A stretch of 64,000 nt of DNA from the NCBI RefSeq assembly GCF_024029895.1, contig NZ_CP097457.1, forward strand, positions 1-64,000, given 5' to 3'. The position numbers and the translations under genes were made by a program. Of the stretch, positions 1 through 64,000 are shown piece by piece. Below the pieces are notes generated by a model. That model was not told the DNA's origin. It did not search any database and was given only the letters and a program-made list of their open reading frames with translations. This stretch comes from Buchnera aphidicola (Periphyllus lyropictus). GTDB lineage: Bacteria; Pseudomonadota; Gammaproteobacteria; Enterobacterales; Enterobacteriaceae. The stretch's first letter is position 1. Every line of letters starts with the position of its first letter.

Positions 1-217
1 TTACATAAATATTTTTCTTTTTTAAAATAATTAATAATTTTTTGTTTTCTAAAGTGTTTTTATTAAACAAATTTATTATATCATTTTGATTTAACATCAT
101 AAATAATGAAGATTTTTTTTTTCCATAAATAATAGCTGGAAAAAAATTTTTTAAACGTAATTTTCTACTCTCACTTGTACCAAAAAAATATCTCTTTTTA
201 GCGTAAATTTTTATCAT
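1..217 (-). CDS. rplY: 50S ribosomal protein L25 (partial, cut by window start)
   Basis: Binds 5S rRNA in the large ribosomal subunit. The first 72 residues are visible, starting MIKIYAKKRYFFGTSESRKL, and the frame runs open off position 1. The block FFPAIIYGKK matches the conserved KFPAIIYGGK of E. coli L25, and the basic SRKLR before it matches ASRRLR. The start codon at 217-215 is ATG. It lies 52 bases downstream of nfo on the same strand, so the two may be cotranscribed. The C-terminal part lies outside the window. Identification rests on these motifs and on the neighbouring nfo. Confidence 0.85.
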   Translation of the reverse strand, partial: MIKIYAKKRYFFGTSESRKLRLKNFFPAIIYGKKKSSLFMMLNQNDIINLFNKNTLENKKLLIILKKKNIYV

Positions 218-269
218 AACAAATATCTCAAAATTATATTTTTTAATTTAATATTTTCATTAAAAAATT

Positions 270-1115
270 TTATGTAGGAATTTTAGATTGTAACCAAGAA
301 ATTTCTTTTTTCCAAAGTCTTTTATTAACAGTTTCTAAAATTAATGGTTTTTTTTTAAATCTTAAATCTTTTATTACCCATTTAAAAAAATTTTTTCCAA
401 TATATCCAAAACCTAAATTTTCATGTCTATCTTTTTTTTTACCTAGACCAAATTTTGAATCATTTAAATGTAATCCCTTTAAATAATTAAATCCTACAAT
501 TTCTTCAAAAGCATCGAAAGTTTTTTTATAATTTTCTTTATTTCTTATATCATATCCAGAAGAAAAAAGATGACAAGTATCTAAACAAACACCTATACGA
601 GTTTTATCTTCTATATTTTTTATAATCTCATATAAATGATGAAAACAATATCCCATATTAGTTCCTTGACCTGCAGTATTTTCAATTACTAAAATAACAT
701 CTTTTGTCTTACTTAACACAAAGTTAATAGATTTTGAAATTAATTTCAAACAATTTTTTTCTGAAATTTTATTTAAATGACTTCCCGGATGAAAATTTAA
801 AAATTTTATTCCTAATTCTCTACATCTTTTTACTTCATTAATTAAAGAAATTCTAGATTTTTTTAATAAAGAATTTTCATAATTACCTAAATTTATTAAA
901 AAACCACTATGAGGAAAAATCTGATCATCAGTAAATTTATATTTTTTACAAGAATTTTTAAAAGATCTTATAACATTTTCAGATATACTGGAAATATCCC
1001 ATTGTAAAGGATTTTTTAAAAAAAAACCTATTGCTGTAGAATTTAATTGATAAGCTATTTTAACTGATTTTACTATACCTTTAGAAATACTAACATGAGG
1101 ACCAATATATTTCAT
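270..1115 (-). CDS. nfo: Endonuclease IV (AP endonuclease)
   Basis: Cleaves DNA at abasic sites in base-excision repair. It has 281 residues (E. coli Nfo 285) and begins MKYIGPHVSISKG, the family's usual start. The trinuclear zinc ligands are all recognisable: His in FPHSGF, His in NFHPGSH, Glu in VIENTAGQG, Asp and His in CLDTCHLFSSGYD, His in LKGLHLNDS, Asp and His in KDRHENLGFG, and Glu in LILETVNK. It is divergent from glyQ and precedes rplY. With nth elsewhere in the window it gives a small base-excision repair set. No anomaly seen. Confidence 0.96.
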   Translation of the reverse strand: MKYIGPHVSISKGIVKSVKIAYQLNSTAIGFFLKNPLQWDISSISENVIRSFKNSCKKYKFTDDQIFPHSGFLINLGNYENSLLKKSRISLINEVKRCRELGIKFLNFHPGSHLNKISEKNCLKLISKSINFVLSKTKDVILVIENTAGQGTNMGYCFHHLYEIIKNIEDKTRIGVCLDTCHLFSSGYDIRNKENYKKTFDAFEEIVGFNYLKGLHLNDSKFGLGKKKDRHENLGFGYIGKNFFKWVIKDLRFKKKPLILETVNKRLWKKEISWLQSKIPT

Positions 1116-1266
1116 TAATTATTCACCTATATAATATATTTTTTAACTTTTAGAATATAAAAAAAAATCAAATAACATAAATAAATTATTTTGTAATGAT
1201 ATACTTATAAAAATTAAAATAAAAAATTTATTTTATAAATTTAATTTAAAAAAATAGGAAAAAATT

Positions 1267-2142
1267 ATGAAAAAAAAAGAAAAAACATTTTTTCAAATTA
1301 TATCTAATCTTAAAAAATTTTGGAATAAAATTGGATGTACAATAATACAACCTATAGATATACCTGTTGGAGCTGGTACCTTTCATCAAAAAACATTTTT
1401 TTCTTGTATTAATAAAAAACCAATTGCATATGCATATACTCAAGCTTCTAGACGACCTACAGATGGAAGAAAAGGAAAAAATAAAAATAGATTACAACAT
1501 TATTATCAATTTCAAGTAATAATAAAACCAGCTCCAAAAAATATTCAAGAAATATATCTTCAATCTTTATCTAAATTAAAAATTAAATTTAAACATAATG
1601 ATATTAAATTTATTGAAGATAATTGGGAAAATCCTACATTAGGAGCATCTGGAATAGGATGGGAAGTATGGTTAAATGGAATAGAAATTACTCAATTTAC
1701 ATATTTTCAACAAATTGGAGCAATAAATTGTGATCCAATTTCTGTAGAAATAACATATGGATTAGAAAGATTAGCTATGCATATACAAAATATAAATAAT
1801 ATATATAAAATAATATGGTGTAAAAATAAACTATCAAAAACTACATATAAAGAAATGTTTTATAAAAATGAAATTGAACAATCTGAATATAATTTAAATA
1901 TATCAAACAAAAAATTTTTATTTAATAACTTTAAATCATATTATTCTGAATCTAAAAGATTATTATCTCTAAAAAAAATATTATTAATCCCTTCATATGA
2001 ATTTATTTTACATTCCATTCATTATTTTAATTTATTAGACGCAAGAGGATTAATATCTTTAACAGACAGACAGTATTATATCTTAAAAATTAGAAAAATT
2101 GTAAAAAAAATTGCAAAAATATACTATAAAAGACAAATTTAA
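1267..2142 (+). CDS. glyQ: Glycyl-tRNA synthetase alpha subunit
   Basis: Catalytic subunit of the alpha2-beta2 bacterial glycyl-tRNA synthetase. It has 291 residues (E. coli 303). The class II core is clear in the N-terminal half: GCTIIQPIDIPVGAGTFH, then ASRRPTDGRKGKNKNRLQHY and YQFQVIIKPAP, and ENPTLGASGIGWEVWLNGIEITQFTYFQQ. The shorter length comes from the C-terminus. It is followed after 13 bases by glyS in the same direction, the usual operon. The upstream 150 bases are shared with divergent nfo and should hold both promoters. Confidence 0.97.
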   Translation: MKKKEKTFFQIISNLKKFWNKIGCTIIQPIDIPVGAGTFHQKTFFSCINKKPIAYAYTQASRRPTDGRKGKNKNRLQHYYQFQVIIKPAPKNIQEIYLQSLSKLKIKFKHNDIKFIEDNWENPTLGASGIGWEVWLNGIEITQFTYFQQIGAINCDPISVEITYGLERLAMHIQNINNIYKIIWCKNKLSKTTYKEMFYKNEIEQSEYNLNISNKKFLFNNFKSYYSESKRLLSLKKILLIPSYEFILHSIHYFNLLDARGLISLTDRQYYILKIRKIVKKIAKIYYKRQI

Positions 2143-2155
2143 AAAAGAGAAAAAA

Positions 2156-4222
2156 ATGAAAAAAAAAATATTTCTTTTTGAATTAGGAACTGAAAATTTA
2201 CCAGCTAAAACATTAAAAAAAACTGCTTTATCTATATATAAAAAATTTAAAAAATTATTTAAAATTAATAAAATATATTATAAAAAAATATATTGGTTTG
2301 CAACTTCAAGAAGATTAGCTATAAAAGTAAAAAACATAGAAATTAATAAAGAAGAAAAATTTAAAATAATAAAAGGACCTGTTTTATCTGATTCTTTTAA
2401 TAAATTTGGAAAAATAAAAAAACCACTGAAAAATTGGATGAAGAAATTAAAAATCTCAATTAATCAAACTGAAAAATTTAATAAAAATGGAAAAGAATGG
2501 ATAATTTATAAAAAAAAAAAAGATAAAAAAATAAAAAATATTTTAATAAAAATAACAAAAAAAATTGTTTATAAATTATCTCATCCTAATTTAATGAGAT
2601 GGAACAAAAAAAATTATAAATTTATTCGACCAGTAAGAAATGTTCTTATAATGTTAAATAAAAAAAATATAAAATGTAAAATATTTAATTTAAAATCAAA
2701 TAAAAAAACTCAAAGTTATTTATTTAATCAACCAAAAAATATTACGATTAATCATGCAAAAAATTATCCATCTATATTATTGAAAAAAGGAAAAATTATT
2801 GCAGATTATAATAAAAGAAAATTAAAAATAAAAAATAAAATTAAAAATTTATCAAATAAAAAAAATTTTTATTTAAAAATAAATAATGTTTTATTAAATG
2901 AAATAAATTCTTTAGTTGAACAACCTAATGCGTTAATAGTTAATTTTAAAAAAAAATTTTTAAATATACCAAAAGAAATAATTATTCATATTATTGAAAA
3001 AACATTAAAATCGTTTCCATTGTTTAAAAAAAATAAAAAATTAAAATCTAGTTTTATTATTATTATTAATAATAAATCTAAAAACTATAAAAAAATTATT
3101 TTAGGATATAAATCAGTAATTGAATCAAAACTTCAAGATGTAGAATTTTTTTTAAAAAAAGATATAAAAAATGAACAAAAGAAAAAAAAAAATGTATTTA
3201 AAAAAATTTCATTTCATCAAAATTTAGGTACTTTACATGATAAAATAAAAAGATTAAAAAAAATTATTATTTTTTTTTCAAAAAAAATTAATTTTAACAT
3301 TAAATACGCTTTAAAAGCAGCTTTTTTATGTAAAAATGATATAACAAGTAATATGGTATCAGAATTTCCAGAAATGCAAGGAATAATTGGAGCATATTAT
3401 GAAAAAAAAAAAAAAACAAATAAAAAAATATATAAAGCTATAAAAGAACATTATAAACCTAGATATAATAATGATAAATTACCTAAAACTCCAATAGGAA
3501 TAGCATTGTCTATATCTGATAAAATAGATAACTTAATAGGAATGTTTATTATAGGAAATTTTCCAAAAGGAGATAAAGATCCATATGCATTAAGAAGAAA
3601 AGTTATAGGAATTATAAAAATAATAATAAAAAATAAAATTTCATTTAATTTAAATAAATTAATTAAAAAAATTATTAAATTATATAATTTTAAAAAAAAA
3701 TCTAAAAAAATAACAAAAAAAATACTAAAATTTATAGTTAAAAGATTTTATAATTTTTTTCCAAAAGAAAAAAATATAAAAAATATTATTAAATCAATTT
3801 CTCTATCAAATAAAATTAATTTAATTGAAATATATATTAAAATTAAAATAATAATAAAATTTATTAAATCAAAAATTTCAAAAAAAATATTAATGACAAA
3901 TAAAAGAATTTATAATATTTTAAAAAAAAATAAAATAAAATTATCTAATAATATTAATTATTCTCTCTTAAAAACAAAAGAAGAAAAAACGTTTATAAAA
4001 GTTATAAAAAAAATGAAAAAAAAAATAAAGTTTTTCATAAAACAAAAAAAATATAAAAAATCACTTAAAGAAATTATTAAAATAAACAAAAATATAGAAA
4101 ATTTTTTTAAAAAAGTTATTATAAATCATAATGAAAAAAAAATAAGAAAAAATAGATTAAATATTTTAAATATTTTAAAAAATATATTTTCTAAAGTAGC
4201 ATTATTTTCTTATTTATATTAA
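2156..4222 (+). CDS. glyS: Glycyl-tRNA synthetase beta subunit
   Basis: Binds tRNA-Gly and completes the heterotetrameric synthetase with GlyQ. The ATG at 2156 gives 688 residues (E. coli 689) beginning MKKKIFLFELGTENLPAKTL, the family start. An in-frame ATG at 2111 lies inside glyQ and adds 15 residues of no family match, so I rejected it. Conserved blocks are LGTLHDKIKRLK, DITSNMVSEFPEMQGIIGAY, GNFPKGDKDPYALRRK, and a C-terminal lysine-rich anticodon-binding region. Much of the protein is Lys, Ile and Asn, as expected from AT pressure. Long A runs in the coding sequence could be slippage sites. Confidence 0.96.
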   Translation: MKKKIFLFELGTENLPAKTLKKTALSIYKKFKKLFKINKIYYKKIYWFATSRRLAIKVKNIEINKEEKFKIIKGPVLSDSFNKFGKIKKPLKNWMKKLKISINQTEKFNKNGKEWIIYKKKKDKKIKNILIKITKKIVYKLSHPNLMRWNKKNYKFIRPVRNVLIMLNKKNIKCKIFNLKSNKKTQSYLFNQPKNITINHAKNYPSILLKKGKIIADYNKRKLKIKNKIKNLSNKKNFYLKINNVLLNEINSLVEQPNALIVNFKKKFLNIPKEIIIHIIEKTLKSFPLFKKNKKLKSSFIIIINNKSKNYKKIILGYKSVIESKLQDVEFFLKKDIKNEQKKKKNVFKKISFHQNLGTLHDKIKRLKKIIIFFSKKINFNIKYALKAAFLCKNDITSNMVSEFPEMQGIIGAYYEKKKKTNKKIYKAIKEHYKPRYNNDKLPKTPIGIALSISDKIDNLIGMFIIGNFPKGDKDPYALRRKVIGIIKIIIKNKISFNLNKLIKKIIKLYNFKKKSKKITKKILKFIVKRFYNFFPKEKNIKNIIKSISLSNKINLIEIYIKIKIIIKFIKSKISKKILMTNKRIYNILKKNKIKLSNNINYSLLKTKEEKTFIKVIKKMKKKIKFFIKQKKYKKSLKEIIKINKNIENFFKKVIINHNEKKIRKNRLNILNILKNIFSKVALFSYLY

Positions 4223-4240
4223 AAAATTTTTTAATATAAA

Positions 4241-4285
4241 TTGACTAAAAAATCTTTAAAATAATTTTAAAAAATTTTTAGTCAA
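4241..4285. terminator. Inverted repeat downstream of glyS, possible terminator
   Basis: An 11-base stem, TTGACTAAAAA at 4241-4251 pairing with TTTTTAGTCAA at 4275-4285, encloses a 23-base loop that contains a second small AT palindrome. It starts 19 bases after the glyS stop. It has little GC and no long T run right after it, so efficiency is uncertain. Confidence 0.4.
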
Positions 4286-4490
4286 AAAATATAAAAATTT
4301 TTAAATATATTAAAATAACAAAATTCTTTAAGAAATAATTTTTAATATTAAAAATTATAACAATTTTATTATTTTTATTTAAAAAAATTTTTACATAACT
4401 ATTTTTTATATTTTACAAAATTTTTATAATATTTTAAATTTTATTAAAATTTTATCATCTTTTTTAAGAAAATTAATATTTTTAAAATTA

Positions 4491-4523
4491 TTTTTTTATT
4501 TTATTTTTTTTAAAATAAAAAAA
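4491..4523. terminator. AT-only hairpin between glyS and pheT
   Basis: TTTTTTTATTTT at 4491-4502 pairs with AAAATAAAAAAA at 4512-4523 around a 9-base loop. Because it contains only A and T, such pairing is also expected by chance in this genome. It could serve as a weak bidirectional terminator for the convergent genes. Confidence 0.25.
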
Positions 4524-4683
4524 TAAAAAAAAGAAGAAAATAAAAAATTAAAAAAAAAAAAAAAAATAAACTAAATAATAAAAAAGAAATAAAAAAAATT
4601 CATAATAAGTTTTTTTAATAAATTTAAATAAATAATAAATATTTTTATAAAAAAGCAAAAAATATTACACTTAACAAAAAAAA

Positions 4684-7086
4684 TTATTTATCTCTTAAAA
4701 TAGCATGAAATTTACTTTTTAATTTATTAATACAATTATAAAATAATATTTTAATTTCTTCATTAGTAAAATTTTTTTTTTCATTTTTAAAAAAAAATCT
4801 AATAGATAAACTTTTTTTATTTAAAGGAATATTTTTACCTCGATATATATCTAAAATAATAATTTTTAAAATATTATCTTTAGAAATTTTATAACATTCA
4901 TATAAAATATCTGATATAGAAATTTCTTCTTTAATTATAATTGAAATATCTCTTTCACTATAAGGATAAAAATTTTTTTCATTTATTTTATAATTTTTAA
5001 AATTATATAATTTTTTAATAGAAATTTCAAAACCAAAAACATCATTTTTTATATTTAAAGGAATTAATATATTAGAATTAATCATTCCTAAATGTCCTAT
5101 TTTAATATCTCTACAATATATATTAGAACATACATTATCATCAAATCCAAAAATATTAGATTTTTTAAAAAAAATTTCTTTAAAATTATAAAAACGCGAT
5201 AATATAATTTCTAAATCATTTTTAACATGATAAAAATTAAAAAATTTATCTTTATTTAACCAATTTTTTTTAGATTTAAATCCACTAACAATTCCAGATA
5301 AAAAAAGTTTTTGTTTTACTGAAAATTTACTATTATTTTTTTTAATAAAACATAAACCACTTTCAAATAATCTAAAAGAATCTTGTTGACGATTTTTATT
5401 ATATTTTAAATTTTTTAACAATCCAGGAAAAAGCGACTTTCTCATAAAAGAAAAGTCTTTTGAAATAGGATTAATAATTTTTAATATTTTTCTATTTTTA
5501 AAAAAAAAATTTTGAAATAATTTTTCGGAAAAACTATAATTTAAAACTTCAGAATATCCTAACATTAAAAATAAATTTTTTAATAAAAATAAATTATCTG
5601 AAATATTATTTTTATTAGAAATAATAGAATTAATTTTTAAAGAAATTAAAGGTATTTTATTATAACCATAAAAACGAACTATATCTGATATAACGTCTTC
5701 TTGACATAAAATATCTGAACGAAAATAAGGTGGTATAATAGATAATTTAAGTAAACTCCCTAAAATAACATATTCTAAACGTTTTAAAAAATCTATAATT
5801 TTAAATTTATTAATAGAAAAACCTAAAGTTTTATTTATCTTATTATAAGATAAAACAAATTTTTTATTTTTTGTTTTTTTTAAATTATTAAAATTATCTA
5901 AAAATTCTAATTTTCCTCCACATAATTCTATTAATAATTTAGAAATTTTTTCTAAAGCAAAAAAACATAACTTAGATTCACATTTTCTATAATAATTATC
6001 ATAAGAATTATAATATTTATCATATTTTTTTTTTATTCTATTAATAAAAAAACTAGGAAAAACACCACATCCTAAATAAATATTTTTAGTATCTTTATTA
6101 ATTAAAAATTTTTCAGAATGAATAAATCCACCTAAAGAAAAAATTTTCATTTCATTTGAAAAAACTAAAATATCTTTTGATAAATTTAAATTGTTCTTAT
6201 TGTTTAATCGAATATTCTCATTTAAATCAGATAAACGAATTTCTATTTTCTTATTAACAATTTTTTCAAAATCAAAAACATGAATAGATTGACCTAATTC
6301 TAATGAAACAAAATTAACAATATCGGAAACTATATTAATAGATTTAATATTAGATTTTCTTAATCTTTCTCTTATCCAAAATGGAGTATTAACAGAAATA
6401 TCAATATTTTTTATAATTCTTGAAAAATATTCTGAACAAATTTTATTATTCAAAAAAAAGATTTTCAAATCTTTATTTTCTTTTCTATTTTTAATTATTT
6501 CTAATGAATTAATATTAAAATTTAACGGAATATTATTTATTACAGAAACCTCTCTTGCTATACCTAATATACCTAAACAATCATTTCTATTAGAATTAAT
6601 TCCTAAAGAAATTATATCTTCTGGATTTTTTTTAAAATACTGTTTAACACTCTCCCCATTTTTTTCTATTTTAGGAAATTCAACTATATTATTTTTGTTT
6701 CCAAAAATTTTTAAATCAAAATAAGTATATATTTTTCCTGAAAATAAATATTTTTTAGGTAAAAAATATTTTTTTTTTTTAAATTTAAATTCTCTATTTT
6801 TTTTTAATTTAACTGCTAATTTCATTCCAATATAACAATTTTTATTATTAGACAAAACATAAATAAAAAAATTGCTTTTAATATTTATTTTCAATATTCT
6901 TATATTTTTTTTATTATTAAAAAACAAAATTTTAACAATTTCTCCAATAACAGAATTTTTAAAAAAAATTTTGTTTTTCTCTAAAAACTCTACTTCTAAA
7001 CCAATTTGAGTTAATTGATTTTTAATATAAGAATCTTTTAAATTTTTATTTAAAAAAAATTTAACCCAAGATAAACTAAATTTCAT
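4684..7086 (-). CDS. pheT: Phenylalanyl-tRNA synthetase beta subunit
   Basis: Forms the alpha2-beta2 PheRS with PheS. It has 800 residues (E. coli 795). An N-terminal EMAP/tRNA-binding region is followed by B3/B4 (about 210-400), B5, the inactive catalytic-like module, and a C-terminal FDX-ACB anticodon domain seen at YPYSERDISIIIKE. The B3/B4 editing pocket is altered. By eye alignment, E. coli Gly318, Glu334, Thr354 and Ala356 become His323, Gly339, Tyr359 and Ser361, while the His of GQxxHxFD is kept at 269. Proofreading of Tyr-tRNA-Phe is therefore probably lost. It lies 12 bases after pheS. Confidence 0.96.
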   Translation of the reverse strand: MKFSLSWVKFFLNKNLKDSYIKNQLTQIGLEVEFLEKNKIFFKNSVIGEIVKILFFNNKKNIRILKINIKSNFFIYVLSNNKNCYIGMKLAVKLKKNREFKFKKKKYFLPKKYLFSGKIYTYFDLKIFGNKNNIVEFPKIEKNGESVKQYFKKNPEDIISLGINSNRNDCLGILGIAREVSVINNIPLNFNINSLEIIKNRKENKDLKIFFLNNKICSEYFSRIIKNIDISVNTPFWIRERLRKSNIKSINIVSDIVNFVSLELGQSIHVFDFEKIVNKKIEIRLSDLNENIRLNNKNNLNLSKDILVFSNEMKIFSLGGFIHSEKFLINKDTKNIYLGCGVFPSFFINRIKKKYDKYYNSYDNYYRKCESKLCFFALEKISKLLIELCGGKLEFLDNFNNLKKTKNKKFVLSYNKINKTLGFSINKFKIIDFLKRLEYVILGSLLKLSIIPPYFRSDILCQEDVISDIVRFYGYNKIPLISLKINSIISNKNNISDNLFLLKNLFLMLGYSEVLNYSFSEKLFQNFFFKNRKILKIINPISKDFSFMRKSLFPGLLKNLKYNKNRQQDSFRLFESGLCFIKKNNSKFSVKQKLFLSGIVSGFKSKKNWLNKDKFFNFYHVKNDLEIILSRFYNFKEIFFKKSNIFGFDDNVCSNIYCRDIKIGHLGMINSNILIPLNIKNDVFGFEISIKKLYNFKNYKINEKNFYPYSERDISIIIKEEISISDILYECYKISKDNILKIIILDIYRGKNIPLNKKSLSIRFFFKNEKKNFTNEEIKILFYNCINKLKSKFHAILRDK

Positions 7087-7098
7087 GTTTTCTCGCTA

Positions 7099-8085
7099 TT
7101 ATTTAAATTGTTTTAAAAATCTTAAATCATTTTTAAAGAATGAACGAATATTTGAAATATTATATTTTAACATAGTAAGACGTTCTATTCCTATACCAAA
7201 AGCTAATCCAGAATATATTTTAGAATCAATATTAACATTTTTTAAAACATTAGGATGAACCATTCCACATCCTAAAACTTCTAACCATTTATTAGAATTT
7301 TTATTAAAAATATCTATTTCAGCCGAAGGAGTAGTAAAAGGAAAATAAGAACTTCTAAATCTAATTTTTATTTTTTTTGAAAAAAAATTTTTTAAAAAAT
7401 TATACATCATCCATTTTAAATTAGAAAAACTTATTCCTTTATCGATTAATAAACCTTCAATTTGATGAAACATTGGACTATGAGTTAAACTAGAATCATT
7501 ACGATAAACTTTACCTGAAGAAATTATTCTAATTGGAAGAGAACAATTTTCCATTACTCGAACTTGAACACTAGAAGTTTGCGTTCTTAATAAAAAATTA
7601 GAATTAAACCAAAAAGTATCTTTTTTATTTCTAGAAGGATGATCTTTTTTAATATTTAACGCGTCAAAATTATAATAATTACTTTCAATTTCTTTTCCAA
7701 ATACAATAGAAAAACCAAAATTAGAAAAATAAGATTGTATATCATTAATTATTTGAGTAATTATATGAATAGATCCAAAAATAGGTTCTTTATAAGATAA
7801 AGAAATATCTATATCATTTTTAATATTAGATTTAAAAATATTAATTTTATTAAAATAATTTTTTTTTAAATAAAAAAGATTTTGAACTTTTTTTTTAATT
7901 TTATTAATTAAAATGCTAAATTTTTTTTTTTTATTAACAGACAAATCTTTTATACTTTTAATTTTTTTAGTAATTTCTCCTTTTCTTCCTAAATATTTAA
8001 GTTTTATTAAATTTAATTCTTTTAAACTAAAACATTTATTAATCTCTAATTTAATATTTTTAACATATTTTTTATATTTGTTCAT
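7099..8085 (-). CDS. pheS: Phenylalanyl-tRNA synthetase alpha subunit
   Basis: Catalytic subunit of PheRS, 328 residues (E. coli 327). An N-terminal coiled coil (about 1-85, rich in Lys and Ile) is followed by the class II catalytic core: HPSRNKKDTFW, LLRTQTSSVQVRVME (motif 2 region), SGKVYRNDSSLTHSPMFHQIEG, FFPFTTPSAEID-like YFPFTTPSAEID, and motif 3 GLAFGIGIERLTML. First gene of pheST. The leader upstream holds a terminator hairpin (see separate entry), as in the attenuated E. coli operon. Confidence 0.97.
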   Translation of the reverse strand: MNKYKKYVKNIKLEINKCFSLKELNLIKLKYLGRKGEITKKIKSIKDLSVNKKKKFSILINKIKKKVQNLFYLKKNYFNKINIFKSNIKNDIDISLSYKEPIFGSIHIITQIINDIQSYFSNFGFSIVFGKEIESNYYNFDALNIKKDHPSRNKKDTFWFNSNFLLRTQTSSVQVRVMENCSLPIRIISSGKVYRNDSSLTHSPMFHQIEGLLIDKGISFSNLKWMMYNFLKNFFSKKIKIRFRSSYFPFTTPSAEIDIFNKNSNKWLEVLGCGMVHPNVLKNVNIDSKIYSGLAFGIGIERLTMLKYNISNIRSFFKNDLRFLKQFK

Positions 8086-8115
8086 ATTTACTTTCTCTGT
8101 AAAAAAATACCAAAA

Positions 8116-8136
8116 AGCTTCCTTAAAGGAAGCTTA
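8116..8136 (-). terminator. Rho-independent terminator in the pheS leader (attenuator-like)
   Basis: On the minus strand AAGCTTCCTT and AAGGAAGCTT form a stem around a single central base, followed by TTT, GG, and a T-rich run. It lies between rplT and pheS, about 30 bases before the pheS start. In E. coli the pheM leader peptide and a terminator control pheST at this place. The hairpin is one of the more GC-containing structures in the window, so it is likely maintained. I do not see a leader ORF with an ATG. Confidence 0.7.
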
Positions 8137-8251
8137 TCAGTTACATTTTATTTAAAATATTTTAAAAAAATTTTTATAAAAAATAATATTTTTATTTTTT
8201 TAATTAAATTTAATATTTTTAAAAAATATACTATTTTAAAAAAAAGTAATT

Positions 8252-8611
8252 TTATTTATTTAAATAAAAACTAGCTTTTTGAACTAAATTAAATAACGAT
8301 TTTGAATCAGAAATAGCTATTTCAGAAAGAATTTTTCTATTAATATTTATAGATGCTTTTTTTAAACCATAAATAAAATTATTGTAAGATAAATTATTTT
8401 CTCGAACAGCTGCATTAATGCGAGTAATCCATAGACTTCTAAAAATTCTTTTTTTTTGACGTCTATCTCGGTAAGCATATTGACCAGCTTTTGTTACTGC
8501 TTGAACTGCTACTCTATATACTCTAGATCTTGCTCCATAATATCCTTTAGCTTTTTTTAATATTTTTTTATGACGAGCACGAGAACATACACCTCTTTTA
8601 ACTCGAGCCAT
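8252..8611 (-). CDS. rplT: 50S ribosomal protein L20
   Basis: Early-assembly 23S rRNA-binding protein, 119 residues (E. coli 118). The N-terminus [20 protein letters not shown] and the segment [18 protein letters not shown] are nearly identical to the family. Follows rpmI by 35 bases in the infC-rpmI-rplT cluster. In E. coli L20 represses rpmI-rplT by binding its own mRNA; I could not confirm the RNA structure here. Confidence 0.98.
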
Positions 8612-8646
8612 ACTTAATCCTTAATTTTAAAATATAATTTTTTATT

Positions 8647-8850
8647 TTAACTTAAACTATACGGAAAAAAAGATCTAACAGCTTTTAAATTTTCCTGAGA
8701 TACTAATTTTTTAGATCTTAATTGTCTTTTTCTAGTACTATTTTTTTTAGTAAGAATATGTCTTAAATTAGCCTGTTTTCTTTTAAATTTTCCTGATGAA
8801 GTTTTTTTAAAACGTTTAGAAGCACTTTTTAAAGTTTTTAATTTCTTCAT
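8647..8850 (-). CDS. rpmI: 50S ribosomal protein L35
   Basis: Small basic large-subunit protein of 67 residues (E. coli 65). [20 protein letters not shown], then [21 protein letters not shown], and LRSKKLVSQ match the family throughout. Between infC and rplT with 52 and 35 base gaps. An ordinary member of this cluster. Confidence 0.97.
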
Positions 8851-8902
8851 AAATTATCCAAAAATTTTAATAATATTATTTATAAAAATATTAAATAATA
8901 AA

Positions 8903-9439
8903 TTATTTTTTAGGTGATAAAATCATAACCATTTGTCTTCCTTCTATTTTTGAAGGAAAAAATTCTAAAATAGAAATATGATTTAAATCTTTTTTTAAAC
9001 GATTTAATACATTAACTCCAATTTCTTTATGAGTCATTTCTCTTCCTCTAAAACGAAGAGTAATTTTTACTTTATTTCCTTCTTTTAAAAAACGAATTAA
9101 ATTTCTTAATTTAACTTGATAATCCCCTTCATCTGTATTAGGTCTAAATTTAATTTCTTTAATTTGAATAATTTTTTGTTTTTTTCTTTGTTCTTTTAAA
9201 GCTTTAGTTTTGTTATAAATAAATTTTCCATAATTCATAATTTTACAAACAGGAGGTTCTGAATTTGGACTAATCTCAACCAAATCAGATCCAAATATTT
9301 TAGATTGTCTTAAAGCTTCATTAATACTAACTATTCCTAATTTTTCACCTTTTAATCCAGTTAAACGAACTTTTAAAGCACGAATTTCATTATTTATTTT
9401 ATGTATTCTTTTATTTTGAACTCTTTTCCAGACTTTAAT
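8903..9439 (-). CDS. infC: Translation initiation factor IF-3, with ATT start codon
   Basis: Binds the 30S subunit and checks start-codon pairing with initiator tRNA. Starting at the ATT codon 9439-9437 gives 178 residues (E. coli 180). The N-terminal residues [20 protein letters not shown] match GGKRVQTARPNRINGEIRA. There is no ATG in this region, and a later TTG at 9283 would remove the N-domain. Conserved blocks follow: [78 protein letters not shown]. The rare start is the basis of IF-3 self-repression in E. coli and is preserved here. thrS ends 24 bases upstream. Confidence 0.95.
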
Positions 9440-9445
9440 ATTTTA

Positions 9446-9452
9446 CTCCCCC
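9446..9452 (-). promoter_or_regulatory. Strong Shine-Dalgarno site of infC
   Basis: On the minus strand GGGGGAG stands 6 bases before the infC ATT codon. It is an unusually G-rich patch in this genome. A strong site would compensate for the poor start codon, and its position fixes the ATT as the start. Confidence 0.75.
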
Positions 9453-9463
9453 ATATAAAAATT

Positions 9464-11371
9464 TTAAAAAAAATTACACTCTTTTTTAATTTTTTTTATA
9501 AAATCTAATAAAAAAATATTATTAATAGTACTTCCATTTAAATATCTTACAGAAATTGTATTATTAATAGACTCCTTATCTCCACAAATTAATATATAAG
9601 GAATTTTTAATAAAATACTTTCTCTAATTTTTAAACCTATACTTCTATTTTTTAAATCTAATTCTGATCTAATATTATTTTTTTTTAAGATTTTAAAAAT
9701 ATCTATACAATACTCAACATTTTTTTCAGAAATATTAATAATTTTTACTTGTACAGGAATTAACCAAATCGGAAGATTACCTTTATATTCTTCAATTAAA
9801 ATTCCAATAAATCTTTCTATAGAACCTAATATCGCTCTATGTATTAAAACAGGAGATTTTTTTAAATTATCTTTATTAATATAATAAGATCCTAATCTAT
9901 TAGGTAAATAAAAATCTAATTGAATAGTTCCACATTGCCATTTTCTATTAAAACAATCTAACAATTCAAATTCTATCTTTGGACCATAAAAAGCTCCATC
10001 TCCTTTTTTATGAATAAAAGATATTTTTTGTTTTTTTAAAACATCAAATAAAACTGATTCAGTATAATCCCATACAAAATTATCACCTATTCTTTTTTTT
10101 GGACGAGTAGAAATTTTTACTATAATTTTTTTAAAAGAAAAAGTATGGTATATTTCATAAATCATTTTTATACAATTTTTAATTTCAAAATTTAATTGTG
10201 ATTTCTTACAAAAAATATGTGCATCATCTTGAGTAAAATTTCTTAATCTCATTAAACCATGCAAAGAACCAGAAAATTCATTTCTATGACAACTTCCAAA
10301 TTCAGAAATTCTCATAGGTAAATCTTTATAAGATCTTAGTTTATTATTAAAAATTTGTATATGACCAGGACAATTCATAGGTTTAATACAATATTTTTTA
10401 TTTTCAGAATAAGTTGAAAACATTAAATTTTTATAATTCTCTAAATGACCACTTTTCTTCCAAATATAATTATTCATTAAGAAAGGAGTTTTTACTTCTT
10501 GATATTTATATTTTATTAGTTTTTTTCGAATAAAATTTTCTAATTTTTTAAATATAAACCATCCATTATGATGCCAGAAAACCATTCCAGGAGTATCTTT
10601 TTGTAAATGAAACAAATTTAAATTAACATTAATTTTTCTATGATCAAATTTTTTTTTCTTTTTTAAAAGATCAATATAATCTATTAATTGATTTTTATCA
10701 CTCCATGCTGTTCCTGAAATTCTTTGAATCATTTTATTATTTTTATTTGAATTCCAATGTACTCCAGAAATTTTTTGTAATTTAAAATATTTACAAAAAG
10801 ATATATTTGGAACTTGTAAATCTGTCAAAAAGTCAATATGATTTTCATGTATATAAAAAGTAACATTATTATTTTTTTTAAAATTTGACTTTAAAATTTT
10901 AATTTTATAATATTCATTTAAATTTATTAATAAATTTTTAAAATCTGTATATAACATTTTTTTTTTTAAAATATTATATTTACGATTTACTAAATTATGC
11001 ATTTTTTTATCAATAGACAAAAGATCAATTTTAGTTAAAGGATTTTTTTTATAAAAATCATAATAAAATTGAGAATTTTTTATAAAAAAATTACATAATT
11101 TAATTTTCGGCCATAAAACTTTTAAACTATATCCTAATAAATGCAAACATGTATTTCTAATAATTTTTAAAAAAAATTTATCATCTTTTTTAATAAAAGA
11201 TAAAGTAGAATCTTTTTTAACAATAGTATTTAAACTTACAATATTATTATTTAAAAAAGCAGCTACATAATCAACTTTATTAATATTTTTAACATCTTCT
11301 ACTATTTTATTAATAGAAACAATATTTTCATATTTTTTCTTAAAATTATTAGAAAATGTAATAACAGGCAT
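9464..11371 (-). CDS. thrS: Threonyl-tRNA synthetase, editing site eroded
   Basis: Charges tRNA-Thr. It has 635 residues (E. coli 642): TGS domain (about 1-60), N2 editing domain (about 65-225), class II catalytic core, anticodon domain from about 535. The catalytic zinc ligands persist: Cys in KPMNCPGH, His in QDDAHIFC, His in LIHRAILGSIERF. The editing domain keeps E. coli numbering but changes three of the four editing residues: His73 is Asn, Cys182 is Leu, His186 is Gln; only His77 remains. Removal of Ser from tRNA-Thr is thus probably lost. It is first in the thrS-infC-rpmI-rplT run. Confidence 0.97.
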   Translation of the reverse strand: MPVITFSNNFKKKYENIVSINKIVEDVKNINKVDYVAAFLNNNIVSLNTIVKKDSTLSFIKKDDKFFLKIIRNTCLHLLGYSLKVLWPKIKLCNFFIKNSQFYYDFYKKNPLTKIDLLSIDKKMHNLVNRKYNILKKKMLYTDFKNLLINLNEYYKIKILKSNFKKNNNVTFYIHENHIDFLTDLQVPNISFCKYFKLQKISGVHWNSNKNNKMIQRISGTAWSDKNQLIDYIDLLKKKKKFDHRKINVNLNLFHLQKDTPGMVFWHHNGWFIFKKLENFIRKKLIKYKYQEVKTPFLMNNYIWKKSGHLENYKNLMFSTYSENKKYCIKPMNCPGHIQIFNNKLRSYKDLPMRISEFGSCHRNEFSGSLHGLMRLRNFTQDDAHIFCKKSQLNFEIKNCIKMIYEIYHTFSFKKIIVKISTRPKKRIGDNFVWDYTESVLFDVLKKQKISFIHKKGDGAFYGPKIEFELLDCFNRKWQCGTIQLDFYLPNRLGSYYINKDNLKKSPVLIHRAILGSIERFIGILIEEYKGNLPIWLIPVQVKIINISEKNVEYCIDIFKILKKNNIRSELDLKNRSIGLKIRESILLKIPYILICGDKESINNTISVRYLNGSTINNIFLLDFIKKIKKECNFF

Positions 11372-11451
11372 TTTTTTTCCTTTAGTAAAAAATAAAAAAA
11401 TATATTTAAATATTTACTTTAAAAAAATATAAAAAAATTTTTAAAAATTAA

Positions 11452-12498
11452 TTATGATCTATTTTTAATTACCTTAGATAATTTTTCGATTATTAAAACA
11501 GTATCATCCCAATTTAAACAAGAATCAGTAACAGATTGACCATACTTCATTTTATTTTTTTCTTTTATAGGTTGAGAACCTTCTTCTAAAAAACTTTCAA
11601 TCATAACACCAAAAATATTATCTGAACCATCATGAATTTGTTTACAAACTGATTCACAAACAGATAATTGTAATTTATGTTGTTTTAAAGAATTTCCATG
11701 ACTAAAATCTATCATTACTCTTTCTTGTAATTTAAATTTTTTTAATATAGAAATTGCAAAATCAATATCTTTTTTATGATAATTTGGTTTTTTTCCACCT
11801 CTTAAAATTAAATGAGATAAATAATTACCTAAAGTAAAATTAACAACCATAGATCCATTTTTATCAAGAGATAAAAAAACATGATTTCCTTTAGAAGCTC
11901 TCATAGCATCTATAGCAATTAATAAATTTCCATCAGTACCATTTTTAAAACCAATAGGACAAGACAATGAAGAAGCTAATTCACGATGAGTATGACTTTC
12001 AGTAGTTCTTGCTCCAATAGCTCCCCAACTTATTAAATCATTTAAAAATTGACACACAACTGGATCTAAAAATTCAGTAGCTGTAGGTAATCCTATTTTA
12101 TTTACATCTAACAAAAGTTTTCTAGCTAAATCTAATCCTAAATTTACTTTAAATGTATTATTTAATTCAGGATCAGAAACTAATCCTTTCCAACCAACTA
12201 CTGTTCTAGGTTTTTCAAAATATGTACGCATTACAATTTCTAAATAAGAAAAATGTTTTATCCTTAATTCATTTAATCTTACAGCATAATCCATAGCTGC
12301 AATAGGATCATGAATTGAACATGGACCAACAACAACTAATAAACGATTGCTTTTTTTAAAAAACATATCTGAAATATTTAATTTAGTATTAACTATATTA
12401 TTAAACACTTCAGGCGCCATAGGATAACGATCAAATAAAATTGAAGGAGTAATTAAAGAATCTATCTTCAACATTCTTAATTCATTTGTTTTATGCAT
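11452..12498 (-). CDS. aroH: DAHP synthase, AroH type (tryptophan-sensitive isozyme)
   Basis: First step of the shikimate pathway: phosphoenolpyruvate plus erythrose-4-phosphate to DAHP. 348 residues, the same as E. coli AroH. The start MHKTNELRMLKIDSLITP resembles AroH (MNRTDELRTARIESLVTP) more than AroF or AroG. Blocks VVGPCSIHD, MRTYFEKPRTVVGWKGL, SWGAIGARTTESHTHRELAS, PIGFKNGTDGN and MIDFSHGNSLKQH hold the active-site residues. Together with aroC it serves aromatic amino acid supply to the host. Long AT-rich upstream region shared with sufA. Confidence 0.95.
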   Translation of the reverse strand: MHKTNELRMLKIDSLITPSILFDRYPMAPEVFNNIVNTKLNISDMFFKKSNRLLVVVGPCSIHDPIAAMDYAVRLNELRIKHFSYLEIVMRTYFEKPRTVVGWKGLVSDPELNNTFKVNLGLDLARKLLLDVNKIGLPTATEFLDPVVCQFLNDLISWGAIGARTTESHTHRELASSLSCPIGFKNGTDGNLLIAIDAMRASKGNHVFLSLDKNGSMVVNFTLGNYLSHLILRGGKKPNYHKKDIDFAISILKKFKLQERVMIDFSHGNSLKQHKLQLSVCESVCKQIHDGSDNIFGVMIESFLEEGSQPIKEKNKMKYGQSVTDSCLNWDDTVLIIEKLSKVIKNRS

Positions 12499-13129
12499 TA
12501 TATTCTCTATATTTATTAAAAATAAAAAATAAATAATAAAATTTATATATAAATTTATGATTCATAAAATTATTTAACAAAATAAAATATATATTAAAAA
12601 ATATTATATTTTAAATAAAATTACTATATTATATATAATAATTTAATTTTAATAAATTTATTTTTTTAATAATTAATATAATAATTAATATATTAAAAAA
12701 ATATTCAATAAAATTATACTTTTAATAATATTAAAAATTTTTTATTAAAAAAAATTTTTTTTATAATAAAATAATTCTATCAAAATTTATAAAAAAATAA
12801 TACTTAATAAATCAATTACTCTAAATTTTATTAAATAAAAAAGATTTTTATAAAAAATAAATAAATAAATTTAAAATAAAGATAAAAAAAATTTAAATTA
12901 AAAAATAAAAAAAAAATAATGTTATAATAAAAAAAAAATTTAAAATAATTTTAAATGATGTTTTTAATTTATAAATATCTAATTTATATTTTATTTTTTA
13001 AAATTAAAATACTTTATTTTAAAATTAAAATAATTTAAAATTTTAAAAAATAAAATTATTCATAAAAAATATAAAATTTTTTATAAAATAAAATTGTATA
13101 AATAACATTTTTATAAATAGAGTATTAAT
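12499..13129. other. Long intergenic region between divergent aroH and sufA, no gene seen
   Basis: 631 bases, nearly all A and T. It must carry the promoters of aroH and sufA. I see TATAAT-like words, for instance near 12915, but these are frequent by chance here. I could recognise no protein remnant or RNA gene in it. Its length suggests one or more lost genes eroded beyond recognition. Confidence 0.6.
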
Positions 13130-13501
13130 ATGAAAAAATATTTTCTAAAACCTGAAAAAAAAAAATTTATAGGAATTTTTATTACATCTAAAGCACTTAA
13201 TAAAATATTAAAAATATATAAAAAAAAAAAAAACATAATTGGAATTAAAATTAATATAAAAAAAACAGGATGTGCAGGATTTAAATACACTATGAAATAC
13301 TGTGAAAAAAAAAAAAAATCGGAAATATCTTTTTCTAACTATAATATATCAATTTTTTTACCTAAAAAAAAAATTAAGTTATTAGATGGATTAATAATTG
13401 ATTTCATTAATAAAAATTTTCATAAAAATTTTGAATTTTATCATAAAAACTCAAAAAAAAAATGTGGTTGTGGAGAAAGTTTTAACATTAAAAAAACATA
13501 A
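13130..13501 (+). CDS. sufA: A-type iron-sulfur carrier, SufA-like
   Basis: Carries and delivers iron-sulfur clusters. 123 residues (E. coli SufA 122). The three cluster-binding cysteines are present: Cys48 in KKTGCAGFKY and Cys112 and Cys114 in KKCGCGESFNI. The end FEFYHKNSKKKCGCGESF resembles SufA (FKFHNPKAQNECGCGESF) more than ErpA or IscA. Its position between aroH and tyrS also fits E. coli sufA in map order. No sufBCDSE genes are next to it. ErpA-type function cannot be excluded. Converges on tyrS, 21 bases away. Confidence 0.82.
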   Translation: MKKYFLKPEKKKFIGIFITSKALNKILKIYKKKKNIIGIKINIKKTGCAGFKYTMKYCEKKKKSEISFSNYNISIFLPKKKIKLLDGLIIDFINKNFHKNFEFYHKNSKKKCGCGESFNIKKT

Positions 13502-13522
13502 AAAAATATTAAAAGACTTATG

Positions 13523-14797
13523 TTATTTCCATATCAAAAGTAAAAAATTTTTTTTTCCTTTGCTAAGCAAAGTATATTTATTAAATAATTTATCAGAATC
13601 TTTTAAAATATAATGAATATCAATTTGTTTTTTATAATTTATTGAAATAGCATTAGAATTTATTAAATCTTTTGCATTTCTATTAGAAGAAGCTAAAAAA
13701 GAAGAAACTAAAATTTTATATAAACTATATTTTTTATTTTTTAAAAAAATAAATGGAGCTTTATTTTTTTTTAATTGAATAAAATCGTTTTCTGATAAAT
13801 ATTTTATTTTTGAAGAAAAAAAAATCTTAGAATTTATTTTTGAAGAAAAAAAATTAGATTTTCCATGAACTAAACAAGTAATTTTTTTTGCTAATTTTTC
13901 TTTAGATTTAAAAAATGTTTTATTTACAAAATCCTTTTTTTTCATATTATTAATATCTTTAATACTTAAAAAAGTAAAATATTTTAAATAATCATATACT
14001 TCAGTATCTTTAACATTAATCCAAAACTGATAAAATTCATAAGGAGTGGTTTTTTTTGGATCTAACCAAATAGTTTTACTTTCGCTTTTTCCAAATTTTT
14101 TTCCATCAGATTTGATTAATAAAGGTAAAGTTAAACCAAAAACTTTAGATTTATGTAAAATATAAGTCAAATGTATACCTGAAGTAATATTACCCCATTG
14201 ATCTGAACCACCTATTTGAAGTAAAACATTAAATTTTTTATATAATACAGAGAAATCATAAGCTTGTAATAAGCTATAAGAAAATTCAGTAAAAGAAATT
14301 CCTTTTTTTTTTTTTATAAATCTATTTTTTACAGATTCTTTATTAATCATATTATTAATAGTAAAATTTTTTCCTACATTTCTTAAAAAATCAAGAACAT
14401 TCATATTTTTAAACCAATCATAATTATTTAAAATAATTGCTTTATTAGAAATATTTGAAAAATCTAAAAATAAAGAAATTTGATTTTTTATTTTATACAT
14501 CCATTTTAAAATACTATCTTGAGAAAATAACTTTCTCTCTTTTAATTTAAAACTTGGATCTCCAATTAAACTAGTAGCTCCTCCTATAAGAACAATAGGG
14601 GTATGACCTTGTAATTGAAATCTTCTTAAACATAATAATGGAAGAATATGACCTATATGTAAACTATCTGATGTAGGATCAAAACCACAATAAACAAAAA
14701 TTTTTTTTTTTAATAAATTATTTATTTTTTTTTCATTAGTAGTTTGAAATATTAAATTTCTATCTTTTAATTTTTTAAAAAAATTTTTTTTTAACAT
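13523..14797 (-). CDS. tyrS: Tyrosyl-tRNA synthetase
   Basis: Class I synthetase charging tRNA-Tyr, 424 residues as in E. coli. The signature appears as DPTSDSLHIGHILPLLCLRRF near residue 45, the second signature as KFGKSESKTIWLDP, and the tyrosine pocket as SYSLLQAYDF and QIGGSDQWGNITSGI. A C-terminal S4 RNA-binding domain covers about 355-424. Its 3' end contains a small CTTTGC/GCAAAG repeat that lies in the coding region. Neighbour order tyrS-nth follows the E. coli map. Confidence 0.97.
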   Translation of the reverse strand: MLKKNFFKKLKDRNLIFQTTNEKKINNLLKKKIFVYCGFDPTSDSLHIGHILPLLCLRRFQLQGHTPIVLIGGATSLIGDPSFKLKERKLFSQDSILKWMYKIKNQISLFLDFSNISNKAIILNNYDWFKNMNVLDFLRNVGKNFTINNMINKESVKNRFIKKKKGISFTEFSYSLLQAYDFSVLYKKFNVLLQIGGSDQWGNITSGIHLTYILHKSKVFGLTLPLLIKSDGKKFGKSESKTIWLDPKKTTPYEFYQFWINVKDTEVYDYLKYFTFLSIKDINNMKKKDFVNKTFFKSKEKLAKKITCLVHGKSNFFSSKINSKIFFSSKIKYLSENDFIQLKKNKAPFIFLKNKKYSLYKILVSSFLASSNRNAKDLINSNAISINYKKQIDIHYILKDSDKLFNKYTLLSKGKKNFLLLIWK

Positions 14798-14886
14798 AAA
14801 GAACCTTTTAATTAAAATAAATTATCAAGTTAAAAAAGAAAAAAATAAATAAATAAAAATAAAAATTTTATATTTATTTAAATATA

Positions 14887-15519
14887 TTATATTAGTTTTT
14901 TATATTCACATAATTTATTAATTATACATCTTTTACATTTTGTTTTTTTAGCCATACAAAAATTTTTTCCATGAAATACAAACCAAGTATGTAAATATAA
15001 TTTTAATTTAATTGGAACAACCTTTAATAAAATTAATTCTACCTGTTTTGGATTTTTTGCGGTAGCAAAACCAGTTCGATTAGATACTCTAAAAACATGA
15101 GTATCTACAGCAATAGTATTTTTTTTAAAAATAATATTTAAAATAACATTTGCTGTTTTTCTTCCAACACCAGGCAAAGATTCTAAATCTTTTCTATTGT
15201 TTGGAATAAAACCATTATATTTTTTTAATAATATTTTACAAGTTTTAATAATATTATTTGCTTTAGTTCGAAATAAACCAATTTTTTTTAAAAAAAAAAT
15301 TAATTTCTTTTTTCCTAATAAAATCATTTTTTTTGGAGTATTAGCAAAATTAAAAAGTTTTTTTGTTATAGAATTTACCATTTTATCTCTAGTTTGAGCT
15401 GATAAAATAACAGATATCAAAAGTTCAAATGGAGAAGAAAAAAATAACTCTGTTTTTCTTTTTAATCCATATTTCTCTTTAAATAAATTTAATATTTTTA
15501 ATCTTTTTTTTTTATTCAT
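14887..15519 (-). CDS. nth: Endonuclease III (DNA glycosylase/AP lyase)
   Basis: Removes oxidised pyrimidines and nicks the resulting abasic site. 210 residues (E. coli 211). The helix-hairpin-helix with the catalytic lysine is at LESLPGVGRKTANVILN, the catalytic aspartate at VDTHVFRVSNR, and the 4Fe-4S cluster at CMAKKTKCKRCIINKLC (C-x6-C-x2-C-x5-C). A complete glycosylase. It is 89 bases upstream of tyrS on the same strand. With nfo it forms the base-excision repair pair of this window. Confidence 0.97.
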   Translation of the reverse strand: MNKKKRLKILNLFKEKYGLKRKTELFFSSPFELLISVILSAQTRDKMVNSITKKLFNFANTPKKMILLGKKKLIFFLKKIGLFRTKANNIIKTCKILLKKYNGFIPNNRKDLESLPGVGRKTANVILNIIFKKNTIAVDTHVFRVSNRTGFATAKNPKQVELILLKVVPIKLKLYLHTWFVFHGKNFCMAKKTKCKRCIINKLCEYKKLI

Positions 15520-15764
15520 CTTAAATATTTTTTCACAAAAATTATAAATTTTAAAATTTATTATAATTCTAATTTTTTAAAAAAATTTAAAAATTAATTA
15601 ACATTAAATAAATATAAAAAATCACTTAATTTATTTAATTTAAATAATTTAAAATAAAAAAAAGATTTTTTAAATTTTGATATTTAAATTTTTATTTACA
15701 AATAAAAATTTTATATCTAAAATAGATTTATAATAAATAAAAAATTAAAAAAATTTATTAAAAA

Positions 15765-15837
15765 ACGTTTGTAGCTCAATAGGTAGAGCACTACTATGAC
15801 ATAGTAGAGGTCAGTGGTTCAATTCCACTCAAACGTA
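15765..15837 (+). tRNA. valV: tRNA-Val(GAC)
   Basis: A full 73-base cloverleaf. Acceptor ACGTTTG pairs with CAAACGT, D stem GCTC/GAGC, anticodon stem CTACT/AGTAG with loop ATGACAT giving anticodon GAC at 15798-15800, T stem AGTGG/CCACT with loop TTCAATT, discriminator A. CCA is not encoded. E. coli valV and valW (GAC) are in the same map area. It is far richer in GC than its surroundings. Confidence 0.95.
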
Positions 15838-15870
15838 TCATATAAAATAATTTTCTAAAAATAACAAAAA

Positions 15871-17175
15871 TTGATAAACATTAATAAAATAACAAAAAAA
15901 TATAAAAAATTTTTAATAGCATATAGCGGAGGTATCGATTCCACTGTTTTATTATATAAATTAATAGAAATAAGAAAAAAATATAATATAAAAATACGAG
16001 CAATTCATATTAATCATCAATTAAATAAAAAATCTAAAAAATGGAGTAAACATTGCAAAAAAATCTGTAAAATTAATAATATTCCTTTTATTTTAAAAAA
16101 AATAAAAATTAATAAACCAAATTTAAATACAGAATCAAAAGCAAGAAAAAAAAGATATAAAGTTTTTAAAAAAAAGCTTGTTAAAAATGAAATATTATTA
16201 ACTGGGCATAATTTAAATGATCAATGTGAAACTTTTTTTTTAGCAATAAAAAGAGGAAGTGGAACAACAGGACTTTCTGGAATTGCTTATAAGAAAAAAT
16301 TTTATAAAAATTATTTATTACGACCTTTATTAAAATATTCAAGAAAAAAAATAGAAACATGGGCAAAAAAAAGAAAATTAAAATGGATTGAAGATAAAAG
16401 TAATTATAACACTTCTTATGATAGAAATTTTATAAGACATAAAATTTTTCCAAAAATTACAAAAAGATGGAATTTTTTTTTAAAAAATTGCTTTAGAAGT
16501 ATTAAATTAATTAATTCAGAAAATAAAATAATAAATAAATTTATTAATCCAATTATAAAAAAAAATTTGTTTTTAGATAAAACTTTAAATATAAAAAAAA
16601 TAAAAAAAATGGATATAAAAATAATATATATTATTATTAGAAAATGGATAAATATTCAAGGAGGAAAAATGCCATCATTAAAGTTTTTAAAAAATATTCT
16701 AAATACAGTAATTTATAAAAAAAAAAAAAAAAATCCAAAAATACAACTAAAAAAATACGAAATATGGAATTACCAAGATCGTTTATATTGGATAAAAAAA
16801 AAACCAAAAATGAAAAATTATATTATATTTTGGAAATATCCATTTAAAAAATTAAAATTACCTAAAAATTTTGGAACATTAGAAATAAAAAATAAAAAAT
16901 ATACAAAAAAAAATTTTTACATAAAAAAACCAAAAAAATCACAAATTATTACTATAAAATTCCAAACAAAAAAAAAAATTAGAATTAAAAATAAAAAAAA
17001 AAAAATAAAAAAAATATACAATGAACTTAAAATTCCACCATGGAAAAGAAAAACTACACCACTTTTATTTTATAATAAAAAATTTATATCAGCTATTGGA
17101 CTATTTGTAACAAAAAAAAAATATAATAAAAAAGAAAAAAATATATCTATTATATGGAAAAAAAATATTTCCTAA
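15871..17175 (+). CDS. tilS: tRNA(Ile)-lysidine synthase
   Basis: Converts C34 of tRNA-Ile(CAU) to lysidine with ATP. 434 residues (E. coli 432). PP-loop AYSGGIDSTVLLYKL near residue 18, then HNLNDQCETFFLAIKRGSG and TGLSGIAYKK match the family; the C-terminal domain ends in SAIGLFV. The start is TTG at 15871, since no ATG precedes the PP-loop; no clear ribosome site is visible, so the start is uncertain by a few codons. It follows tRNA-Val by 33 bases. The stop overlaps the stop of the convergent metG by 4 bases. Several A runs of 9 to 13 in the coding sequence. Confidence 0.93.
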   Translation: MININKITKKYKKFLIAYSGGIDSTVLLYKLIEIRKKYNIKIRAIHINHQLNKKSKKWSKHCKKICKINNIPFILKKIKINKPNLNTESKARKKRYKVFKKKLVKNEILLTGHNLNDQCETFFLAIKRGSGTTGLSGIAYKKKFYKNYLLRPLLKYSRKKIETWAKKRKLKWIEDKSNYNTSYDRNFIRHKIFPKITKRWNFFLKNCFRSIKLINSENKIINKFINPIIKKNLFLDKTLNIKKIKKMDIKIIYIIIRKWINIQGGKMPSLKFLKNILNTVIYKKKKKNPKIQLKKYEIWNYQDRLYWIKKKPKMKNYIIFWKYPFKKLKLPKNFGTLEIKNKKYTKKNFYIKKPKKSQIITIKFQTKKKIRIKNKKKKIKKIYNELKIPPWKRKTTPLLFYNKKFISAIGLFVTKKKYNKKEKNISIIWKKNIS

Positions 17176-18794
17176 AAAACATATTTTAAAGAATCTGGTA
17201 TTCTAGAATATAAATGATTAAATTTTAAGATTTTATGTTTAAATAAAGGTTTTTTTAATTCTTTTAAAAATAACTCTTTTCTTAAAAAATTCTCTACACG
17301 TTTACTTAAATCAGGCATAATAGGTTTTAACCATGTAATTATTACTCGAAATAAATTAATTCCCATTGTACAAATCAACTGAATTTTTTTATTATATTTA
17401 TTAATTTTAGATAATTTCCAAGGACTATTTTTATCAATATAATTATTAGCTAAATTTACATATTTAATAACATTTCTAACAACTAAAGAAAATTCTCTAT
17501 TCTTATAAAAATTATTAATTTTTTTTGTTTTATAAAAAAAACGATTATATAAATCTTTATCTAATAAAGTATTTCCTAAAAATCCATTAAAATTTTTATT
17601 TATAAAACTTGCACATCTAGACGCTAAATTTACAATTTTATTTACGATATCTGAATTAATTAAATTAATAAACTCCTCTAAATTAAAATTAATATCTTTA
17701 ATAGAATTAGAAGATTTAGAAGCAAAAAAATATCTTAAACTATCAGAATCAAAATATTTTAACCAAGAACGTGCTGTAATTAATATATTTTTTGATTTAG
17801 AGAGTTTTTTTTTATTAAATTTAACATATCCATGAACAAAAATTTTATTTGGTTTTCTAAAATCAATAGCTTCTAAAAAAGCAGGCCAAAAAACGCTATG
17901 AAAATAAATTATATCTTTTCCAATAAAATGATATAATTTAGTTTTTTTAGAACATTTCCAAAAATCATTAAAAAAAAGATTTTTATTTTTTTTACACAAT
18001 TTTTTAAAAGTACTAATATAACATATTGGAGCATCTAACCAGACATAAAAATATTTTTTAAAATAACCTGGAATTTCAAAACCAAAATAAGGAGAATCTC
18101 TTGAAATATCCCATTTTCTTAAACCATATTTAAACCATTCTTTAATTTTATTTTCTATTTGTTTATTTAATACACCAGAACTAATCCACAATTTTAATTT
18201 ATTTTCAAAAACAGGAAGATCAAAAAATAAATGAGTAGATTTTTTTAAAATTGGAGAAGTATTTGATAATTCAGATTTAGGATTAATCAAATCTTTTGCA
18301 TCATATACGGAACCACATAACTCACAATGATCTCCATATTGATTTTTTTTAAAACATTTAGGACATTTACCTTTAACTAATCTATCTGGAAGAAAAATAT
18401 TCTTATAAATATCATATAATTGATAAATTTTTTTTTCTAATATATATCCTTTTTTTTTTAATTTTAAAAAAAATTTTTTAGATAAAATAAAATTTTCTTT
18501 ACTATCTGTACTACTATAATAATCATGAGAAATATTAAAATTTAAAAAATCTGAAATATGTTCATTATAAATAAATCTAATAAGATCTTTTGGATTTATA
18601 TTCATTTTTTTAGATTTTAACATAATAGGAGTTCCATGAGAATCATCAGCACAAATAAAAAAAATCTCTCGATTATTTATTTTGTGATATCTAACCCATA
18701 TATCTGCTTGAATATGTTCTAATAAATGACCAATATGTATAGATCCATTTGCATATGGTAAAGCACAAGTAACAAGAATTTTTTTTTTATTCAT
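17172..18794 (-). CDS. metG: Methionyl-tRNA synthetase, short form without the C-terminal dimerisation domain
   Basis: Charges elongator and initiator tRNA-Met. 540 residues against 677 in E. coli. The Rossmann signature is ANGSIHIGHLLEHIQADIW, the zinc knuckle KCPKC...HCELCGS, the KMSKS loop NKKKLSKSKN, and the anticodon domain contains NNYIDKNSPWKL. The missing part is the EMAP-like C-terminal domain, which is not needed for catalysis in E. coli; I recall that Buchnera MetG lacks it too. Ends convergently into tilS with a 4-base overlap. Confidence 0.96.
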   Translation of the reverse strand: MNKKKILVTCALPYANGSIHIGHLLEHIQADIWVRYHKINNREIFFICADDSHGTPIMLKSKKMNINPKDLIRFIYNEHISDFLNFNISHDYYSSTDSKENFILSKKFFLKLKKKGYILEKKIYQLYDIYKNIFLPDRLVKGKCPKCFKKNQYGDHCELCGSVYDAKDLINPKSELSNTSPILKKSTHLFFDLPVFENKLKLWISSGVLNKQIENKIKEWFKYGLRKWDISRDSPYFGFEIPGYFKKYFYVWLDAPICYISTFKKLCKKNKNLFFNDFWKCSKKTKLYHFIGKDIIYFHSVFWPAFLEAIDFRKPNKIFVHGYVKFNKKKLSKSKNILITARSWLKYFDSDSLRYFFASKSSNSIKDINFNLEEFINLINSDIVNKIVNLASRCASFINKNFNGFLGNTLLDKDLYNRFFYKTKKINNFYKNREFSLVVRNVIKYVNLANNYIDKNSPWKLSKINKYNKKIQLICTMGINLFRVIITWLKPIMPDLSKRVENFLRKELFLKELKKPLFKHKILKFNHLYSRIPDSLKYVF

Positions 18795-18930
18795 AATATT
18801 TTTTATTTTAAATATATTTTTTTTAAAATTACATAAATTACATAATAAAAAATTTTATAAAAATTTAATTTTTTCTTTGTTTTTTTTTTTTATTTTTTTT
18901 TTTAAATTTAAAAAAAATTTATATATAAAA

Positions 18931-19512
18931 TTACTCCTTATAAATTAAACTAGAAAGTATTCCAGATTGATTTAAATATTTAGAATGTTTTCTATAATTA
19001 TATGGTCTTCTAGAAACACCAGAAAGAATTTCAAAACTTAAAGCTGCAATAGCCATACCTGGACTTAAACCTAAAATATGTTCTCCTGCATTAAAAAATT
19101 CTAAAACTATATTTCCATTCCATCCTGGATCAATACGATGCGAAGTCATATGAACCATTAATCCTAATCTTGCTAAAGAAGAACGACCGTCTAACCATCC
19201 AACTAAATTATTTGGAGTAGATATTCTTTCGACTGTCATTCCTAAAACAAATTTTTTTGGTTTTAAAAGAAATGATTTTCCTTCAGGAATATATATTTCA
19301 TTACTAATATGTTCTTTTAAAGAAGATTTTATTTTCTTAGGAGATCCCCCTAAATCAATAATTTTTTTAGAATAATTTTTAAATATTCTAAAATTTTTAC
19401 TTAAATGAACATCAATAGTAGCGCCATTAATTTCTTTAAAATTTAATAAAGGATCAATAATTAATTTTTTTTTAATGATCCATTTCTCAATATCAACATC
19501 ACATAATCTCAT
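18931..19512 (-). CDS. dcd: dCTP deaminase
   Basis: Converts dCTP to dUTP, feeding thymidylate synthesis. 193 residues, identical in length to E. coli. MRLCDVDIEKW, NGATIDVHLSKNF, GWLDGRSSLARLGLMVH and HRIDPGWNGNIVLEFFN (with the catalytic Glu) are all intact, as is the nucleotide-binding tail RPYNYRKHSKYLNQSG. In E. coli and, as I recall, in Buchnera, dcd lies directly by gnd; here the leu block separates them. Confidence 0.97.
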   Translation of the reverse strand: MRLCDVDIEKWIIKKKLIIDPLLNFKEINGATIDVHLSKNFRIFKNYSKKIIDLGGSPKKIKSSLKEHISNEIYIPEGKSFLLKPKKFVLGMTVERISTPNNLVGWLDGRSSLARLGLMVHMTSHRIDPGWNGNIVLEFFNAGEHILGLSPGMAIAALSFEILSGVSRRPYNYRKHSKYLNQSGILSSLIYKE

Positions 19513-19844
19513 TATAATTTTTTAACCTAAATAAAAAGTTTTATATAAATTACATGAATAAATAATAAATATTTAAAAAATATTAATTCATATATTTTTT
19601 TTTAAAAAATATTATTAAAAAATTTTTTATAATTTTACAAATTTCATTGTATAATTATTTTCTTAATATAATACTAATATAAACTATAACATGTTCTATA
19701 TTTTAAAAAAATATATTTTTTAATATTTTAATTTTTTATATTAAATAATACCAAGTTATTTTAAAAATTCAATATATTAGAAAAGTTTTAAACTAATTAT
19801 TTATATGATACGATCAACTATATTTTAACAAAAAAAAGAAAAAT
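19513..19844. other. Intergenic region between divergent dcd and leuB
   Basis: 332 bases of AT-rich DNA at the left edge of the leucine block. It should contain the dcd and leuB promoters. TTGTAT near 19657 with an AATACT-like box 17 bases on is a possible weak promoter for leuB, but similar words are common here. I see no repA, yqhA or other plasmid remnant. Confidence 0.5.
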
Positions 19845-20978
19845 ATGAAAAAAAATAAAAAAAAATACAAAATAGCAATACTTCCAGGAGATGGAATTGG
19901 ACCAGAAGTAATGAAAGAAACTTATAAAATAATTAAAATAGTAAAAGAAAAATTTTTAATAAATTTAAAAACAAAAGAATATGATATCGGGGGAGTTGCT
20001 ATTGATAAACATGGAATTGCATTACCTAAAAAAACTTTAAACGGATGTAAAAATTCTGATGCTATTTTATTAGGATCTATTGGAGGACCTAAATGGGATA
20101 AATTATCTTCAAAAAAAAGACCTGAAACATCTGCTTTATTATCTATAAGAAAATACTTTAAATTTTTTATAAATTTTAGACCGGCAAATTTATATAAGAA
20201 ATTATATTATCTATCTCCATTAAAAAAAAATATTTCAAAAAAAGGATTTAATATTTTATGTATTAGAGAATTAATCGGAGGAATATATTTTGGAAAACCT
20301 TCAAAAGAAATAAAAAATAAAAAAGAACATTATGCATTAGATACTTCTATATATAAAAAAAAAGAAATAGTTAAAATAGCAAAAATAGCATTTAAAACTG
20401 CATTAAAAAGAAAAAGAAAAATAACATCTATTGATAAAGCAAATGTTTTAAAAACATCAAAATTATGGAGAAAAACAGTAAATGAAGTATCTAAAAATTA
20501 TCCTACAGTAAAAATTTCTCATTTATATTTTGATAATGCAATTATGCAAATTATAAAAAATCCAAGTCAATTTGACGTTATTTTATGTCCAAATTTAATT
20601 GGAGATGTTATATCAGACGAATGTGGAATTTTAACAGGATCTATAGGAATGCTACCATCAGCAAGTTTAAATTCAAAAAAATTTGGATTATATGAACCAG
20701 CTGGTGGATCAGCTCCAGATATAAAAGGAAAAAATATAGCAAATCCAATTGCTCAAATTTTATCTTTTTCTATGCTATTAAAATATAGTTTAAAATTAAA
20801 TCATATATCTAAATTAATAAATTTATCAGTAAAAAAAACATTAATGAAAGGATTTAAAACATTTGATTTATCTGATGGAAAAAAATTTATTACTACTAAA
20901 CAAATGGGAAATGAAATCTCAAAATCTCTAATAGAAGAATATAAAAATGAAAAAAACATTATATCAAAAAATATATAA
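19845..20978 (+). CDS. leuB: 3-isopropylmalate dehydrogenase
   Basis: Oxidises and decarboxylates 3-isopropylmalate to 2-ketoisocaproate using NAD. 377 residues (E. coli 363), the difference being lysine-rich ends. Blocks [77 protein letters not shown] and [19 protein letters not shown] contain the substrate, metal and NAD residues. First gene of the permuted leuB-C-D-A run; it overlaps leuC by 32 bases. Confidence 0.97.
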
Positions 20979-22362
20979 TTCACATTTAATTAATTCAGAT
21001 GAAAATAATCCAATTATATATATAGATCTTCATTTAATTCATGAAGTAACTTCTCCTCAAGCTTTTCATTCTCTAAAAATAAATAATAGATCTGTAAGAA
21101 GACCTGATAAAACTTTTGCTACAATGGATCATAATGTTTCTACTATTAAAAAAAAAATTTCTGCTTCTGGAAAAATGGCAGAAATTCAAATGAAACAATT
21201 AATAAAAAATTGCAAAAAATCTAATATACCTTTATATGATATTTCTCATAAAAAACAAGGAATAGTGCATGTAATAGCTCCAGAACAAGGTATGATATTA
21301 CCTGGAATGACAGTAGTATGTGGAGACTCTCACACATCTACTAATGGAGCCTTTGGAGCTTTATCATTTGGAATTGGAACATCAGAAGTAGAACATGTAT
21401 TAGCTACACAAACAATACAAGAAAAAAAATTTAAAAATATGAAAATTAAAGTTAAAGGGAAACGTAAAAAAGGAATAACAGCTAAAGATATCATATTATA
21501 TATAATAAGAAAAGTTGGATCTTCAGGAGGAATAGGATATGTTATTGAATTTTGTGGAAATGTAATAAAAAATTGTACTATGGAAGAAAGAATGACAATT
21601 TGTAATATGACAATAGAAATGGGAGCTAAAGCTGGAATTATAAAACCAGATAAAATTACTTTTAATTACTTAAAGAAAAAGCTTTTTTCTCCTAAAAAAA
21701 AAAATTGGATTAAATCTTTAAAATATTGGAAAACATTAAAATCAGATAAAAATGCTTATTTTGAAAAAAAAATAAATATAGATATTACTTCTTTAAAACC
21801 TCAGATAACGTGGGGAACAAATCTTGATCAAATTATTTCTATTGATCAAAAAACTCCTAAATTAAAATATTTCAAAAATAAAAATCAATTAAAATCAGCA
21901 AAAAAAGCTTTTTTGTACATGAATATAAAACCTAATTCTTATTTAAAAAATTTAAAAATAAACAAAGTTTTTATTGGATCATGCACTAATTCAAGAATTG
22001 AAGATCTTAGAGAAGTTTCAAAAATAATAAAAGGAAAAAAAATCAATAAAAATGTACAAGCTATAATTGTCCCAGGATCTAACCCAGTTAAAAAACAAGC
22101 TGAAAAAGAAGGATTACATAAAATTTTTATAAAATCAGGTTTTGAATGGAGAAATCCTGGATGTTCAATGTGTTTAGGAATGAATAAAGATCGATTAAAA
22201 AACGGAGAAAGATGTGCTTCTACTAGTAATAGAAATTTTGAAGGGAGACAAGGAAGAGGAGGAAGAACACATTTAGTAAGTCCATCTATGGCTGCAGCAT
22301 CTGCAATTTTTGGTTATTTTGTAGATGTTAGAAAATTATATAAAAAAAGGAAAATTTTATGA
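20947..22362 (+). CDS. leuC: 3-isopropylmalate dehydratase large subunit
   Basis: Isomerises 2- to 3-isopropylmalate with LeuD, carrying a 4Fe-4S cluster. 471 residues (E. coli 466). The cluster cysteines are in [15 protein letters not shown] and [45 protein letters not shown] is typical. The start at 20947 ([15 protein letters not shown]) agrees with E. coli MAKTLYEKLFDAHVV and lies within leuB, overlapping it by 32 bases. It overlaps leuD by 4 bases (ATGA), suggesting coupled translation. Confidence 0.98.
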
Positions 22363-22979
22363 AAAAATTTGAAATACATGAAGGAATTATTACTCCTATT
22401 AATATTATGAATATTGATACAGATATAATAATACCTAAACAATTTCTAAAAAAAACAACAAAAGAAGGATTTGGAAAAAATCTTTTTTATAATTGGAGAT
22501 TTTTAGATAAAAAAAAAAAAATTAATAAAAAATTTATTTTAAATAAAAAAAAATATAAAAAATCTAGTATATTAATTACAGGAAAAAATTTTGGTTGTGG
22601 ATCTTCAAGAGAACATGCAGTATGGGCATTAATGGATTATGGATACCGAGTTATTATTTCATCAAAATTTTCAGATATTTTCTATAACAATAGTATAAAT
22701 AATAATTTATTACTTATTAAATTATCTGAAAAAAAAATTCAAGAAATAATTTCTATAATTAAAAAAAATAAAATTTATAAATGTAAAATAAATTTAATTA
22801 GTAAAAAAATTATTTTAAATAAAATAAAATATAATTTTAAAATTAATAAATTTTATCGATTTAAATTATTAAAAGGATTAGATAAAATTGATTTAACATT
22901 AAAAAAAATAAAAAAAATTATAAATTATGAAAAGAAAAAAATACCAGAATATTTAGAAAAAAGAAAATTATTTTCCTAA
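22359..22979 (+). CDS. leuD: 3-isopropylmalate dehydratase small subunit
   Basis: Swivel subunit that completes the LeuCD isomerase. 206 residues (E. coli 201). [29 protein letters not shown] and [25 protein letters not shown] are the conserved N-terminal blocks, and the [15 protein letters not shown] segment is standard. The last 60 residues are lysine and isoleucine rich. leuA follows after 85 bases. Confidence 0.97.
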
Positions 22980-23064
22980 TAACAAAAAATTAATTAATAT
23001 ATAAAAATTTATATACAAACTAATAAAAAATTTTTTATTAAAAAATTTTATATAAGAAGAATAA

Positions 23065-24615
23065 ATGAAAGAAAAAATTATTATTTTTGATACAACTCTT
23101 CGTGATGGAGAACAATCTCTAAAAAGTAGTTTAAATACAAAAGAAAAAATAGAAATAGCATTAGCTTTAGAAGAAATGAAAATTGATGTAATAGAAGTAG
23201 GATTTCCAATATCTTCACCTGGAGATTTTAAATCTGTACAAGAAATAAGTAAAAATATTAAAAAAAGTACTATATGCAGTTTAGCTAGATGTGTAGAAAA
23301 AGATATAAAAATTGCAGCAAAAGCCATGTCTAAATTAGAAAATTTTAGAATTCATTTATTTTTAGGTACTTCAAAATTACATATTGAATCTAAATTAAGA
23401 AAAAATTTTAAAGATATACAAAAAATGGCTATAAAATCTATTAAAATAGCTAAAAAATACACTGATGATATAGAATTTTCATGCGAAGACGCAGGAAGAA
23501 CATCTATTGATAACTTATGTAAAATAGTAGAACTACTAATAAAAAATGGAGTAAAAACTATAAATATCCCAGATACAGTAGGATATACTATTCCAAATGA
23601 ATTTAGTAAAATTATTAAAACACTATATCAACGTGTACCTAATATTGATAAAACAATTATTTCAGTACATTGTCATAATGATTTAGGAATGGCAGTAGGA
23701 AATTCTATTTCAGCAATACAAGCTGGAGCTCGTCAAATAGAAGGAACAATTACTGGAGTAGGAGAAAGAGCAGGAAATACAGCATTAGAAGAAATTATAA
23801 TGGCAATAAAAACTAGACAGAAATTATTAAATTTTTTTACTCAAATTAATCATAAAAAAATCTATAGAACTAGTAAAATAATTAGTAAAATATGTAATAT
23901 TTCAATACCAGTAAATAAAGCTATAATAGGTAAAAACGCTTTTTCTCATTCTTCAGGAATTCACCAAGACGGAATAATAAAAAATAGAAAAAATTATGAA
24001 ATTATATCTCCAAAAGAAATAGGATTAAAAAATAAAAAATTTAATTTAACATCCAGATCAGGTAGAGCTGCAGTTAAACAAAGAATGAAAGAAATGGGAT
24101 ATAAAAAAAAATATTATAATTTAACAAAATTATATAAAAATTTCTTAAAATTAGCTGATAAAAAAGGACAAATATTTGATTATGATTTAGAATCATTAGC
24201 TTTTAAAAAATCCAAAAAATTTAAAAAAAATTATTTTATTTTAAAAAAATTTAAAATTACTTTTAAAAATAAAAATAAAACAAAAATTTATATTAATATA
24301 CTTTGTGGAAAAAAAATAAAAAAATATATAAATAAAACAAAAAATGAAATAATTAATGAAATATGTAAAGGATTAAATAAAATTACAAAAATAAATGTTA
24401 AATTAAACAATTTTAAAATAATTTCTATAATAAAAAATAAAAATTTATTAGAAAAAATAAATATTTGTATGAAATATAAAAAAAAGAAATTTTATGCAAC
24501 TAAAATAAATAAAAATATAAATAAAACAATAATAAAAATAATGTTAAAAATTTATAATACTATTTGGAATTCTAAAAAAATAAAAAAAATAACAAAAAAA
24601 TATAAAATTAAATAG
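23065..24615 (+). CDS. leuA: 2-isopropylmalate synthase
   Basis: Condenses acetyl-CoA with 2-ketoisovalerate, the committed step of leucine synthesis. 516 residues (E. coli 523). The catalytic TIM barrel shows [38 protein letters not shown] (metal ligands) and [17 protein letters not shown]. The linker [11 protein letters not shown] and [16 protein letters not shown] is intact; the C-terminal regulatory domain (about 395-516) is much more divergent and lysine-rich. It is last in the run, whereas it is first in E. coli. A good terminator follows. Confidence 0.97.
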
Positions 24616-24620
24616 AAAAT

Positions 24621-24668
24621 AAAACCTTCTTAGGTAAAATATCATTAAAATTTTTCTAAGAAGGTTTT
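24621..24668 (+). terminator. Rho-independent terminator after leuA
   Basis: AAAACCTTCTTAG at 24621-24633 pairs perfectly with CTAAGAAGGTTTT at 24656-24668 around a 22-base loop, and the T run continues to 24672. It begins 6 bases after the leuA stop and marks the right edge of the leucine block, before the convergent gnd. Confidence 0.85.
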
Positions 24669-24762
24669 TTTTAAGAATATTATATAAAATTTAAAAAAAA
24701 ATAAAATATTAAAAAAATTATTATTTTTATTTAAAAAAAATATAATTAAAAAATATCTAAAT

Positions 24763-26175
24763 CTATTTTAACCAATTAGTATGAAAAATTCCATTTTTAT
24801 CTATTCTTAAATAAGTATGAGCTCCAAAATAATCTCTTTGAGCTTGTATTAAATTAGAGGGAAGAATAGAAGATCTATAAGAATCATAATATGAAATAGC
24901 AGCAGAAAATGCAGGAACAGGTATTCCATGGATAATTGAATAAGATACAATTTTTCTTAAAGATTTTTGATATATATTAGATATTTCTGTAAAATATGAA
25001 GTTAATAACAAATTTTTTAAATTATTATTTTTTTTATAAGCACGAATAATTTCTTTTAAAAAATTAGCTCGAATAATACATCCAGCTCTAAATATTTTTG
25101 AAATATTAGAATAATTTAAATTCCAATTATATTTTTTTGAAGCTGATTGTAATTGAGAAAATCCTTGAGCATAAGAAATAATTTTTCCTAAATATAAAGA
25201 ACGTCTAACATGTTCGATAAATTTTTTTTTATTTAAAATTTTTTTATATTTTTTTGGTCCATATAAAATTTGTGATGCTAATGTTCTTTGTAATTTTAAA
25301 GAAGATAAATATCTAAAAAAAACAGACTGAGTAATTAAAGATAATGGTTCATTTAAATCTAAAGAACTTTTACTAGTCCATTTTCCAGTACCTTTATTTT
25401 CTGCTTTGTCTAAAATATAATCTAAAATATATTTATTTGAAGAATCTTTTTTTAAAAAAATTTTTTGAGTAATTTCAATTAAATAACTTTTTAATTCTCC
25501 TGTATTCCATTTTAAAAAAATACTAGATAATTCTTTATTACTTAAATTTAAAGAATTTTTTAATATAAAATAAGATTCAGCAATTAATTGCATATCTCCA
25601 TATTCAATCCCATTATGCACCATTTTTACATAATGACCTGAACCATTAGGACCAATATAACAAACACATGGAAAATTTTTTTTTGTTTTTGCGGAGATTT
25701 TTTTAAATAAATTAGAAACTTTAGAATAAGATTTAAAATCTCCTCCAGGCATTATTGAAGGTCCATTTAAAGCTCCTTCTTCTCCTCCAGATATTCCAAC
25801 TCCTAAAAAATTTAAACCTATTTTACTTAATTTAGAATTTCTCTTAATAGTATCTTTATAAAAACTATTTCCTCCATCAATAATTATATCTTTTTTACTT
25901 AAATACGGTATTATAGAATTAATTGTTTGATCCGTAGCTTTTCCAGATTGAACCATTAATAAAATTATTCTAGGTTTTTTTAACGATAAAATAAAATCTT
26001 TTATATTAAAAAAAGGAAAAATATTTTTTTTTTTATAATTCAATATAACTTCTTTAGTTTTCTCTTTTGATCGATTAAAAATTGAAACAGAATATTTTTT
26101 ATTAGCTATATTTAACGCTAAATTTCTTCCCATAACAGCCATTCCTAAAACTCCAATGTCATTTAAAAACATCAT
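24763..26175 (-). CDS. gnd: 6-phosphogluconate dehydrogenase
   Basis: Oxidative decarboxylation of 6-phosphogluconate to ribulose-5-phosphate with NADPH formation. 470 residues (E. coli 468). Rossmann motif [22 protein letters not shown]-binding NRSKEKT, catalytic [21 protein letters not shown], and Lys/His-containing [21 protein letters not shown] are present; C-terminal [14 protein letters not shown] is standard. The start may be the first or second Met of MMFLND. It works with tkt and tal in this window. Confidence 0.97.
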
Positions 26176-26275
26176 TTTTTCCTTTTTTTTTTATATTTTT
26201 TAAATTTTTTATTATTATAAAATAAAATTTATATTTATAAATTAAAAAATTTATAAAATTATATATAAAAAATTA

Positions 26276-26887
26276 TTAAAATATTATTTTTTTAATTTTT
26301 TTTAAAATATCTGAAAATTTTAAATTTACATGATGTACTAAAACTAGTAAATAATATAATAAATCACTATATTCATTAATAATTTCTTTTTTATTTTCAG
26401 ATAAAGAAAAAACAATTAATTCTATAGCTTCTTCTCTAACTTTTTTAGAAATTCTATTAATACATTTTTTGTATAAAGAACAAGTATAAAAATTATTTTT
26501 AAGAATTTTTTTTTTTAATTTTCTAATATTTTTTCTAATTCTAAAATAAAAGATATATTTTTATTTTTTTAAAATAAAACAACTATTATTATTTAAATGA
26601 CACTTTTTTCCTATAGATTTAACTAAAATCAATAATGAATCTTAATCAAAATCTTAAATTTTAACAACTTTAAGATAATTTTAGAAGTTTATGATTTAGT
26701 TGATAAACAATTTTTTGTATGAGAAAAACTTAAGAAATTAGTATTAAAAGTTTTTTTAAAGACTTTTTATTCATATAACCATGAATTAGCACTTTATTTT
26801 GTACAAATAATATTAAGAAATAAAAGGAATTAATCCATTAGCTTTTTTCCAATCTAAATTTTTTACTATTTCTTTTATTTTTAACAT
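26276..26887 (-). pseudogene. hisI: Broken hisI (phosphoribosyl-AMP cyclohydrolase / phosphoribosyl-ATP pyrophosphatase)
   Basis: Steps 2 and 3 of histidine synthesis in intact form. The start MLKIKEIVKNLDWKKANGL matches E. coli HisI (LDWEKTDGL) but stops soon after. Remnants GYMNKKSLKKLL and CHLNNNSCF (zinc-ligand region) occur with stops and frame changes between. The pyrophosphatase domain is better kept as one open piece near the 3' end: CSLYKKCINRISKKVREEA, ENKKEIINEYSDLLYYLLVL, with Gly of KVGEEG changed to Arg. Start ATG overlaps the hisF stop by 7 bases. Clearly non-functional as a whole. Confidence 0.93.
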
Positions 26888-27657
26888 TTTCTAATCTCAA
26901 TATTTTTACTAAATAAAATTTTTTTTAAATAAGGTATATAAATAATTTTTTCATGAAAAACAGATGAAGCTAAAGATCCATCCACATTTGAAAATTTAAA
27001 AACATCATAAAAATGATTAATATTACCAGCACCACCAGAAGCAATTAAAGGAACTTTACAAATATTTCTTATTTCACATAATTGTTTAAGATCATATCCA
27101 TTTTTCATTCCATATTGATCTATAGAATTTAAAACAATTTCTCCAGCTCCTAATTTTTGAACTTTTTCAACCCAAAAACAAGTTTCTAAATCAGTTTTTT
27201 TTATAAAATTTTTATCTCTTATATATTTATTTACAAAATATTTTTTTTCTTTTGGACAATAAAAAGAATCAATACCTACCACTACAGATTGAACTCCAAA
27301 TTTTTCTGCAATTTCACTAATTAAATAAGGATTTTTAATAGCATAAGAATTAATAGATACTTTATCTGCACCATAACATAAAACTTTTTTAGCATCTTGA
27401 AAATTTTTTATTCCTCCACCTACACAAAAAGGAATATTTATTATTTCTGAAACCATAGAAATCCAATTCTTATTAACTAAAGTATTTTTAATAGATGAAG
27501 AGATATCATAAAAAAATAATTCATCAGCTCCTTCTTTTATATATCTATTTGATAAAGATAATATATTTCCAATAATTTTATAATTTTTAAATTGAAATCT
27601 TTTCACAACTAATCCATTTTTTACATCAAGACATGGAATTATTCTTTTTGAAAGCAT
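26881..27657 (-). CDS. hisF: Imidazole glycerol phosphate synthase cyclase subunit (intact in a decayed operon)
   Basis: With HisH converts PRFAR and glutamine to imidazole glycerol phosphate and AICAR. 258 residues, the same as E. coli. The barrel is complete: catalytic Asp in RIIPCLDVKNG, GGGIKNFQDAKKVL, the second catalytic Asp in VVGIDSF, LASGGAGNINHF and phosphate-binding loops. A Shine-Dalgarno GAGG (27665-27668) lies 7 bases before the start inside the broken hisA. Upstream hisA and downstream hisI are both dead, so a role in histidine synthesis is doubtful unless substrates come from elsewhere. Confidence 0.95.
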   Translation of the reverse strand: MLSKRIIPCLDVKNGLVVKRFQFKNYKIIGNILSLSNRYIKEGADELFFYDISSSIKNTLVNKNWISMVSEIINIPFCVGGGIKNFQDAKKVLCYGADKVSINSYAIKNPYLISEIAEKFGVQSVVVGIDSFYCPKEKKYFVNKYIRDKNFIKKTDLETCFWVEKVQKLGAGEIVLNSIDQYGMKNGYDLKQLCEIRNICKVPLIASGGAGNINHFYDVFKFSNVDGSLASSVFHEKIIYIPYLKKILFSKNIEIRKC

Positions 27658-28373
27658 TTAATAGCCTCAGATAAAGTAAATTTATTTTATAAAAATGCTT
27701 TTCCAATTATAATATTCTTAATTCCAACTTTTTTAAATTTACAATATCTTCTAAACTAACTACTCCTTTAGAAACTTTAAAAGAAATATTAGGAAATTTT
27801 TTTATCAATTCTAAATATAAAAATATATTTGAACTATTTAAAATCCCATTTTTAGAAATATCTTTAGATAAAATACATTTTATTCCAATTTTAGAAAAAT
27901 TTTTAATAATTTTTTTCAATTTTAATTCAAGTATTATTAGTCTAACGTGAAATAACTACTTCTTTTATATTATTTTTTATAATAACATCTAATGCTAACA
28001 TAATACAATTAGAGCTATATTTATTAATTTAATTTTTTACTTTATTAAAATTTATAATTTCTAAAGATCCTATAATTGCTTTTTTAAATCCTAAAAAAAA
28101 TTAAATTTCCTATATCTTTATCAGTTCTTATACCTCCTCTGATTTAAATATTAATATTAAAAATATTAAACATATTTTTTAAAAAAGAAAATTGTCTTTT
28201 ATTAAGATTTTTTATACTACTTAAATATGCTATATGAATATTTTTAATATTATTTTTAATAAAATTCTTAATATAATCTATATAATTTACTTTATATTCT
28301 TTTTTATAAAAATAATTTTTTTATATAAATAAACAATTTTATCTTTTATAAAATTTAAAAATAAAGAATTATT
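27639..28373 (-). pseudogene. hisA: Broken hisA (ProFAR isomerase)
   Basis: Intact HisA isomerises ProFAR to PRFAR. Remnants along the expected order: NFIKDKIVYLYKK at the N-terminus (start ATG not found), HIAYLSSIKNLNKRQFSFLKN, RGGIRTDKDIGNL, CIMLALDV with the catalytic-region Asp, then a 70-residue open piece at 27707-27919 with CILSKDISKNGILNSSNIFL, and finally VGIKNIIIGKAFL in another frame. Many stops and frame changes separate them. The end overlaps hisF by 19 bases, as in the intact operon. Confidence 0.94.
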
Positions 28374-28374
28374 T

Positions 28375-28971
28375 TTAATAAATCTCTAAAAAATTTTTTA
28401 ATAAAATCATACCTGATTTTCCAGATTTTTCTGGATGAAATTGAACTCCAAAAAAATTATTTTTTTGAACTACCGAACTAAAAAAAAAACCATAACAAGT
28501 TTTTGCTATAGTAATAGAACTTACTAATGAAAAATAACTATGAATAAAATAAAACCAATCTCCACTTAAAAGATTGTTAAATAAAGGATGTTTTTGTTTA
28601 AAATATACTTTATTCCAACCTATATGAGGTATAATTATTTTATTTTTTCTAAATTTATAAATATTTTTATTATTAAAAATATCTAACATTAAAGTATTTT
28701 TACTTTCTTCAATATATTTAAAAAACAAATGCATACCTAAGCAAATACCTAAAATTGGATTTTTATACGTTTTAATTACATCAATTAAATGATATTTTTT
28801 TAAATTCTTTAATAAAAAACTAGGAGTACCTATACCAGGAAAAATTAATTTATCAGAATTTTTAATAATTTTTTTATCAAAACTAATAATTGGATTATAA
28901 CCAAGTCTTTTTATTGCCCAATAAATAGAAGATAAATTAGAAAAACCAGAATCTAAAATAACTATATTCAT
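28375..28971 (-). CDS. hisH: Imidazole glycerol phosphate synthase glutaminase subunit (intact in a decayed operon)
   Basis: Class I glutamine amidotransferase that feeds ammonia to HisF. 198 residues (E. coli 196). The catalytic triad is complete: Cys in LGICLGMHLF, His and Glu in GVQFHPEKSG; PGIGTP, PHIGWNKVYF, FYFIHSY and LLKNFLE are typical. Its Shine-Dalgarno AAGGG (28981-28985) lies 9 bases before the ATG, inside the dead hisB. Both IGP synthase subunits are thus open while the genes around them are broken. Functional state cannot be decided from sequence alone. Confidence 0.95.
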   Translation of the reverse strand: MNIVILDSGFSNLSSIYWAIKRLGYNPIISFDKKIIKNSDKLIFPGIGTPSFLLKNLKKYHLIDVIKTYKNPILGICLGMHLFFKYIEESKNTLMLDIFNNKNIYKFRKNKIIIPHIGWNKVYFKQKHPLFNNLLSGDWFYFIHSYFSLVSSITIAKTCYGFFFSSVVQKNNFFGVQFHPEKSGKSGMILLKNFLEIY

Positions 28972-30026
28972 TATAAAATACCCTTTAAACTTAATATTTT
29001 AGATTTATTTTTTTTAATTGTTTTATCTAACATTTAAACAAAAACTTTAAATAAACTTTGTAAATAATGAAAATTATTATTTCCATAAAATTTAATATGT
29101 AAAATAATTTTTATAAAATAAACTAAAAAAATAAAAAAAAATAAATTATTTATGTACTTAAATTTCCTACTTTTTGATATTTAAAAACTACTTGAAAATT
29201 TAAATAAAGTCGATTAAAAATATCTAAAATAAATAAAGATAAACTTTTATCCATTGGAATAATAAAACCATAGCTATTTAAACTTTTTTATTTTTTTAAA
29301 AATTTAAACAAATATTTTCCTAAAACAATATCTATATCTTCTAATGTATGATGATCATCAACATTTAAACCACCTAAAGATCTAATATTCATATAAATTG
29401 AAAAATGTACAGATATTTTTTTTAATATATGATAAAAAAAATAAATACCTGTATTAATAAATTTTTTTTTTTATTATTTAAAGAAACTTTTAAATATACT
29501 TTTATTTCATTTGTTTTTATAAACGCTATTAAAGATTAAATTTTATCAGTAATTTTTTTATATATTTTTTTCAATTACATAAATTTCTATCATATAAAAA
29601 TTCTTTAATTCCAATATTTTTATGAAAAATTAAATCAGAATAACGATCTTTAATAATAAAATAATTTTTTTAGTAATTTTTTTTTATTTAAAAAATCTAT
29701 TTTTTAAAAAACCTAATTTAAGTTTTCTATATAAATAAAAATCTTTTTCTAAATAAGAAAATATTAATATATCTTTAAAAAAAATTTCCTAAAAAAAATA
29801 TAAAAAGAATAAAATTCTGATATAAATAAAAATAATGTAATGGAAAAATTTATTTTCTAATCAATTTTGATTAATAATAATAAATTCATAATTTAATTTT
29901 TTAAATTTAATTAAAATAGAAATTACATTAAGTTCAAATTTTATTTTTTTTAATTTATCTATTTTAAAAATATAGAAGGTTTATAAATTAATATTCTATC
30001 TATCTATAAAAAAGTTTATTTATCAT
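28971..30026 (-). pseudogene. hisB: Broken hisB (histidinol-phosphatase / IGP dehydratase)
   Basis: Intact HisB is bifunctional. The phosphatase part shows FFIDR then a stop, FKIDKLKKIKFELNVIS and EFIIINQN with stops around them. The dehydratase part is readable as VDDHHTLEDIDIVLGKYL (metal-ligand HHxxED), YGFIIPMDKSLSLFILDI, RLYLNFQVVFKYQKVGNLST, and HYLQSLFKVFV, each followed by stops or frame changes. The last residues LSLKGIL and the stop overlap the hisH ATG. Clearly inactivated by many lesions spread along the gene. Confidence 0.94.
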
Positions 30027-30050
30027 TAAAATCCTATTTAATTAATTTTA

Positions 30051-31124
30051 TTAATTAATATCTTTTTTTTTAGAAACTAAAGAATTTAATAAAGATAAAC
30101 ATTCTTTTTTAGTACCAATAGATATTCTAATACAATTTTTTAAAAAAACTTTATTACTTTGATCTCTAGAAATGATTTTTTTTTTTAAAAATAAATTAAA
30201 AACATCTTTAGAAGAATGAAATTTAACTAATAAAAAATTTGTATAACTAGGAAATATTTTTTTTACATGAAAATTTTTTTTTAATTTATTAATAAGAAAA
30301 TTTTTATTTCTATATAATTTTAAAATTTTATATTTCATATAATCTAAATTACTATGAGAAAACGCATTTAAAGCAATCTTTAAAACTGGAGTAGCTAAAG
30401 GATAAGGAGCAATTATTTTTTTTAAAACATTAATAATTTTATAATTAGATATAACAAATCCACAACGTATGCTAGCTAAAGAAAAAGCTTTTGATAACGT
30501 TCTTAATATTACTAAATTAGAATATTTTTTTAAAATATCTATAGAAGTTTTTTTTATACAAAATTCTATATATGCTTCATCTACTACTACTAAACATTTA
30601 TTATGAGAAATTTTTAAAATTTTTATAATATCTTTTTTTTTAATTATAGTTCCTGTAGGATTATTTGGATTACATATAAAAATTATTTTTATATTATTCA
30701 TATTTTTTTTAATAGTATTAATATCTAATTTAAATTTTTTTAATTGAAAAACTTTAACACTTTCTATTCCTAATATTTCTGAATAAATCGAATACATATC
30801 ATAAGTTGGAGGAAAAAACATAATTTTATCTTTTTTAGGTTCACAAAAAGCTTTAATTAATAACTCAATAGCTTCATCTGATCCTCTTGTCGCTAAAATA
30901 TTAATTTTATTGATATTTAAATATGAAGCATAAGAACGAATTAATAAAGAATATTCATCTCTAGGATATCTATTAAGATTTTTAAAAAAAAAAGTATTTT
31001 TTTTTGGAAAAGGCATTTCATTAGCATTTAACCAAATATCTCCATTACTTTTAATACTTCTAGCAGATTGATAAGGAATTAAATTTCTTATATTTTTTCT
31101 AACTAATTTTTTTATATCTATCAT
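30051..31124 (-). CDS. hisC: Histidinol-phosphate aminotransferase (intact in a decayed operon)
   Basis: PLP enzyme of fold type I, 357 residues (E. coli 356). Conserved: WLNANEMPFP, RYPRDEYSLL, RGSDEAIELLI, FFPPTYDMYSIYS, CNPNNPTGTI, VVDEAYIEF, the PLP lysine in LRTLSKAFSLASIRCGF, and CIRISIGTKKE. No stop, gap or lost key residue was found. HisC-like enzymes can transaminate aromatic keto acids, so it may be kept for phenylalanine or tyrosine supply rather than histidine; this is inference. Flanked by dead hisD and hisB. Confidence 0.95.
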   Translation of the reverse strand: MIDIKKLVRKNIRNLIPYQSARSIKSNGDIWLNANEMPFPKKNTFFFKNLNRYPRDEYSLLIRSYASYLNINKINILATRGSDEAIELLIKAFCEPKKDKIMFFPPTYDMYSIYSEILGIESVKVFQLKKFKLDINTIKKNMNNIKIIFICNPNNPTGTIIKKKDIIKILKISHNKCLVVVDEAYIEFCIKKTSIDILKKYSNLVILRTLSKAFSLASIRCGFVISNYKIINVLKKIIAPYPLATPVLKIALNAFSHSNLDYMKYKILKLYRNKNFLINKLKKNFHVKKIFPSYTNFLLVKFHSSKDVFNLFLKKKIISRDQSNKVFLKNCIRISIGTKKECLSLLNSLVSKKKDIN

Positions 31125-31130
31125 TATTAA

Positions 31131-32469
31131 TTATTCCATTAAAAAAGATAATCACATATTTTTTTAAAATTTTTATGAACTATCATATTTTCTTCTAAAA
31201 AAATTTTTATATAGTAGAAGAAAAACTTAAAAACCCATCTTTAGTAAATTCTTGAACACTGATTTTTTTGAAAAAAATCTAAAGTAACTCTAAAATAAGT
31301 TTTTTAAAATTCATAAATGAGTAATATAATTAGTTCTAGAAATATAATCTCAAAAAGATTCAGATGAATAAAAATTCAAAAAAAATAATAAACAAATAAA
31401 AAAAAATAAAAAAAAAAAAAAAAAAAATAGAACTAGTATTAGTAATTTTTTTTAATAAATTTTTATAATTTTTTCTTTGAATAATTAAATGTTCTGATAC
31501 ATAGAAATTTGAAATTTTTATACATTCTTCTAAATTATTTGAAAAAATAATTCGACTTTTATCTAAAACTGTTTTTTTATAATTTTAAAATTTTTTAATT
31601 TTTTAATTTGATTATAAATACTTAAAATAACTTTCTTAGTAATTTCTTTAAAAAAAATAACTAAAAAATTTAGAATTTTTTTTTATATTCTTTTTGAGAT
31701 AATAAATCAAAATCAATAAAATCACTATTTTCATAAAAATCAGTAATAATTAATAATTTTAAAAAACCCACTAACATATTTATTAATACAGAATTAAAAA
31801 AAAGAACTTACTTGACGTTTAGATTCAGTAACATATCATTATCCTATACCAAAAAATCTTATCAACTTTTTTAACACTTTTTGTTCCAAAAGAAAATTCT
31901 AATATTTCTTAAGCTCCTCTAATTTTATATATTATATATTTTAAAAATATCAAAAATATATAATATTTTTTTTGAAATAGGTGGTAGAAAATAAATAGAA
32001 ACGTTTTTTACAACCAAAAATTTTATTAGGTATTGAAAATCAATAAAACAAAAAATAAAGAAGAAAAACCTTTTAGAATATAAAAAAAAACAGAATTAAT
32101 AGAAGTCATAATTTATTAAAACTTAATTCTAAGCATCACTTCAATATTTAAATTTTTTATTTTTTATTTATTATAAAAAAATAAATATTTTTTATAGCTT
32201 AATCAAAAGAATGTTTAAAATCTTTATTTATATAATTTTTAACACATAAAAAATTTTTTTTTAGTTTAATAGTATTAATTTTAATTTTATAAAATAACTT
32301 AGTATAATTTTTTAAATCTAAATCTTTTTTTTAAAATAACATTCTTAATAATGTTAGAAACTTTCTTTTGAAAATAATTAATTTTATTTAAAATAGAACG
32401 TTTTAAAATAACATATTATTCATATTTAGATAAATCATTCCAAAATATAATTTTATTAAATAACTTCAT
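31131..32469 (-). pseudogene. hisD: Broken hisD (histidinol dehydrogenase)
   Basis: Intact HisD makes the last two oxidations to histidine. The start MKLFNKIIFWNDLSKYE is recognisable, then a stop. Further on, FGTKSVKKVDKIF matches E. coli FGTESVPKVDKIFGPG and is followed by ESKRQV (EAKRQV); near the 3' end MIVHKNFKKICDYLF matches LTAHKNAVTLRVN. Stops and shifts occur throughout, and a run of about 19 A near 31410 sits in the middle. It looks like the oldest or most damaged lesion of the operon. Confidence 0.93.
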
Positions 32470-32476
32470 ATTAATT

Positions 32477-33365
32477 TTATTCCATTATTTTTAAATTAGT
32501 AAAATTAATATAGATATTTCACCTAATTTTTTAAATTTTTAATTATATTTTAAAAAAATTTTCTTTACTTACCATATAAATAACAACTTTTTTTTTATTT
32601 TTAACTAATTTTAATATTGTAAGAATTTCTACTTCTTTTAATAAAGAAATTATTTTTTTAAACTTTAAAAATAAAAATATGTAAAATAATATATTTAGAT
32701 TCCATAGATTTAATTACACCTTTGATTCAAGTAATTAATTTACGTATTAATTCTTTTTTAATTTTAGAAATCTTTCCAGTTTTTGATATAATTTGATCAT
32801 TTAATCTATATATAAAATTAGTTTCATATAAATTATTAACTTCTAACGTTACCCTAATAAAAACTAAATCAAAAATTATATCTGATAATTCTACTCTCGA
32901 AGAAATTTCTAAAAATCCTTTTAATATAAAAAATTTAAAATTTAAATTTTTTTCAATATATTTTTTTTAAATATAAGAATAAGAAGTAAAAACTTTAAAA
33001 TTTTTAAAAAAACTTAAATTTTGATATAAATAATTTTTAGTACAAGCTAATAATCTACAAATTCCAAAATTTAAATTTAAAAATAATTTAAATAAAAATT
33101 TTTATTTTTTTAAATTCTCTACTTAATATTTTTTTAATACATTTCCTATAAATATACCTAAATAAAATATTTTATTCATAATTAATCTAAGAATATCATC
33201 ACCTCTTACTTTTAAAAAATTAATAAATATATTTTCAGAAAAAGATATTAATTTTTCTTATTTTAAATTAATTTTTATTCCAAAATTTATTAATAAATTT
33301 TTAGCATTTCTACTTAAACTTCCAGATTTTTGAATTACTATACTTAATCTATAGTTATTTAATAT
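32477..33365 (-). pseudogene. hisG: Broken hisG (ATP phosphoribosyltransferase)
   Basis: First enzyme of histidine synthesis in intact form. NYRLSIVIQKSGSLSRNAKNLL followed by FGIKINLK and a stop matches the E. coli HisG N-terminus ([25 protein letters not shown]). An ATA stands where the ATG is expected. VIYMVSKENFF and KFKKLGEISILILLI match the C-terminal HMVSSETLFW and LKALGASSILVLPI, with stops between. The expected stop at 32477 is still readable. With this entry step dead the pathway cannot start. Confidence 0.93.
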
Positions 33366-33487
33366 TTTTATAACCTTTTATTAAAAAATTTATTAAAAAA
33401 TTTAATAAAATAAAAAAATAAGAGAAAAAATTTTTGTATTTTTTCTATTAAAATATATCAATTTATATATTTAAAAAAAATAAAAAA

Positions 33488-34009
33488 TTAAAAATCAATT
33501 AAAACTATAATAGCTGCATCAAATCCAAAATTTTTTGGAGATTGATGAAAAGCAACTACATTAGGATGTCTAGATAACCATAATGGAATTTGTTTTTTTA
33601 ATATATTTTTTCCATATCCATGCATTATATTAAAACAATTAATTTTTTTTTTAATACAAAAATACATTATTTTTCCTAACTCTATTTTTGTTTCATATTG
33701 AGTTAATCCATGAAAATCTAAAAAAATTTTAGGAATATAATAACCTTTTTTCAATTTTTTTAATGTATGCATGTTACAATTATATCTAATATAACGAAGT
33801 GGATTATTATTAAATTTTTTATTAGAATTAGTATAAGAAAAATAATCACTATGCAAATACTCTTGATATAATTTTTTTTTATCTCGATATAAACAAAAAA
33901 AATTATTATTTATATGATAAACCTTATCTTGAACTATTTTTTTTATTCTAGGTAAATTTTTTCTAAAAATTTTTTTATCTTTAGATTTTAAAAAATTATT
34001 TTTACTCAT
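33488..34009 (-). CDS. smrB: Smr-domain ribosome rescue endonuclease SmrB (YfcN)
   Basis: In E. coli SmrB cuts mRNA between collided ribosomes. 173 residues (E. coli 183). The Smr domain is at about 90-173: FLDFHGLTQYETKIELG (DxHG-like element), CFNIMHGYGKNILKKQIPLWL (HGxG) and VVAFHQSPKNFGFDAAIIVLI. The N-terminal region has a helical basic part, as in the family. It is upstream of the dead hisG on the same strand, and divergent from aroC, as I recall from Buchnera. Confidence 0.93.
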   Translation of the reverse strand: MSKNNFLKSKDKKIFRKNLPRIKKIVQDKVYHINNNFFCLYRDKKKLYQEYLHSDYFSYTNSNKKFNNNPLRYIRYNCNMHTLKKLKKGYYIPKIFLDFHGLTQYETKIELGKIMYFCIKKKINCFNIMHGYGKNILKKQIPLWLSRHPNVVAFHQSPKNFGFDAAIIVLIDF

Positions 34010-34251
34010 CTTTTAATACCAAAATAACGTTAGTATTTATATTAATTTATTTTAATAAAAGAAATTTAAAAAATATAAGTAAAAAATATTTATATTTAAT
34101 ACAATTTTTTTTAAAAATAATTTAAATAAAATATACTTAAAATTTTTAAAATATAATTTTTATTAATAAAAAATTTTGTATTAATAATAACTTATCAAAT
34201 GTATATTTTCAAATTTTCTTCAACAGCATATAAAACATAAAAAGGTTAAAT

Positions 34252-35316
34252 ATGTCAGGAAATTCAATAGGAAAAATATTTACGGTTACTACATTCGGAG
34301 AATCTCACGGAGATTCATTAGGATGCATTATTGATGGAACTCCTCCAGGCTTAACAATTTATTCTTCAGATATACAAAATGAATTAAATAGAAGAAGACC
34401 TGGAAAATCTAAATATACAACACAACGTAGAGAATTAGATAAGGTAAAAATATTATCAGGAGTTTTTAAAAATAAAACAACAGGAACTAGTATTGGATTA
34501 ATTGTAAAAAATACTGATCAAAGATCAAATGATTATAAAGAAATAAAAAAATCTTTTAGACCGGGTCATGCTGATTATACTTACCAAAAAAAATATGGAA
34601 TTAGAGATTATAGAGGAGGAGGAAGAGCTTCAGCTCGAGAAACCGTGATGAGAGTAGCTGCAGGAGCAATTGCAAAAAAATATCTAAAAAAAAATTTTGG
34701 AATAACAATACAAGGATATTTATCTAAAATTGGAAAAATAAACTGTCCTTTAGTTTCATTTTCAGAAATAGAAAAAAATGATTTTTTTTGTTCTGATATT
34801 AAAAAAATAAAAGAAATAGAAAGATTAATAAGAAAAATAAAAAAAGAAGGTAATTCAATAGGAGCAGAAATAACAACAATAGTAAAAAATCCTCCAATTG
34901 GATTAGGAGAACCAGTATTTGATAAATTAGATGCAGAAATAGCTCATGCTATTATGAGTATAAATGCAGTTAAAGGAGTAGAAATTGGTGATGGATTTTC
35001 TGTAATACAAAAATTAGGAACTGAACATCGAGATGAAATGAATTCTAAAGGATATTTAAGTAATCGAGATGGAGGAATTATAGGAGGAATAAGTAATGGA
35101 CAAAATATTATTATAAAATGTGCTTTTAAACCAACATCAAGTATACGTATTCCAGCTCAAGGAATTAATATAAATAATGAATCAATTGAAATAATTACAA
35201 AAGGTAGACACGATCCTTGTGTAGGAATTCGAGCTGTACCTATTACTGAATCTATGGTATCAATAGTAATTATGGATCATATATTAAGATTTAAAGCTCA
35301 ATGTTTAAAAAAATAA
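34252..35316 (+). CDS. aroC: Chorismate synthase
   Basis: Makes chorismate from EPSP with reduced FMN, the branch point for aromatic amino acids. 354 residues (E. coli 361). [67 protein letters not shown] and [10 protein letters not shown] are all diagnostic, together with [16 protein letters not shown] 34252 is preceded by AAAAGG. It shares a 242-base upstream region with divergent smrB. Works with aroH in this window. Confidence 0.98.
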
Positions 35317-35450
35317 TATTTCAAAAAAAATACTATTAAATAAAAAAATAAAATAAAAAAGAAGATTTTTAAAAATTTAAAAAAATAAAAAAAGAGAAAA
35401 AATTTTTTTTAAAAAATTAATAATAAAACTTATCATGGAAAAAATAAAAA

Positions 35451-36371
35451 ATGTTTCAAGGTAACATGGTAGCACTTATTACTCCTATGAATAAAGAAGG
35501 AAACATTTGTTTAGAAAGTTTAGAAAATATCATAAACTATCATATAAAAAATAAAACAAAAGCTATAATTTCTGTTGGAACAACTGGAGAATCTTCTACA
35601 TTAACTCAAAAAGAACATATAAATCTTGTATTATGCACTTTAGAAATTTCTAATAACAGAATACCTATTATCGCAGGTACTGGAGCAAATTCCACTAATG
35701 AAGCTATAATTCTTACCAAAAAATTTGAAAAAACTGGAATATCTGCATGTTTAAGTGTTACCCCTTACTATAATAAACCTTCTCAAAAAGGTTTATATCA
35801 ACATTTTAAAAAAATTTCAGAAAATACCTCTATTCCTCAAATTCTTTATAATGTTCCATCAAGAACGGGATGTGATTTATTACCTAAGACAATTAAAAAA
35901 TTATCAAAATTAAAAAATATTATAGGAATTAAAGAAGCTAGTGGAAATTTATCTAAATTTTATGAAATTAAATATTTAGTTAAAAAAAACTTTTTAATTA
36001 TAAGTGGAGATGACTCTACTGCTTTAGATTTTATTCAATTAGGTGGAAATGGAGTAATATCAGTTACATCAAATATTGCAGCTCAAGAAATGTCAACAAT
36101 ATGTAATTTAGCATTAAAAAAAAAATTTAAAAAAGCTAGAAAAATAAATAAAAAACTAATAAATTTACATAAAATTTTATTTATAGAATCTAATCCTATA
36201 CCAATAAAATGGTTTGCTAAAAAAATTGGATTAATAAAAAATAGTACATTAAGATTACCTATGACTCAACCTTCAAAAAAAACAAAAAAAAGAATTTTAA
36301 AAATATTAAAATCTACAAAATTAAAAATAAAAAAAGAAAATAATTTCAATATTTTTAAGAAAAATTTTTAA
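35451..36371 (+). CDS. dapA: 4-hydroxy-tetrahydrodipicolinate synthase
   Basis: Condenses pyruvate with aspartate semialdehyde in lysine and diaminopimelate synthesis. 306 residues (E. coli 292), with a lysine-rich tail. MFQGNMVALITPM, VGTTGESSTLT, catalytic Tyr in QILYNVPSRTGCDLLP, the Schiff-base lysine in IIGIKEASGNL, and SGDDSTALDFIQLGGNGVISVTSN are present. Follows aroC after 134 bases; convergent with dapE. DapE of the same pathway lies next door. Confidence 0.97.
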   Translation: MFQGNMVALITPMNKEGNICLESLENIINYHIKNKTKAIISVGTTGESSTLTQKEHINLVLCTLEISNNRIPIIAGTGANSTNEAIILTKKFEKTGISACLSVTPYYNKPSQKGLYQHFKKISENTSIPQILYNVPSRTGCDLLPKTIKKLSKLKNIIGIKEASGNLSKFYEIKYLVKKNFLIISGDDSTALDFIQLGGNGVISVTSNIAAQEMSTICNLALKKKFKKARKINKKLINLHKILFIESNPIPIKWFAKKIGLIKNSTLRLPMTQPSKKTKKRILKILKSTKLKIKKENNFNIFKKNF

Positions 36372-36421
36372 CTTAAATTATTTAAAAAATTTATAATAAA
36401 AAATAAAAAAATTTTAAAAAA

Positions 36422-36455
36422 ATTGAAATATATTTCATAAGAAATATATTTCAAT
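36422..36455. terminator. Perfect inverted repeat between convergent dapA and dapE
   Basis: A 15-base stem, ATTGAAATATATTTC at 36422-36436 pairing with GAAATATATTTCAAT at 36441-36455, with a 4-base loop ATAA. It starts about 50 bases after the dapA stop and lies about 95 bases beyond the dapE stop. Perfect long pairing with a short loop is more than expected by chance, so I read it as a bidirectional terminator or mRNA 3' stabiliser. Confidence 0.65.
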
Positions 36456-36550
36456 CTAAAAAAATATTTAATAATATATATTATATTTATAAATAAAAAA
36501 AAAAATAAAAAAAAAAAAAAAAATAAAAAGAAAAAAACTAGAAAAAAATA

Positions 36551-37681
36551 TTAAATAAAAATATTTTTTAAAATATTTTTATATATTATACTTAAAGAAA
36601 GTAAATCTTTTATTTTTACACATTCATTTACTTTATGTATAGTTTTATTAACTAAACCTAATTCAATTATTTCAGTATTCATATCAGAAAAAAAACGTCC
36701 ATCTGAAGTACCTCCAGAAGTAGATAAAACAGGAAAGAAAGAATTATATTTATAAATAGATTTTTTTACTACTTTTAATAATTTACCTGATTTGGTAATA
36801 AATGGTTTTGCTGAATGAACCCATTTTATTTTATATTTTAAATTATATTTTAATAAAAATTTTTTTACTTGAAAAATAATAATTTTTTTATTAATTTCTG
36901 TATTATATCGAATATTAAAATTAATTTTTAAAAAATCAGGAATAACATTTGTAATATTCTTTATTCCAGAAGAGATATAAGAAATTTGTAAAACGCTAGG
37001 TTGAAAATAATTATTTCCTTTATCCCATTTAAAATTAACTAATTGATGAACAAAATTTAATATTTTATGAATAGGATTTTCTGCAAGATTTGGATATGCA
37101 ATATGCCCCTGTTTTCCATAAATTATTAAATTTACATTTAATGAGCCTCTTCTTCCATTTTTAATAACATCACCTAGAACAGTATTACTTGTTGGTTCTC
37201 CAACTAAACAATAATTTATCATTTCTTTTCTTTTTTTTAAAATTTTTACTACTTTTACTGTTCCATCATTACCTGAAGATTCTTCGTCTGAAGTAATTAA
37301 AAAAGATATTCTTCCTTTATGAAATGGATTTTCTTGAATATAAGATTCAGTAGCAACTATCATTGCAGCTAAAGAACCTTTCATATCAGAAATTCCTCTT
37401 CCAAATAAAAAATCATTTATAATAATAGGATTAAAAGGATTAGTTTTCCATTTTTTTATATTTCCAACAGGAACAACATCAGTGTGACCTAAAAAAATTA
37501 ATGTCTTTCCTTTACCTTTAAATGCTAATAAATTATTTGTTTTATTAATATTAATATTTTCTATAGTAAATCCAATTTTTTTTAATCTCTTAAAAATAAT
37601 TTTTTGACACCCTAAATCATAAGGACTAACTGAAGGAATCTTTATAAATTTTTTACTTAATTTAATAATTTTATTAAGCAT
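36551..37681 (-). CDS. dapE: Succinyl-diaminopimelate desuccinylase
   Basis: Zinc peptidase-family enzyme of lysine synthesis. 376 residues (E. coli 375). Metal-binding and catalytic motifs: FLGHTDVVPVG, GRGISDMKGSLAAMI, TSDEESSGNDGTVKVV, CLVGEPTSN, and the C-terminal His in LVNKTIHKVNEC. STSGGTSDGRF marks the dimerisation/active-site region. Convergent with dapA, about 180 bases apart. Confidence 0.97.
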   Translation of the reverse strand: MLNKIIKLSKKFIKIPSVSPYDLGCQKIIFKRLKKIGFTIENININKTNNLLAFKGKGKTLIFLGHTDVVPVGNIKKWKTNPFNPIIINDFLFGRGISDMKGSLAAMIVATESYIQENPFHKGRISFLITSDEESSGNDGTVKVVKILKKRKEMINYCLVGEPTSNTVLGDVIKNGRRGSLNVNLIIYGKQGHIAYPNLAENPIHKILNFVHQLVNFKWDKGNNYFQPSVLQISYISSGIKNITNVIPDFLKINFNIRYNTEINKKIIIFQVKKFLLKYNLKYKIKWVHSAKPFITKSGKLLKVVKKSIYKYNSFFPVLSTSGGTSDGRFFSDMNTEIIELGLVNKTIHKVNECVKIKDLLSLSIIYKNILKNIFI

Positions 37682-37829
37682 AATTAATTTTCAACTTTAA
37701 TTAAATTAATATATTTTTTTATTTTTGTTTATATTTAAACATAAATATATAAAAAATAAATCTAAAAAAATATAAAAAAATAAAATCTATTTTAAAAATA
37801 TTTTTTTAAAAATTTTTTAAAAGAATTAA

Positions 37830-39827
37830 TTATTTTTTAATTAAAGATAAAGATTTCTTAACAATATTTTTCACTGTAAACCCAAATTTCTTAAATAATT
37901 CATCAGAAGAAGCTGATTCTCCAAAAGTTTTCATTCCTATAATTTTTCCATCAAAACCAACATATTTATACCAAAAATCCTTATAACTTGCCTCCACAAC
38001 TATCTTATTTTTTACTTTTTTAGGTAAAACTAATTCTTTATAAGAACTTTTTTGATTGTCAAAAACATCTGTAGAAGGCATAGAAACTACACGAACAGAA
38101 TATCCTAAATTAATTAATTTTTTTGCGGCTAAAATAACTAAATTTAATTCTGATCCTGTAGATATAAAAATTATATCTAATTTTTTATTACTATCTATTA
38201 ATATATATCCACCTTTTTTAATATTCTTAATCTGAAAATTAGTTCTATTAATAAAACTTAAATTTTGTCTAGATAAAATTAATGCTGTTGGTCCTTTTTT
38301 TCTTTCTATTGAAAATTTCCATGCATACGCTGTTTCTATAGAATCAGAAGGTCTCCAAACACTCATATTTGGAGTCATTCTTAAACTTGATAATTGTTCA
38401 ATAGGTTGATGAGTTGGTCCATCTTCTCCTAATCCAATTGAATCATGCGTATAAATTAATATTTGTTGAGTTTTCATTAAAGCAGACATACGAACAGCAT
38501 TTTTAGCATATTCAACAAAAATTAAAAAAGTTGAAGTGTAAGGAATAAATCCACCATGTTGAGAAATTCCATTTGCTATAGATGTCATACCAAATTCTCT
38601 TACTCCATAATGAATATAATTTCCTAAAACATGTTTATTAATCGATTTAGATTGTGACCATTTAGTTAAGTTACTAGGAGAAAGATCTGCTGATCCTCCA
38701 ATTAATTCCAATAAATAAGGTCCTAAATATTCAATAACATTTTGAGAAGCTTGTCTAGTAGAAATACATTTTTTTTCTTTTTTTAAAAAATCAATTAAAT
38801 TCTTATTAATTTTATTCCAATTTTTAGGTAAATTTCTTTTTATTCTTCTTAAATATTCTTTTGCTAAATCAGGATAATGAATTTTATATTTAGAAAAAAT
38901 TTTATTCCAATTCCTTTCTAATTGAATTCCTTTTTTTTTAGCATTCCATTTTTTATAAATATTTTTAGGTATTTCAAATGGTTTATATTTCCAATTTAAT
39001 TTTTCTTTAGATAAAATAATTTCTTTTTCTCCTAAGGGAGAACCATGAACTTCAGGAGTATTATTTTTATTAGGTGATCCAAAACCAATAATTGTATTAA
39101 AAATTATAATAACTGGTTTATTTTTAATTTTTTTAGCTTTTTTTATAGCATTAAAGATATCTTTTGAATTATGACCATCTACATTATTAATAACATACCA
39201 ATTATATGATTCAAATCTTTTTTTTACATCTTCAGAAAACCAACTATCAGTTTTCCCATCTATTGAAATATTATTTTTATCATATAATAATATTAATTTA
39301 CTTAAACATAAAGTTCCAGCTAAAGAACACGCTTCATGCGAAATACCTTCCATTAAACAACCATCACCAGCAAACACCCAAGTATAATGATCTACAATTT
39401 TATAATTTTTTCTATTAAAATATAATCCTAAAGTACGTTCTGCAATAGCCATTCCAACAGCTACAGAAATACCTTGACCTAAAGGACCTGTAGTAGTTTC
39501 TACTCCTGGAGTATAACCAATTTCAGGATGTCCTGGAGTTTTAGAATTTAATTTACGAAAATTTTTTAAATCTGAAATAGTTAAATTATATCCAGTTAAA
39601 TGTAATAAACTATACAATAACATTGAACTATGACCATTAGATAAAATAAATCTATCTCTATTATCCCATGAAGGATTCTCTGGATTATGCTTAAGAAATT
39701 TCCTCCATAAAACTTCTGCAATATCAGCCATTCCCATTGGAGCTCCTGGATGACCTGAATTAGCTAATTGAATTGAATCCATACTAATAGCTCTAATAAC
39801 ATTTGATAAATCTTTTTTAAAAAACAT
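37830..39827 (-). CDS. tkt: Transketolase
   Basis: Thiamin diphosphate enzyme of the non-oxidative pentose phosphate pathway, making erythrose-4-phosphate for aroH. 665 residues (E. coli 663). [38 protein letters not shown], the ThDP motif [47 protein letters not shown] and the C-terminal domain are standard. tkt follows tal on the minus strand with 58 bases between them, so they may be cotranscribed. Confidence 0.98.
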
Positions 39828-39885
39828 TTTTTTATCCTTAATAATAAAAAATTAATTTAAAATAAAAAAATTTTTATATAAAATT

Positions 39886-40842
39886 TTAAATATTTTTTTG
39901 TATAATAGATTCTAAAGTAGCTTGATCTATTCCAAATTGACGTATACCTTCAGATAATTTTTCTACTGCCATAGCATCTTGATTATGAAACCAAAGAAAT
40001 TTAGATTTAGATAATTTTATACTTGGTTGATCTAAAATAAGTTTAGGTTTAATTAAATTTTTAAAAATTTTTTCATTTCTATTTTGAAGAACATTTAATA
40101 ATTCAGGAGAAATTGTTAAACAATCACATCCTGAAAGAGCTAAAATTTGTTCTACATTTCTAAAACTAGCTCCCATAATAATAGTTTTATATGAATATTT
40201 TTTATAATATTTATAAATTTTTTTAACAGATTGAACTCCTTTATCATTTAAAACATTATATAAATTCCAAGGATTATGAATTTTATCCCAATCATATATT
40301 CTACCAACAAAAGGAGAAATTAAAAAAACATTTGCTTCAGCACAAGCACGAGCTTGAGCAAAAGAAAATAACAAAGTTAAATTACAATGAATATTATCTT
40401 GTTCTAAATATTTAGCAGCTTTTATACATTCCCATGTTGCTGCTAATTTAATTAATATTCTTGAGCGTGGAATTCCATGTTCTTTCTCATACATATGAAT
40501 AAGTTTCTTCGCTCTTAATACACTTTTTTTTGTATTAAAAGATAATCTTGAATCTACTTCACTAGAAATTACTCCAGGTATTTTTTTTAAAATTTTAGAT
40601 CCAATACTCACAATAATTTTATCAGTAGCATTAATTATTTGTTTTTTTTTTGTTCCTCCTTTTCTTTTTGAATATTTAATAGATTCTTTAATTAAATATT
40701 GATATTCTTTCATTTTAATTGCTTTTAAAATTAAAGAAGGATTAGTTGTTGCATCATAAGGAGTATATTTATCAATATTTTTTATATCTCCACTATCTAA
40801 AACAATTTTCGTATATTTTTTTAATTGATCTAATTGATTCAT
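39886..40842 (-). CDS. tal: Transaldolase
   Basis: Transfers dihydroxyacetone units between sugar phosphates. 318 residues (E. coli TalA 316, TalB 317). [27 protein letters not shown], the Schiff-base lysine in [28 protein letters not shown] and [12 protein letters not shown] are intact, as is [20 protein letters not shown] cannot say whether it is closer to TalA or TalB. Together with tkt and gnd it forms the pentose phosphate set here. Confidence 0.96.
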
Positions 40843-40906
40843 AAAAAATTATCACCTTAATATATAAAAATTAAAATATCTATATAAATTTAAAAATATA
40901 AAATAT

Positions 40907-42148
40907 TTAATTATAAAATTTTTTTAATACTAATGTAGTGTTTACACCTCCAAAACCAAGACTATTTGACATAACAGTATTTAATTTAATTTTCTTATAA
41001 GAAGTGACAATTTTTATACCTTTTATTTTAGGATCCATTTTTTCTATATTAATACTAGGAGCAATAAAATTATATTTTAACATTAATAATAAAAAAATTA
41101 TTTCATGAACTCCAGAAGCTCCTAAAGAATGACCAGTCATTGATTTAGTAGAAGATATCAAAGGAATTTTTTTATTTTTAAAAACTTTTTTAATTGCATT
41201 TAACTCTATAATATCTCCAATTTTAGTAGAAGTTGCATGTACATTAATACAATCAATTTTTGAAAATATATTTTTTAATGCACTTTTAATACATCTATAT
41301 ATTCCTAATTCTGATGGAAAAACCATACTATTTCCGTGAGAATTAGAACTATATGATATAATTTCTCCATATATATAAGCATTTCTTAATATAGCTTTTT
41401 CTAATTCTTCTAAAACAATTATTCCACTACCTTCTGATATCACAAATCCGTCACGATTAATATCATAAACTCTTGAAGATAATTTAGGATTATTATTATA
41501 TTTCTTAGACAATACTTTAATTAAATCAAAATAAAAAGCAGTATCTAACGTTAATACATCTGAACCTCCTGAAAAAATAATATCTTGCTTTCCAAATTTA
41601 ATTAATTCATAAGCATGACCAATACAATTAGCAGATGTAGAACAAGCAGAACTAATAGAATAACTAATTCCTGAAATTTTTAAAAATGTTGATAAACAAG
41701 CTGACATATTAGAATTCATTGTTTGAAATAAAGTATATATATTAGAATTATTAAAATTTTTATTAAATTTATTTCTATAAAATTGTTGATTATCTTGTAA
41801 TCTAAAACTAGAATTTCTTACAGAACAAAAACCACTCCCAACAACTAAACCAACTCTTTTATTATTCTCATATTGAGAATTAAGTAAAAAAGAATCTTTA
41901 ATAGCATCTTGAATAGCTAAATAGGAATATAAAGTTTCTTTATTCATATATTTAAAAAATTTATTTTTATATATTTTAGAAAAATTTATATTAATTTTCC
42001 CCCAAACATTGCTATTCATTCCTATTTCTTTCATTTCTTTTGAAAAAATAATACCAGATTTTCCTTTTTTTAAAGATTTTAATACTTCTTTTTTATTATT
42101 CCCTATATTAGAAGTAATACCTAATCCAGTAATAACTACTCTTCTCAT
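40907..42148 (-). CDS. fabB: 3-oxoacyl-ACP synthase I
   Basis: Elongates acyl-ACP in fatty acid synthesis. 413 residues (E. coli 406). MRRVVITGLGITSNIGN, the active-site Cys in SISSACSTSANCIGHA, His in NVHATSTKIGD, Lys and His in KSMTGHSLGASGVHE, and SNSLGFGGVNTTLVL are all present. Whether the rest of the fab pathway is kept is not visible here. Divergent from rsmI with about 105 bases between. Confidence 0.97.
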   Translation of the reverse strand: MRRVVITGLGITSNIGNNKKEVLKSLKKGKSGIIFSKEMKEIGMNSNVWGKININFSKIYKNKFFKYMNKETLYSYLAIQDAIKDSFLLNSQYENNKRVGLVVGSGFCSVRNSSFRLQDNQQFYRNKFNKNFNNSNIYTLFQTMNSNMSACLSTFLKISGISYSISSACSTSANCIGHAYELIKFGKQDIIFSGGSDVLTLDTAFYFDLIKVLSKKYNNNPKLSSRVYDINRDGFVISEGSGIIVLEELEKAILRNAYIYGEIISYSSNSHGNSMVFPSELGIYRCIKSALKNIFSKIDCINVHATSTKIGDIIELNAIKKVFKNKKIPLISSTKSMTGHSLGASGVHEIIFLLLMLKYNFIAPSINIEKMDPKIKGIKIVTSYKKIKLNTVMSNSLGFGGVNTTLVLKKFYN

Positions 42149-42253
42149 ATATTACCTACAATTTTCTAAAAAAGAAAACAATTGATTTATACAAAAATAT
42201 GATATAATTTTTTTAAAAAAATTAGATTATAAAAATAAAAAAAAAAGAAAATA

Positions 42254-43114
42254 ATGAAAAAAAAAAAAAAAAATGGAAAACTTTTTATTGTTCCTACTCC
42301 AATAGGAAACATGAAAGATATTACTTATAGAGCTATAAAAGTATTAAATAAAATTGATTATATTGCTTCTGAAAACTATAAAATAACGTTAAAACTATTA
42401 AATAAATTTAATATTAAAAAAAAAATTATTTCTTTTCATAAATATAATGAACATAAAAATACAAATTTAATTATAAAAAAACTTAAAAATAAAAATATTG
42501 CATTAATTTCAAATGCTGGAACTCCTACTATAAATGACCCAGGATTTATTTTAGTAAAAAAATGTCACAAAAAAAAAATAAAAGTAGTTCCTTTACCTGG
42601 AGCTTGTGCTGCTATTACAGCATTAAGTGCATCAGGAATACCATCTAATAAATTTTGTTTCGAAGGTTTTTTACCTTCTCAAGAAAAAAAAAGATGTAAT
42701 ACAATAAAAAAAATAAAATTTGAAAAAAGAACAATTATTTTTTATGAATCTCCTCATAGAATTAAAAAAAGTTTAAAAAATATTGTAGAGAAATTAGGAC
42801 CTTTAAGAAAAATGACATTAGCTAGAGAATTAACAAAATATTGGGAATCAATAAAACTTCAAACAGCATATTATTTCTTTAAAAAATATAAAAATAATTC
42901 TTTAATTTGTAAAGGAGAAATAGTTTTAATAATTTCTGGTTATAAAAATAAAAAAAAAAAGAAAATATCTAAAAAAATAAAAAAAACTTTATATATTTTA
43001 AAACCTTTATTATCTTTAACAAAAACAGCATTAGTAACTTCAAAAATTTATAATATTAAAAAAAATAGCTTATATAAATACCTTTTAAAAAAACAAAATA
43101 ATGACAAAAAATAA
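42254..43114 (+). CDS. rsmI: 16S rRNA 2'-O-methyltransferase (C1402)
   Basis: Methylates the ribose of C1402 in 16S rRNA with SAM. 286 residues, as E. coli. KLFIVPTPIGNMKDITYRAI, SNAGTPTINDPGF, VPLPGACAAITALSASGIP, FEGFLPS and FYESPHRI are the tetrapyrrole-methylase-type blocks. The start ATG is followed by a run of 17 A, a site where slippage would shift frame at once. Its 3' end carries the likely rnpB promoter. Confidence 0.95.
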   Translation: MKKKKKNGKLFIVPTPIGNMKDITYRAIKVLNKIDYIASENYKITLKLLNKFNIKKKIISFHKYNEHKNTNLIIKKLKNKNIALISNAGTPTINDPGFILVKKCHKKKIKVVPLPGACAAITALSASGIPSNKFCFEGFLPSQEKKRCNTIKKIKFEKRTIIFYESPHRIKKSLKNIVEKLGPLRKMTLARELTKYWESIKLQTAYYFFKKYKNNSLICKGEIVLIISGYKNKKKKKISKKIKKTLYILKPLLSLTKTALVTSKIYNIKKNSLYKYLLKKQNNDKK

Positions 43115-43127
43115 AAATTATTATAAT
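43101..43127 (+). promoter_or_regulatory. Probable rnpB promoter
   Basis: ATGACA at 43101-43106 (one off TTGACA) and TATAAT at 43122-43127 are 15 bases apart, and the mature 5' end of M1 RNA is 10 bases after the TATAAT. It overlaps the end of rsmI. The spacing is a little short, and AT richness makes TATAAT common, so this is tentative. Confidence 0.45.
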
Positions 43128-43136
43128 ATTTATAAT

Positions 43137-43504
43137 GAAGTTGACCAGACAATCGCTCTGAAAAATTTTAAGAGAGGAAAGTCCGGACTCCAAAAGGACA
43201 AGACGCCAGATAACATCTGGGAGATGAAAATCTACGAATAGTGCCACAGAAAATAACCGCCTAAAAATAAAAATAGAAAAATTTTTATAAATAAAAGGTA
43301 AGGGTGAAAAGGTGTGGTAAAAGCACACCGTATAATTGGAGACAGTTATAGCATAGGTAAACTCCGTCTGGAGCAAAGCTAAATATAGGTAAAATAGTAT
43401 TGTCCATACTTAAACCTGGGTAAGCTGCTAGAACTAAAAAGTAATTTTTAGTCAAGATTAATGATTGTCTAATACAGAATCCGGCTTATAGGTCAACTTC
43501 ATTT
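43137..43504 (+). ncRNA. rnpB: RNase P RNA (M1 RNA)
   Basis: Catalytic RNA that trims tRNA 5' leaders. About 368 bases (E. coli 377). 5' end GAAGTTGACCAGACAATCGC, the P4-forming GAGGAAAGTCCGGACTCC at about 43175, GGTAAGGGTGAAA, GGTAAACTCC, and the 3' ATCCGGCTTATAGGTCAAC closing with the 5' end are all found in order and match E. coli. It is a GC-rich island in the window. The antisense open frame at 43056-43376 is an artefact of it. Ends are set by comparison, good to a few bases. Confidence 0.97.
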
Positions 43505-43640
43505 GTTTTTTTTTTAAATATAAAATTTTTATAAAAAATTTATAAAATATTTTAAAACAGAATTTATTTAATAATATCATTTTAAAAAAAAAAGAAAAAA
43601 GAAAAAAAATAAAAAAAAAAAAAAATCTAAAAAAAAATAA

Positions 43641-44990
43641 TTAAACTCCAGAAACGATCATATTTGAAATAAGAATAGAACCGCATTGTATATTTTGTCT
43701 AATATCATAATCATTACTAATTGCAGAAATATTTTTATAAATTTCAAATAAATTACCAGAAAGAGTAATTTCGCTTACAGCGTATTTAAAAATTCCATTT
43801 TTTATAAAATATCCAGAAGCTCCTCTAGAATAATCTCCATTAACAATATTTATTCCATCTCCCATAAAATCTGTTATTACTAAACCAGTATTCATTTTTT
43901 TTAGTAAACTATGAAAAGAAATATTATATTTTTGTATTAATTTCCAATTATAAATACCTCCAGAATGACCTGTATTTTTTAAATTTAATTTTCTAGAAGA
44001 ATAAGAGTCTAACAACCAAGTTTTTAAAACTCCATCTTTAACAATAAAACGAGGAAGAGTTAAAGTTCCTTCATTATCAAAAGGTAATGAACCTATTCCT
44101 CTTTTGATATGAGGATCTTCATAAATACTTAACCAATTTGGAAAAATTAATTTATTTAAACTATTTCTTAAAAAAGTAGAATTTTTATATACTTCATAAC
44201 CAGAAATAGCTTTTGATAAAGAACGAAAAATACTAAAAGAAACGTCTGAAGTTAAAATTATAGAATAAATTTTACTTATAATTTTTACTGGATTTAATTT
44301 CATTAAAGTTTTTCTAGAACACTTCCTTCCTATATATTTAGGAGAACTTAAACAATCTAATTTTCTTGAAATAGAATAATATTCATCTCTTTCCTTTTTA
44401 TTTGAATTTTTATCTTGAGCAATAACACAAGTTGATAAAAAATATTGACTAGATTTATACGTTTCTAAAATTCCTTTTGTATTTCCAAAAGCAATAATAC
44501 TATTTTGACTAGAAAAACAACTACCTTCAGTATTAACAATTTTCTCACTAAAATCTAAAGCATATTTTTCACAACTATATGCTAATTCAAAACTCTCTTT
44601 AAAATTTATATAAGAAGGATGAAAAAGATCTAAGTCAACAGTTTTATAATTAGCAAGATCAAAATCAGGTAAACCAGAATATTTATCTGAAGAAGTATAT
44701 TTAGAAATTTCTATAGCTGAAAAAATAGTTTTTTTAATAGAATTAATATTTAAATCCGTAGATGAAGCAGAACCTTTTTTAAAATTAGAATATACAACTA
44801 TAGAAAAAAAAATATCATTATTAAATTCTATATATTCAATTTTTCCGTTTCTTACAGTCATACTTTTATTATAATTTTTTCTAATAAAAATAAAAGATTC
44901 ATCTACTAATTTATTTACCATAGATAAAGATTTTAAAAGAACTTTTTTTAAAAAAAGTTCTTGTTTAAGTATTTCTTTTATCTCATACAT
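43641..44990 (-). CDS. pmbA: Metalloprotease PmbA (TldE)
   Basis: Partner of TldD in degrading unstructured peptides and maturing microcins in E. coli. 449 residues (E. coli 450). NGKIEYIEFNND, GSASSTDLNINSIKKTI, GIGSLPFDNEGTLTLPRFIVKDGVLKTWLLDSYS (read in parts), GLVITDFMGDGINIVNGDYSRGASGYFI and a C-terminal VSEITLSGNL are family-typical. No tldD in this window. Substrate in a symbiont is unknown. Confidence 0.94.
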   Translation of the reverse strand: MYEIKEILKQELFLKKVLLKSLSMVNKLVDESFIFIRKNYNKSMTVRNGKIEYIEFNNDIFFSIVVYSNFKKGSASSTDLNINSIKKTIFSAIEISKYTSSDKYSGLPDFDLANYKTVDLDLFHPSYINFKESFELAYSCEKYALDFSEKIVNTEGSCFSSQNSIIAFGNTKGILETYKSSQYFLSTCVIAQDKNSNKKERDEYYSISRKLDCLSSPKYIGRKCSRKTLMKLNPVKIISKIYSIILTSDVSFSIFRSLSKAISGYEVYKNSTFLRNSLNKLIFPNWLSIYEDPHIKRGIGSLPFDNEGTLTLPRFIVKDGVLKTWLLDSYSSRKLNLKNTGHSGGIYNWKLIQKYNISFHSLLKKMNTGLVITDFMGDGINIVNGDYSRGASGYFIKNGIFKYAVSEITLSGNLFEIYKNISAISNDYDIRQNIQCGSILISNMIVSGV

Positions 44991-45247
44991 TTTCGACTCT
45001 TTTAATATATATAAAAAAATAACTAATTTTGTTTTCTTATTGTAATTTTTTTTTTAATATTTTTCAAATATTAAAAAAATTTAAAATTAAAATGTAAATA
45101 TAAATAAAAAGTTATAAAAATTTTTTAAAAAATTATATATTTAAAATATAATTTTTAAAATATTGTGATAATAATTTACTTCACATATAATAATTAAACA
45201 TAAAAAATTTTTAAAAATAACTCTCTTTATTTTATAAGAAAAATAAT

Positions 45248-45784
45248 ATGAATTTAAAAAAAATAAAACCAGGAAAAAATGTTCCTAACGACGTATACGT
45301 AATAATAGAAATTCAAGCTCATTCTAAACCTATTAAATACGAAATAAATAAAAAAAATAAATTACTTATGGTAGATAGAATAATTCCAACTTCTATGTTT
45401 TATCCATGTAATTATGGATTTATTAATAAAACTTTATCTTTAGATGGAGATCCATTAGATGCATTAGTAATAACACCTTATCCATTAATTCCTTATTCTA
45501 TTATTCAATGTAAACCAATAGGAATGTTAAATATGAAAGATGAATCTGGTATAGATTATAAAATCATATGTGTTCCAACAAAAAAAATTTGTAAGGAATA
45601 TAAATTAGTTAATGATATTCAAGATTTACCTAAAAATATATTAAAAAATATTTCACATTTCTTTAAATATTATAAAAAATTAGAAAAAAAAAAATGGACT
45701 GAAATATTAAAATGGAAAAATTCTAATGAATCTAAAAAAGAAATAATAAAATCAATTAAAAGATATAAAAAAAAAAAAAAATAA
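45248..45784 (+). CDS. ppa: Inorganic pyrophosphatase
   Basis: Hydrolyses pyrophosphate to phosphate, pulling biosynthetic reactions forward. 178 residues (E. coli 176). IEIQAHSKPIKYEINKK, MFYPCNYGFINKTLSLDGDPLDALVITPYPL and IGMLNMKDESGIDYKI hold the metal-binding acidic residues. The last 12 residues end in a Lys run coded by a long A tract. Divergent from pmbA. Confidence 0.98.
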   Translation: MNLKKIKPGKNVPNDVYVIIEIQAHSKPIKYEINKKNKLLMVDRIIPTSMFYPCNYGFINKTLSLDGDPLDALVITPYPLIPYSIIQCKPIGMLNMKDESGIDYKIICVPTKKICKEYKLVNDIQDLPKNILKNISHFFKYYKKLEKKKWTEILKWKNSNESKKEIIKSIKRYKKKKK

Positions 45785-45958
45785 AAGAATTAAAAAAATA
45801 AAAATAATAGTTTCTAAAAAATAAATTTTTTATAAAATATTATTTTTTAAATTTATTGGTGATTTTTTTCATTAAAAAATATATTTATTTAAATTAATAT
45901 ATTTACTAAAATTTAAAAAAATATAAAATATTAATAAATATATTAAAAGGTAAAAATA

Positions 45959-46177
45959 ATGTCTAGAAAATGTAAAATTACTGGAAAAAAAACAATTTTT
46001 GGAAATAATAGATCTCATGCTTTAAATGCAACAAAAAGAAAATTTAAAATAAATTTAAAAACCCATAAATTTTGGATAAAAAAAGAAAAAAAATTTATAA
46101 AATTAAAACTTTCAACTAAAGGAATAAGATTAATTAATAAAAAAGGAATTGAAAACGTATTAAAAAATATAAAATAA
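45959..46177 (+). CDS. rpmB: 50S ribosomal protein L28
   Basis: 72 residues (E. coli 78). [21 protein letters not shown] and [18 protein letters not shown] follow the family; the C-terminus VLKNIK is short. ATG preceded by AAAAGG 6 bases upstream. rpmG follows after 21 bases, the usual operon. Confidence 0.96.
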
Positions 46178-46198
46178 AAAAAAAAAGGAAAAAAAAAA

Positions 46199-46366
46199 AT
46201 GGCAAAAAATTTAAGAATAAAAATAAAATTAATATCTTCTTTAAAAACTGGACATTATTACACTACAACAAAAAATAAAAGCGATAAAAATAAAAAATTA
46301 GAATTAAAAAAATATGATCCTATAGCAAGAAAAAAAGCAATATATAAAGAATATAAAATTAGATAA
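46199..46366 (+). CDS. rpmG: 50S ribosomal protein L33
   Basis: 55 residues, as in E. coli. Reads [40 protein letters not shown] and [15 protein letters not shown], matching E. coli L33 ([41 protein letters not shown]). It has an AAAGG ribosome site (about 46185-46190) and follows rpmB by 21 bases. Confidence 0.97.
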
Positions 46367-46393
46367 AAATCTTTTAAAAAATTTTTTAAAAAC

Positions 46394-46420
46394 AAAATTA
46401 ATATAAAAAAAATTAATTTT
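46394..46420. terminator. AT-rich inverted repeat between convergent rpmG and fliR
   Basis: AAAATTAAT at 46394-46402 pairs with ATTAATTTT at 46412-46420, loop of 9. It overlaps the fliR stop codon region by a few bases. Being AT-only it is weak evidence, but it lies where a terminator is needed. Confidence 0.3.
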
Positions 46421-47192
46421 CAATTTTATAAAAAATTTTTAATAATGATGAATAATTTTTATAAAAATATGTATCTAAATAAGAAATAATAAAAAAAGTT
46501 AAAAAATAAAAAGAAATCATTCCAGCAAAAGTTATTATAGAAAAACCAATAGAAAATATAGATAATTGAGGAAAAAATTTATTTAAAAAACATAAAGCTA
46601 AATTTAATGATAATAAAATAACAATAATAGGTAAAATAATATGTATTCCACTAATAAAAACAAAACTAAAATAAGACGAAATTAAAAAAAGAACTCTAAA
46701 ATCAAAAAACTTTATATTTATAGGAATATAATTAAAACTCTGAACAATAGTATGAATAATCCATAAATGACCATCTATTGATAAAAATAAATAAAATATT
46801 AAAAAATTTAAAAAACGAGATACAATTGGAAAATTTGAAGAAGTATTCATATCAAAGAAATTAGAAAATGAAAGACCAGTTTGTGATCCAAAAATTTCTC
46901 CAGCTATATTTGAAATAGAAAATATTAAATTAATAGAAAAACCAATTATTATTCCTATAAATATTTGTTCAAAAATTATCTTTAAAAAATTTAAAAGATT
47001 TAAGGAAAAAAAATCTACTGAATAAAAATTAATTACAATAAAACAAAAAAAAAAAGATAATACAATTCTTAATTGTAAATTAAAATAATTACTATTAAAT
47101 ATTGGTATAGTAAATAAAATAAAATAAATTCTTAAAAAAATAAAAAAAAAAATTAATATGTAAAAATTTATATTTTGAGAAATAATATTCAT
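46413..47192 (-). CDS. fliR: Flagellar export protein FliR
   Basis: Part of the FliPQR export gate in the inner membrane. 259 residues (E. coli 261). About six hydrophobic segments; IFGSQTGLSFSNFFDMNTSSNFP matches the FliR-conserved GLSFAT/DP region, and FFPQLSIFSIGFSI the LNLFSIGFP-like block. Last in the fliM-N-O-P-Q-R run, separated from fliQ by 19 bases. Confidence 0.94.
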   Translation of the reverse strand: MNIISQNINFYILIFFFIFLRIYFILFTIPIFNSNYFNLQLRIVLSFFFCFIVINFYSVDFFSLNLLNFLKIIFEQIFIGIIIGFSINLIFSISNIAGEIFGSQTGLSFSNFFDMNTSSNFPIVSRFLNFLIFYLFLSIDGHLWIIHTIVQSFNYIPINIKFFDFRVLFLISSYFSFVFISGIHIILPIIVILLSLNLALCFLNKFFPQLSIFSIGFSIITFAGMISFYFLTFFIISYLDTYFYKNYSSLLKIFYKIEN

Positions 47193-47211
47193 CTATTTAA
47201 TACCATAAATT

Positions 47212-47484
47212 TTATGAACCTATAATTAAAGGCATATTATTAAATAAATTATCAATATAATTAATAATAATACGTAACATCCAAGGACCTAAAAAAAACA
47301 AGACAAAAAGAACAGAAATTACTTTTGGTATAAATGACAAAGTTTGTTCATTAATTTGAGTAGCTGCTTGAAATATACTAATAACTAATCCACTTAATAA
47401 AACAGATAACAAAATTGGAGATGATAACATTAATAATGTTTTACTAGCATCAAAAAAAATCTTTTGTAAAAAATTTATATTCAT
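47212..47484 (-). CDS. fliQ: Flagellar export protein FliQ
   Basis: Two-helix subunit of the export gate. 90 residues (E. coli 89). Hydrophobic segments at about 15-40 and 53-78; SGLVISIFQAATQINEQTLSFIPK is the highly conserved loop. Between fliP (42 bases) and fliR. Confidence 0.96.
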   Translation of the reverse strand: MNINFLQKIFFDASKTLLMLSSPILLSVLLSGLVISIFQAATQINEQTLSFIPKVISVLFVLFFLGPWMLRIIINYIDNLFNNMPLIIGS

Positions 47485-47526
47485 AAATAAACCCTAATTA
47501 AAAAATTTTTCAATAAAAAATTTATA

Positions 47527-48264
47527 TTAATGAAAACTACGAGATAAAGAAGTAATTAACAATTTCCAACCATCTGATAAAACAAAAATAATTAATTTTA
47601 AAGGAAGTGAAACAGTTGATGGAGGTACCATCATCATTCCTAAAGACATTAAAATACTTGAAACTAATAAATCGATAATTAGAAATGGAATAAAAATTGA
47701 AAATCCAATTTTAAAAGCAGTTTTTAATTCACTTGTCATAAAAGCAGGAATTAATACACGAAAAGATATATCTTCTTTTTTATATGAAAAATTTAAATGA
47801 GCTAATTTTGAAAAAACTAATAAATCTTTTCTTTTCGTTTGATTAAACATAAACTCTTTTAATGGATTTAAAGTTTTATTTATTGCTGTTTTAAAATTTA
47901 TTTTATTTTCGTCAAAAGGAACATAAGCATTATTATAAATTTTATTTAAATATGGTTCCATAATAAAAAAAGTTAAAAATAAAGATAAACCAAGCAAAAT
48001 TTGATTTGGAGGTACATAAGGTGTACCCATTGCGTTCCTTAACAAACCAAACACTATAATAATACGAGTAAAACACGTCATCATTAAAATTATAATAGGT
48101 ATAAATGTCAAAAAAGATAAAAAAATAAAAATTTGAAAAGCTGAAGAAAATTCTAAAGAATTAATATTTTTATGAAAAAGATCATCAAAATTAAATATAT
48201 TTTTTGCTTCAGCATTTATAGAAAAAAATGTTAAAAAAAACATAAAAAACAATCGAAATATCAT
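47527..48264 (-). CDS. fliP: Flagellar export protein FliP
   Basis: Core of the export gate. 245 residues, equal to E. coli. N-terminal signal peptide (about 1-20, ending around SINAEA), then hydrophobic segments; [48 protein letters not shown] (read in parts) and [21 protein letters not shown] are the family core. Precedes fliQ. Confidence 0.97.
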
Positions 48265-48300
48265 AATTTTATTTTAACTCTTTAAATGTATGTAAAAATT

Positions 48301-48630
48301 TTATTTTATTGAATATTTAATTTTATTTTTTTTATTATTTAAATTTTTTTTTTTTTTAGTAGTAAATGTATGTAATTTTACTATTTTTTCTGAAGTAATT
48401 CCAAGTACTAATTTTACTTTATTAACATTTAAAATAATTATTTTAGTATTTGAATCAACAAAAATAATTGATTTAATTTTTAAATCAGAAGAATTTTTTT
48501 TATTATATAAAAAAAAAATTTTAATTATTATAAAAATTAATAATAGTATAAAAAATATATAAAAAAAATTATTATTTTTTATATTATTTAATGAAAAATA
48601 ATTATATATAGATAAAAAATAATTGTTCAT
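48301..48630 (-). CDS. fliO: Flagellar assembly protein FliO
   Basis: Helps FliP assemble into the export gate. 109 residues (E. coli about 121). One transmembrane segment at about 22-42, then the soluble domain with IKSIIFVDSNTKIIILNVNK and LVLGITSEKIVKLHTF, matching the FliO pattern (VVLVDV, LLLGVTPGRISLLH). C-terminus lysine-rich. Identification rests on this pattern and on its place between fliN and fliP. Confidence 0.8.
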   Translation of the reverse strand: MNNYFLSIYNYFSLNNIKNNNFFYIFFILLLIFIIIKIFFLYNKKNSSDLKIKSIIFVDSNTKIIILNVNKVKLVLGITSEKIVKLHTFTTKKKKNLNNKKNKIKYSIK

Positions 48631-48684
48631 AAATACACTTTTTAAAATTGGTTTTTATATCAATATATTAATACTAAAAATATA

Positions 48685-49944
48685 TTATTTTTTAGAATTA
48701 ATAACTTTTATTATTCTAATTCCATATTTTTTTTTATAAAATACTATTTCTCCTTTAGCAATCAAAAAATTATTAATAAAAACATTTAATAATTTTCCAG
48801 AAAAATTATTTAAAATAATAGTAGAATTTTTTTTAATTTTTAATAAATCTTCTATTTTTATTTTTAAAGAACTTAATTCAATAGTAATTTTTATTGGAAT
48901 TTTTGAAATTATATCTATATCTTTAAATAAAAAATCATCTTTAACATTTATTTTAGGAACATCTATTTTTAAATTTTTTTTATCTAATGTTTTATCAAAA
49001 TAATTAATATCTTTAATATTAACATCAGTTTTTTTTAAAATATTTTTATTTTTATTAATTTTGTTATGCATTAATAATAATCCTATAATTTTTTTAAAAA
49101 AAATTTTTTTTGAAATTTTTTTTTTAAACAATATTATTGATTTATTATCAAGAATTTTATAATTTCCATTAATTAAAGGTATATTATTAATATAAACAAC
49201 TATTTTTTTTGGATTATTTATAGGAATTACATTATTTTTTTTTATATTTAAAATATTTTTTAATGTACAATTACATTCTCTTGATTTAACAATAATAGTA
49301 TATTTTATTTTTTTTATAATATTTATTATATTTGTTTTATTTTTTTTATATAATAATATATTTATTTTATTTTTCAAATTATAAGGAATTAAAATATAAA
49401 ATTTATTAAAAATATTTTTAAATTTAAAAAAAAAACTAGAAATAATATATGAATTACTCATATTTGAAACTAAGTAATTAGAAAAAAAAGAAAATTGAAG
49501 ATCATGAATTATATTTATTTCTAATAAACAAACTTTACTCCATGAAAGTAAATATAATTTAATAAATTTACTAAAAAAATCTTTTAATACAAATTTATTT
49601 AAAAAAAAATTATTGTTTATATCATTTTTTTTATTTATAAATAAATTATTTCCCCCAAAAACATTTTCTATTATTTCAAAAATAAAAACATTTGGAATAA
49701 TAAAATAAAAGTAATCAGAAGTAGGAAAAAATTTTACTGTAATATAACTAATAGATTGATTAAAATATTTTTTTAAAAAAGAAAATTTACAACAAAATAT
49801 ATCTAAATTTTTTACTTTAATTAAAAAATTCATTTTTTTAAAAAAAAATTTTTCTAAAGTATAAGAAAAATTTTTATTAATTTTTTTTAATAAATTATAT
49901 TTTATATTTTTATTCTCTTTTTTAAAAAAATTTATTTTTTTCAT
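48685..49944 (-). CDS. fliMN: FliM-FliN fusion, flagellar C-ring protein
   Basis: 419 residues in one frame. Residues 1-291 are a degenerate FliM: FPTSDYFYFIIPNVFIFEII, ENVFGGNN, LYLLSWSKV, and a SPOA-like domain with NNVIPINNPKKIVVYINNIPLINGNY. No CheY-binding EIDALL motif is seen at the N-terminus. From Met292 (ATG at 49071-49069) the sequence is FliN: after a poorly conserved arm, FKDIDIISKIPIKITIEL, LNNFSGKLLNVFINNFLIAKGEIVF and YGIRIIKVI match FliN of Salmonella (DIDLIMDIPVKLTVEL, INGYLIAQGEVVV, YGVRITDII). E. coli has two genes of 334 and 137 residues. FliN may also be made from the internal ATG. Confidence 0.88.
   Translation of the reverse strand: MKKINFFKKENKNIKYNLLKKINKNFSYTLEKFFFKKMNFLIKVKNLDIFCCKFSFLKKYFNQSISYITVKFFPTSDYFYFIIPNVFIFEIIENVFGGNNLFINKKNDINNNFFLNKFVLKDFFSKFIKLYLLSWSKVCLLEINIIHDLQFSFFSNYLVSNMSNSYIISSFFFKFKNIFNKFYILIPYNLKNKINILLYKKNKTNIINIIKKIKYTIIVKSRECNCTLKNILNIKKNNVIPINNPKKIVVYINNIPLINGNYKILDNKSIILFKKKISKKIFFKKIIGLLLMHNKINKNKNILKKTDVNIKDINYFDKTLDKKNLKIDVPKINVKDDFLFKDIDIISKIPIKITIELSSLKIKIEDLLKIKKNSTIILNNFSGKLLNVFINNFLIAKGEIVFYKKKYGIRIIKVINSKK
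49081..49084 (-). promoter_or_regulatory. Shine-Dalgarno site for internal FliN start
   Basis: AGGA on the minus strand stands 9 bases before the in-frame ATG at 49071-49069. It would allow a 128-residue FliN to be made in addition to the fusion protein. Its presence inside coding sequence could be inherited from the separate fliN gene. Confidence 0.5.
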
Positions 49945-50105
49945 TTTAACACCTTTTTGATATAAAATTATATAAATAAAAAATAATTTAAAATATATTT
50001 TTTAGAAAATTTAATTTAATGAATTAAAATTAACTATAAAAAATAAAATATAAAAAATAAAAAAATTTTATATTTTTATAATTTTTATCAAAAAAATTTT
50101 TTAAA

Positions 50106-50540
50106 TTATAAAAAATAAAATAAATTAATTAATTGTTCTAATTTTTTTTTTATAAAAAAATTTTTTTTATATAAATCTTTAAAAGATAATTTTTTATATA
50201 ATATATCAAATTTTTTGTAATTTTTTTGAATATTAATTAATTTTTTAGTATTTTTTTTTATTTTCATTAAAACAATATCTTTTTTTTTATTATAATTTAT
50301 GATTTTTTTTTTCATAAATTTAAAAAAATTATTAAAATAATTTAAATAAAAAAAATTAGTTTTATTATTTAAAAAAATATTATTTTGATATGCATTTTTA
50401 AATTGAATTTTTTTTAAAAAAATCAATTTATTTTTAATTTTTTTTTTTTTTTTTAACAATTTTTTTAAATAATTTTTTTTTTTAATTTCATTACATTTAT
50501 TTATCTTAATTAATAACTTAAAAAAATTAAAATTTTTCAT
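50106..50540 (-). CDS. fliJ: Probable flagellar export chaperone FliJ
   Basis: 144 residues (E. coli 147), very rich in Lys, Asn, Phe and Ile. No motif is strong; predicted largely helical and coiled-coil like FliJ, which escorts export chaperones and engages the FliI ATPase. Its place directly after fliI (29 bases) is the main reason for the name. The next gene in E. coli, fliK, and then fliL are missing: only 161 bases separate it from fliMN. Confidence 0.72.
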   Translation of the reverse strand: MKNFNFFKLLIKINKCNEIKKKNYLKKLLKKKKKIKNKLIFLKKIQFKNAYQNNIFLNNKTNFFYLNYFNNFFKFMKKKIINYNKKKDIVLMKIKKNTKKLINIQKNYKKFDILYKKLSFKDLYKKNFFIKKKLEQLINLFYFL

Positions 50541-50569
50541 AAAATTTTTATAAAATTAAAAAAATATTT

Positions 50570-51940
50570 TTAAAATATTTTTTTTAAATGTTGAATAGAT
50601 TTTTTAAAATCATAATTAATATTAATATCCTGTTTTAAAAATTTTTTTAAATAATTTTGAATTTTTAAAGATTTATCTAAAATTAAATTATTTCCTCGAA
50701 CATATACTCCAACACTTAATAAATCTTTATTTTTCTTTAAAGAAAATAAATATTTCTTAAAAAGAATACTTAATTTATAATGAAAAGGAGTAACTATATT
50801 AGACATAACTCGACTCATAGAAGAAGAAATATCAATTGCAGGAAAAATACCTTCATTAAAATAATTTTTAGATAAAATAATATGACCATCTAAAATAGAT
50901 TTCACAAAATTAGAAATAAAATCTAAATTTTCATTTATATCTGTTAAAATAGTGTAAAAAGCTGTAATTGAACCACTATTTTTACTTTTTCCATTACCTG
51001 AACGTTCTAATAAATTAGAAATTTTAGAAAAAACAGAAGTTGGATAACCATTTAATGAAGGAAATTCTCCACATGACAAACTAACTTCTCTTTGAGATAA
51101 AATATATCGAGTTAATGAATCAATTATTAATAAAACTTTAAAATTTAAATCTCTAAAATATTCAGCAACTCTAGTTGCATATTCTGCACCTTTTATTTTT
51201 AATAAAGCTGAAGAATTAGAAGGTGAAGCTATTACTATTGCTCTTAATAAACCTTTTTTTCCTAGAATATTTTCTATAAATTCTTTTATTTCTCTTCCTC
51301 GTTCTCCAATTAATCCAATTACCACAATATCTACTTTACTATATTTAGCAATCATTCCTAATAAAAAACTTTTTCCTAAACCAGCTTGAGAAAAAATTCC
51401 TATTCTTTGACCAACCCCAATAGTAAGTAAAGCATTTATAGATCGAATTCCTACATCAAAAACATCTGAAATAGGAAATCTATTCATAGGATTAATAAAA
51501 TTTTTAGAAATTAAATTATAATATTTTATAGAAGATTTAAGTAATCTTCCATCTAAAGGTTGCCCTAATCCATTTAATACTCTTCCTAATAATGATTTTC
51601 CAAGAGGAATTTTATATAAACAATTAAAATTATTTTTATATCCCTTATTTTTAGAATAAACTCTTGCTCCTGGATAAAATCCATAATTATCACAAAAAAC
51701 TATTACAAATAATTTATTTTTTTTAAAATTAATTACCTCACCTTGAGCTTCTAAAATATCATTATCAACATAACGTTCAATATAACATATTGATCCTATA
51801 GGTAAAACTAAACCTTGAACTTCTAATAATAAACCAGTAACTTTAACTAATATTCCATGATGAATAATTTTTGGAAATTTTTTTAAATTTTTATAAATAT
51901 TATTAATATTTTTTAACCAATTATTTATTTTTTTATTCAT
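50570..51940 (-). CDS. fliI: Flagellum-specific ATPase FliI
   Basis: F1-like ATPase of the export apparatus. 456 residues (E. coli 457). Walker A GIFSQAGLGKSFLLGMIAK, catalytic Glu in IGLIGERGREIKEF, Walker B VLLIIDSLTRYILSQREVSL, and GSITAFYTILT are all intact; DVGIRSINALLTIGVGQRIG is standard. fliI overlaps fliH by 4 bases, indicating translational coupling. Confidence 0.97.
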   Translation of the reverse strand: MNKKINNWLKNINNIYKNLKKFPKIIHHGILVKVTGLLLEVQGLVLPIGSICYIERYVDNDILEAQGEVINFKKNKLFVIVFCDNYGFYPGARVYSKNKGYKNNFNCLYKIPLGKSLLGRVLNGLGQPLDGRLLKSSIKYYNLISKNFINPMNRFPISDVFDVGIRSINALLTIGVGQRIGIFSQAGLGKSFLLGMIAKYSKVDIVVIGLIGERGREIKEFIENILGKKGLLRAIVIASPSNSSALLKIKGAEYATRVAEYFRDLNFKVLLIIDSLTRYILSQREVSLSCGEFPSLNGYPTSVFSKISNLLERSGNGKSKNSGSITAFYTILTDINENLDFISNFVKSILDGHIILSKNYFNEGIFPAIDISSSMSRVMSNIVTPFHYKLSILFKKYLFSLKKNKDLLSVGVYVRGNNLILDKSLKIQNYLKKFLKQDININYDFKKSIQHLKKIF

Positions 51941-52608
51941 AAATAATCCTCTAAAAAAAGTAATTTACACATTTCGTTCCAAGAAAAAGGAATATTAGCA
52001 TTAAAAAAACTTTTATTAAAAGAAATTCTACATCCTCCAGGAAGAACTGAATTATCAATTATAATTTTACAATTATATTGTAATAAAATTTTTTTAAAAG
52101 TTTTAGATATTAATTTTTTATCTTCTTTATGTATAAATAATTTTATTTTTCTTAATCCATCAAAATTATCTCTTAAAATTTTCTTAACATTAAATAATAA
52201 TATAGATTTCTTAATAACTGGTTGACTTTTAATAATACGAGCTGCAATTTTTAAAGAAATACATGCAATTTTTTTAGATATATTAGAATCTAATAAATCT
52301 AAAGATAATTTAAATTCAGACAAAATTTTTCTTAATATATATTGATTTTTTTTTTTAATTTTTAAATATTTTAAAAATTTTTTTTGAATTTTTTTTTTTT
52401 TAAATGATTTTTCTAACAATTCTTTATTTTTTTTAAAATATTTATTTTTTTTTAAAAACTTATTTTTATATTTATTTTTTTTTAAATTATAAAATAAATT
52501 TTTATTTAAATTTAAATCTGAATTTTTTATTTTTAATTTGTCTTGATCCTTTAACAATTTTTTAGGATTCCATAATTTCCATTTTTTTTTAAAATCAGAA
52601 TCAGACAT
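51937..52608 (-). CDS. fliH: Flagellar assembly protein FliH
   Basis: Regulates FliI and links it to the C-ring. 223 residues (E. coli 228). KKWKLWNPKKL is the Trp-containing N-terminal motif that binds FliN (E. coli LPWKTWTPDDL-like), then a long Lys-rich helical region, and a C-terminal domain with VKKILRDNFDGLRKIKLFIHKED and LPGGCRISFN. Overlaps fliG by 8 bases and fliI by 4. Confidence 0.9.
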   Translation of the reverse strand: MSDSDFKKKWKLWNPKKLLKDQDKLKIKNSDLNLNKNLFYNLKKNKYKNKFLKKNKYFKKNKELLEKSFKKKKIQKKFLKYLKIKKKNQYILRKILSEFKLSLDLLDSNISKKIACISLKIAARIIKSQPVIKKSILLFNVKKILRDNFDGLRKIKLFIHKEDKKLISKTFKKILLQYNCKIIIDNSVLPGGCRISFNKSFFNANIPFSWNEMCKLLFLEDYL

Positions 52609-53596
52609 TTAAATTTCCTAATTTTTTTACTAAAGAAAATTTTTTCTTAAAAATTTTAATTAAAAATTTTAAAACATATTTTCTAGATGAATTAATGTCT
52701 TCTATTGAATATTGAATATTATCGTTTAAATAATATAAAATTTTTTTTGCATTTTTTTTAGAAATATTTTGAAAAATTTTTTCTTTTAATAAATTATTTG
52801 ATTGAATTAAAGAAATTGATAATTTTTTTAAATTTATATTTTTTAAAAAAATTTTTATATCTTGATCACTTAAATCTAAAATATCGTTTAAAGAAAACAT
52901 ATTTTTTATAATTTTACAAGCTAAATTTTTATTTTTATTAAAAATATTTTTTAATAAAGAATTTTTTTCTTTTATATCTAAATAGTTTAAAATTTTTGCA
53001 GAAATTTTATATCCAGATTTTTTTAATATTATATTATTAAATTTTTTTAAAATATCTTTCATTATTTTATTAAATTTAACTAATCCAAATAATTCAATAC
53101 CATTATAATTTGAAATTCTATAAATTATTTCATTTCTCATATCTTTATCAAAAGTTAATAATATTTTTGAAGATTGAGAATAATTTAAACAAATTAAAAT
53201 CATAGAAATAATTTGAGGATGTTCATTTTTAATTAAAAATCCTATTTTATTAGGATTTATTAAATTAAAAGTTTGAATAATTTTTTTATTAATTTTTATA
53301 TTTTTAGAATAATTTAAAAATTCTTTTTTATTTTTTTCTCCAAAAGAATTTATTAATAATGAAGTTAAATGATCTTTTTTTAAAAAATTATTATCTAAAT
53401 ATTTTTTATAAATTTTATTATATTCATTTAAGACATTTTTTGTATCTGAAACGAAAATTTTTTCATTTATTATCATAAAATTAATAATTTCTTTAATTTC
53501 ATAAGTTGTTAAATGTTTTAAAATCAATAAAACTTCATTTTCACTCATTGACATTAATAATATTATACTTTTTCTTAAACCATTTTTACTAATCAT
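52601..53596 (-). CDS. fliG: Flagellar C-ring protein FliG, torque residues lost
   Basis: Binds FliF and forms the rotor. 331 residues, exactly as E. coli, so numbering agrees. NGLRKSIILLMSMSENEVLLILKHL, EHPQIISMILICLNY (EHPQ motif) and LLKEKIFQNIS are well kept. The five torque-related charged residues change: Lys264 to Ile, Arg281 to Lys, Asp288 and Asp289 to Tyr, Arg297 to Ser. The scaffold is retained without rotation chemistry. Overlaps fliF by 8 bases. Confidence 0.95.
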   Translation of the reverse strand: MISKNGLRKSIILLMSMSENEVLLILKHLTTYEIKEIINFMIINEKIFVSDTKNVLNEYNKIYKKYLDNNFLKKDHLTSLLINSFGEKNKKEFLNYSKNIKINKKIIQTFNLINPNKIGFLIKNEHPQIISMILICLNYSQSSKILLTFDKDMRNEIIYRISNYNGIELFGLVKFNKIMKDILKKFNNIILKKSGYKISAKILNYLDIKEKNSLLKNIFNKNKNLACKIIKNMFSLNDILDLSDQDIKIFLKNINLKKLSISLIQSNNLLKEKIFQNISKKNAKKILYYLNDNIQYSIEDINSSRKYVLKFLIKIFKKKFSLVKKLGNLNV

Positions 53597-55283
53597 TATT
53601 TTTATTAATCCATTTTCTAATAATCATAGCTGATATTTCTGGATCATTTTTAAAAAAATCAGGAACTTTTTCTTTAAATTTTTTATTTTTATAAATAGTT
53701 TCTTTGTTTTCTTTTATATATTTTTCTTCTAATTTATTCTCAATTAAATTTATATTTGTAAAATATTTTTTAGCATATTTCATAAAAATAAAATTACTGT
53801 TTTGAATTTTTTTTGTTAAACGTTTAAAAGAATAAAAAGAAGTAAACAGTAATATTCCAAAAAAAAATAAAATAAACCAAGGAACTAAAATAAACATTTT
53901 ATTGAAACTTTCTTTTTTATGAATAGGAGAATATTTAAGTAAAGAAGATTCTGAATTACAAAATCTATAATTAACAATATTTATAGAATCTCCTTTATAT
54001 AAAGAAAATCCTATAACTCCTTTAACTAATTCTTTAATATTTTGTAATTCTTTAGAATTTAAAGGAACATATTCTCCTTTAGCATTTTTTTTATCATTTA
54101 TAAGTATAGAAACTGATAAAGTTTTAATTTTTCCAAAACTAAAAATTTTTCTTGAATTTTCATGATCTTTTTCATTAAAATTTTTTGAAATATTACTAAT
54201 TTTAAAATTAAAATTTTTAAGTTTTTTATCATCTAAATTTAGATTAATAGATTCAAAACGATTAATTTTATTTTTTTTATTTAAATTGAATGTTTTAGTA
54301 GGAAAAAAATTAACAATAGAAGTAACATATTTTTTGTTTCCATTTTGATGTAAATTTAAAATATTATTATTTTCAATATTTTTATTTAAAAAAATATCAT
54401 TTATTTGTTTATTAAAATTAGAACAATAAGATTCATTTATTTTTTCATTTATATTAAAATCAATTTGAGCAGTTACTCTAGCTAATACATTATTTTTTCC
54501 AAATATTGGAAATAATAAACTTTCTATTTTTTTTTGATATTTATTCTCAATTAAATTAATATAATTTAAATTTTTATCATCAATACATTGATAAGAATAA
54601 TTCTTAGGATTACTTAATAATTCTCCAAATTGATTAATAATAGAAATATTTTTTTTTGGTAAATTTGATATACTATTAGATAAAAGCTCAATAATTGAAT
54701 TAGAAATATCAAAATCTTGTTTTTTATTATATGTATTTATATTTAAAAACACCGAAGCTGAAGAAAAATTATCTTCATCAAAAAAAAAAGAAGTTTTTGG
54801 AATAGCAATATGTACTCTTGCGCTTTGAACAAAATTTAATTTTTCTATTGTTCTTGATAATTCTCCTTCTAAAGCTCTTTGATAATTTATTTGTTCATTA
54901 AAATCACTAATTCCAAACCTTTCTTTATCTAATAATTCAAAACCAGGAAGATCATTTTTTGATTTAAAATTTAAAATATGATTTTGAAATTCATTAATCT
55001 TATCTTCAGGAATTAATAAAGAACCTGAATTTAAAGAATATTTATATGGAATATTTAAATTTATTAATTTTCTAATAATAACTTTACTATCTGAAAAAGA
55101 TAAATTTTTATAAATAATTTGATAATTAGAACTTTGAATTCTAGAAGATAAAAAAGTAACAATAATTAATCCAAAAAATAAAATAAAAAAAACTGTTTTT
55201 ATATTTTTTTTTAAATAAAAAAATATTTTTTCAAAAATATTTTTTTCATTTAGATCTAAATTCTCTATAATAGGAATTTTCAT
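53589..55283 (-). CDS. fliF: Flagellar MS-ring protein FliF
   Basis: Forms the inner-membrane MS ring that houses the export gate. 564 residues (E. coli 552). N-terminal transmembrane segment about 30-47, ring-building domains with YKNLSFSDSKVIIRKLINLNIPYK, GFELLDKERFGISDFNEQINYQRALEGELSRTI (read in parts) and SARVHIAIPK, a second transmembrane segment about 465-485, and a C-terminal tail ending SAMIIRKWI for FliG binding. First gene of the fliF-G-H-I-J run; divergent from fliE. Confidence 0.97.
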   Translation of the reverse strand: MKIPIIENLDLNEKNIFEKIFFYLKKNIKTVFFILFFGLIIVTFLSSRIQSSNYQIIYKNLSFSDSKVIIRKLINLNIPYKYSLNSGSLLIPEDKINEFQNHILNFKSKNDLPGFELLDKERFGISDFNEQINYQRALEGELSRTIEKLNFVQSARVHIAIPKTSFFFDEDNFSSASVFLNINTYNKKQDFDISNSIIELLSNSISNLPKKNISIINQFGELLSNPKNYSYQCIDDKNLNYINLIENKYQKKIESLLFPIFGKNNVLARVTAQIDFNINEKINESYCSNFNKQINDIFLNKNIENNNILNLHQNGNKKYVTSIVNFFPTKTFNLNKKNKINRFESINLNLDDKKLKNFNFKISNISKNFNEKDHENSRKIFSFGKIKTLSVSILINDKKNAKGEYVPLNSKELQNIKELVKGVIGFSLYKGDSINIVNYRFCNSESSLLKYSPIHKKESFNKMFILVPWFILFFFGILLFTSFYSFKRLTKKIQNSNFIFMKYAKKYFTNINLIENKLEEKYIKENKETIYKNKKFKEKVPDFFKNDPEISAMIIRKWINKNND

Positions 55284-55453
55284 ATATTTTTATTGCCTAA
55301 ATAAGTTTTTAAAGAAAAAAGTTTATAAAAAAATTTAAATTAATAAAATATTAAAAAATTTTTAATATAAATTTTATTTAAACATAATTTATATATAACA
55401 ATTCTATCAAAAAATAAAAATATTTTAAAAAATTATTTTTATAGGAAAAAAAA

Positions 55454-55762
55454 ATGATTATAAATAAAAATAGCTACTTATTTCATATAAAAAATAAATA
55501 TCACAAAAATAATTTTAATAAAAATATAAATTTTTTAAATAAAAACTCTTTTAAATATAATCAAAAATCATTTAAAAAATTATATGAAATAGAACATTTA
55601 AATAAAAATAACATACAAAAAAATTACATAAAAAAAAATAATAAACAAATAAAAAAAATATTAAAAAATCTAGATAAATATGAAATTTCTTTTAAAGTAG
55701 CAATTCAAATTAGAAATAAATTAATTTCTGCTTATCATGAAATAATGAATATACAAATATAA
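55454..55762 (+). CDS. fliE: Flagellar hook-basal body protein FliE
   Basis: Joins the MS ring to the rod. 102 residues (E. coli 104). The conserved C-terminus is KYEISFKVAIQIRNKLISAYHEIMNIQI, matching [25 protein letters not shown]. The N-terminal half is Lys and Asn rich and not conserved. Preceded by AGGAAAA. Divergent from fliF, as in E. coli; followed by a strong terminator. Confidence 0.94.
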   Translation: MIINKNSYLFHIKNKYHKNNFNKNINFLNKNSFKYNQKSFKKLYEIEHLNKNNIQKNYIKKNNKQIKKILKNLDKYEISFKVAIQIRNKLISAYHEIMNIQI

Positions 55763-55771
55763 ATAATATAA

Positions 55772-55816
55772 TTTTTTTAATCTCGTACTTAAAACTTAAG
55801 TATGAGATTAAAAAAA
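55772..55816. terminator. Strong bidirectional terminator between fliE and gltX
   Basis: TTTTTTTAATCTCGTACTTAA at 55772-55792 and its complement at 55796-55816, with one G-T pair and a 3-base loop AAC, form a 21-base stem flanked by a T run on each strand. Read on either strand it has the form of an intrinsic terminator for these convergent genes. Confidence 0.88.
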
Positions 55817-55944
55817 TTTTTTAAAATTGAAATAAAAAAATGAATATTTTAAAAAAAAACTATATAAATTACATATTAAATAAAAAAAATAAATAATTCA
55901 ATTGTTCAATAATTTTTTTTTTTTTAAAAATTATTAAATAAAAT

Positions 55945-57357
55945 TTATTTTATAAAAAATTTTTTTAAATATTTTAAAAATCTTTTTATTTTTTTTAAAG
56001 ATTTTTTTTTTCCCATAAAAAATATAATTTTATTAATACTTATAGAATAAGAAGATCCAATTAAAGCAATTCTAATTGGAAAAATAATTTTTTTTAATGA
56101 AATATTTAAAATAACAGATAATTTCTTTATAATTTTTAAAATATTATTCATATTCCAATTTAATAATTTATTAAGTTCTTTATAAAAATTTTTTAAAATA
56201 AAAACAGTATTTTTTGTTACACCATTATTAATCCATTTTTTATTATAATTAATATTTAATTTTTTATAAAAACAAAAAATTGAATTAAATAATTCATTTA
56301 AAGTATAACAATGAGGAGAAAAATGTTTAATTATTAAATCTAAAGAAGGTCCTTTTTTTAAATTTATATTTTTTTTTTTAAAAAAATTTTTCAAAATATT
56401 TTTTGTATTTATTTTTAAATTATTAATATAATACTTATTTAACCATAATAATTTTTTTTCATCAAAAACACTTGAAGATTTAGTTATTGATTTAAAATTA
56501 AATAAATTAATCATTTCTTTTATACTAAAAATCTCTTGATTTCCATGAGACCATCCTAAACGAACAACATAATTTAAAATTGCTTCTGGTAAATATCCTA
56601 ATTTTTTATACTCTAAAATATTAATTTTATTATTTCTTTTAGATAAAACTTTTCTTTTAGTATTTAAAATCATTGATAAATGAGAATAATATGGTATTTT
56701 TGCATTTAATGCAGATAAAATATTTATTTGACGAGGAGTATTATTAATATGATCTTCTCCTCTAATTACATGAGTAATATTAGAATAAATATCATCAATT
56801 ACAACACAAAAATTATATGTTGGAATTCCATTTTCTCTCTGAATAATTAAATCATCTAATTCAGAATTATTAAAAACAATTTTTCCTCTGACTAAATCAT
56901 TAAAAGATACTTTTCCAGAAATAGGATTTTTAAATCTTACAACATATTTATTAAAACTTTGAAAAGATTTTTTTATACTTCTACACCTTTTATCATATTT
57001 AGGTTTTTCTCCTTTTAATATTTGATTTTTTTTAATAGTATTTAATACTTCACTATTACAATAACATTTATATGCTAAATCATTTTTTAACATAAAATTA
57101 ATAACTTTTTGATAATCATTTATTCTTTTACTTTGAAAATAAGGACCTTCATTCCAATCTAAATTTAACCATTTTAATGTTTTAATAATATTTTTTGAAA
57201 AAACATCACTAGACCTAGAAATATCCGTATCTTCAATTCTTAATATAAAAGATCCATTATTTTGTTTCGCATATAACCAAGAATAAAAAGCTGTTCTAAT
57301 ATTTCCAAAATGTAAATCTCCTGTAGGACTAGGAGCAAAACGTGTTTTTATAAACAT
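55945..57357 (-). CDS. gltX: Glutamyl-tRNA synthetase
   Basis: Class I synthetase. 470 residues (E. coli 471). RFAPSPTGDLHFGNIRTAFY (HIGH region), FILRIEDTDISRS, GIPTYNFCVVIDD, VIRGEDHINNTPRQ and the KRKVLSKRNN (KMSKS) loop are intact. Zinc-site cysteines include CYCNSEV. Lys-rich C-terminal anticodon domain. tRNA-Val and tRNA-Lys lie just upstream on the opposite strand, like E. coli valUXY-lysV. Confidence 0.97.
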   Translation of the reverse strand: MFIKTRFAPSPTGDLHFGNIRTAFYSWLYAKQNNGSFILRIEDTDISRSSDVFSKNIIKTLKWLNLDWNEGPYFQSKRINDYQKVINFMLKNDLAYKCYCNSEVLNTIKKNQILKGEKPKYDKRCRSIKKSFQSFNKYVVRFKNPISGKVSFNDLVRGKIVFNNSELDDLIIQRENGIPTYNFCVVIDDIYSNITHVIRGEDHINNTPRQINILSALNAKIPYYSHLSMILNTKRKVLSKRNNKINILEYKKLGYLPEAILNYVVRLGWSHGNQEIFSIKEMINLFNFKSITKSSSVFDEKKLLWLNKYYINNLKINTKNILKNFFKKKNINLKKGPSLDLIIKHFSPHCYTLNELFNSIFCFYKKLNINYNKKWINNGVTKNTVFILKNFYKELNKLLNWNMNNILKIIKKLSVILNISLKKIIFPIRIALIGSSYSISINKIIFFMGKKKSLKKIKRFLKYLKKFFIK

Positions 57358-57472
57358 TTTTTCTCTTATTTTTTAAATTTAATTGTATTTTTATATAAAA
57401 ATATTATATAATAGGTAAAAAATTTTAAAAATTAAAAAAAAAAAAATAAATTAAAAAATTTTATAAAATATA

Positions 57473-57545
57473 GGGTGATTAGCTCAGTTGGTAGAGCGCC
57501 TCTCTTACACGGAGGAAGTCGGCGGTTCAAATCCGTCATTACCCA
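57473..57545 (+). tRNA. valT: tRNA-Val(UAC)
   Basis: 73-base cloverleaf: acceptor GGGTGAT/ATTACCC, D stem GCTC/GAGC, anticodon stem CCTCT/GGAGG with loop CTTACAC giving TAC (57506-57508), T stem GGCGG/CCGTC with loop TTCAAAT, discriminator A, no encoded CCA. Followed after 3 bases by tRNA-Lys. Same order as E. coli valU-X-Y-lysV, with only one valine copy left. Confidence 0.95.
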
Positions 57546-57548
57546 AAA

Positions 57549-57621
57549 GGGTCGTTAGCTCAGTCGGTAGAGCAGTTGACTTTTAATCAATTGGTCGCAG
57601 GTTCAAATCCTGCACGACCCA
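57549..57621 (+). tRNA. lysV: tRNA-Lys(UUU)
   Basis: 73-base cloverleaf: acceptor GGGTCGT/ACGACCC, anticodon stem GTTGA/TCAAT with loop CTTTTAA giving TTT (57582-57584), T stem GCAGG/CCTGC with loop TTCAAAT. CCA is not encoded. It reads the AAA codon, the most frequent codon type in this genome. The convergent ligA ends 8 bases further. Confidence 0.96.
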
Positions 57622-57628
57622 AAAATTA

Positions 57629-59656
57629 TTAAATTTTTTTATTTTTATATAAAAATTTAAAAAATTTTTTTTGTTTAATTATTCGAACACCTAATTTTTT
57701 AGATTTAATTAAATTTATTCCTGGATTTTTCCCTTGAACAACAAAATCTAATTTATTAGAAACACTTTTTTTAATTTCAACACCATAATATCTTAATTTT
57801 TTTATTATTTCATTTCGAGAAAAATTTTTTAATTTTCCAGTAATTAAAATTTTTTTATTATAAAAAAAAGAATTTCTTTTATTTTTTTTTAGTTTATTAA
57901 TTAAAGAAAATTTAGAAATACTATTAGAATATTTTTTTATTATATTTTGATTTTTAAAATTTGAAAAAAAACAAAATAAATTTCTTGATATTTTTTTTCC
58001 TATTCCTGAAATTTTTAAAAAATCCAATTCATGTGCAGAAATTAAATTATTAATGTCTTTAAAAAAAAATGCTAATTTTTTTGAAACATTTTTACCTACA
58101 CCTTTAATACCGAAAGAAAAAATAAATTTATCTAAACTTATTAATTTAAATTTATTTAACGAATTTAAAATTTTTTTTGTAGTTTTATTTCCAACATAAT
58201 TTAAACTTTTTAAAATTTTTTCATTTAAATTAAGAAAATCAATCGGACTATAAAACTTATTTTTTTCTACTAATTGATTAATTATTTTTGGCCCTAAACT
58301 ATCTATTGAAAGTGAAGTTTTAGAAAAAAAATGAATTAAACGTTTTTTAATTTGATCTAAACAAAAAAAATAGTTACTACAATAATTACGTTTACCATTT
58401 AATGAAGATTTTAAAATAGAATTACAAGAAGGACAAAATAATGGAAAAGAAATTTTATTTAAAGAATTTTGATTTAATTTATTTTTTACTCGAATAATTT
58501 TAGGTATTACATCTCCAGCTCTACAAACATAAACTTTAGAACCAACATATAAATTTAATTTATTCATTTCACTTTTATTATATAAAGAAGCTTTTCTAAC
58601 AGTAACTCCAGATATTTTTATTGGAAAAAATTTTGCTACTGGAGTGATTATTCCAGTTCTTCCAACTTGAAATATAACATTTTTTAATTTTGTTTTTTTT
58701 CCTTTATTTTTAAATTTATATGCAATAGCCCAACGTGGAGATCTAGAAGTAAAACCTATTTTTTTTCTTAATTTTAAAGAATTTACTTTAATAACAATTC
58801 CATCAATATCAAAATTTAATAACATTCTATTTTTTTTAATATTTAAATAAAAATTAAAAATATTTTTAATAGAAGAACACAAAAAAATTTCAGAACTAAT
58901 TTTAAAACCCCAATTCTTGATTTTTAATAAAATTTTATAATAACTATCAATATTTTTAAAATAATTAAATAATTCAAATCCATGACATACAAATCTTAAC
59001 TTTCTATGAAATAATTGATTAAATTTTTTTTGAAGTAAAGACCCTGAAGCTAAATTTCTAGCACTAGAAAATTTATTAATATTTAATTTTAAATTATTTT
59101 GATTTAATTTTAAAAAATCTTTTTTTAACATAAAAACTTCACCTCTAATTTCTATTAATTCAGGAAAATTATTTCCTTTTAAAATTAAAGGTATATTTTT
59201 AACAAAAAAAATGTTTTTAGTTACATCTTCTCCTTTCTCACCATCTCCTCTTGTAAAAGCTTTTATTAAAATTCCTTTTTTATAAATTAAATTCACAGCT
59301 ATTCCATCAAATTTTAACTCACAACAAAAAGATACAATTTTATTATATTTTTGATATTTTAAAATTTTTTTATAAAAAGAAAAAAAATTTTCTTTATTAA
59401 AAGTATTTTCTAAAGAAAGCATAGGAGTTAAATGATTAGTATAAGAATTTTTTTTTGAAATATTAAAACCAATCAAGTTTGTAGGAGAATTTCTATTCTC
59501 TTTAATTTTATATTTTTTTTCAAGAAATTGTAATTTTTTAAATAAATAATCATATCTATCATCAGAAATAATTGGTTTATTTAAAATAAAATATAAATAA
59601 TTATGATAAATTAAAATTTCTTGAAGATCTTTAATTCTTTTTTTTATTTTTTTCAT
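57629..59656 (-). CDS. ligA: NAD-dependent DNA ligase
   Basis: Seals nicks in replication and repair. 675 residues (E. coli 671). Adenylation lysine in CELKFDGIAVNL, then AFTRGDGEKGEDVTKN, WAIAYKFKNKGKKT, the OB fold, the zinc finger CPSCNSILKS...YCSN...CLDQIKKRLIHFFS, helix-hairpin-helix units (GVGKNVSKKLA, GIGKKISRNLF) and a C-terminal BRCT with ILITGKLKNFSRNEI. All domains are present. Confidence 0.97.
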   Translation of the reverse strand: MKKIKKRIKDLQEILIYHNYLYFILNKPIISDDRYDYLFKKLQFLEKKYKIKENRNSPTNLIGFNISKKNSYTNHLTPMLSLENTFNKENFFSFYKKILKYQKYNKIVSFCCELKFDGIAVNLIYKKGILIKAFTRGDGEKGEDVTKNIFFVKNIPLILKGNNFPELIEIRGEVFMLKKDFLKLNQNNLKLNINKFSSARNLASGSLLQKKFNQLFHRKLRFVCHGFELFNYFKNIDSYYKILLKIKNWGFKISSEIFLCSSIKNIFNFYLNIKKNRMLLNFDIDGIVIKVNSLKLRKKIGFTSRSPRWAIAYKFKNKGKKTKLKNVIFQVGRTGIITPVAKFFPIKISGVTVRKASLYNKSEMNKLNLYVGSKVYVCRAGDVIPKIIRVKNKLNQNSLNKISFPLFCPSCNSILKSSLNGKRNYCSNYFFCLDQIKKRLIHFFSKTSLSIDSLGPKIINQLVEKNKFYSPIDFLNLNEKILKSLNYVGNKTTKKILNSLNKFKLISLDKFIFSFGIKGVGKNVSKKLAFFFKDINNLISAHELDFLKISGIGKKISRNLFCFFSNFKNQNIIKKYSNSISKFSLINKLKKNKRNSFFYNKKILITGKLKNFSRNEIIKKLRYYGVEIKKSVSNKLDFVVQGKNPGINLIKSKKLGVRIIKQKKFFKFLYKNKKI

Positions 59657-60068
59657 AAAATTATATAGTTCTATTTAAAGTTTTGATTAAATTATTTCAT
59701 AAAAATCTTAATAAAAAAAATTTTAAAAAAATAAAAAAATATAAAATTTTAAATTAAAAAACTAATTAAAAATATTATATAAAAATAAATTTTTTATAAA
59801 AAATATTATTAATTTTATATTTTATTTTAAAATAAATAAAAATTTAATATTTAAATAAAAAAAAAGAATTTCTTTTATTTTTTTGTAAGAATTGAAATAT
59901 TGATGTTAATATACAAATTATTTGTTTAAAAAAAAATGTAATAAATAATTATTAAAATAATAATTTTTTAATAAAAAATATGAAAAAAAAAAAAAAAAAA
60001 AAAACTAAAAAAAAAAAAAAAAAAAAATGATAAAAAATTATTTTTTTTAAATTAAGGAATTTTTTAAC
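59657..60068. other. Intergenic stretch between ligA and ptsH
   Basis: 412 bases, divergent ligA and ptsH promoters expected. E. coli has zipA, cysZ and cysK in this interval; none is recognisable. It contains two A tracts of 22 (59983-60004) and 21 bases (60007-60027). An ATG before them gives a frame of Met, seven Lys, Thr, seven Lys and a TGA stop at 60028-60030; I do not call this a gene. Confidence 0.6.
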
Positions 60069-60326
60069 ATGTTTCAAAAAAAAATAAAAATTAAAGCACC
60101 CCATGGATTACATACAAGACCTGCTGCAAAATTAGTACAAGAAGCTAAAAAATATAAATCAGATATAACAATTTCTTCTAATGGAAAAAAAGCTAATGCA
60201 AAAAGTTTATTTAAATTACAAACATTAGGTTTATCTAAAGGAAGTATGATAGTTTTATCTGCTACAGGAACAGATGAAGAAAAAGCTATAAAAAAATTAT
60301 CTATTTTAATAAGCAAACTAACATAA
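60069..60326 (+). CDS. ptsH: Phosphocarrier protein HPr
   Basis: Carries phosphate from EI to the sugar-specific EIIs. 85 residues, as in E. coli. The phosphorylated His15 is in APHGLHTRPAAKLV, the Ser46 region in NAKSLFKLQTLGLSKG. ATG is preceded by AAGGAA about 8 bases upstream. First in ptsH-ptsI-crr. Confidence 0.98.
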   Translation: MFQKKIKIKAPHGLHTRPAAKLVQEAKKYKSDITISSNGKKANAKSLFKLQTLGLSKGSMIVLSATGTDEEKAIKKLSILISKLT

Positions 60327-60432
60327 AAAATATTTAAAATTATTTATAAATAAATTTAAATTAATGAATCGAAATTTGTTTAAAATAACTTATTTTAATC
60401 ACTATATCATTATTATATTCAATGGTAATGTC

Positions 60433-62163
60433 ATGATTTCAGGAATTTCAGTATCACCAGGAATTGTTTTTGGAAAAGCACTTCTTTTTAAAGAAAAAAA
60501 AATTATAATAAATAAAGAAAAAATTACTAAAAAAAATATTTCAAAAGAAATTAAAAAATTTTTTAAAGCAAGAAAAAAATCAGAAAAACAAATCCAAGAA
60601 ATAATAATTCAAGCAAAAAAAAAATTTGGAAAAAAAAAATCTGAAATATTTAAAAGTCATATACTTTTATTAAAAGATGAAGAATTAGAAAAAGAAATTT
60701 TATCATTAATTAAGAAAAAATTAATTAAAGCTGATTATGCAGTAGAAAAAATTATTAAAAAACAAATCTATTTATTAGAAAAATTAAAAGATGAATATTT
60801 AAAAAACAGAGCTATTGATATAAGAGATATTGGAAATAGATTATTAAAAAATATACTAAAAATAAAAATAATTGACTTAAATAATATTAAAAAAAAAAGA
60901 ATTTTAATAGTTAAAGATTTAACTCCATCTCAAACAACACAAATGAATTTAAACAAAATTATAGGATTTATAACAGATTTAGGAGGAAAAACTTCACATA
61001 CCTCAATTATAGCAAGATCTTTAGAAATACCTGCTATTGTTGGAACTAAAAATATTACAAAAAAAATAAAAAATCAGGATTTTTTAATATTAGACAGTAT
61101 AAATAACAAAATTACAATTAATCCTTCAAAAAAAAATATCAAAAAATTTAAAAAAAAAGAAAAAATATTTTTAAAAAAGCAAAAAAAAAATATATTAACT
61201 AAAAATCTTAAAGCTATAACAATTGATAAAAAAAAAATAAAAATAGGATCTAATATAAGTAACTGTAATGACATTGTTAGTTTAAAAAAATATGGAGCAG
61301 AATGTGTAGGACTATATCGTACAGAATTTTTATTTATGGAAAGAAATAATTTACCTTCAGAAGAAGAACAATTCAAAAACTATAAATCAATTGCAAAAAA
61401 ATTAAATGGAAAAACAATTATTATAAGAACAATGGATATTGGAGGTGATAAAAACCTCTCTTATATAAAATTTCCAAAAGAAGAAAATCCTTTTCTTGGT
61501 TGGAGAGCTATTAGAATTTCAATTGATAATATTAACATTTTACAAGATCAATTAAAAGCCATCTTAAGAGCTTCAGCTTATGGAAAATTTAAAATAATGT
61601 TTCCAATGATTATTTCAATAGAAGAAATTCGTTACTTAAAATCACAAATAAAAAAAATAAAAATTCAATTTAAAAATAAAAAAATTAAATTTGATAAAAA
61701 TATTGAATTAGGAATTATGATTGAAACTCCAGCATCAGCTATAATTTCTAAATATCTTGCTAAAGAAGTAGATTTTTTTAGTATAGGAACAAATGATTTA
61801 ACCCAATATACATTAGCTGTAGATCGTGGAAACGATTATATTTCTCATCTTTATCAACCTTTAAGCCCATCTGTTTTATATTTAATAAATAAAGTTATAA
61901 AATCTTCTCATAAAGAAGGTAAATGGACTGGAATATGTGGGGAATTAGCAAGTAATGAAAAATCTATTGCTTTATTAATTGGAATGGGGATTGATGAATT
62001 AAGTATGAGTTCTGTATCTATTCCAATTATTAAAAAAATAATAAGAAAAATTAATTTTAAAAAAGCTAAAAAATTAGCAAAAAAAATATTAAAACAATCT
62101 ACTACAAAAAAAGTAAAAAAATTAATCAAAAAATTCAATAAAAAAGAAAATTTATTATCATAA
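60433..62163 (+). CDS. ptsI: PTS enzyme I
   Basis: Transfers phosphate from PEP to HPr. The ATG at 60433 gives 576 residues (E. coli 575) beginning MISGISVSPGIVFGKALLF, the family start; an upstream in-frame ATG at 60364 would add 23 unmatched residues. The active His is in TDLGGKTSHTSIIARSLEIP, PEP binding in LYRTEFLFMER, MDIGGDKNL and the catalytic GTNDLTQYTLAVDRGN and GICGELASN. Functions with HPr and Crr. Confidence 0.97.
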   Translation: MISGISVSPGIVFGKALLFKEKKIIINKEKITKKNISKEIKKFFKARKKSEKQIQEIIIQAKKKFGKKKSEIFKSHILLLKDEELEKEILSLIKKKLIKADYAVEKIIKKQIYLLEKLKDEYLKNRAIDIRDIGNRLLKNILKIKIIDLNNIKKKRILIVKDLTPSQTTQMNLNKIIGFITDLGGKTSHTSIIARSLEIPAIVGTKNITKKIKNQDFLILDSINNKITINPSKKNIKKFKKKEKIFLKKQKKNILTKNLKAITIDKKKIKIGSNISNCNDIVSLKKYGAECVGLYRTEFLFMERNNLPSEEEQFKNYKSIAKKLNGKTIIIRTMDIGGDKNLSYIKFPKEENPFLGWRAIRISIDNINILQDQLKAILRASAYGKFKIMFPMIISIEEIRYLKSQIKKIKIQFKNKKIKFDKNIELGIMIETPASAIISKYLAKEVDFFSIGTNDLTQYTLAVDRGNDYISHLYQPLSPSVLYLINKVIKSSHKEGKWTGICGELASNEKSIALLIGMGIDELSMSSVSIPIIKKIIRKINFKKAKKLAKKILKQSTTKKVKKLIKKFNKKENLLS

Positions 62164-62189
62164 ATAATAAATTTAAATAGGAGAAAATA

Positions 62190-62693
62190 ATGAGCTTTAT
62201 TTCAAATTTTTTTAAAAAAAAAGACGCTCATTTAGATAAAAAAATAAAAATTTATTCACCAATTTCAGGTAAAATTATTCCTATAGAAGAAGTTCCAGAT
62301 ATAGTTTTTTCAAAAAAAATTGTAGGAGATGGAATAGCTATAAAACCTACAGATAATAAAATAGTTTCTCCAATTGACGGAACTATAGGAAAAATTTTTA
62401 AAACTCTACATTCTTTTTCTATTGAATCATATTCAGGTATTCAAATTTTTGTACATTTTGGAATAGATACAGTAAAACTAAATGGAGAAGGATTTCGATC
62501 GTATGCAAAAGAAAACCAAAAAGTAAAAAAGGGAGAATTAATTCTAAAAGTAAATTTAGAATTATTAAAAAAAAAAGCAAAATCTATTATTACTCCTATA
62601 GTAATATCAAATATGGAAGAAATAAAAAAAAAAAAAAAAAAAGGTCTAGTAAAATCTGGAAAAAATGTAATTATGTATATCAATAAAAAATAA
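62190..62693 (+). CDS. crr: PTS glucose-specific IIA component
   Basis: Passes phosphate from HPr to the glucose EIICB. 167 residues (E. coli 169). [36 protein letters not shown], the active His in [18 protein letters not shown] and [10 protein letters not shown] are conserved. The expected ptsG is not here. Good ribosome site AGGAGA (62179-62184). Ends 11 bases before the terminator. Confidence 0.97.
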
Positions 62694-62703
62694 AAAAAAT
62701 ATC

Positions 62704-62727
62704 TAAACGGCGTTTAAACGCCGTTTA
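62704..62727. terminator. Strong terminator between crr and cca
   Basis: TAAACGGCG at 62704-62712 and CGCCGTTTA at 62719-62727 with loop TTTAAA; the stem has five G-C pairs, unusual in this genome, and A or T runs lie on both sides. It would stop ptsHI-crr transcription and, read the other way, cca. Confidence 0.85.
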
Positions 62728-62799
62728 AAAATTTTAAAAATAAAAAACTCACCAATTTTATTTTTAAAATTTTATTAAAATTATATTAAAAAAAATTTT

Positions 62800-64000
62800 T
62801 TAGGTTTTTGTAACTAAAAATACCTTTAATCGATATATATCTAAAAATAAAGTTCTTAATTTTAATAATTCCTTTTTTATATAAAAACCTTTAAATCCTT
62901 CTTTAATAACAAACTTGACTGAAACAGCACTTAAAATAAAAAAAACAATCTTAAAAAAATTTCTTATTTTGTATTTTTTTAAGAAACAATTACATTCCTT
63001 AAAAAAAATACAATATTCACTTAAAATTCCAATTTTAATTACTTTATTTGGATTTCTCCAAACATTTATACGATCAAACAAAATAACTATATCTTTAGAA
63101 CTAAGAAAAAATATATTATGTAATAAAAAATAATTTTCTGAAACTATTAAAGATAAATTTTGAATATAAATAGGAACATTTAATCTTTTTAACATATTTT
63201 TTACTAAATTAATTTGAAAATCAGAATAATTTTTTTTATTTTTTATAAAACTAAATATATTCTTATAATAAAAAAAAAATTGACAAATAAAAGAAAAACG
63301 AATATCTAATTTAAAATTACTTTTTGAAAAATTAGACAATGAATATAAAAAATAATCTCCTAAATTATTATTACAACAATTTCCACAATTTAATTTTATA
63401 TTATATAAATGATAAATTTCTGGAAAAAGAACAGAAAGCGCATTACATTTTTTTAAAACATAAAAATAAATATGTGGAGAATTAGTTATTAATGCTTTTT
63501 TTGTTTCATTCCATATTCTATGAGAAGTTAAAAAAGATATTTCTCCAGTTTTTGTAATAGATTTCATAAAAACCATAGTTTTTTTTTCTATACGAAAACC
63601 TAAATGTGAAAATTGAGCAGCAAATCGAGCAGTTCTTAATATTCTTAATGGATCTTCTTTAAAAGCTTTAGAAACATGTTTTAATAATCTTAATTTAATA
63701 TCTCTTCTTCCGTTTAAAGGATCAATAAAATTACCATTTTTATCCTGAGCAATAGCATTTATTGTAAGATCTCTTCTCATTAAATCTTCATATAAAGTGA
63801 CATTTTTTGAATAATTAGTACTAAAACCAGTATAACCAAAACCAAATTTTTTTTCAGTTCTAGCTAAAGCGTATTCTTCAAAAGTTTTTGGATGTAAAAA
63901 AACTGGAAAATCTTTTCCAACTTGCTTAAATTTATTTTTTTTTAATTCTTTAGGTGTAGAACCTACAACAACCCAATCTCTATCTTTTACTGGTAAATTT
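62800..64000 (-). CDS. cca: tRNA nucleotidyltransferase (CCA-adding), N-terminus outside window
   Basis: Adds CCA to tRNA 3' ends; needed since the tRNA genes here lack CCA. 399 residues are visible (E. coli 412), so about 16 N-terminal residues with the GGAVRD motif are missing. Catalytic Asp residues in LPVKDRDWVVVGSTP, then FPVFLHPKTFEEYALARTE, RRDLTINAIAQD, EDPLRILRTARFAAQF are present. The HD-domain motif (E. coli LCHDLGKG) reads ICQFFFYYKN, so the 2',3'-phosphatase/phosphodiesterase function is lost. An ATG at 63780 is internal. Confidence 0.95.
   Translation of the reverse strand, partial: NLPVKDRDWVVVGSTPKELKKNKFKQVGKDFPVFLHPKTFEEYALARTEKKFGFGYTGFSTNYSKNVTLYEDLMRRDLTINAIAQDKNGNFIDPLNGRRDIKLRLLKHVSKAFKEDPLRILRTARFAAQFSHLGFRIEKKTMVFMKSITKTGEISFLTSHRIWNETKKALITNSPHIYFYVLKKCNALSVLFPEIYHLYNIKLNCGNCCNNNLGDYFLYSLSNFSKSNFKLDIRFSFICQFFFYYKNIFSFIKNKKNYSDFQINLVKNMLKRLNVPIYIQNLSLIVSENYFLLHNIFFLSSKDIVILFDRINVWRNPNKVIKIGILSEYCIFFKECNCFLKKYKIRNFFKIVFFILSAVSVKFVIKEGFKGFYIKKELLKLRTLFLDIYRLKVFLVTKT

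Follow-up and report, generated by a model that had tools for sequence, protein, structure and literature searches.

The flagellar genes fliM and fliN are fused in one open reading frame in the genome of Buchnera aphidicola of Periphyllus lyropictus (G000), and this join is real in the sequence at hand. The stretch analyzed here, referred to as the window, comprises 64,000 nucleotides (G000:C1:1-64000) of a genome assembled as one contig of 456,890 bases, and the ORF in question (P0001) reads through 419 codons of the minus strand (48685-49944) without an internal stop. The reading we favor, with a probability of about 0.6, is that of a genuine in-frame fusion which probably arose at least four separate times among Buchnera with strongly reduced genomes, and which would supply both the fused chain and free FliN, an output resembling that of the injectisome protein SctQ by convergence. 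The features on which the argument draws are the following, all on the minus strand:

48685..49944, minus: fused fliM-fliN ORF P0001, 419 aa, open frame
49333..49902, minus: FliM middle (CheC-like) domain, residues ~15-204
49129..49317, minus: SPOA1 (FliM C-terminal domain), PF01052, 31.4 bits
48700..48909, minus: SPOA2 (FliN domain), PF01052, 54.4 bits
49089..49125, minus: former fliM tail with A10, A8, T8 and A7 runs, where the putative indel joining the frames probably fell
49081..49084, minus: AGGA, Shine-Dalgarno-like site for the internal start, energy -4.0
49069..49071, minus: Met292, internal ATG at the FliN start; shares an alignment column with the junction Met of the six fusions of genus g77
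49064..49066, minus: out-of-frame TAA (ATGCATAA), perhaps left over from the fliM stop; offset +5, L225 spacing
48685..49071, minus: predicted free FliN product, 128 aa, Met292 to stop
48931..49062, minus: disordered linker, residues 295-338, pLDDT <50
50106..55283, minus: upstream on the same strand, fliF, fliG, fliH, fliI, then an ORF at the fliJ place
46413..48630, minus: downstream on the same strand, fliO, fliP and ORFs at the fliQ and fliR places (these two named from position and length, not by family search)

A first-pass annotation had described FliM-like and FliN-like parts in one stop-free frame, and this description holds: the 419 codons carry two matches to the Pfam FliMN_C model (PF01052), both above its 23.8-bit cut-off, and a profile search of the whole G000 genome returned none beyond these two. 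The FliM middle domain, SPOA1 and SPOA2 all lie within this uninterrupted ORF. The NCBIfam models for FliM (residues 15-271, 42.4 bits; curated cut-off 219.6) and FliN (residues 343-417, 70.2 bits; curated cut-off 84.05) both match under their curated cut-offs, and P0001 is thus a divergent protein. Its openness is not due to chance, being far longer than expected for the composition: the 71-codon stretch between the two matches (residues 272-342) stayed open in a fraction of 0.0002 of 5000 first-order random sequences, and the whole ORF in 0/5000. In the predicted structure SPOA1 pairs with SPOA2 within the chain, the models having been built on alignments A3 and A4, both without separate FliN rows; a further alignment including FliN rows (A2, 64 rows) aligned the FliM SPOA1 with SPOA2 and was rejected for folding. 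The FliM model aligns to P0001 only from profile position 48, and the LSQ-EIDALL stretch of the free-living rows faces a gap of P0001 in A3. The N-terminal peptide of FliM binds CheY, and this peptide of canonical FliM is absent from P0001. The neighboring ORF at the fliJ place (window:50106-50540) encodes a lysine-rich 144-aa protein with no match in Pfam or NCBIfam. Protein searches with P0001 and A1 as queries returned only P0001 in the first case and P0001 together with P0002 in the second, P0002 being the fusion of genome G362, annotated in its source as FliM/FliN family; since about 7990 candidates were scored each time, they are uninformative on rarity. A tblastn search against plasmids found no match.

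The fusion recurs in other symbionts, as a look through further Buchnera genomes, already proposed in the first-pass annotation, bore out. PF01052 was searched in 392 genomes of the family (293 matched), then in 36 matched genomes of <=700 kb together with G000 and G005 (38/38 matched), and in three whole genera: g77 (6/6 matched), g11 (15/16) and g84 (4/11). We take g11 to be the Cinara clade, with G430 as the symbiont of Cinara cedri, and assume that G244 is Wigglesworthia and G078 the Baizongia symbiont. The genus of G000 itself, g1, includes the Buchnera of Periphyllus aceris (G001, L049). In total 59 loci were read, among them those of ten g1 congeners, leaving out the small matched genome G373 with its short contig. 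Every fused ORF was confirmed by translation, setting aside the open-frame column of the search table. Both genes share one open frame at 11 of the 59 symbiont loci, G000 included:

g1, one genome: G000, 419 aa
g77, all six genomes: G422, G415, G293, G360, G215 and G086, 456-461 aa
g11, three genomes: G020 (454 aa), G429 (461 aa) and G432
g84, one genome: G362, 427 aa

The frame of G432 spans 416 codons from stop to stop and lacks an ATG upstream of the junction, and what resembles the FliM N-terminus apparently sits in another frame (L201:5363-6890); the fliM half may be broken in this genome. An apparent 499-aa fusion in G041 (L029), a genome of 4.1 Mb, was dropped, since a stop codon follows FliM in that genome. 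We found no report of a Buchnera FliM-FliN fusion in the open PMC literature, a body of text that does not extend to subscription papers, and the accessible portions of PMC9116674, PMC9672956 and PMC13063649 make no mention of one.

The distribution of the fusion was traced on a tree of up to eight proteins (fliG, fliI, fliP, fliQ, fliR, ppa, rpmB and gltX; 62 rows, 1616 columns, LG+G4, quick search), gltX being present in only 14/62 rows with most of its columns removed by the filling filter. The fused rows fall in four genus clades, each starred 99-100, in a tree whose rows differ in composition and include four g1 rows less than half filled; all of these clades except g77 also contain unfused rows. 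A count on 52 rows, 11 of them fused, needs five state changes, omitting ten rows without usable fliN and carrying no direction. A single clade of all fused rows is rejected (p-AU 2e-56); a clade of the three g11 fusions is not (p-AU 0.07), and these three may represent one event. As for the ancestral state, in the free-living L045, L046, L047 and L048 an ATGA (4 nt) is shared by the end of fliM and the beginning of fliN, with the two genes in different frames, and the overlap is of 8 in L057; the unfused g84 genomes G218 and G435 retain the ATGA. Because the outgroup has this overlap, the unfused arrangement is taken as ancestral. At least four fusions (g77, g11, g84 and g1) would then be the simplest reading. 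The only other g1 genome with fliN, G005, encodes a free FliN of 118 aa and no fliM; with fliM lost there, this genome neither reveals whether the fusion was already present in the g1 ancestor nor corroborates the G000 join as a close relative.

We propose the following route. In the enterobacterial ancestor the fliN start would have overlapped the fliM stop (ATGA) with fliN in a different frame, and the fliN ribosome site (GAGGAAC) would have lain within the last codons of fliM, again in the other frame. A net small indel in the fliM tail would have joined the frames while leaving the fliN ribosome site and start intact. The TAA of ATGCATAA in G000 stands at the spacing of the fliM stop in the unfused L225 (ATGGATAA). 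The ATGA found over fused starts was also considered as a strong relic of the fliM stop, and it is a weak one: it only needs an A after the ATG, A makes up 48% of the P0001 ORF, and G362 reads CTGA at its junction. In this way, a shift of frame between two overlapping genes under relaxed constraint can explain the origin of the fusion. Two products would follow: a FliM-FliN chain, with SPOA1 predicted to pair with SPOA2 across the flexible linker, and free FliN from the internal start, which would dimerize and join that chain. Together they would restore the set of one FliM and three FliN SPOA domains, like SctQ-FL with two SctQ-C. One would expect a fusion to retain some supply of free FliN, since SctQ-FL corresponds to the fusion and SctQ-C to FliN, and FliH prefers FliM-FliN. 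Buchnera is not known to have CheY or Mot proteins, and tying FliM to one FliN would cost little where there is no switching or rotation to serve. On the other hand, the FliM of the core Cinara symbionts has no SPOA1 although FliN is still present, so the SPOA1-FliN pairing is not needed in all Buchnera.

The internal start is the part of this proposal that the junctions themselves address. In G000 the ATG of Met292 (49069-49071) follows an AGGA (49081-49084) with a 9-nt spacer, so that the preserved fliN start pointed out in the first-pass annotation is indeed present. Its Shine-Dalgarno energy of -4.0 is attained by 8.9% of internal in-frame ATGs (n=192, mean -0.9) and 31% of gene starts (n=42, mean -3.3) in the window, and comes close to the median of unfused fliN starts (-4.2, n=32); the energies are those of a duplex with an assumed 16S tail sequence, which is not found in the window, and the background is that of this window only. 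The start is therefore a credible candidate that, in one genome, stands only modestly above chance. The six g77 fusions add to this. Their junctions read GGTGAT, GGTGAA or GGAGAT, three bases and ATG, with energies of -6.4 to -8.7, and of the 15 alignment columns where at least one of them has Met, only those of the first residue and the junction have it in all six; invariant positions number 8/49 in the linker and 86/333 in FliM. Elsewhere the energies are -6.9 (G429) and -2.9 (G020 and G432), a value that 22% of internal ATGs attain; in G215, G429 and G432 the junction site is surpassed by that of some other internal ATG. An ATG stands at the junction in 10 of the 11 fused frames; G362 has instead a CTG after AAGGAG (-9.2). 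Judged by these sites, the junction start looks maintained in g77, is plausible in G000 and G429 and less convincing in G020, G432 and G362, and free FliN is doubtful in G362.

The fusion could also be a by-product of neutral decay, in which the frames drifted together, with the fused chain as the sole product and the fliN start as a useless relic. The genus of G000 lends this some weight, since 9 of its 10 congeners have no FliMN_C domain and FlgG was not found in any of the 11 genomes; besides, many relatives seem to have fliO joined to fliP, so that joining of overlapping genes may be general, and the CTG of G362 and the weak Shine-Dalgarno sites of G020 and G432 also speak for it. We nonetheless regard decay as the less likely reading. 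In g77 the start Met and its strong site are kept 6/6 while 41/49 linker residues vary, FlgG is retained in G360 and G422, and the fusion shows dN/dS values no higher than those of unfused groups. Median pairwise values (NG86; dS partly saturated, pairs without usable dS dropped) are 0.56 (FliM part) and 0.29 (FliN part) in g77 (fused, 6 genomes), against 0.80 and 0.58 in g98 (unfused, 5 genomes), 0.63 (4/5 FliM) and 0.30 (a single FliN pair) in g69 (unfused), and 0.70 (9/12) and 0.51 (6/12) in the core Cinara (unfused). By this measure the fused gene is not under weaker constraint than the unfused ones.

The wider flagellar gene set bears on a further proposal of the first-pass annotation, namely a shift of the C-ring toward an injectisome-like exporter, which it does not support. 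A search of 26 genomes for FlgG (12 matched) found it in 0/11 g1 genomes and 0/3 g84 genomes; it is over the cut-off in the fusion carriers G360, G422, G429 and G432, and G020 has a remnant with stops. PF00460 rod domains were likewise unseen in 11/11 g1 genomes, using a 31-position model with no Buchnera positive control. The FliMN_C domain is gone from nine of the ten g1 congeners, whose locus still holds fliF (9/9), fliP (9/9), fliO (7/9) and fliQ (6/9); fliM and fliN are absent from these nine, as are fliG, fliH and fliI at the locus. In them (L125-L129 and L131-L134) fliF is followed by fliO or fliP within a few hundred bases, an arrangement that reads as an export gate without a C-ring at this locus. 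The tenth congener, G005 (L130:6168-7758), has fliG and an intact free fliN with no fliH, fliI or fliM ORF between; because it keeps fliN without fliM, FliN can outlast FliM. As for G000, it retains FlhA, FliE and a FlgK-like ORF. Beside flhA (L241:3599-4653), its flhB lies in two ORFs of 84 and 243 aa, and SGFLK stands at what we take to be the place of the NPTH cleavage motif of FlhB. The FlgK-like ORF (FlgK_D1, E 4.7e-8; L244:19000-19902) and a 231-aa ORF without family (L245:13-708) lie beside rne, where other Buchnera presumably carry the flg cluster. From this gene content, the g1 machine is being dismantled, and the G000 fusion may belong to the late steps of that loss and be no improvement. 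An injectisome-directed purpose of the fusion is unsupported by these genomes: FlgG is missing from the genus of G000 along with, in most congeners, FliMN_C; the fusion also occurs in genomes keeping FlgG; and P0001 keeps the FliM middle domain, which McDowell et al. infer Spa33 to lack (PMC4832279).

An assembly artefact in G000, by which a base gained or lost in the A10, A8, T8 or A7 run joins genes that truly overlap, is improbable. These runs stand within 18 codons before Met292 and occupy 33/37 bases at -54 to -18, so one miscalled base would make or break the fusion; both other frames reach a stop close to the FliN start, and the flhB of the same genome is likewise split over two frames. 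Against this, 42 long ORFs of the window are open across 256 runs >=8 (these ORFs being chosen for openness), and the fusion is found in ten other genomes, three of which (G360, G020 and G362) have no run >=6 before the junction. In the case of G360, which we took as the Ceratovacuna japonica symbiont, there is no A/T run >=6 within 75 nt upstream of the junction, and the assembly of that symbiont is described as polished with Illumina reads (PMC9672956); sequencing error cannot, for these two reasons, explain the fusion in general. Slippage of transcripts at the junction runs, with accurate transcripts giving the fusion, slipped ones FliM alone and the internal start FliN, is hardly credible, for although a shift either way in G000 meets a stop at -25, -14, -2 or +5 and Buchnera transcript insertions fall mostly in A/T runs, rising with run length, the same study puts indel rates at ~1e-5 per transcribed base and reports no instance of a restored frame (PMC5574713), and G360, G020 and G362 have no such run.

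Other flagellar genes of these relatives have changed as well. Twelve core-Cinara genomes of g11 (L199, L200, L202-L211) have FliM ORFs of ~204-236 aa that match the FliM middle-domain profile (L210 at E 0.75 only) and end near the same profile position, with FliN as a free gene; no SPOA1 was found between FliM and FliN at these loci. This SPOA1 loss is consistent among them and possibly descends from a fused ancestor. The gene fliM has been listed as absent in the Cinara cedri symbiont (PMC3246468); G430 has a 204-aa ORF matching the FliM middle domain only. At L214, L215, L216, L220, L225, L226, L229, L232, L237, L238 and L240, the fliP ORF measures 357-421 aa, as if joined to fliO, and a size of 43 kDa is given for FliP of the pea-aphid strain in PMC8109811. 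The joining of neighboring flagellar genes may be common in Buchnera.

Among the closest known systems is SctQ (SpaO, YscQ, Spa33), a single gene with two SPOA domains and an internal start for the C-terminal SPOA2, according to PMC4443714 and PMC4832279. The likeness drawn in the first-pass annotation is borne out as regards layout: P0001 has two SPOA domains in one chain, their mutual pairing being that of a model, and carries a candidate internal start with a Shine-Dalgarno site for SPOA2 alone, hence a possible C-terminal product. McDowell et al. treat SctQ-FL as the equivalent of a FliM-FliN fusion and SctQ-C as that of free FliN (PMC4832279), and Notti et al. report better binding of FliH to FliM-FliN than to FliN by itself (PMC4443714). 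The differences are that the Buchnera protein retains the FliM middle domain and sits in a flagellar operon, with fliF, fliG, fliH, fliI and fliO, fliP as neighbors, and not in an injectisome gene cluster; the SctQ model (TIGR02551) gives 18 bits (cut-off 100.8) over residues 337-412 only, and the FliM and FliN models score higher. By family scores, neighborhood and middle domain, the Buchnera fusion is flagellar and not a member of SctQ. FliY, in turn, joins a FliN SPOA to a CheC-like domain, whereas the Buchnera fusion has the FliM SPOA1 between them and G000 has no other FliMN_C domain. Where fliM and fliN are separate, as in other Buchnera and in Enterobacteriaceae, they share place, order, domains and fliN start with the fusion, but they are two genes; among 13 unfused pairs whose FliM has SPOA1, four overlap by 4 to 17 nt and nine lie 3 to 48 nt apart. 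Laboratory-made precedents are the Salmonella FliM-FliN fusion mutant of Kihara et al. (1996), as described in PMC4832279 and PMC4443714, and the engineered FliM(SPOA)::FliN of Notti et al. (2015; PDB 4yxb/4yxc; PMC4443714); the Buchnera fusion, on the other hand, is natural and recurrent, and the fliN start is kept.

More tentatively, Buchnera might have repeatedly and independently re-evolved an injectisome-type C-ring subunit, i.e., a two-SPOA chain together with free SPOA2 from an internal start, a claim that deserves rather less confidence than the reading favored above. If true, these symbionts would replay in nature the change of the C-ring subunit from flagellum to injectisome, and FliM and FliN would be kept separate mainly for rotation and switching, not for export. 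How FliM and FliN gave rise to SctQ has yet to be settled in accounts of how type III secretion evolved. One symbiont group offers here a natural series, from overlapping unfused genes to fusions with the start, a fusion with CTG, and FliM without SPOA1, which suggests a cheap route to fusion through overlapping genes and one small indel, and allows one to ask directly whether FliM and FliN have to be distinct proteins in a machine without rotation. Basal bodies have already been isolated from Buchnera (PMC8109811), and the prediction of two products, a SctQ-FL-like chain and a SctQ-C-like FliN, is testable in symbionts with the fusion.
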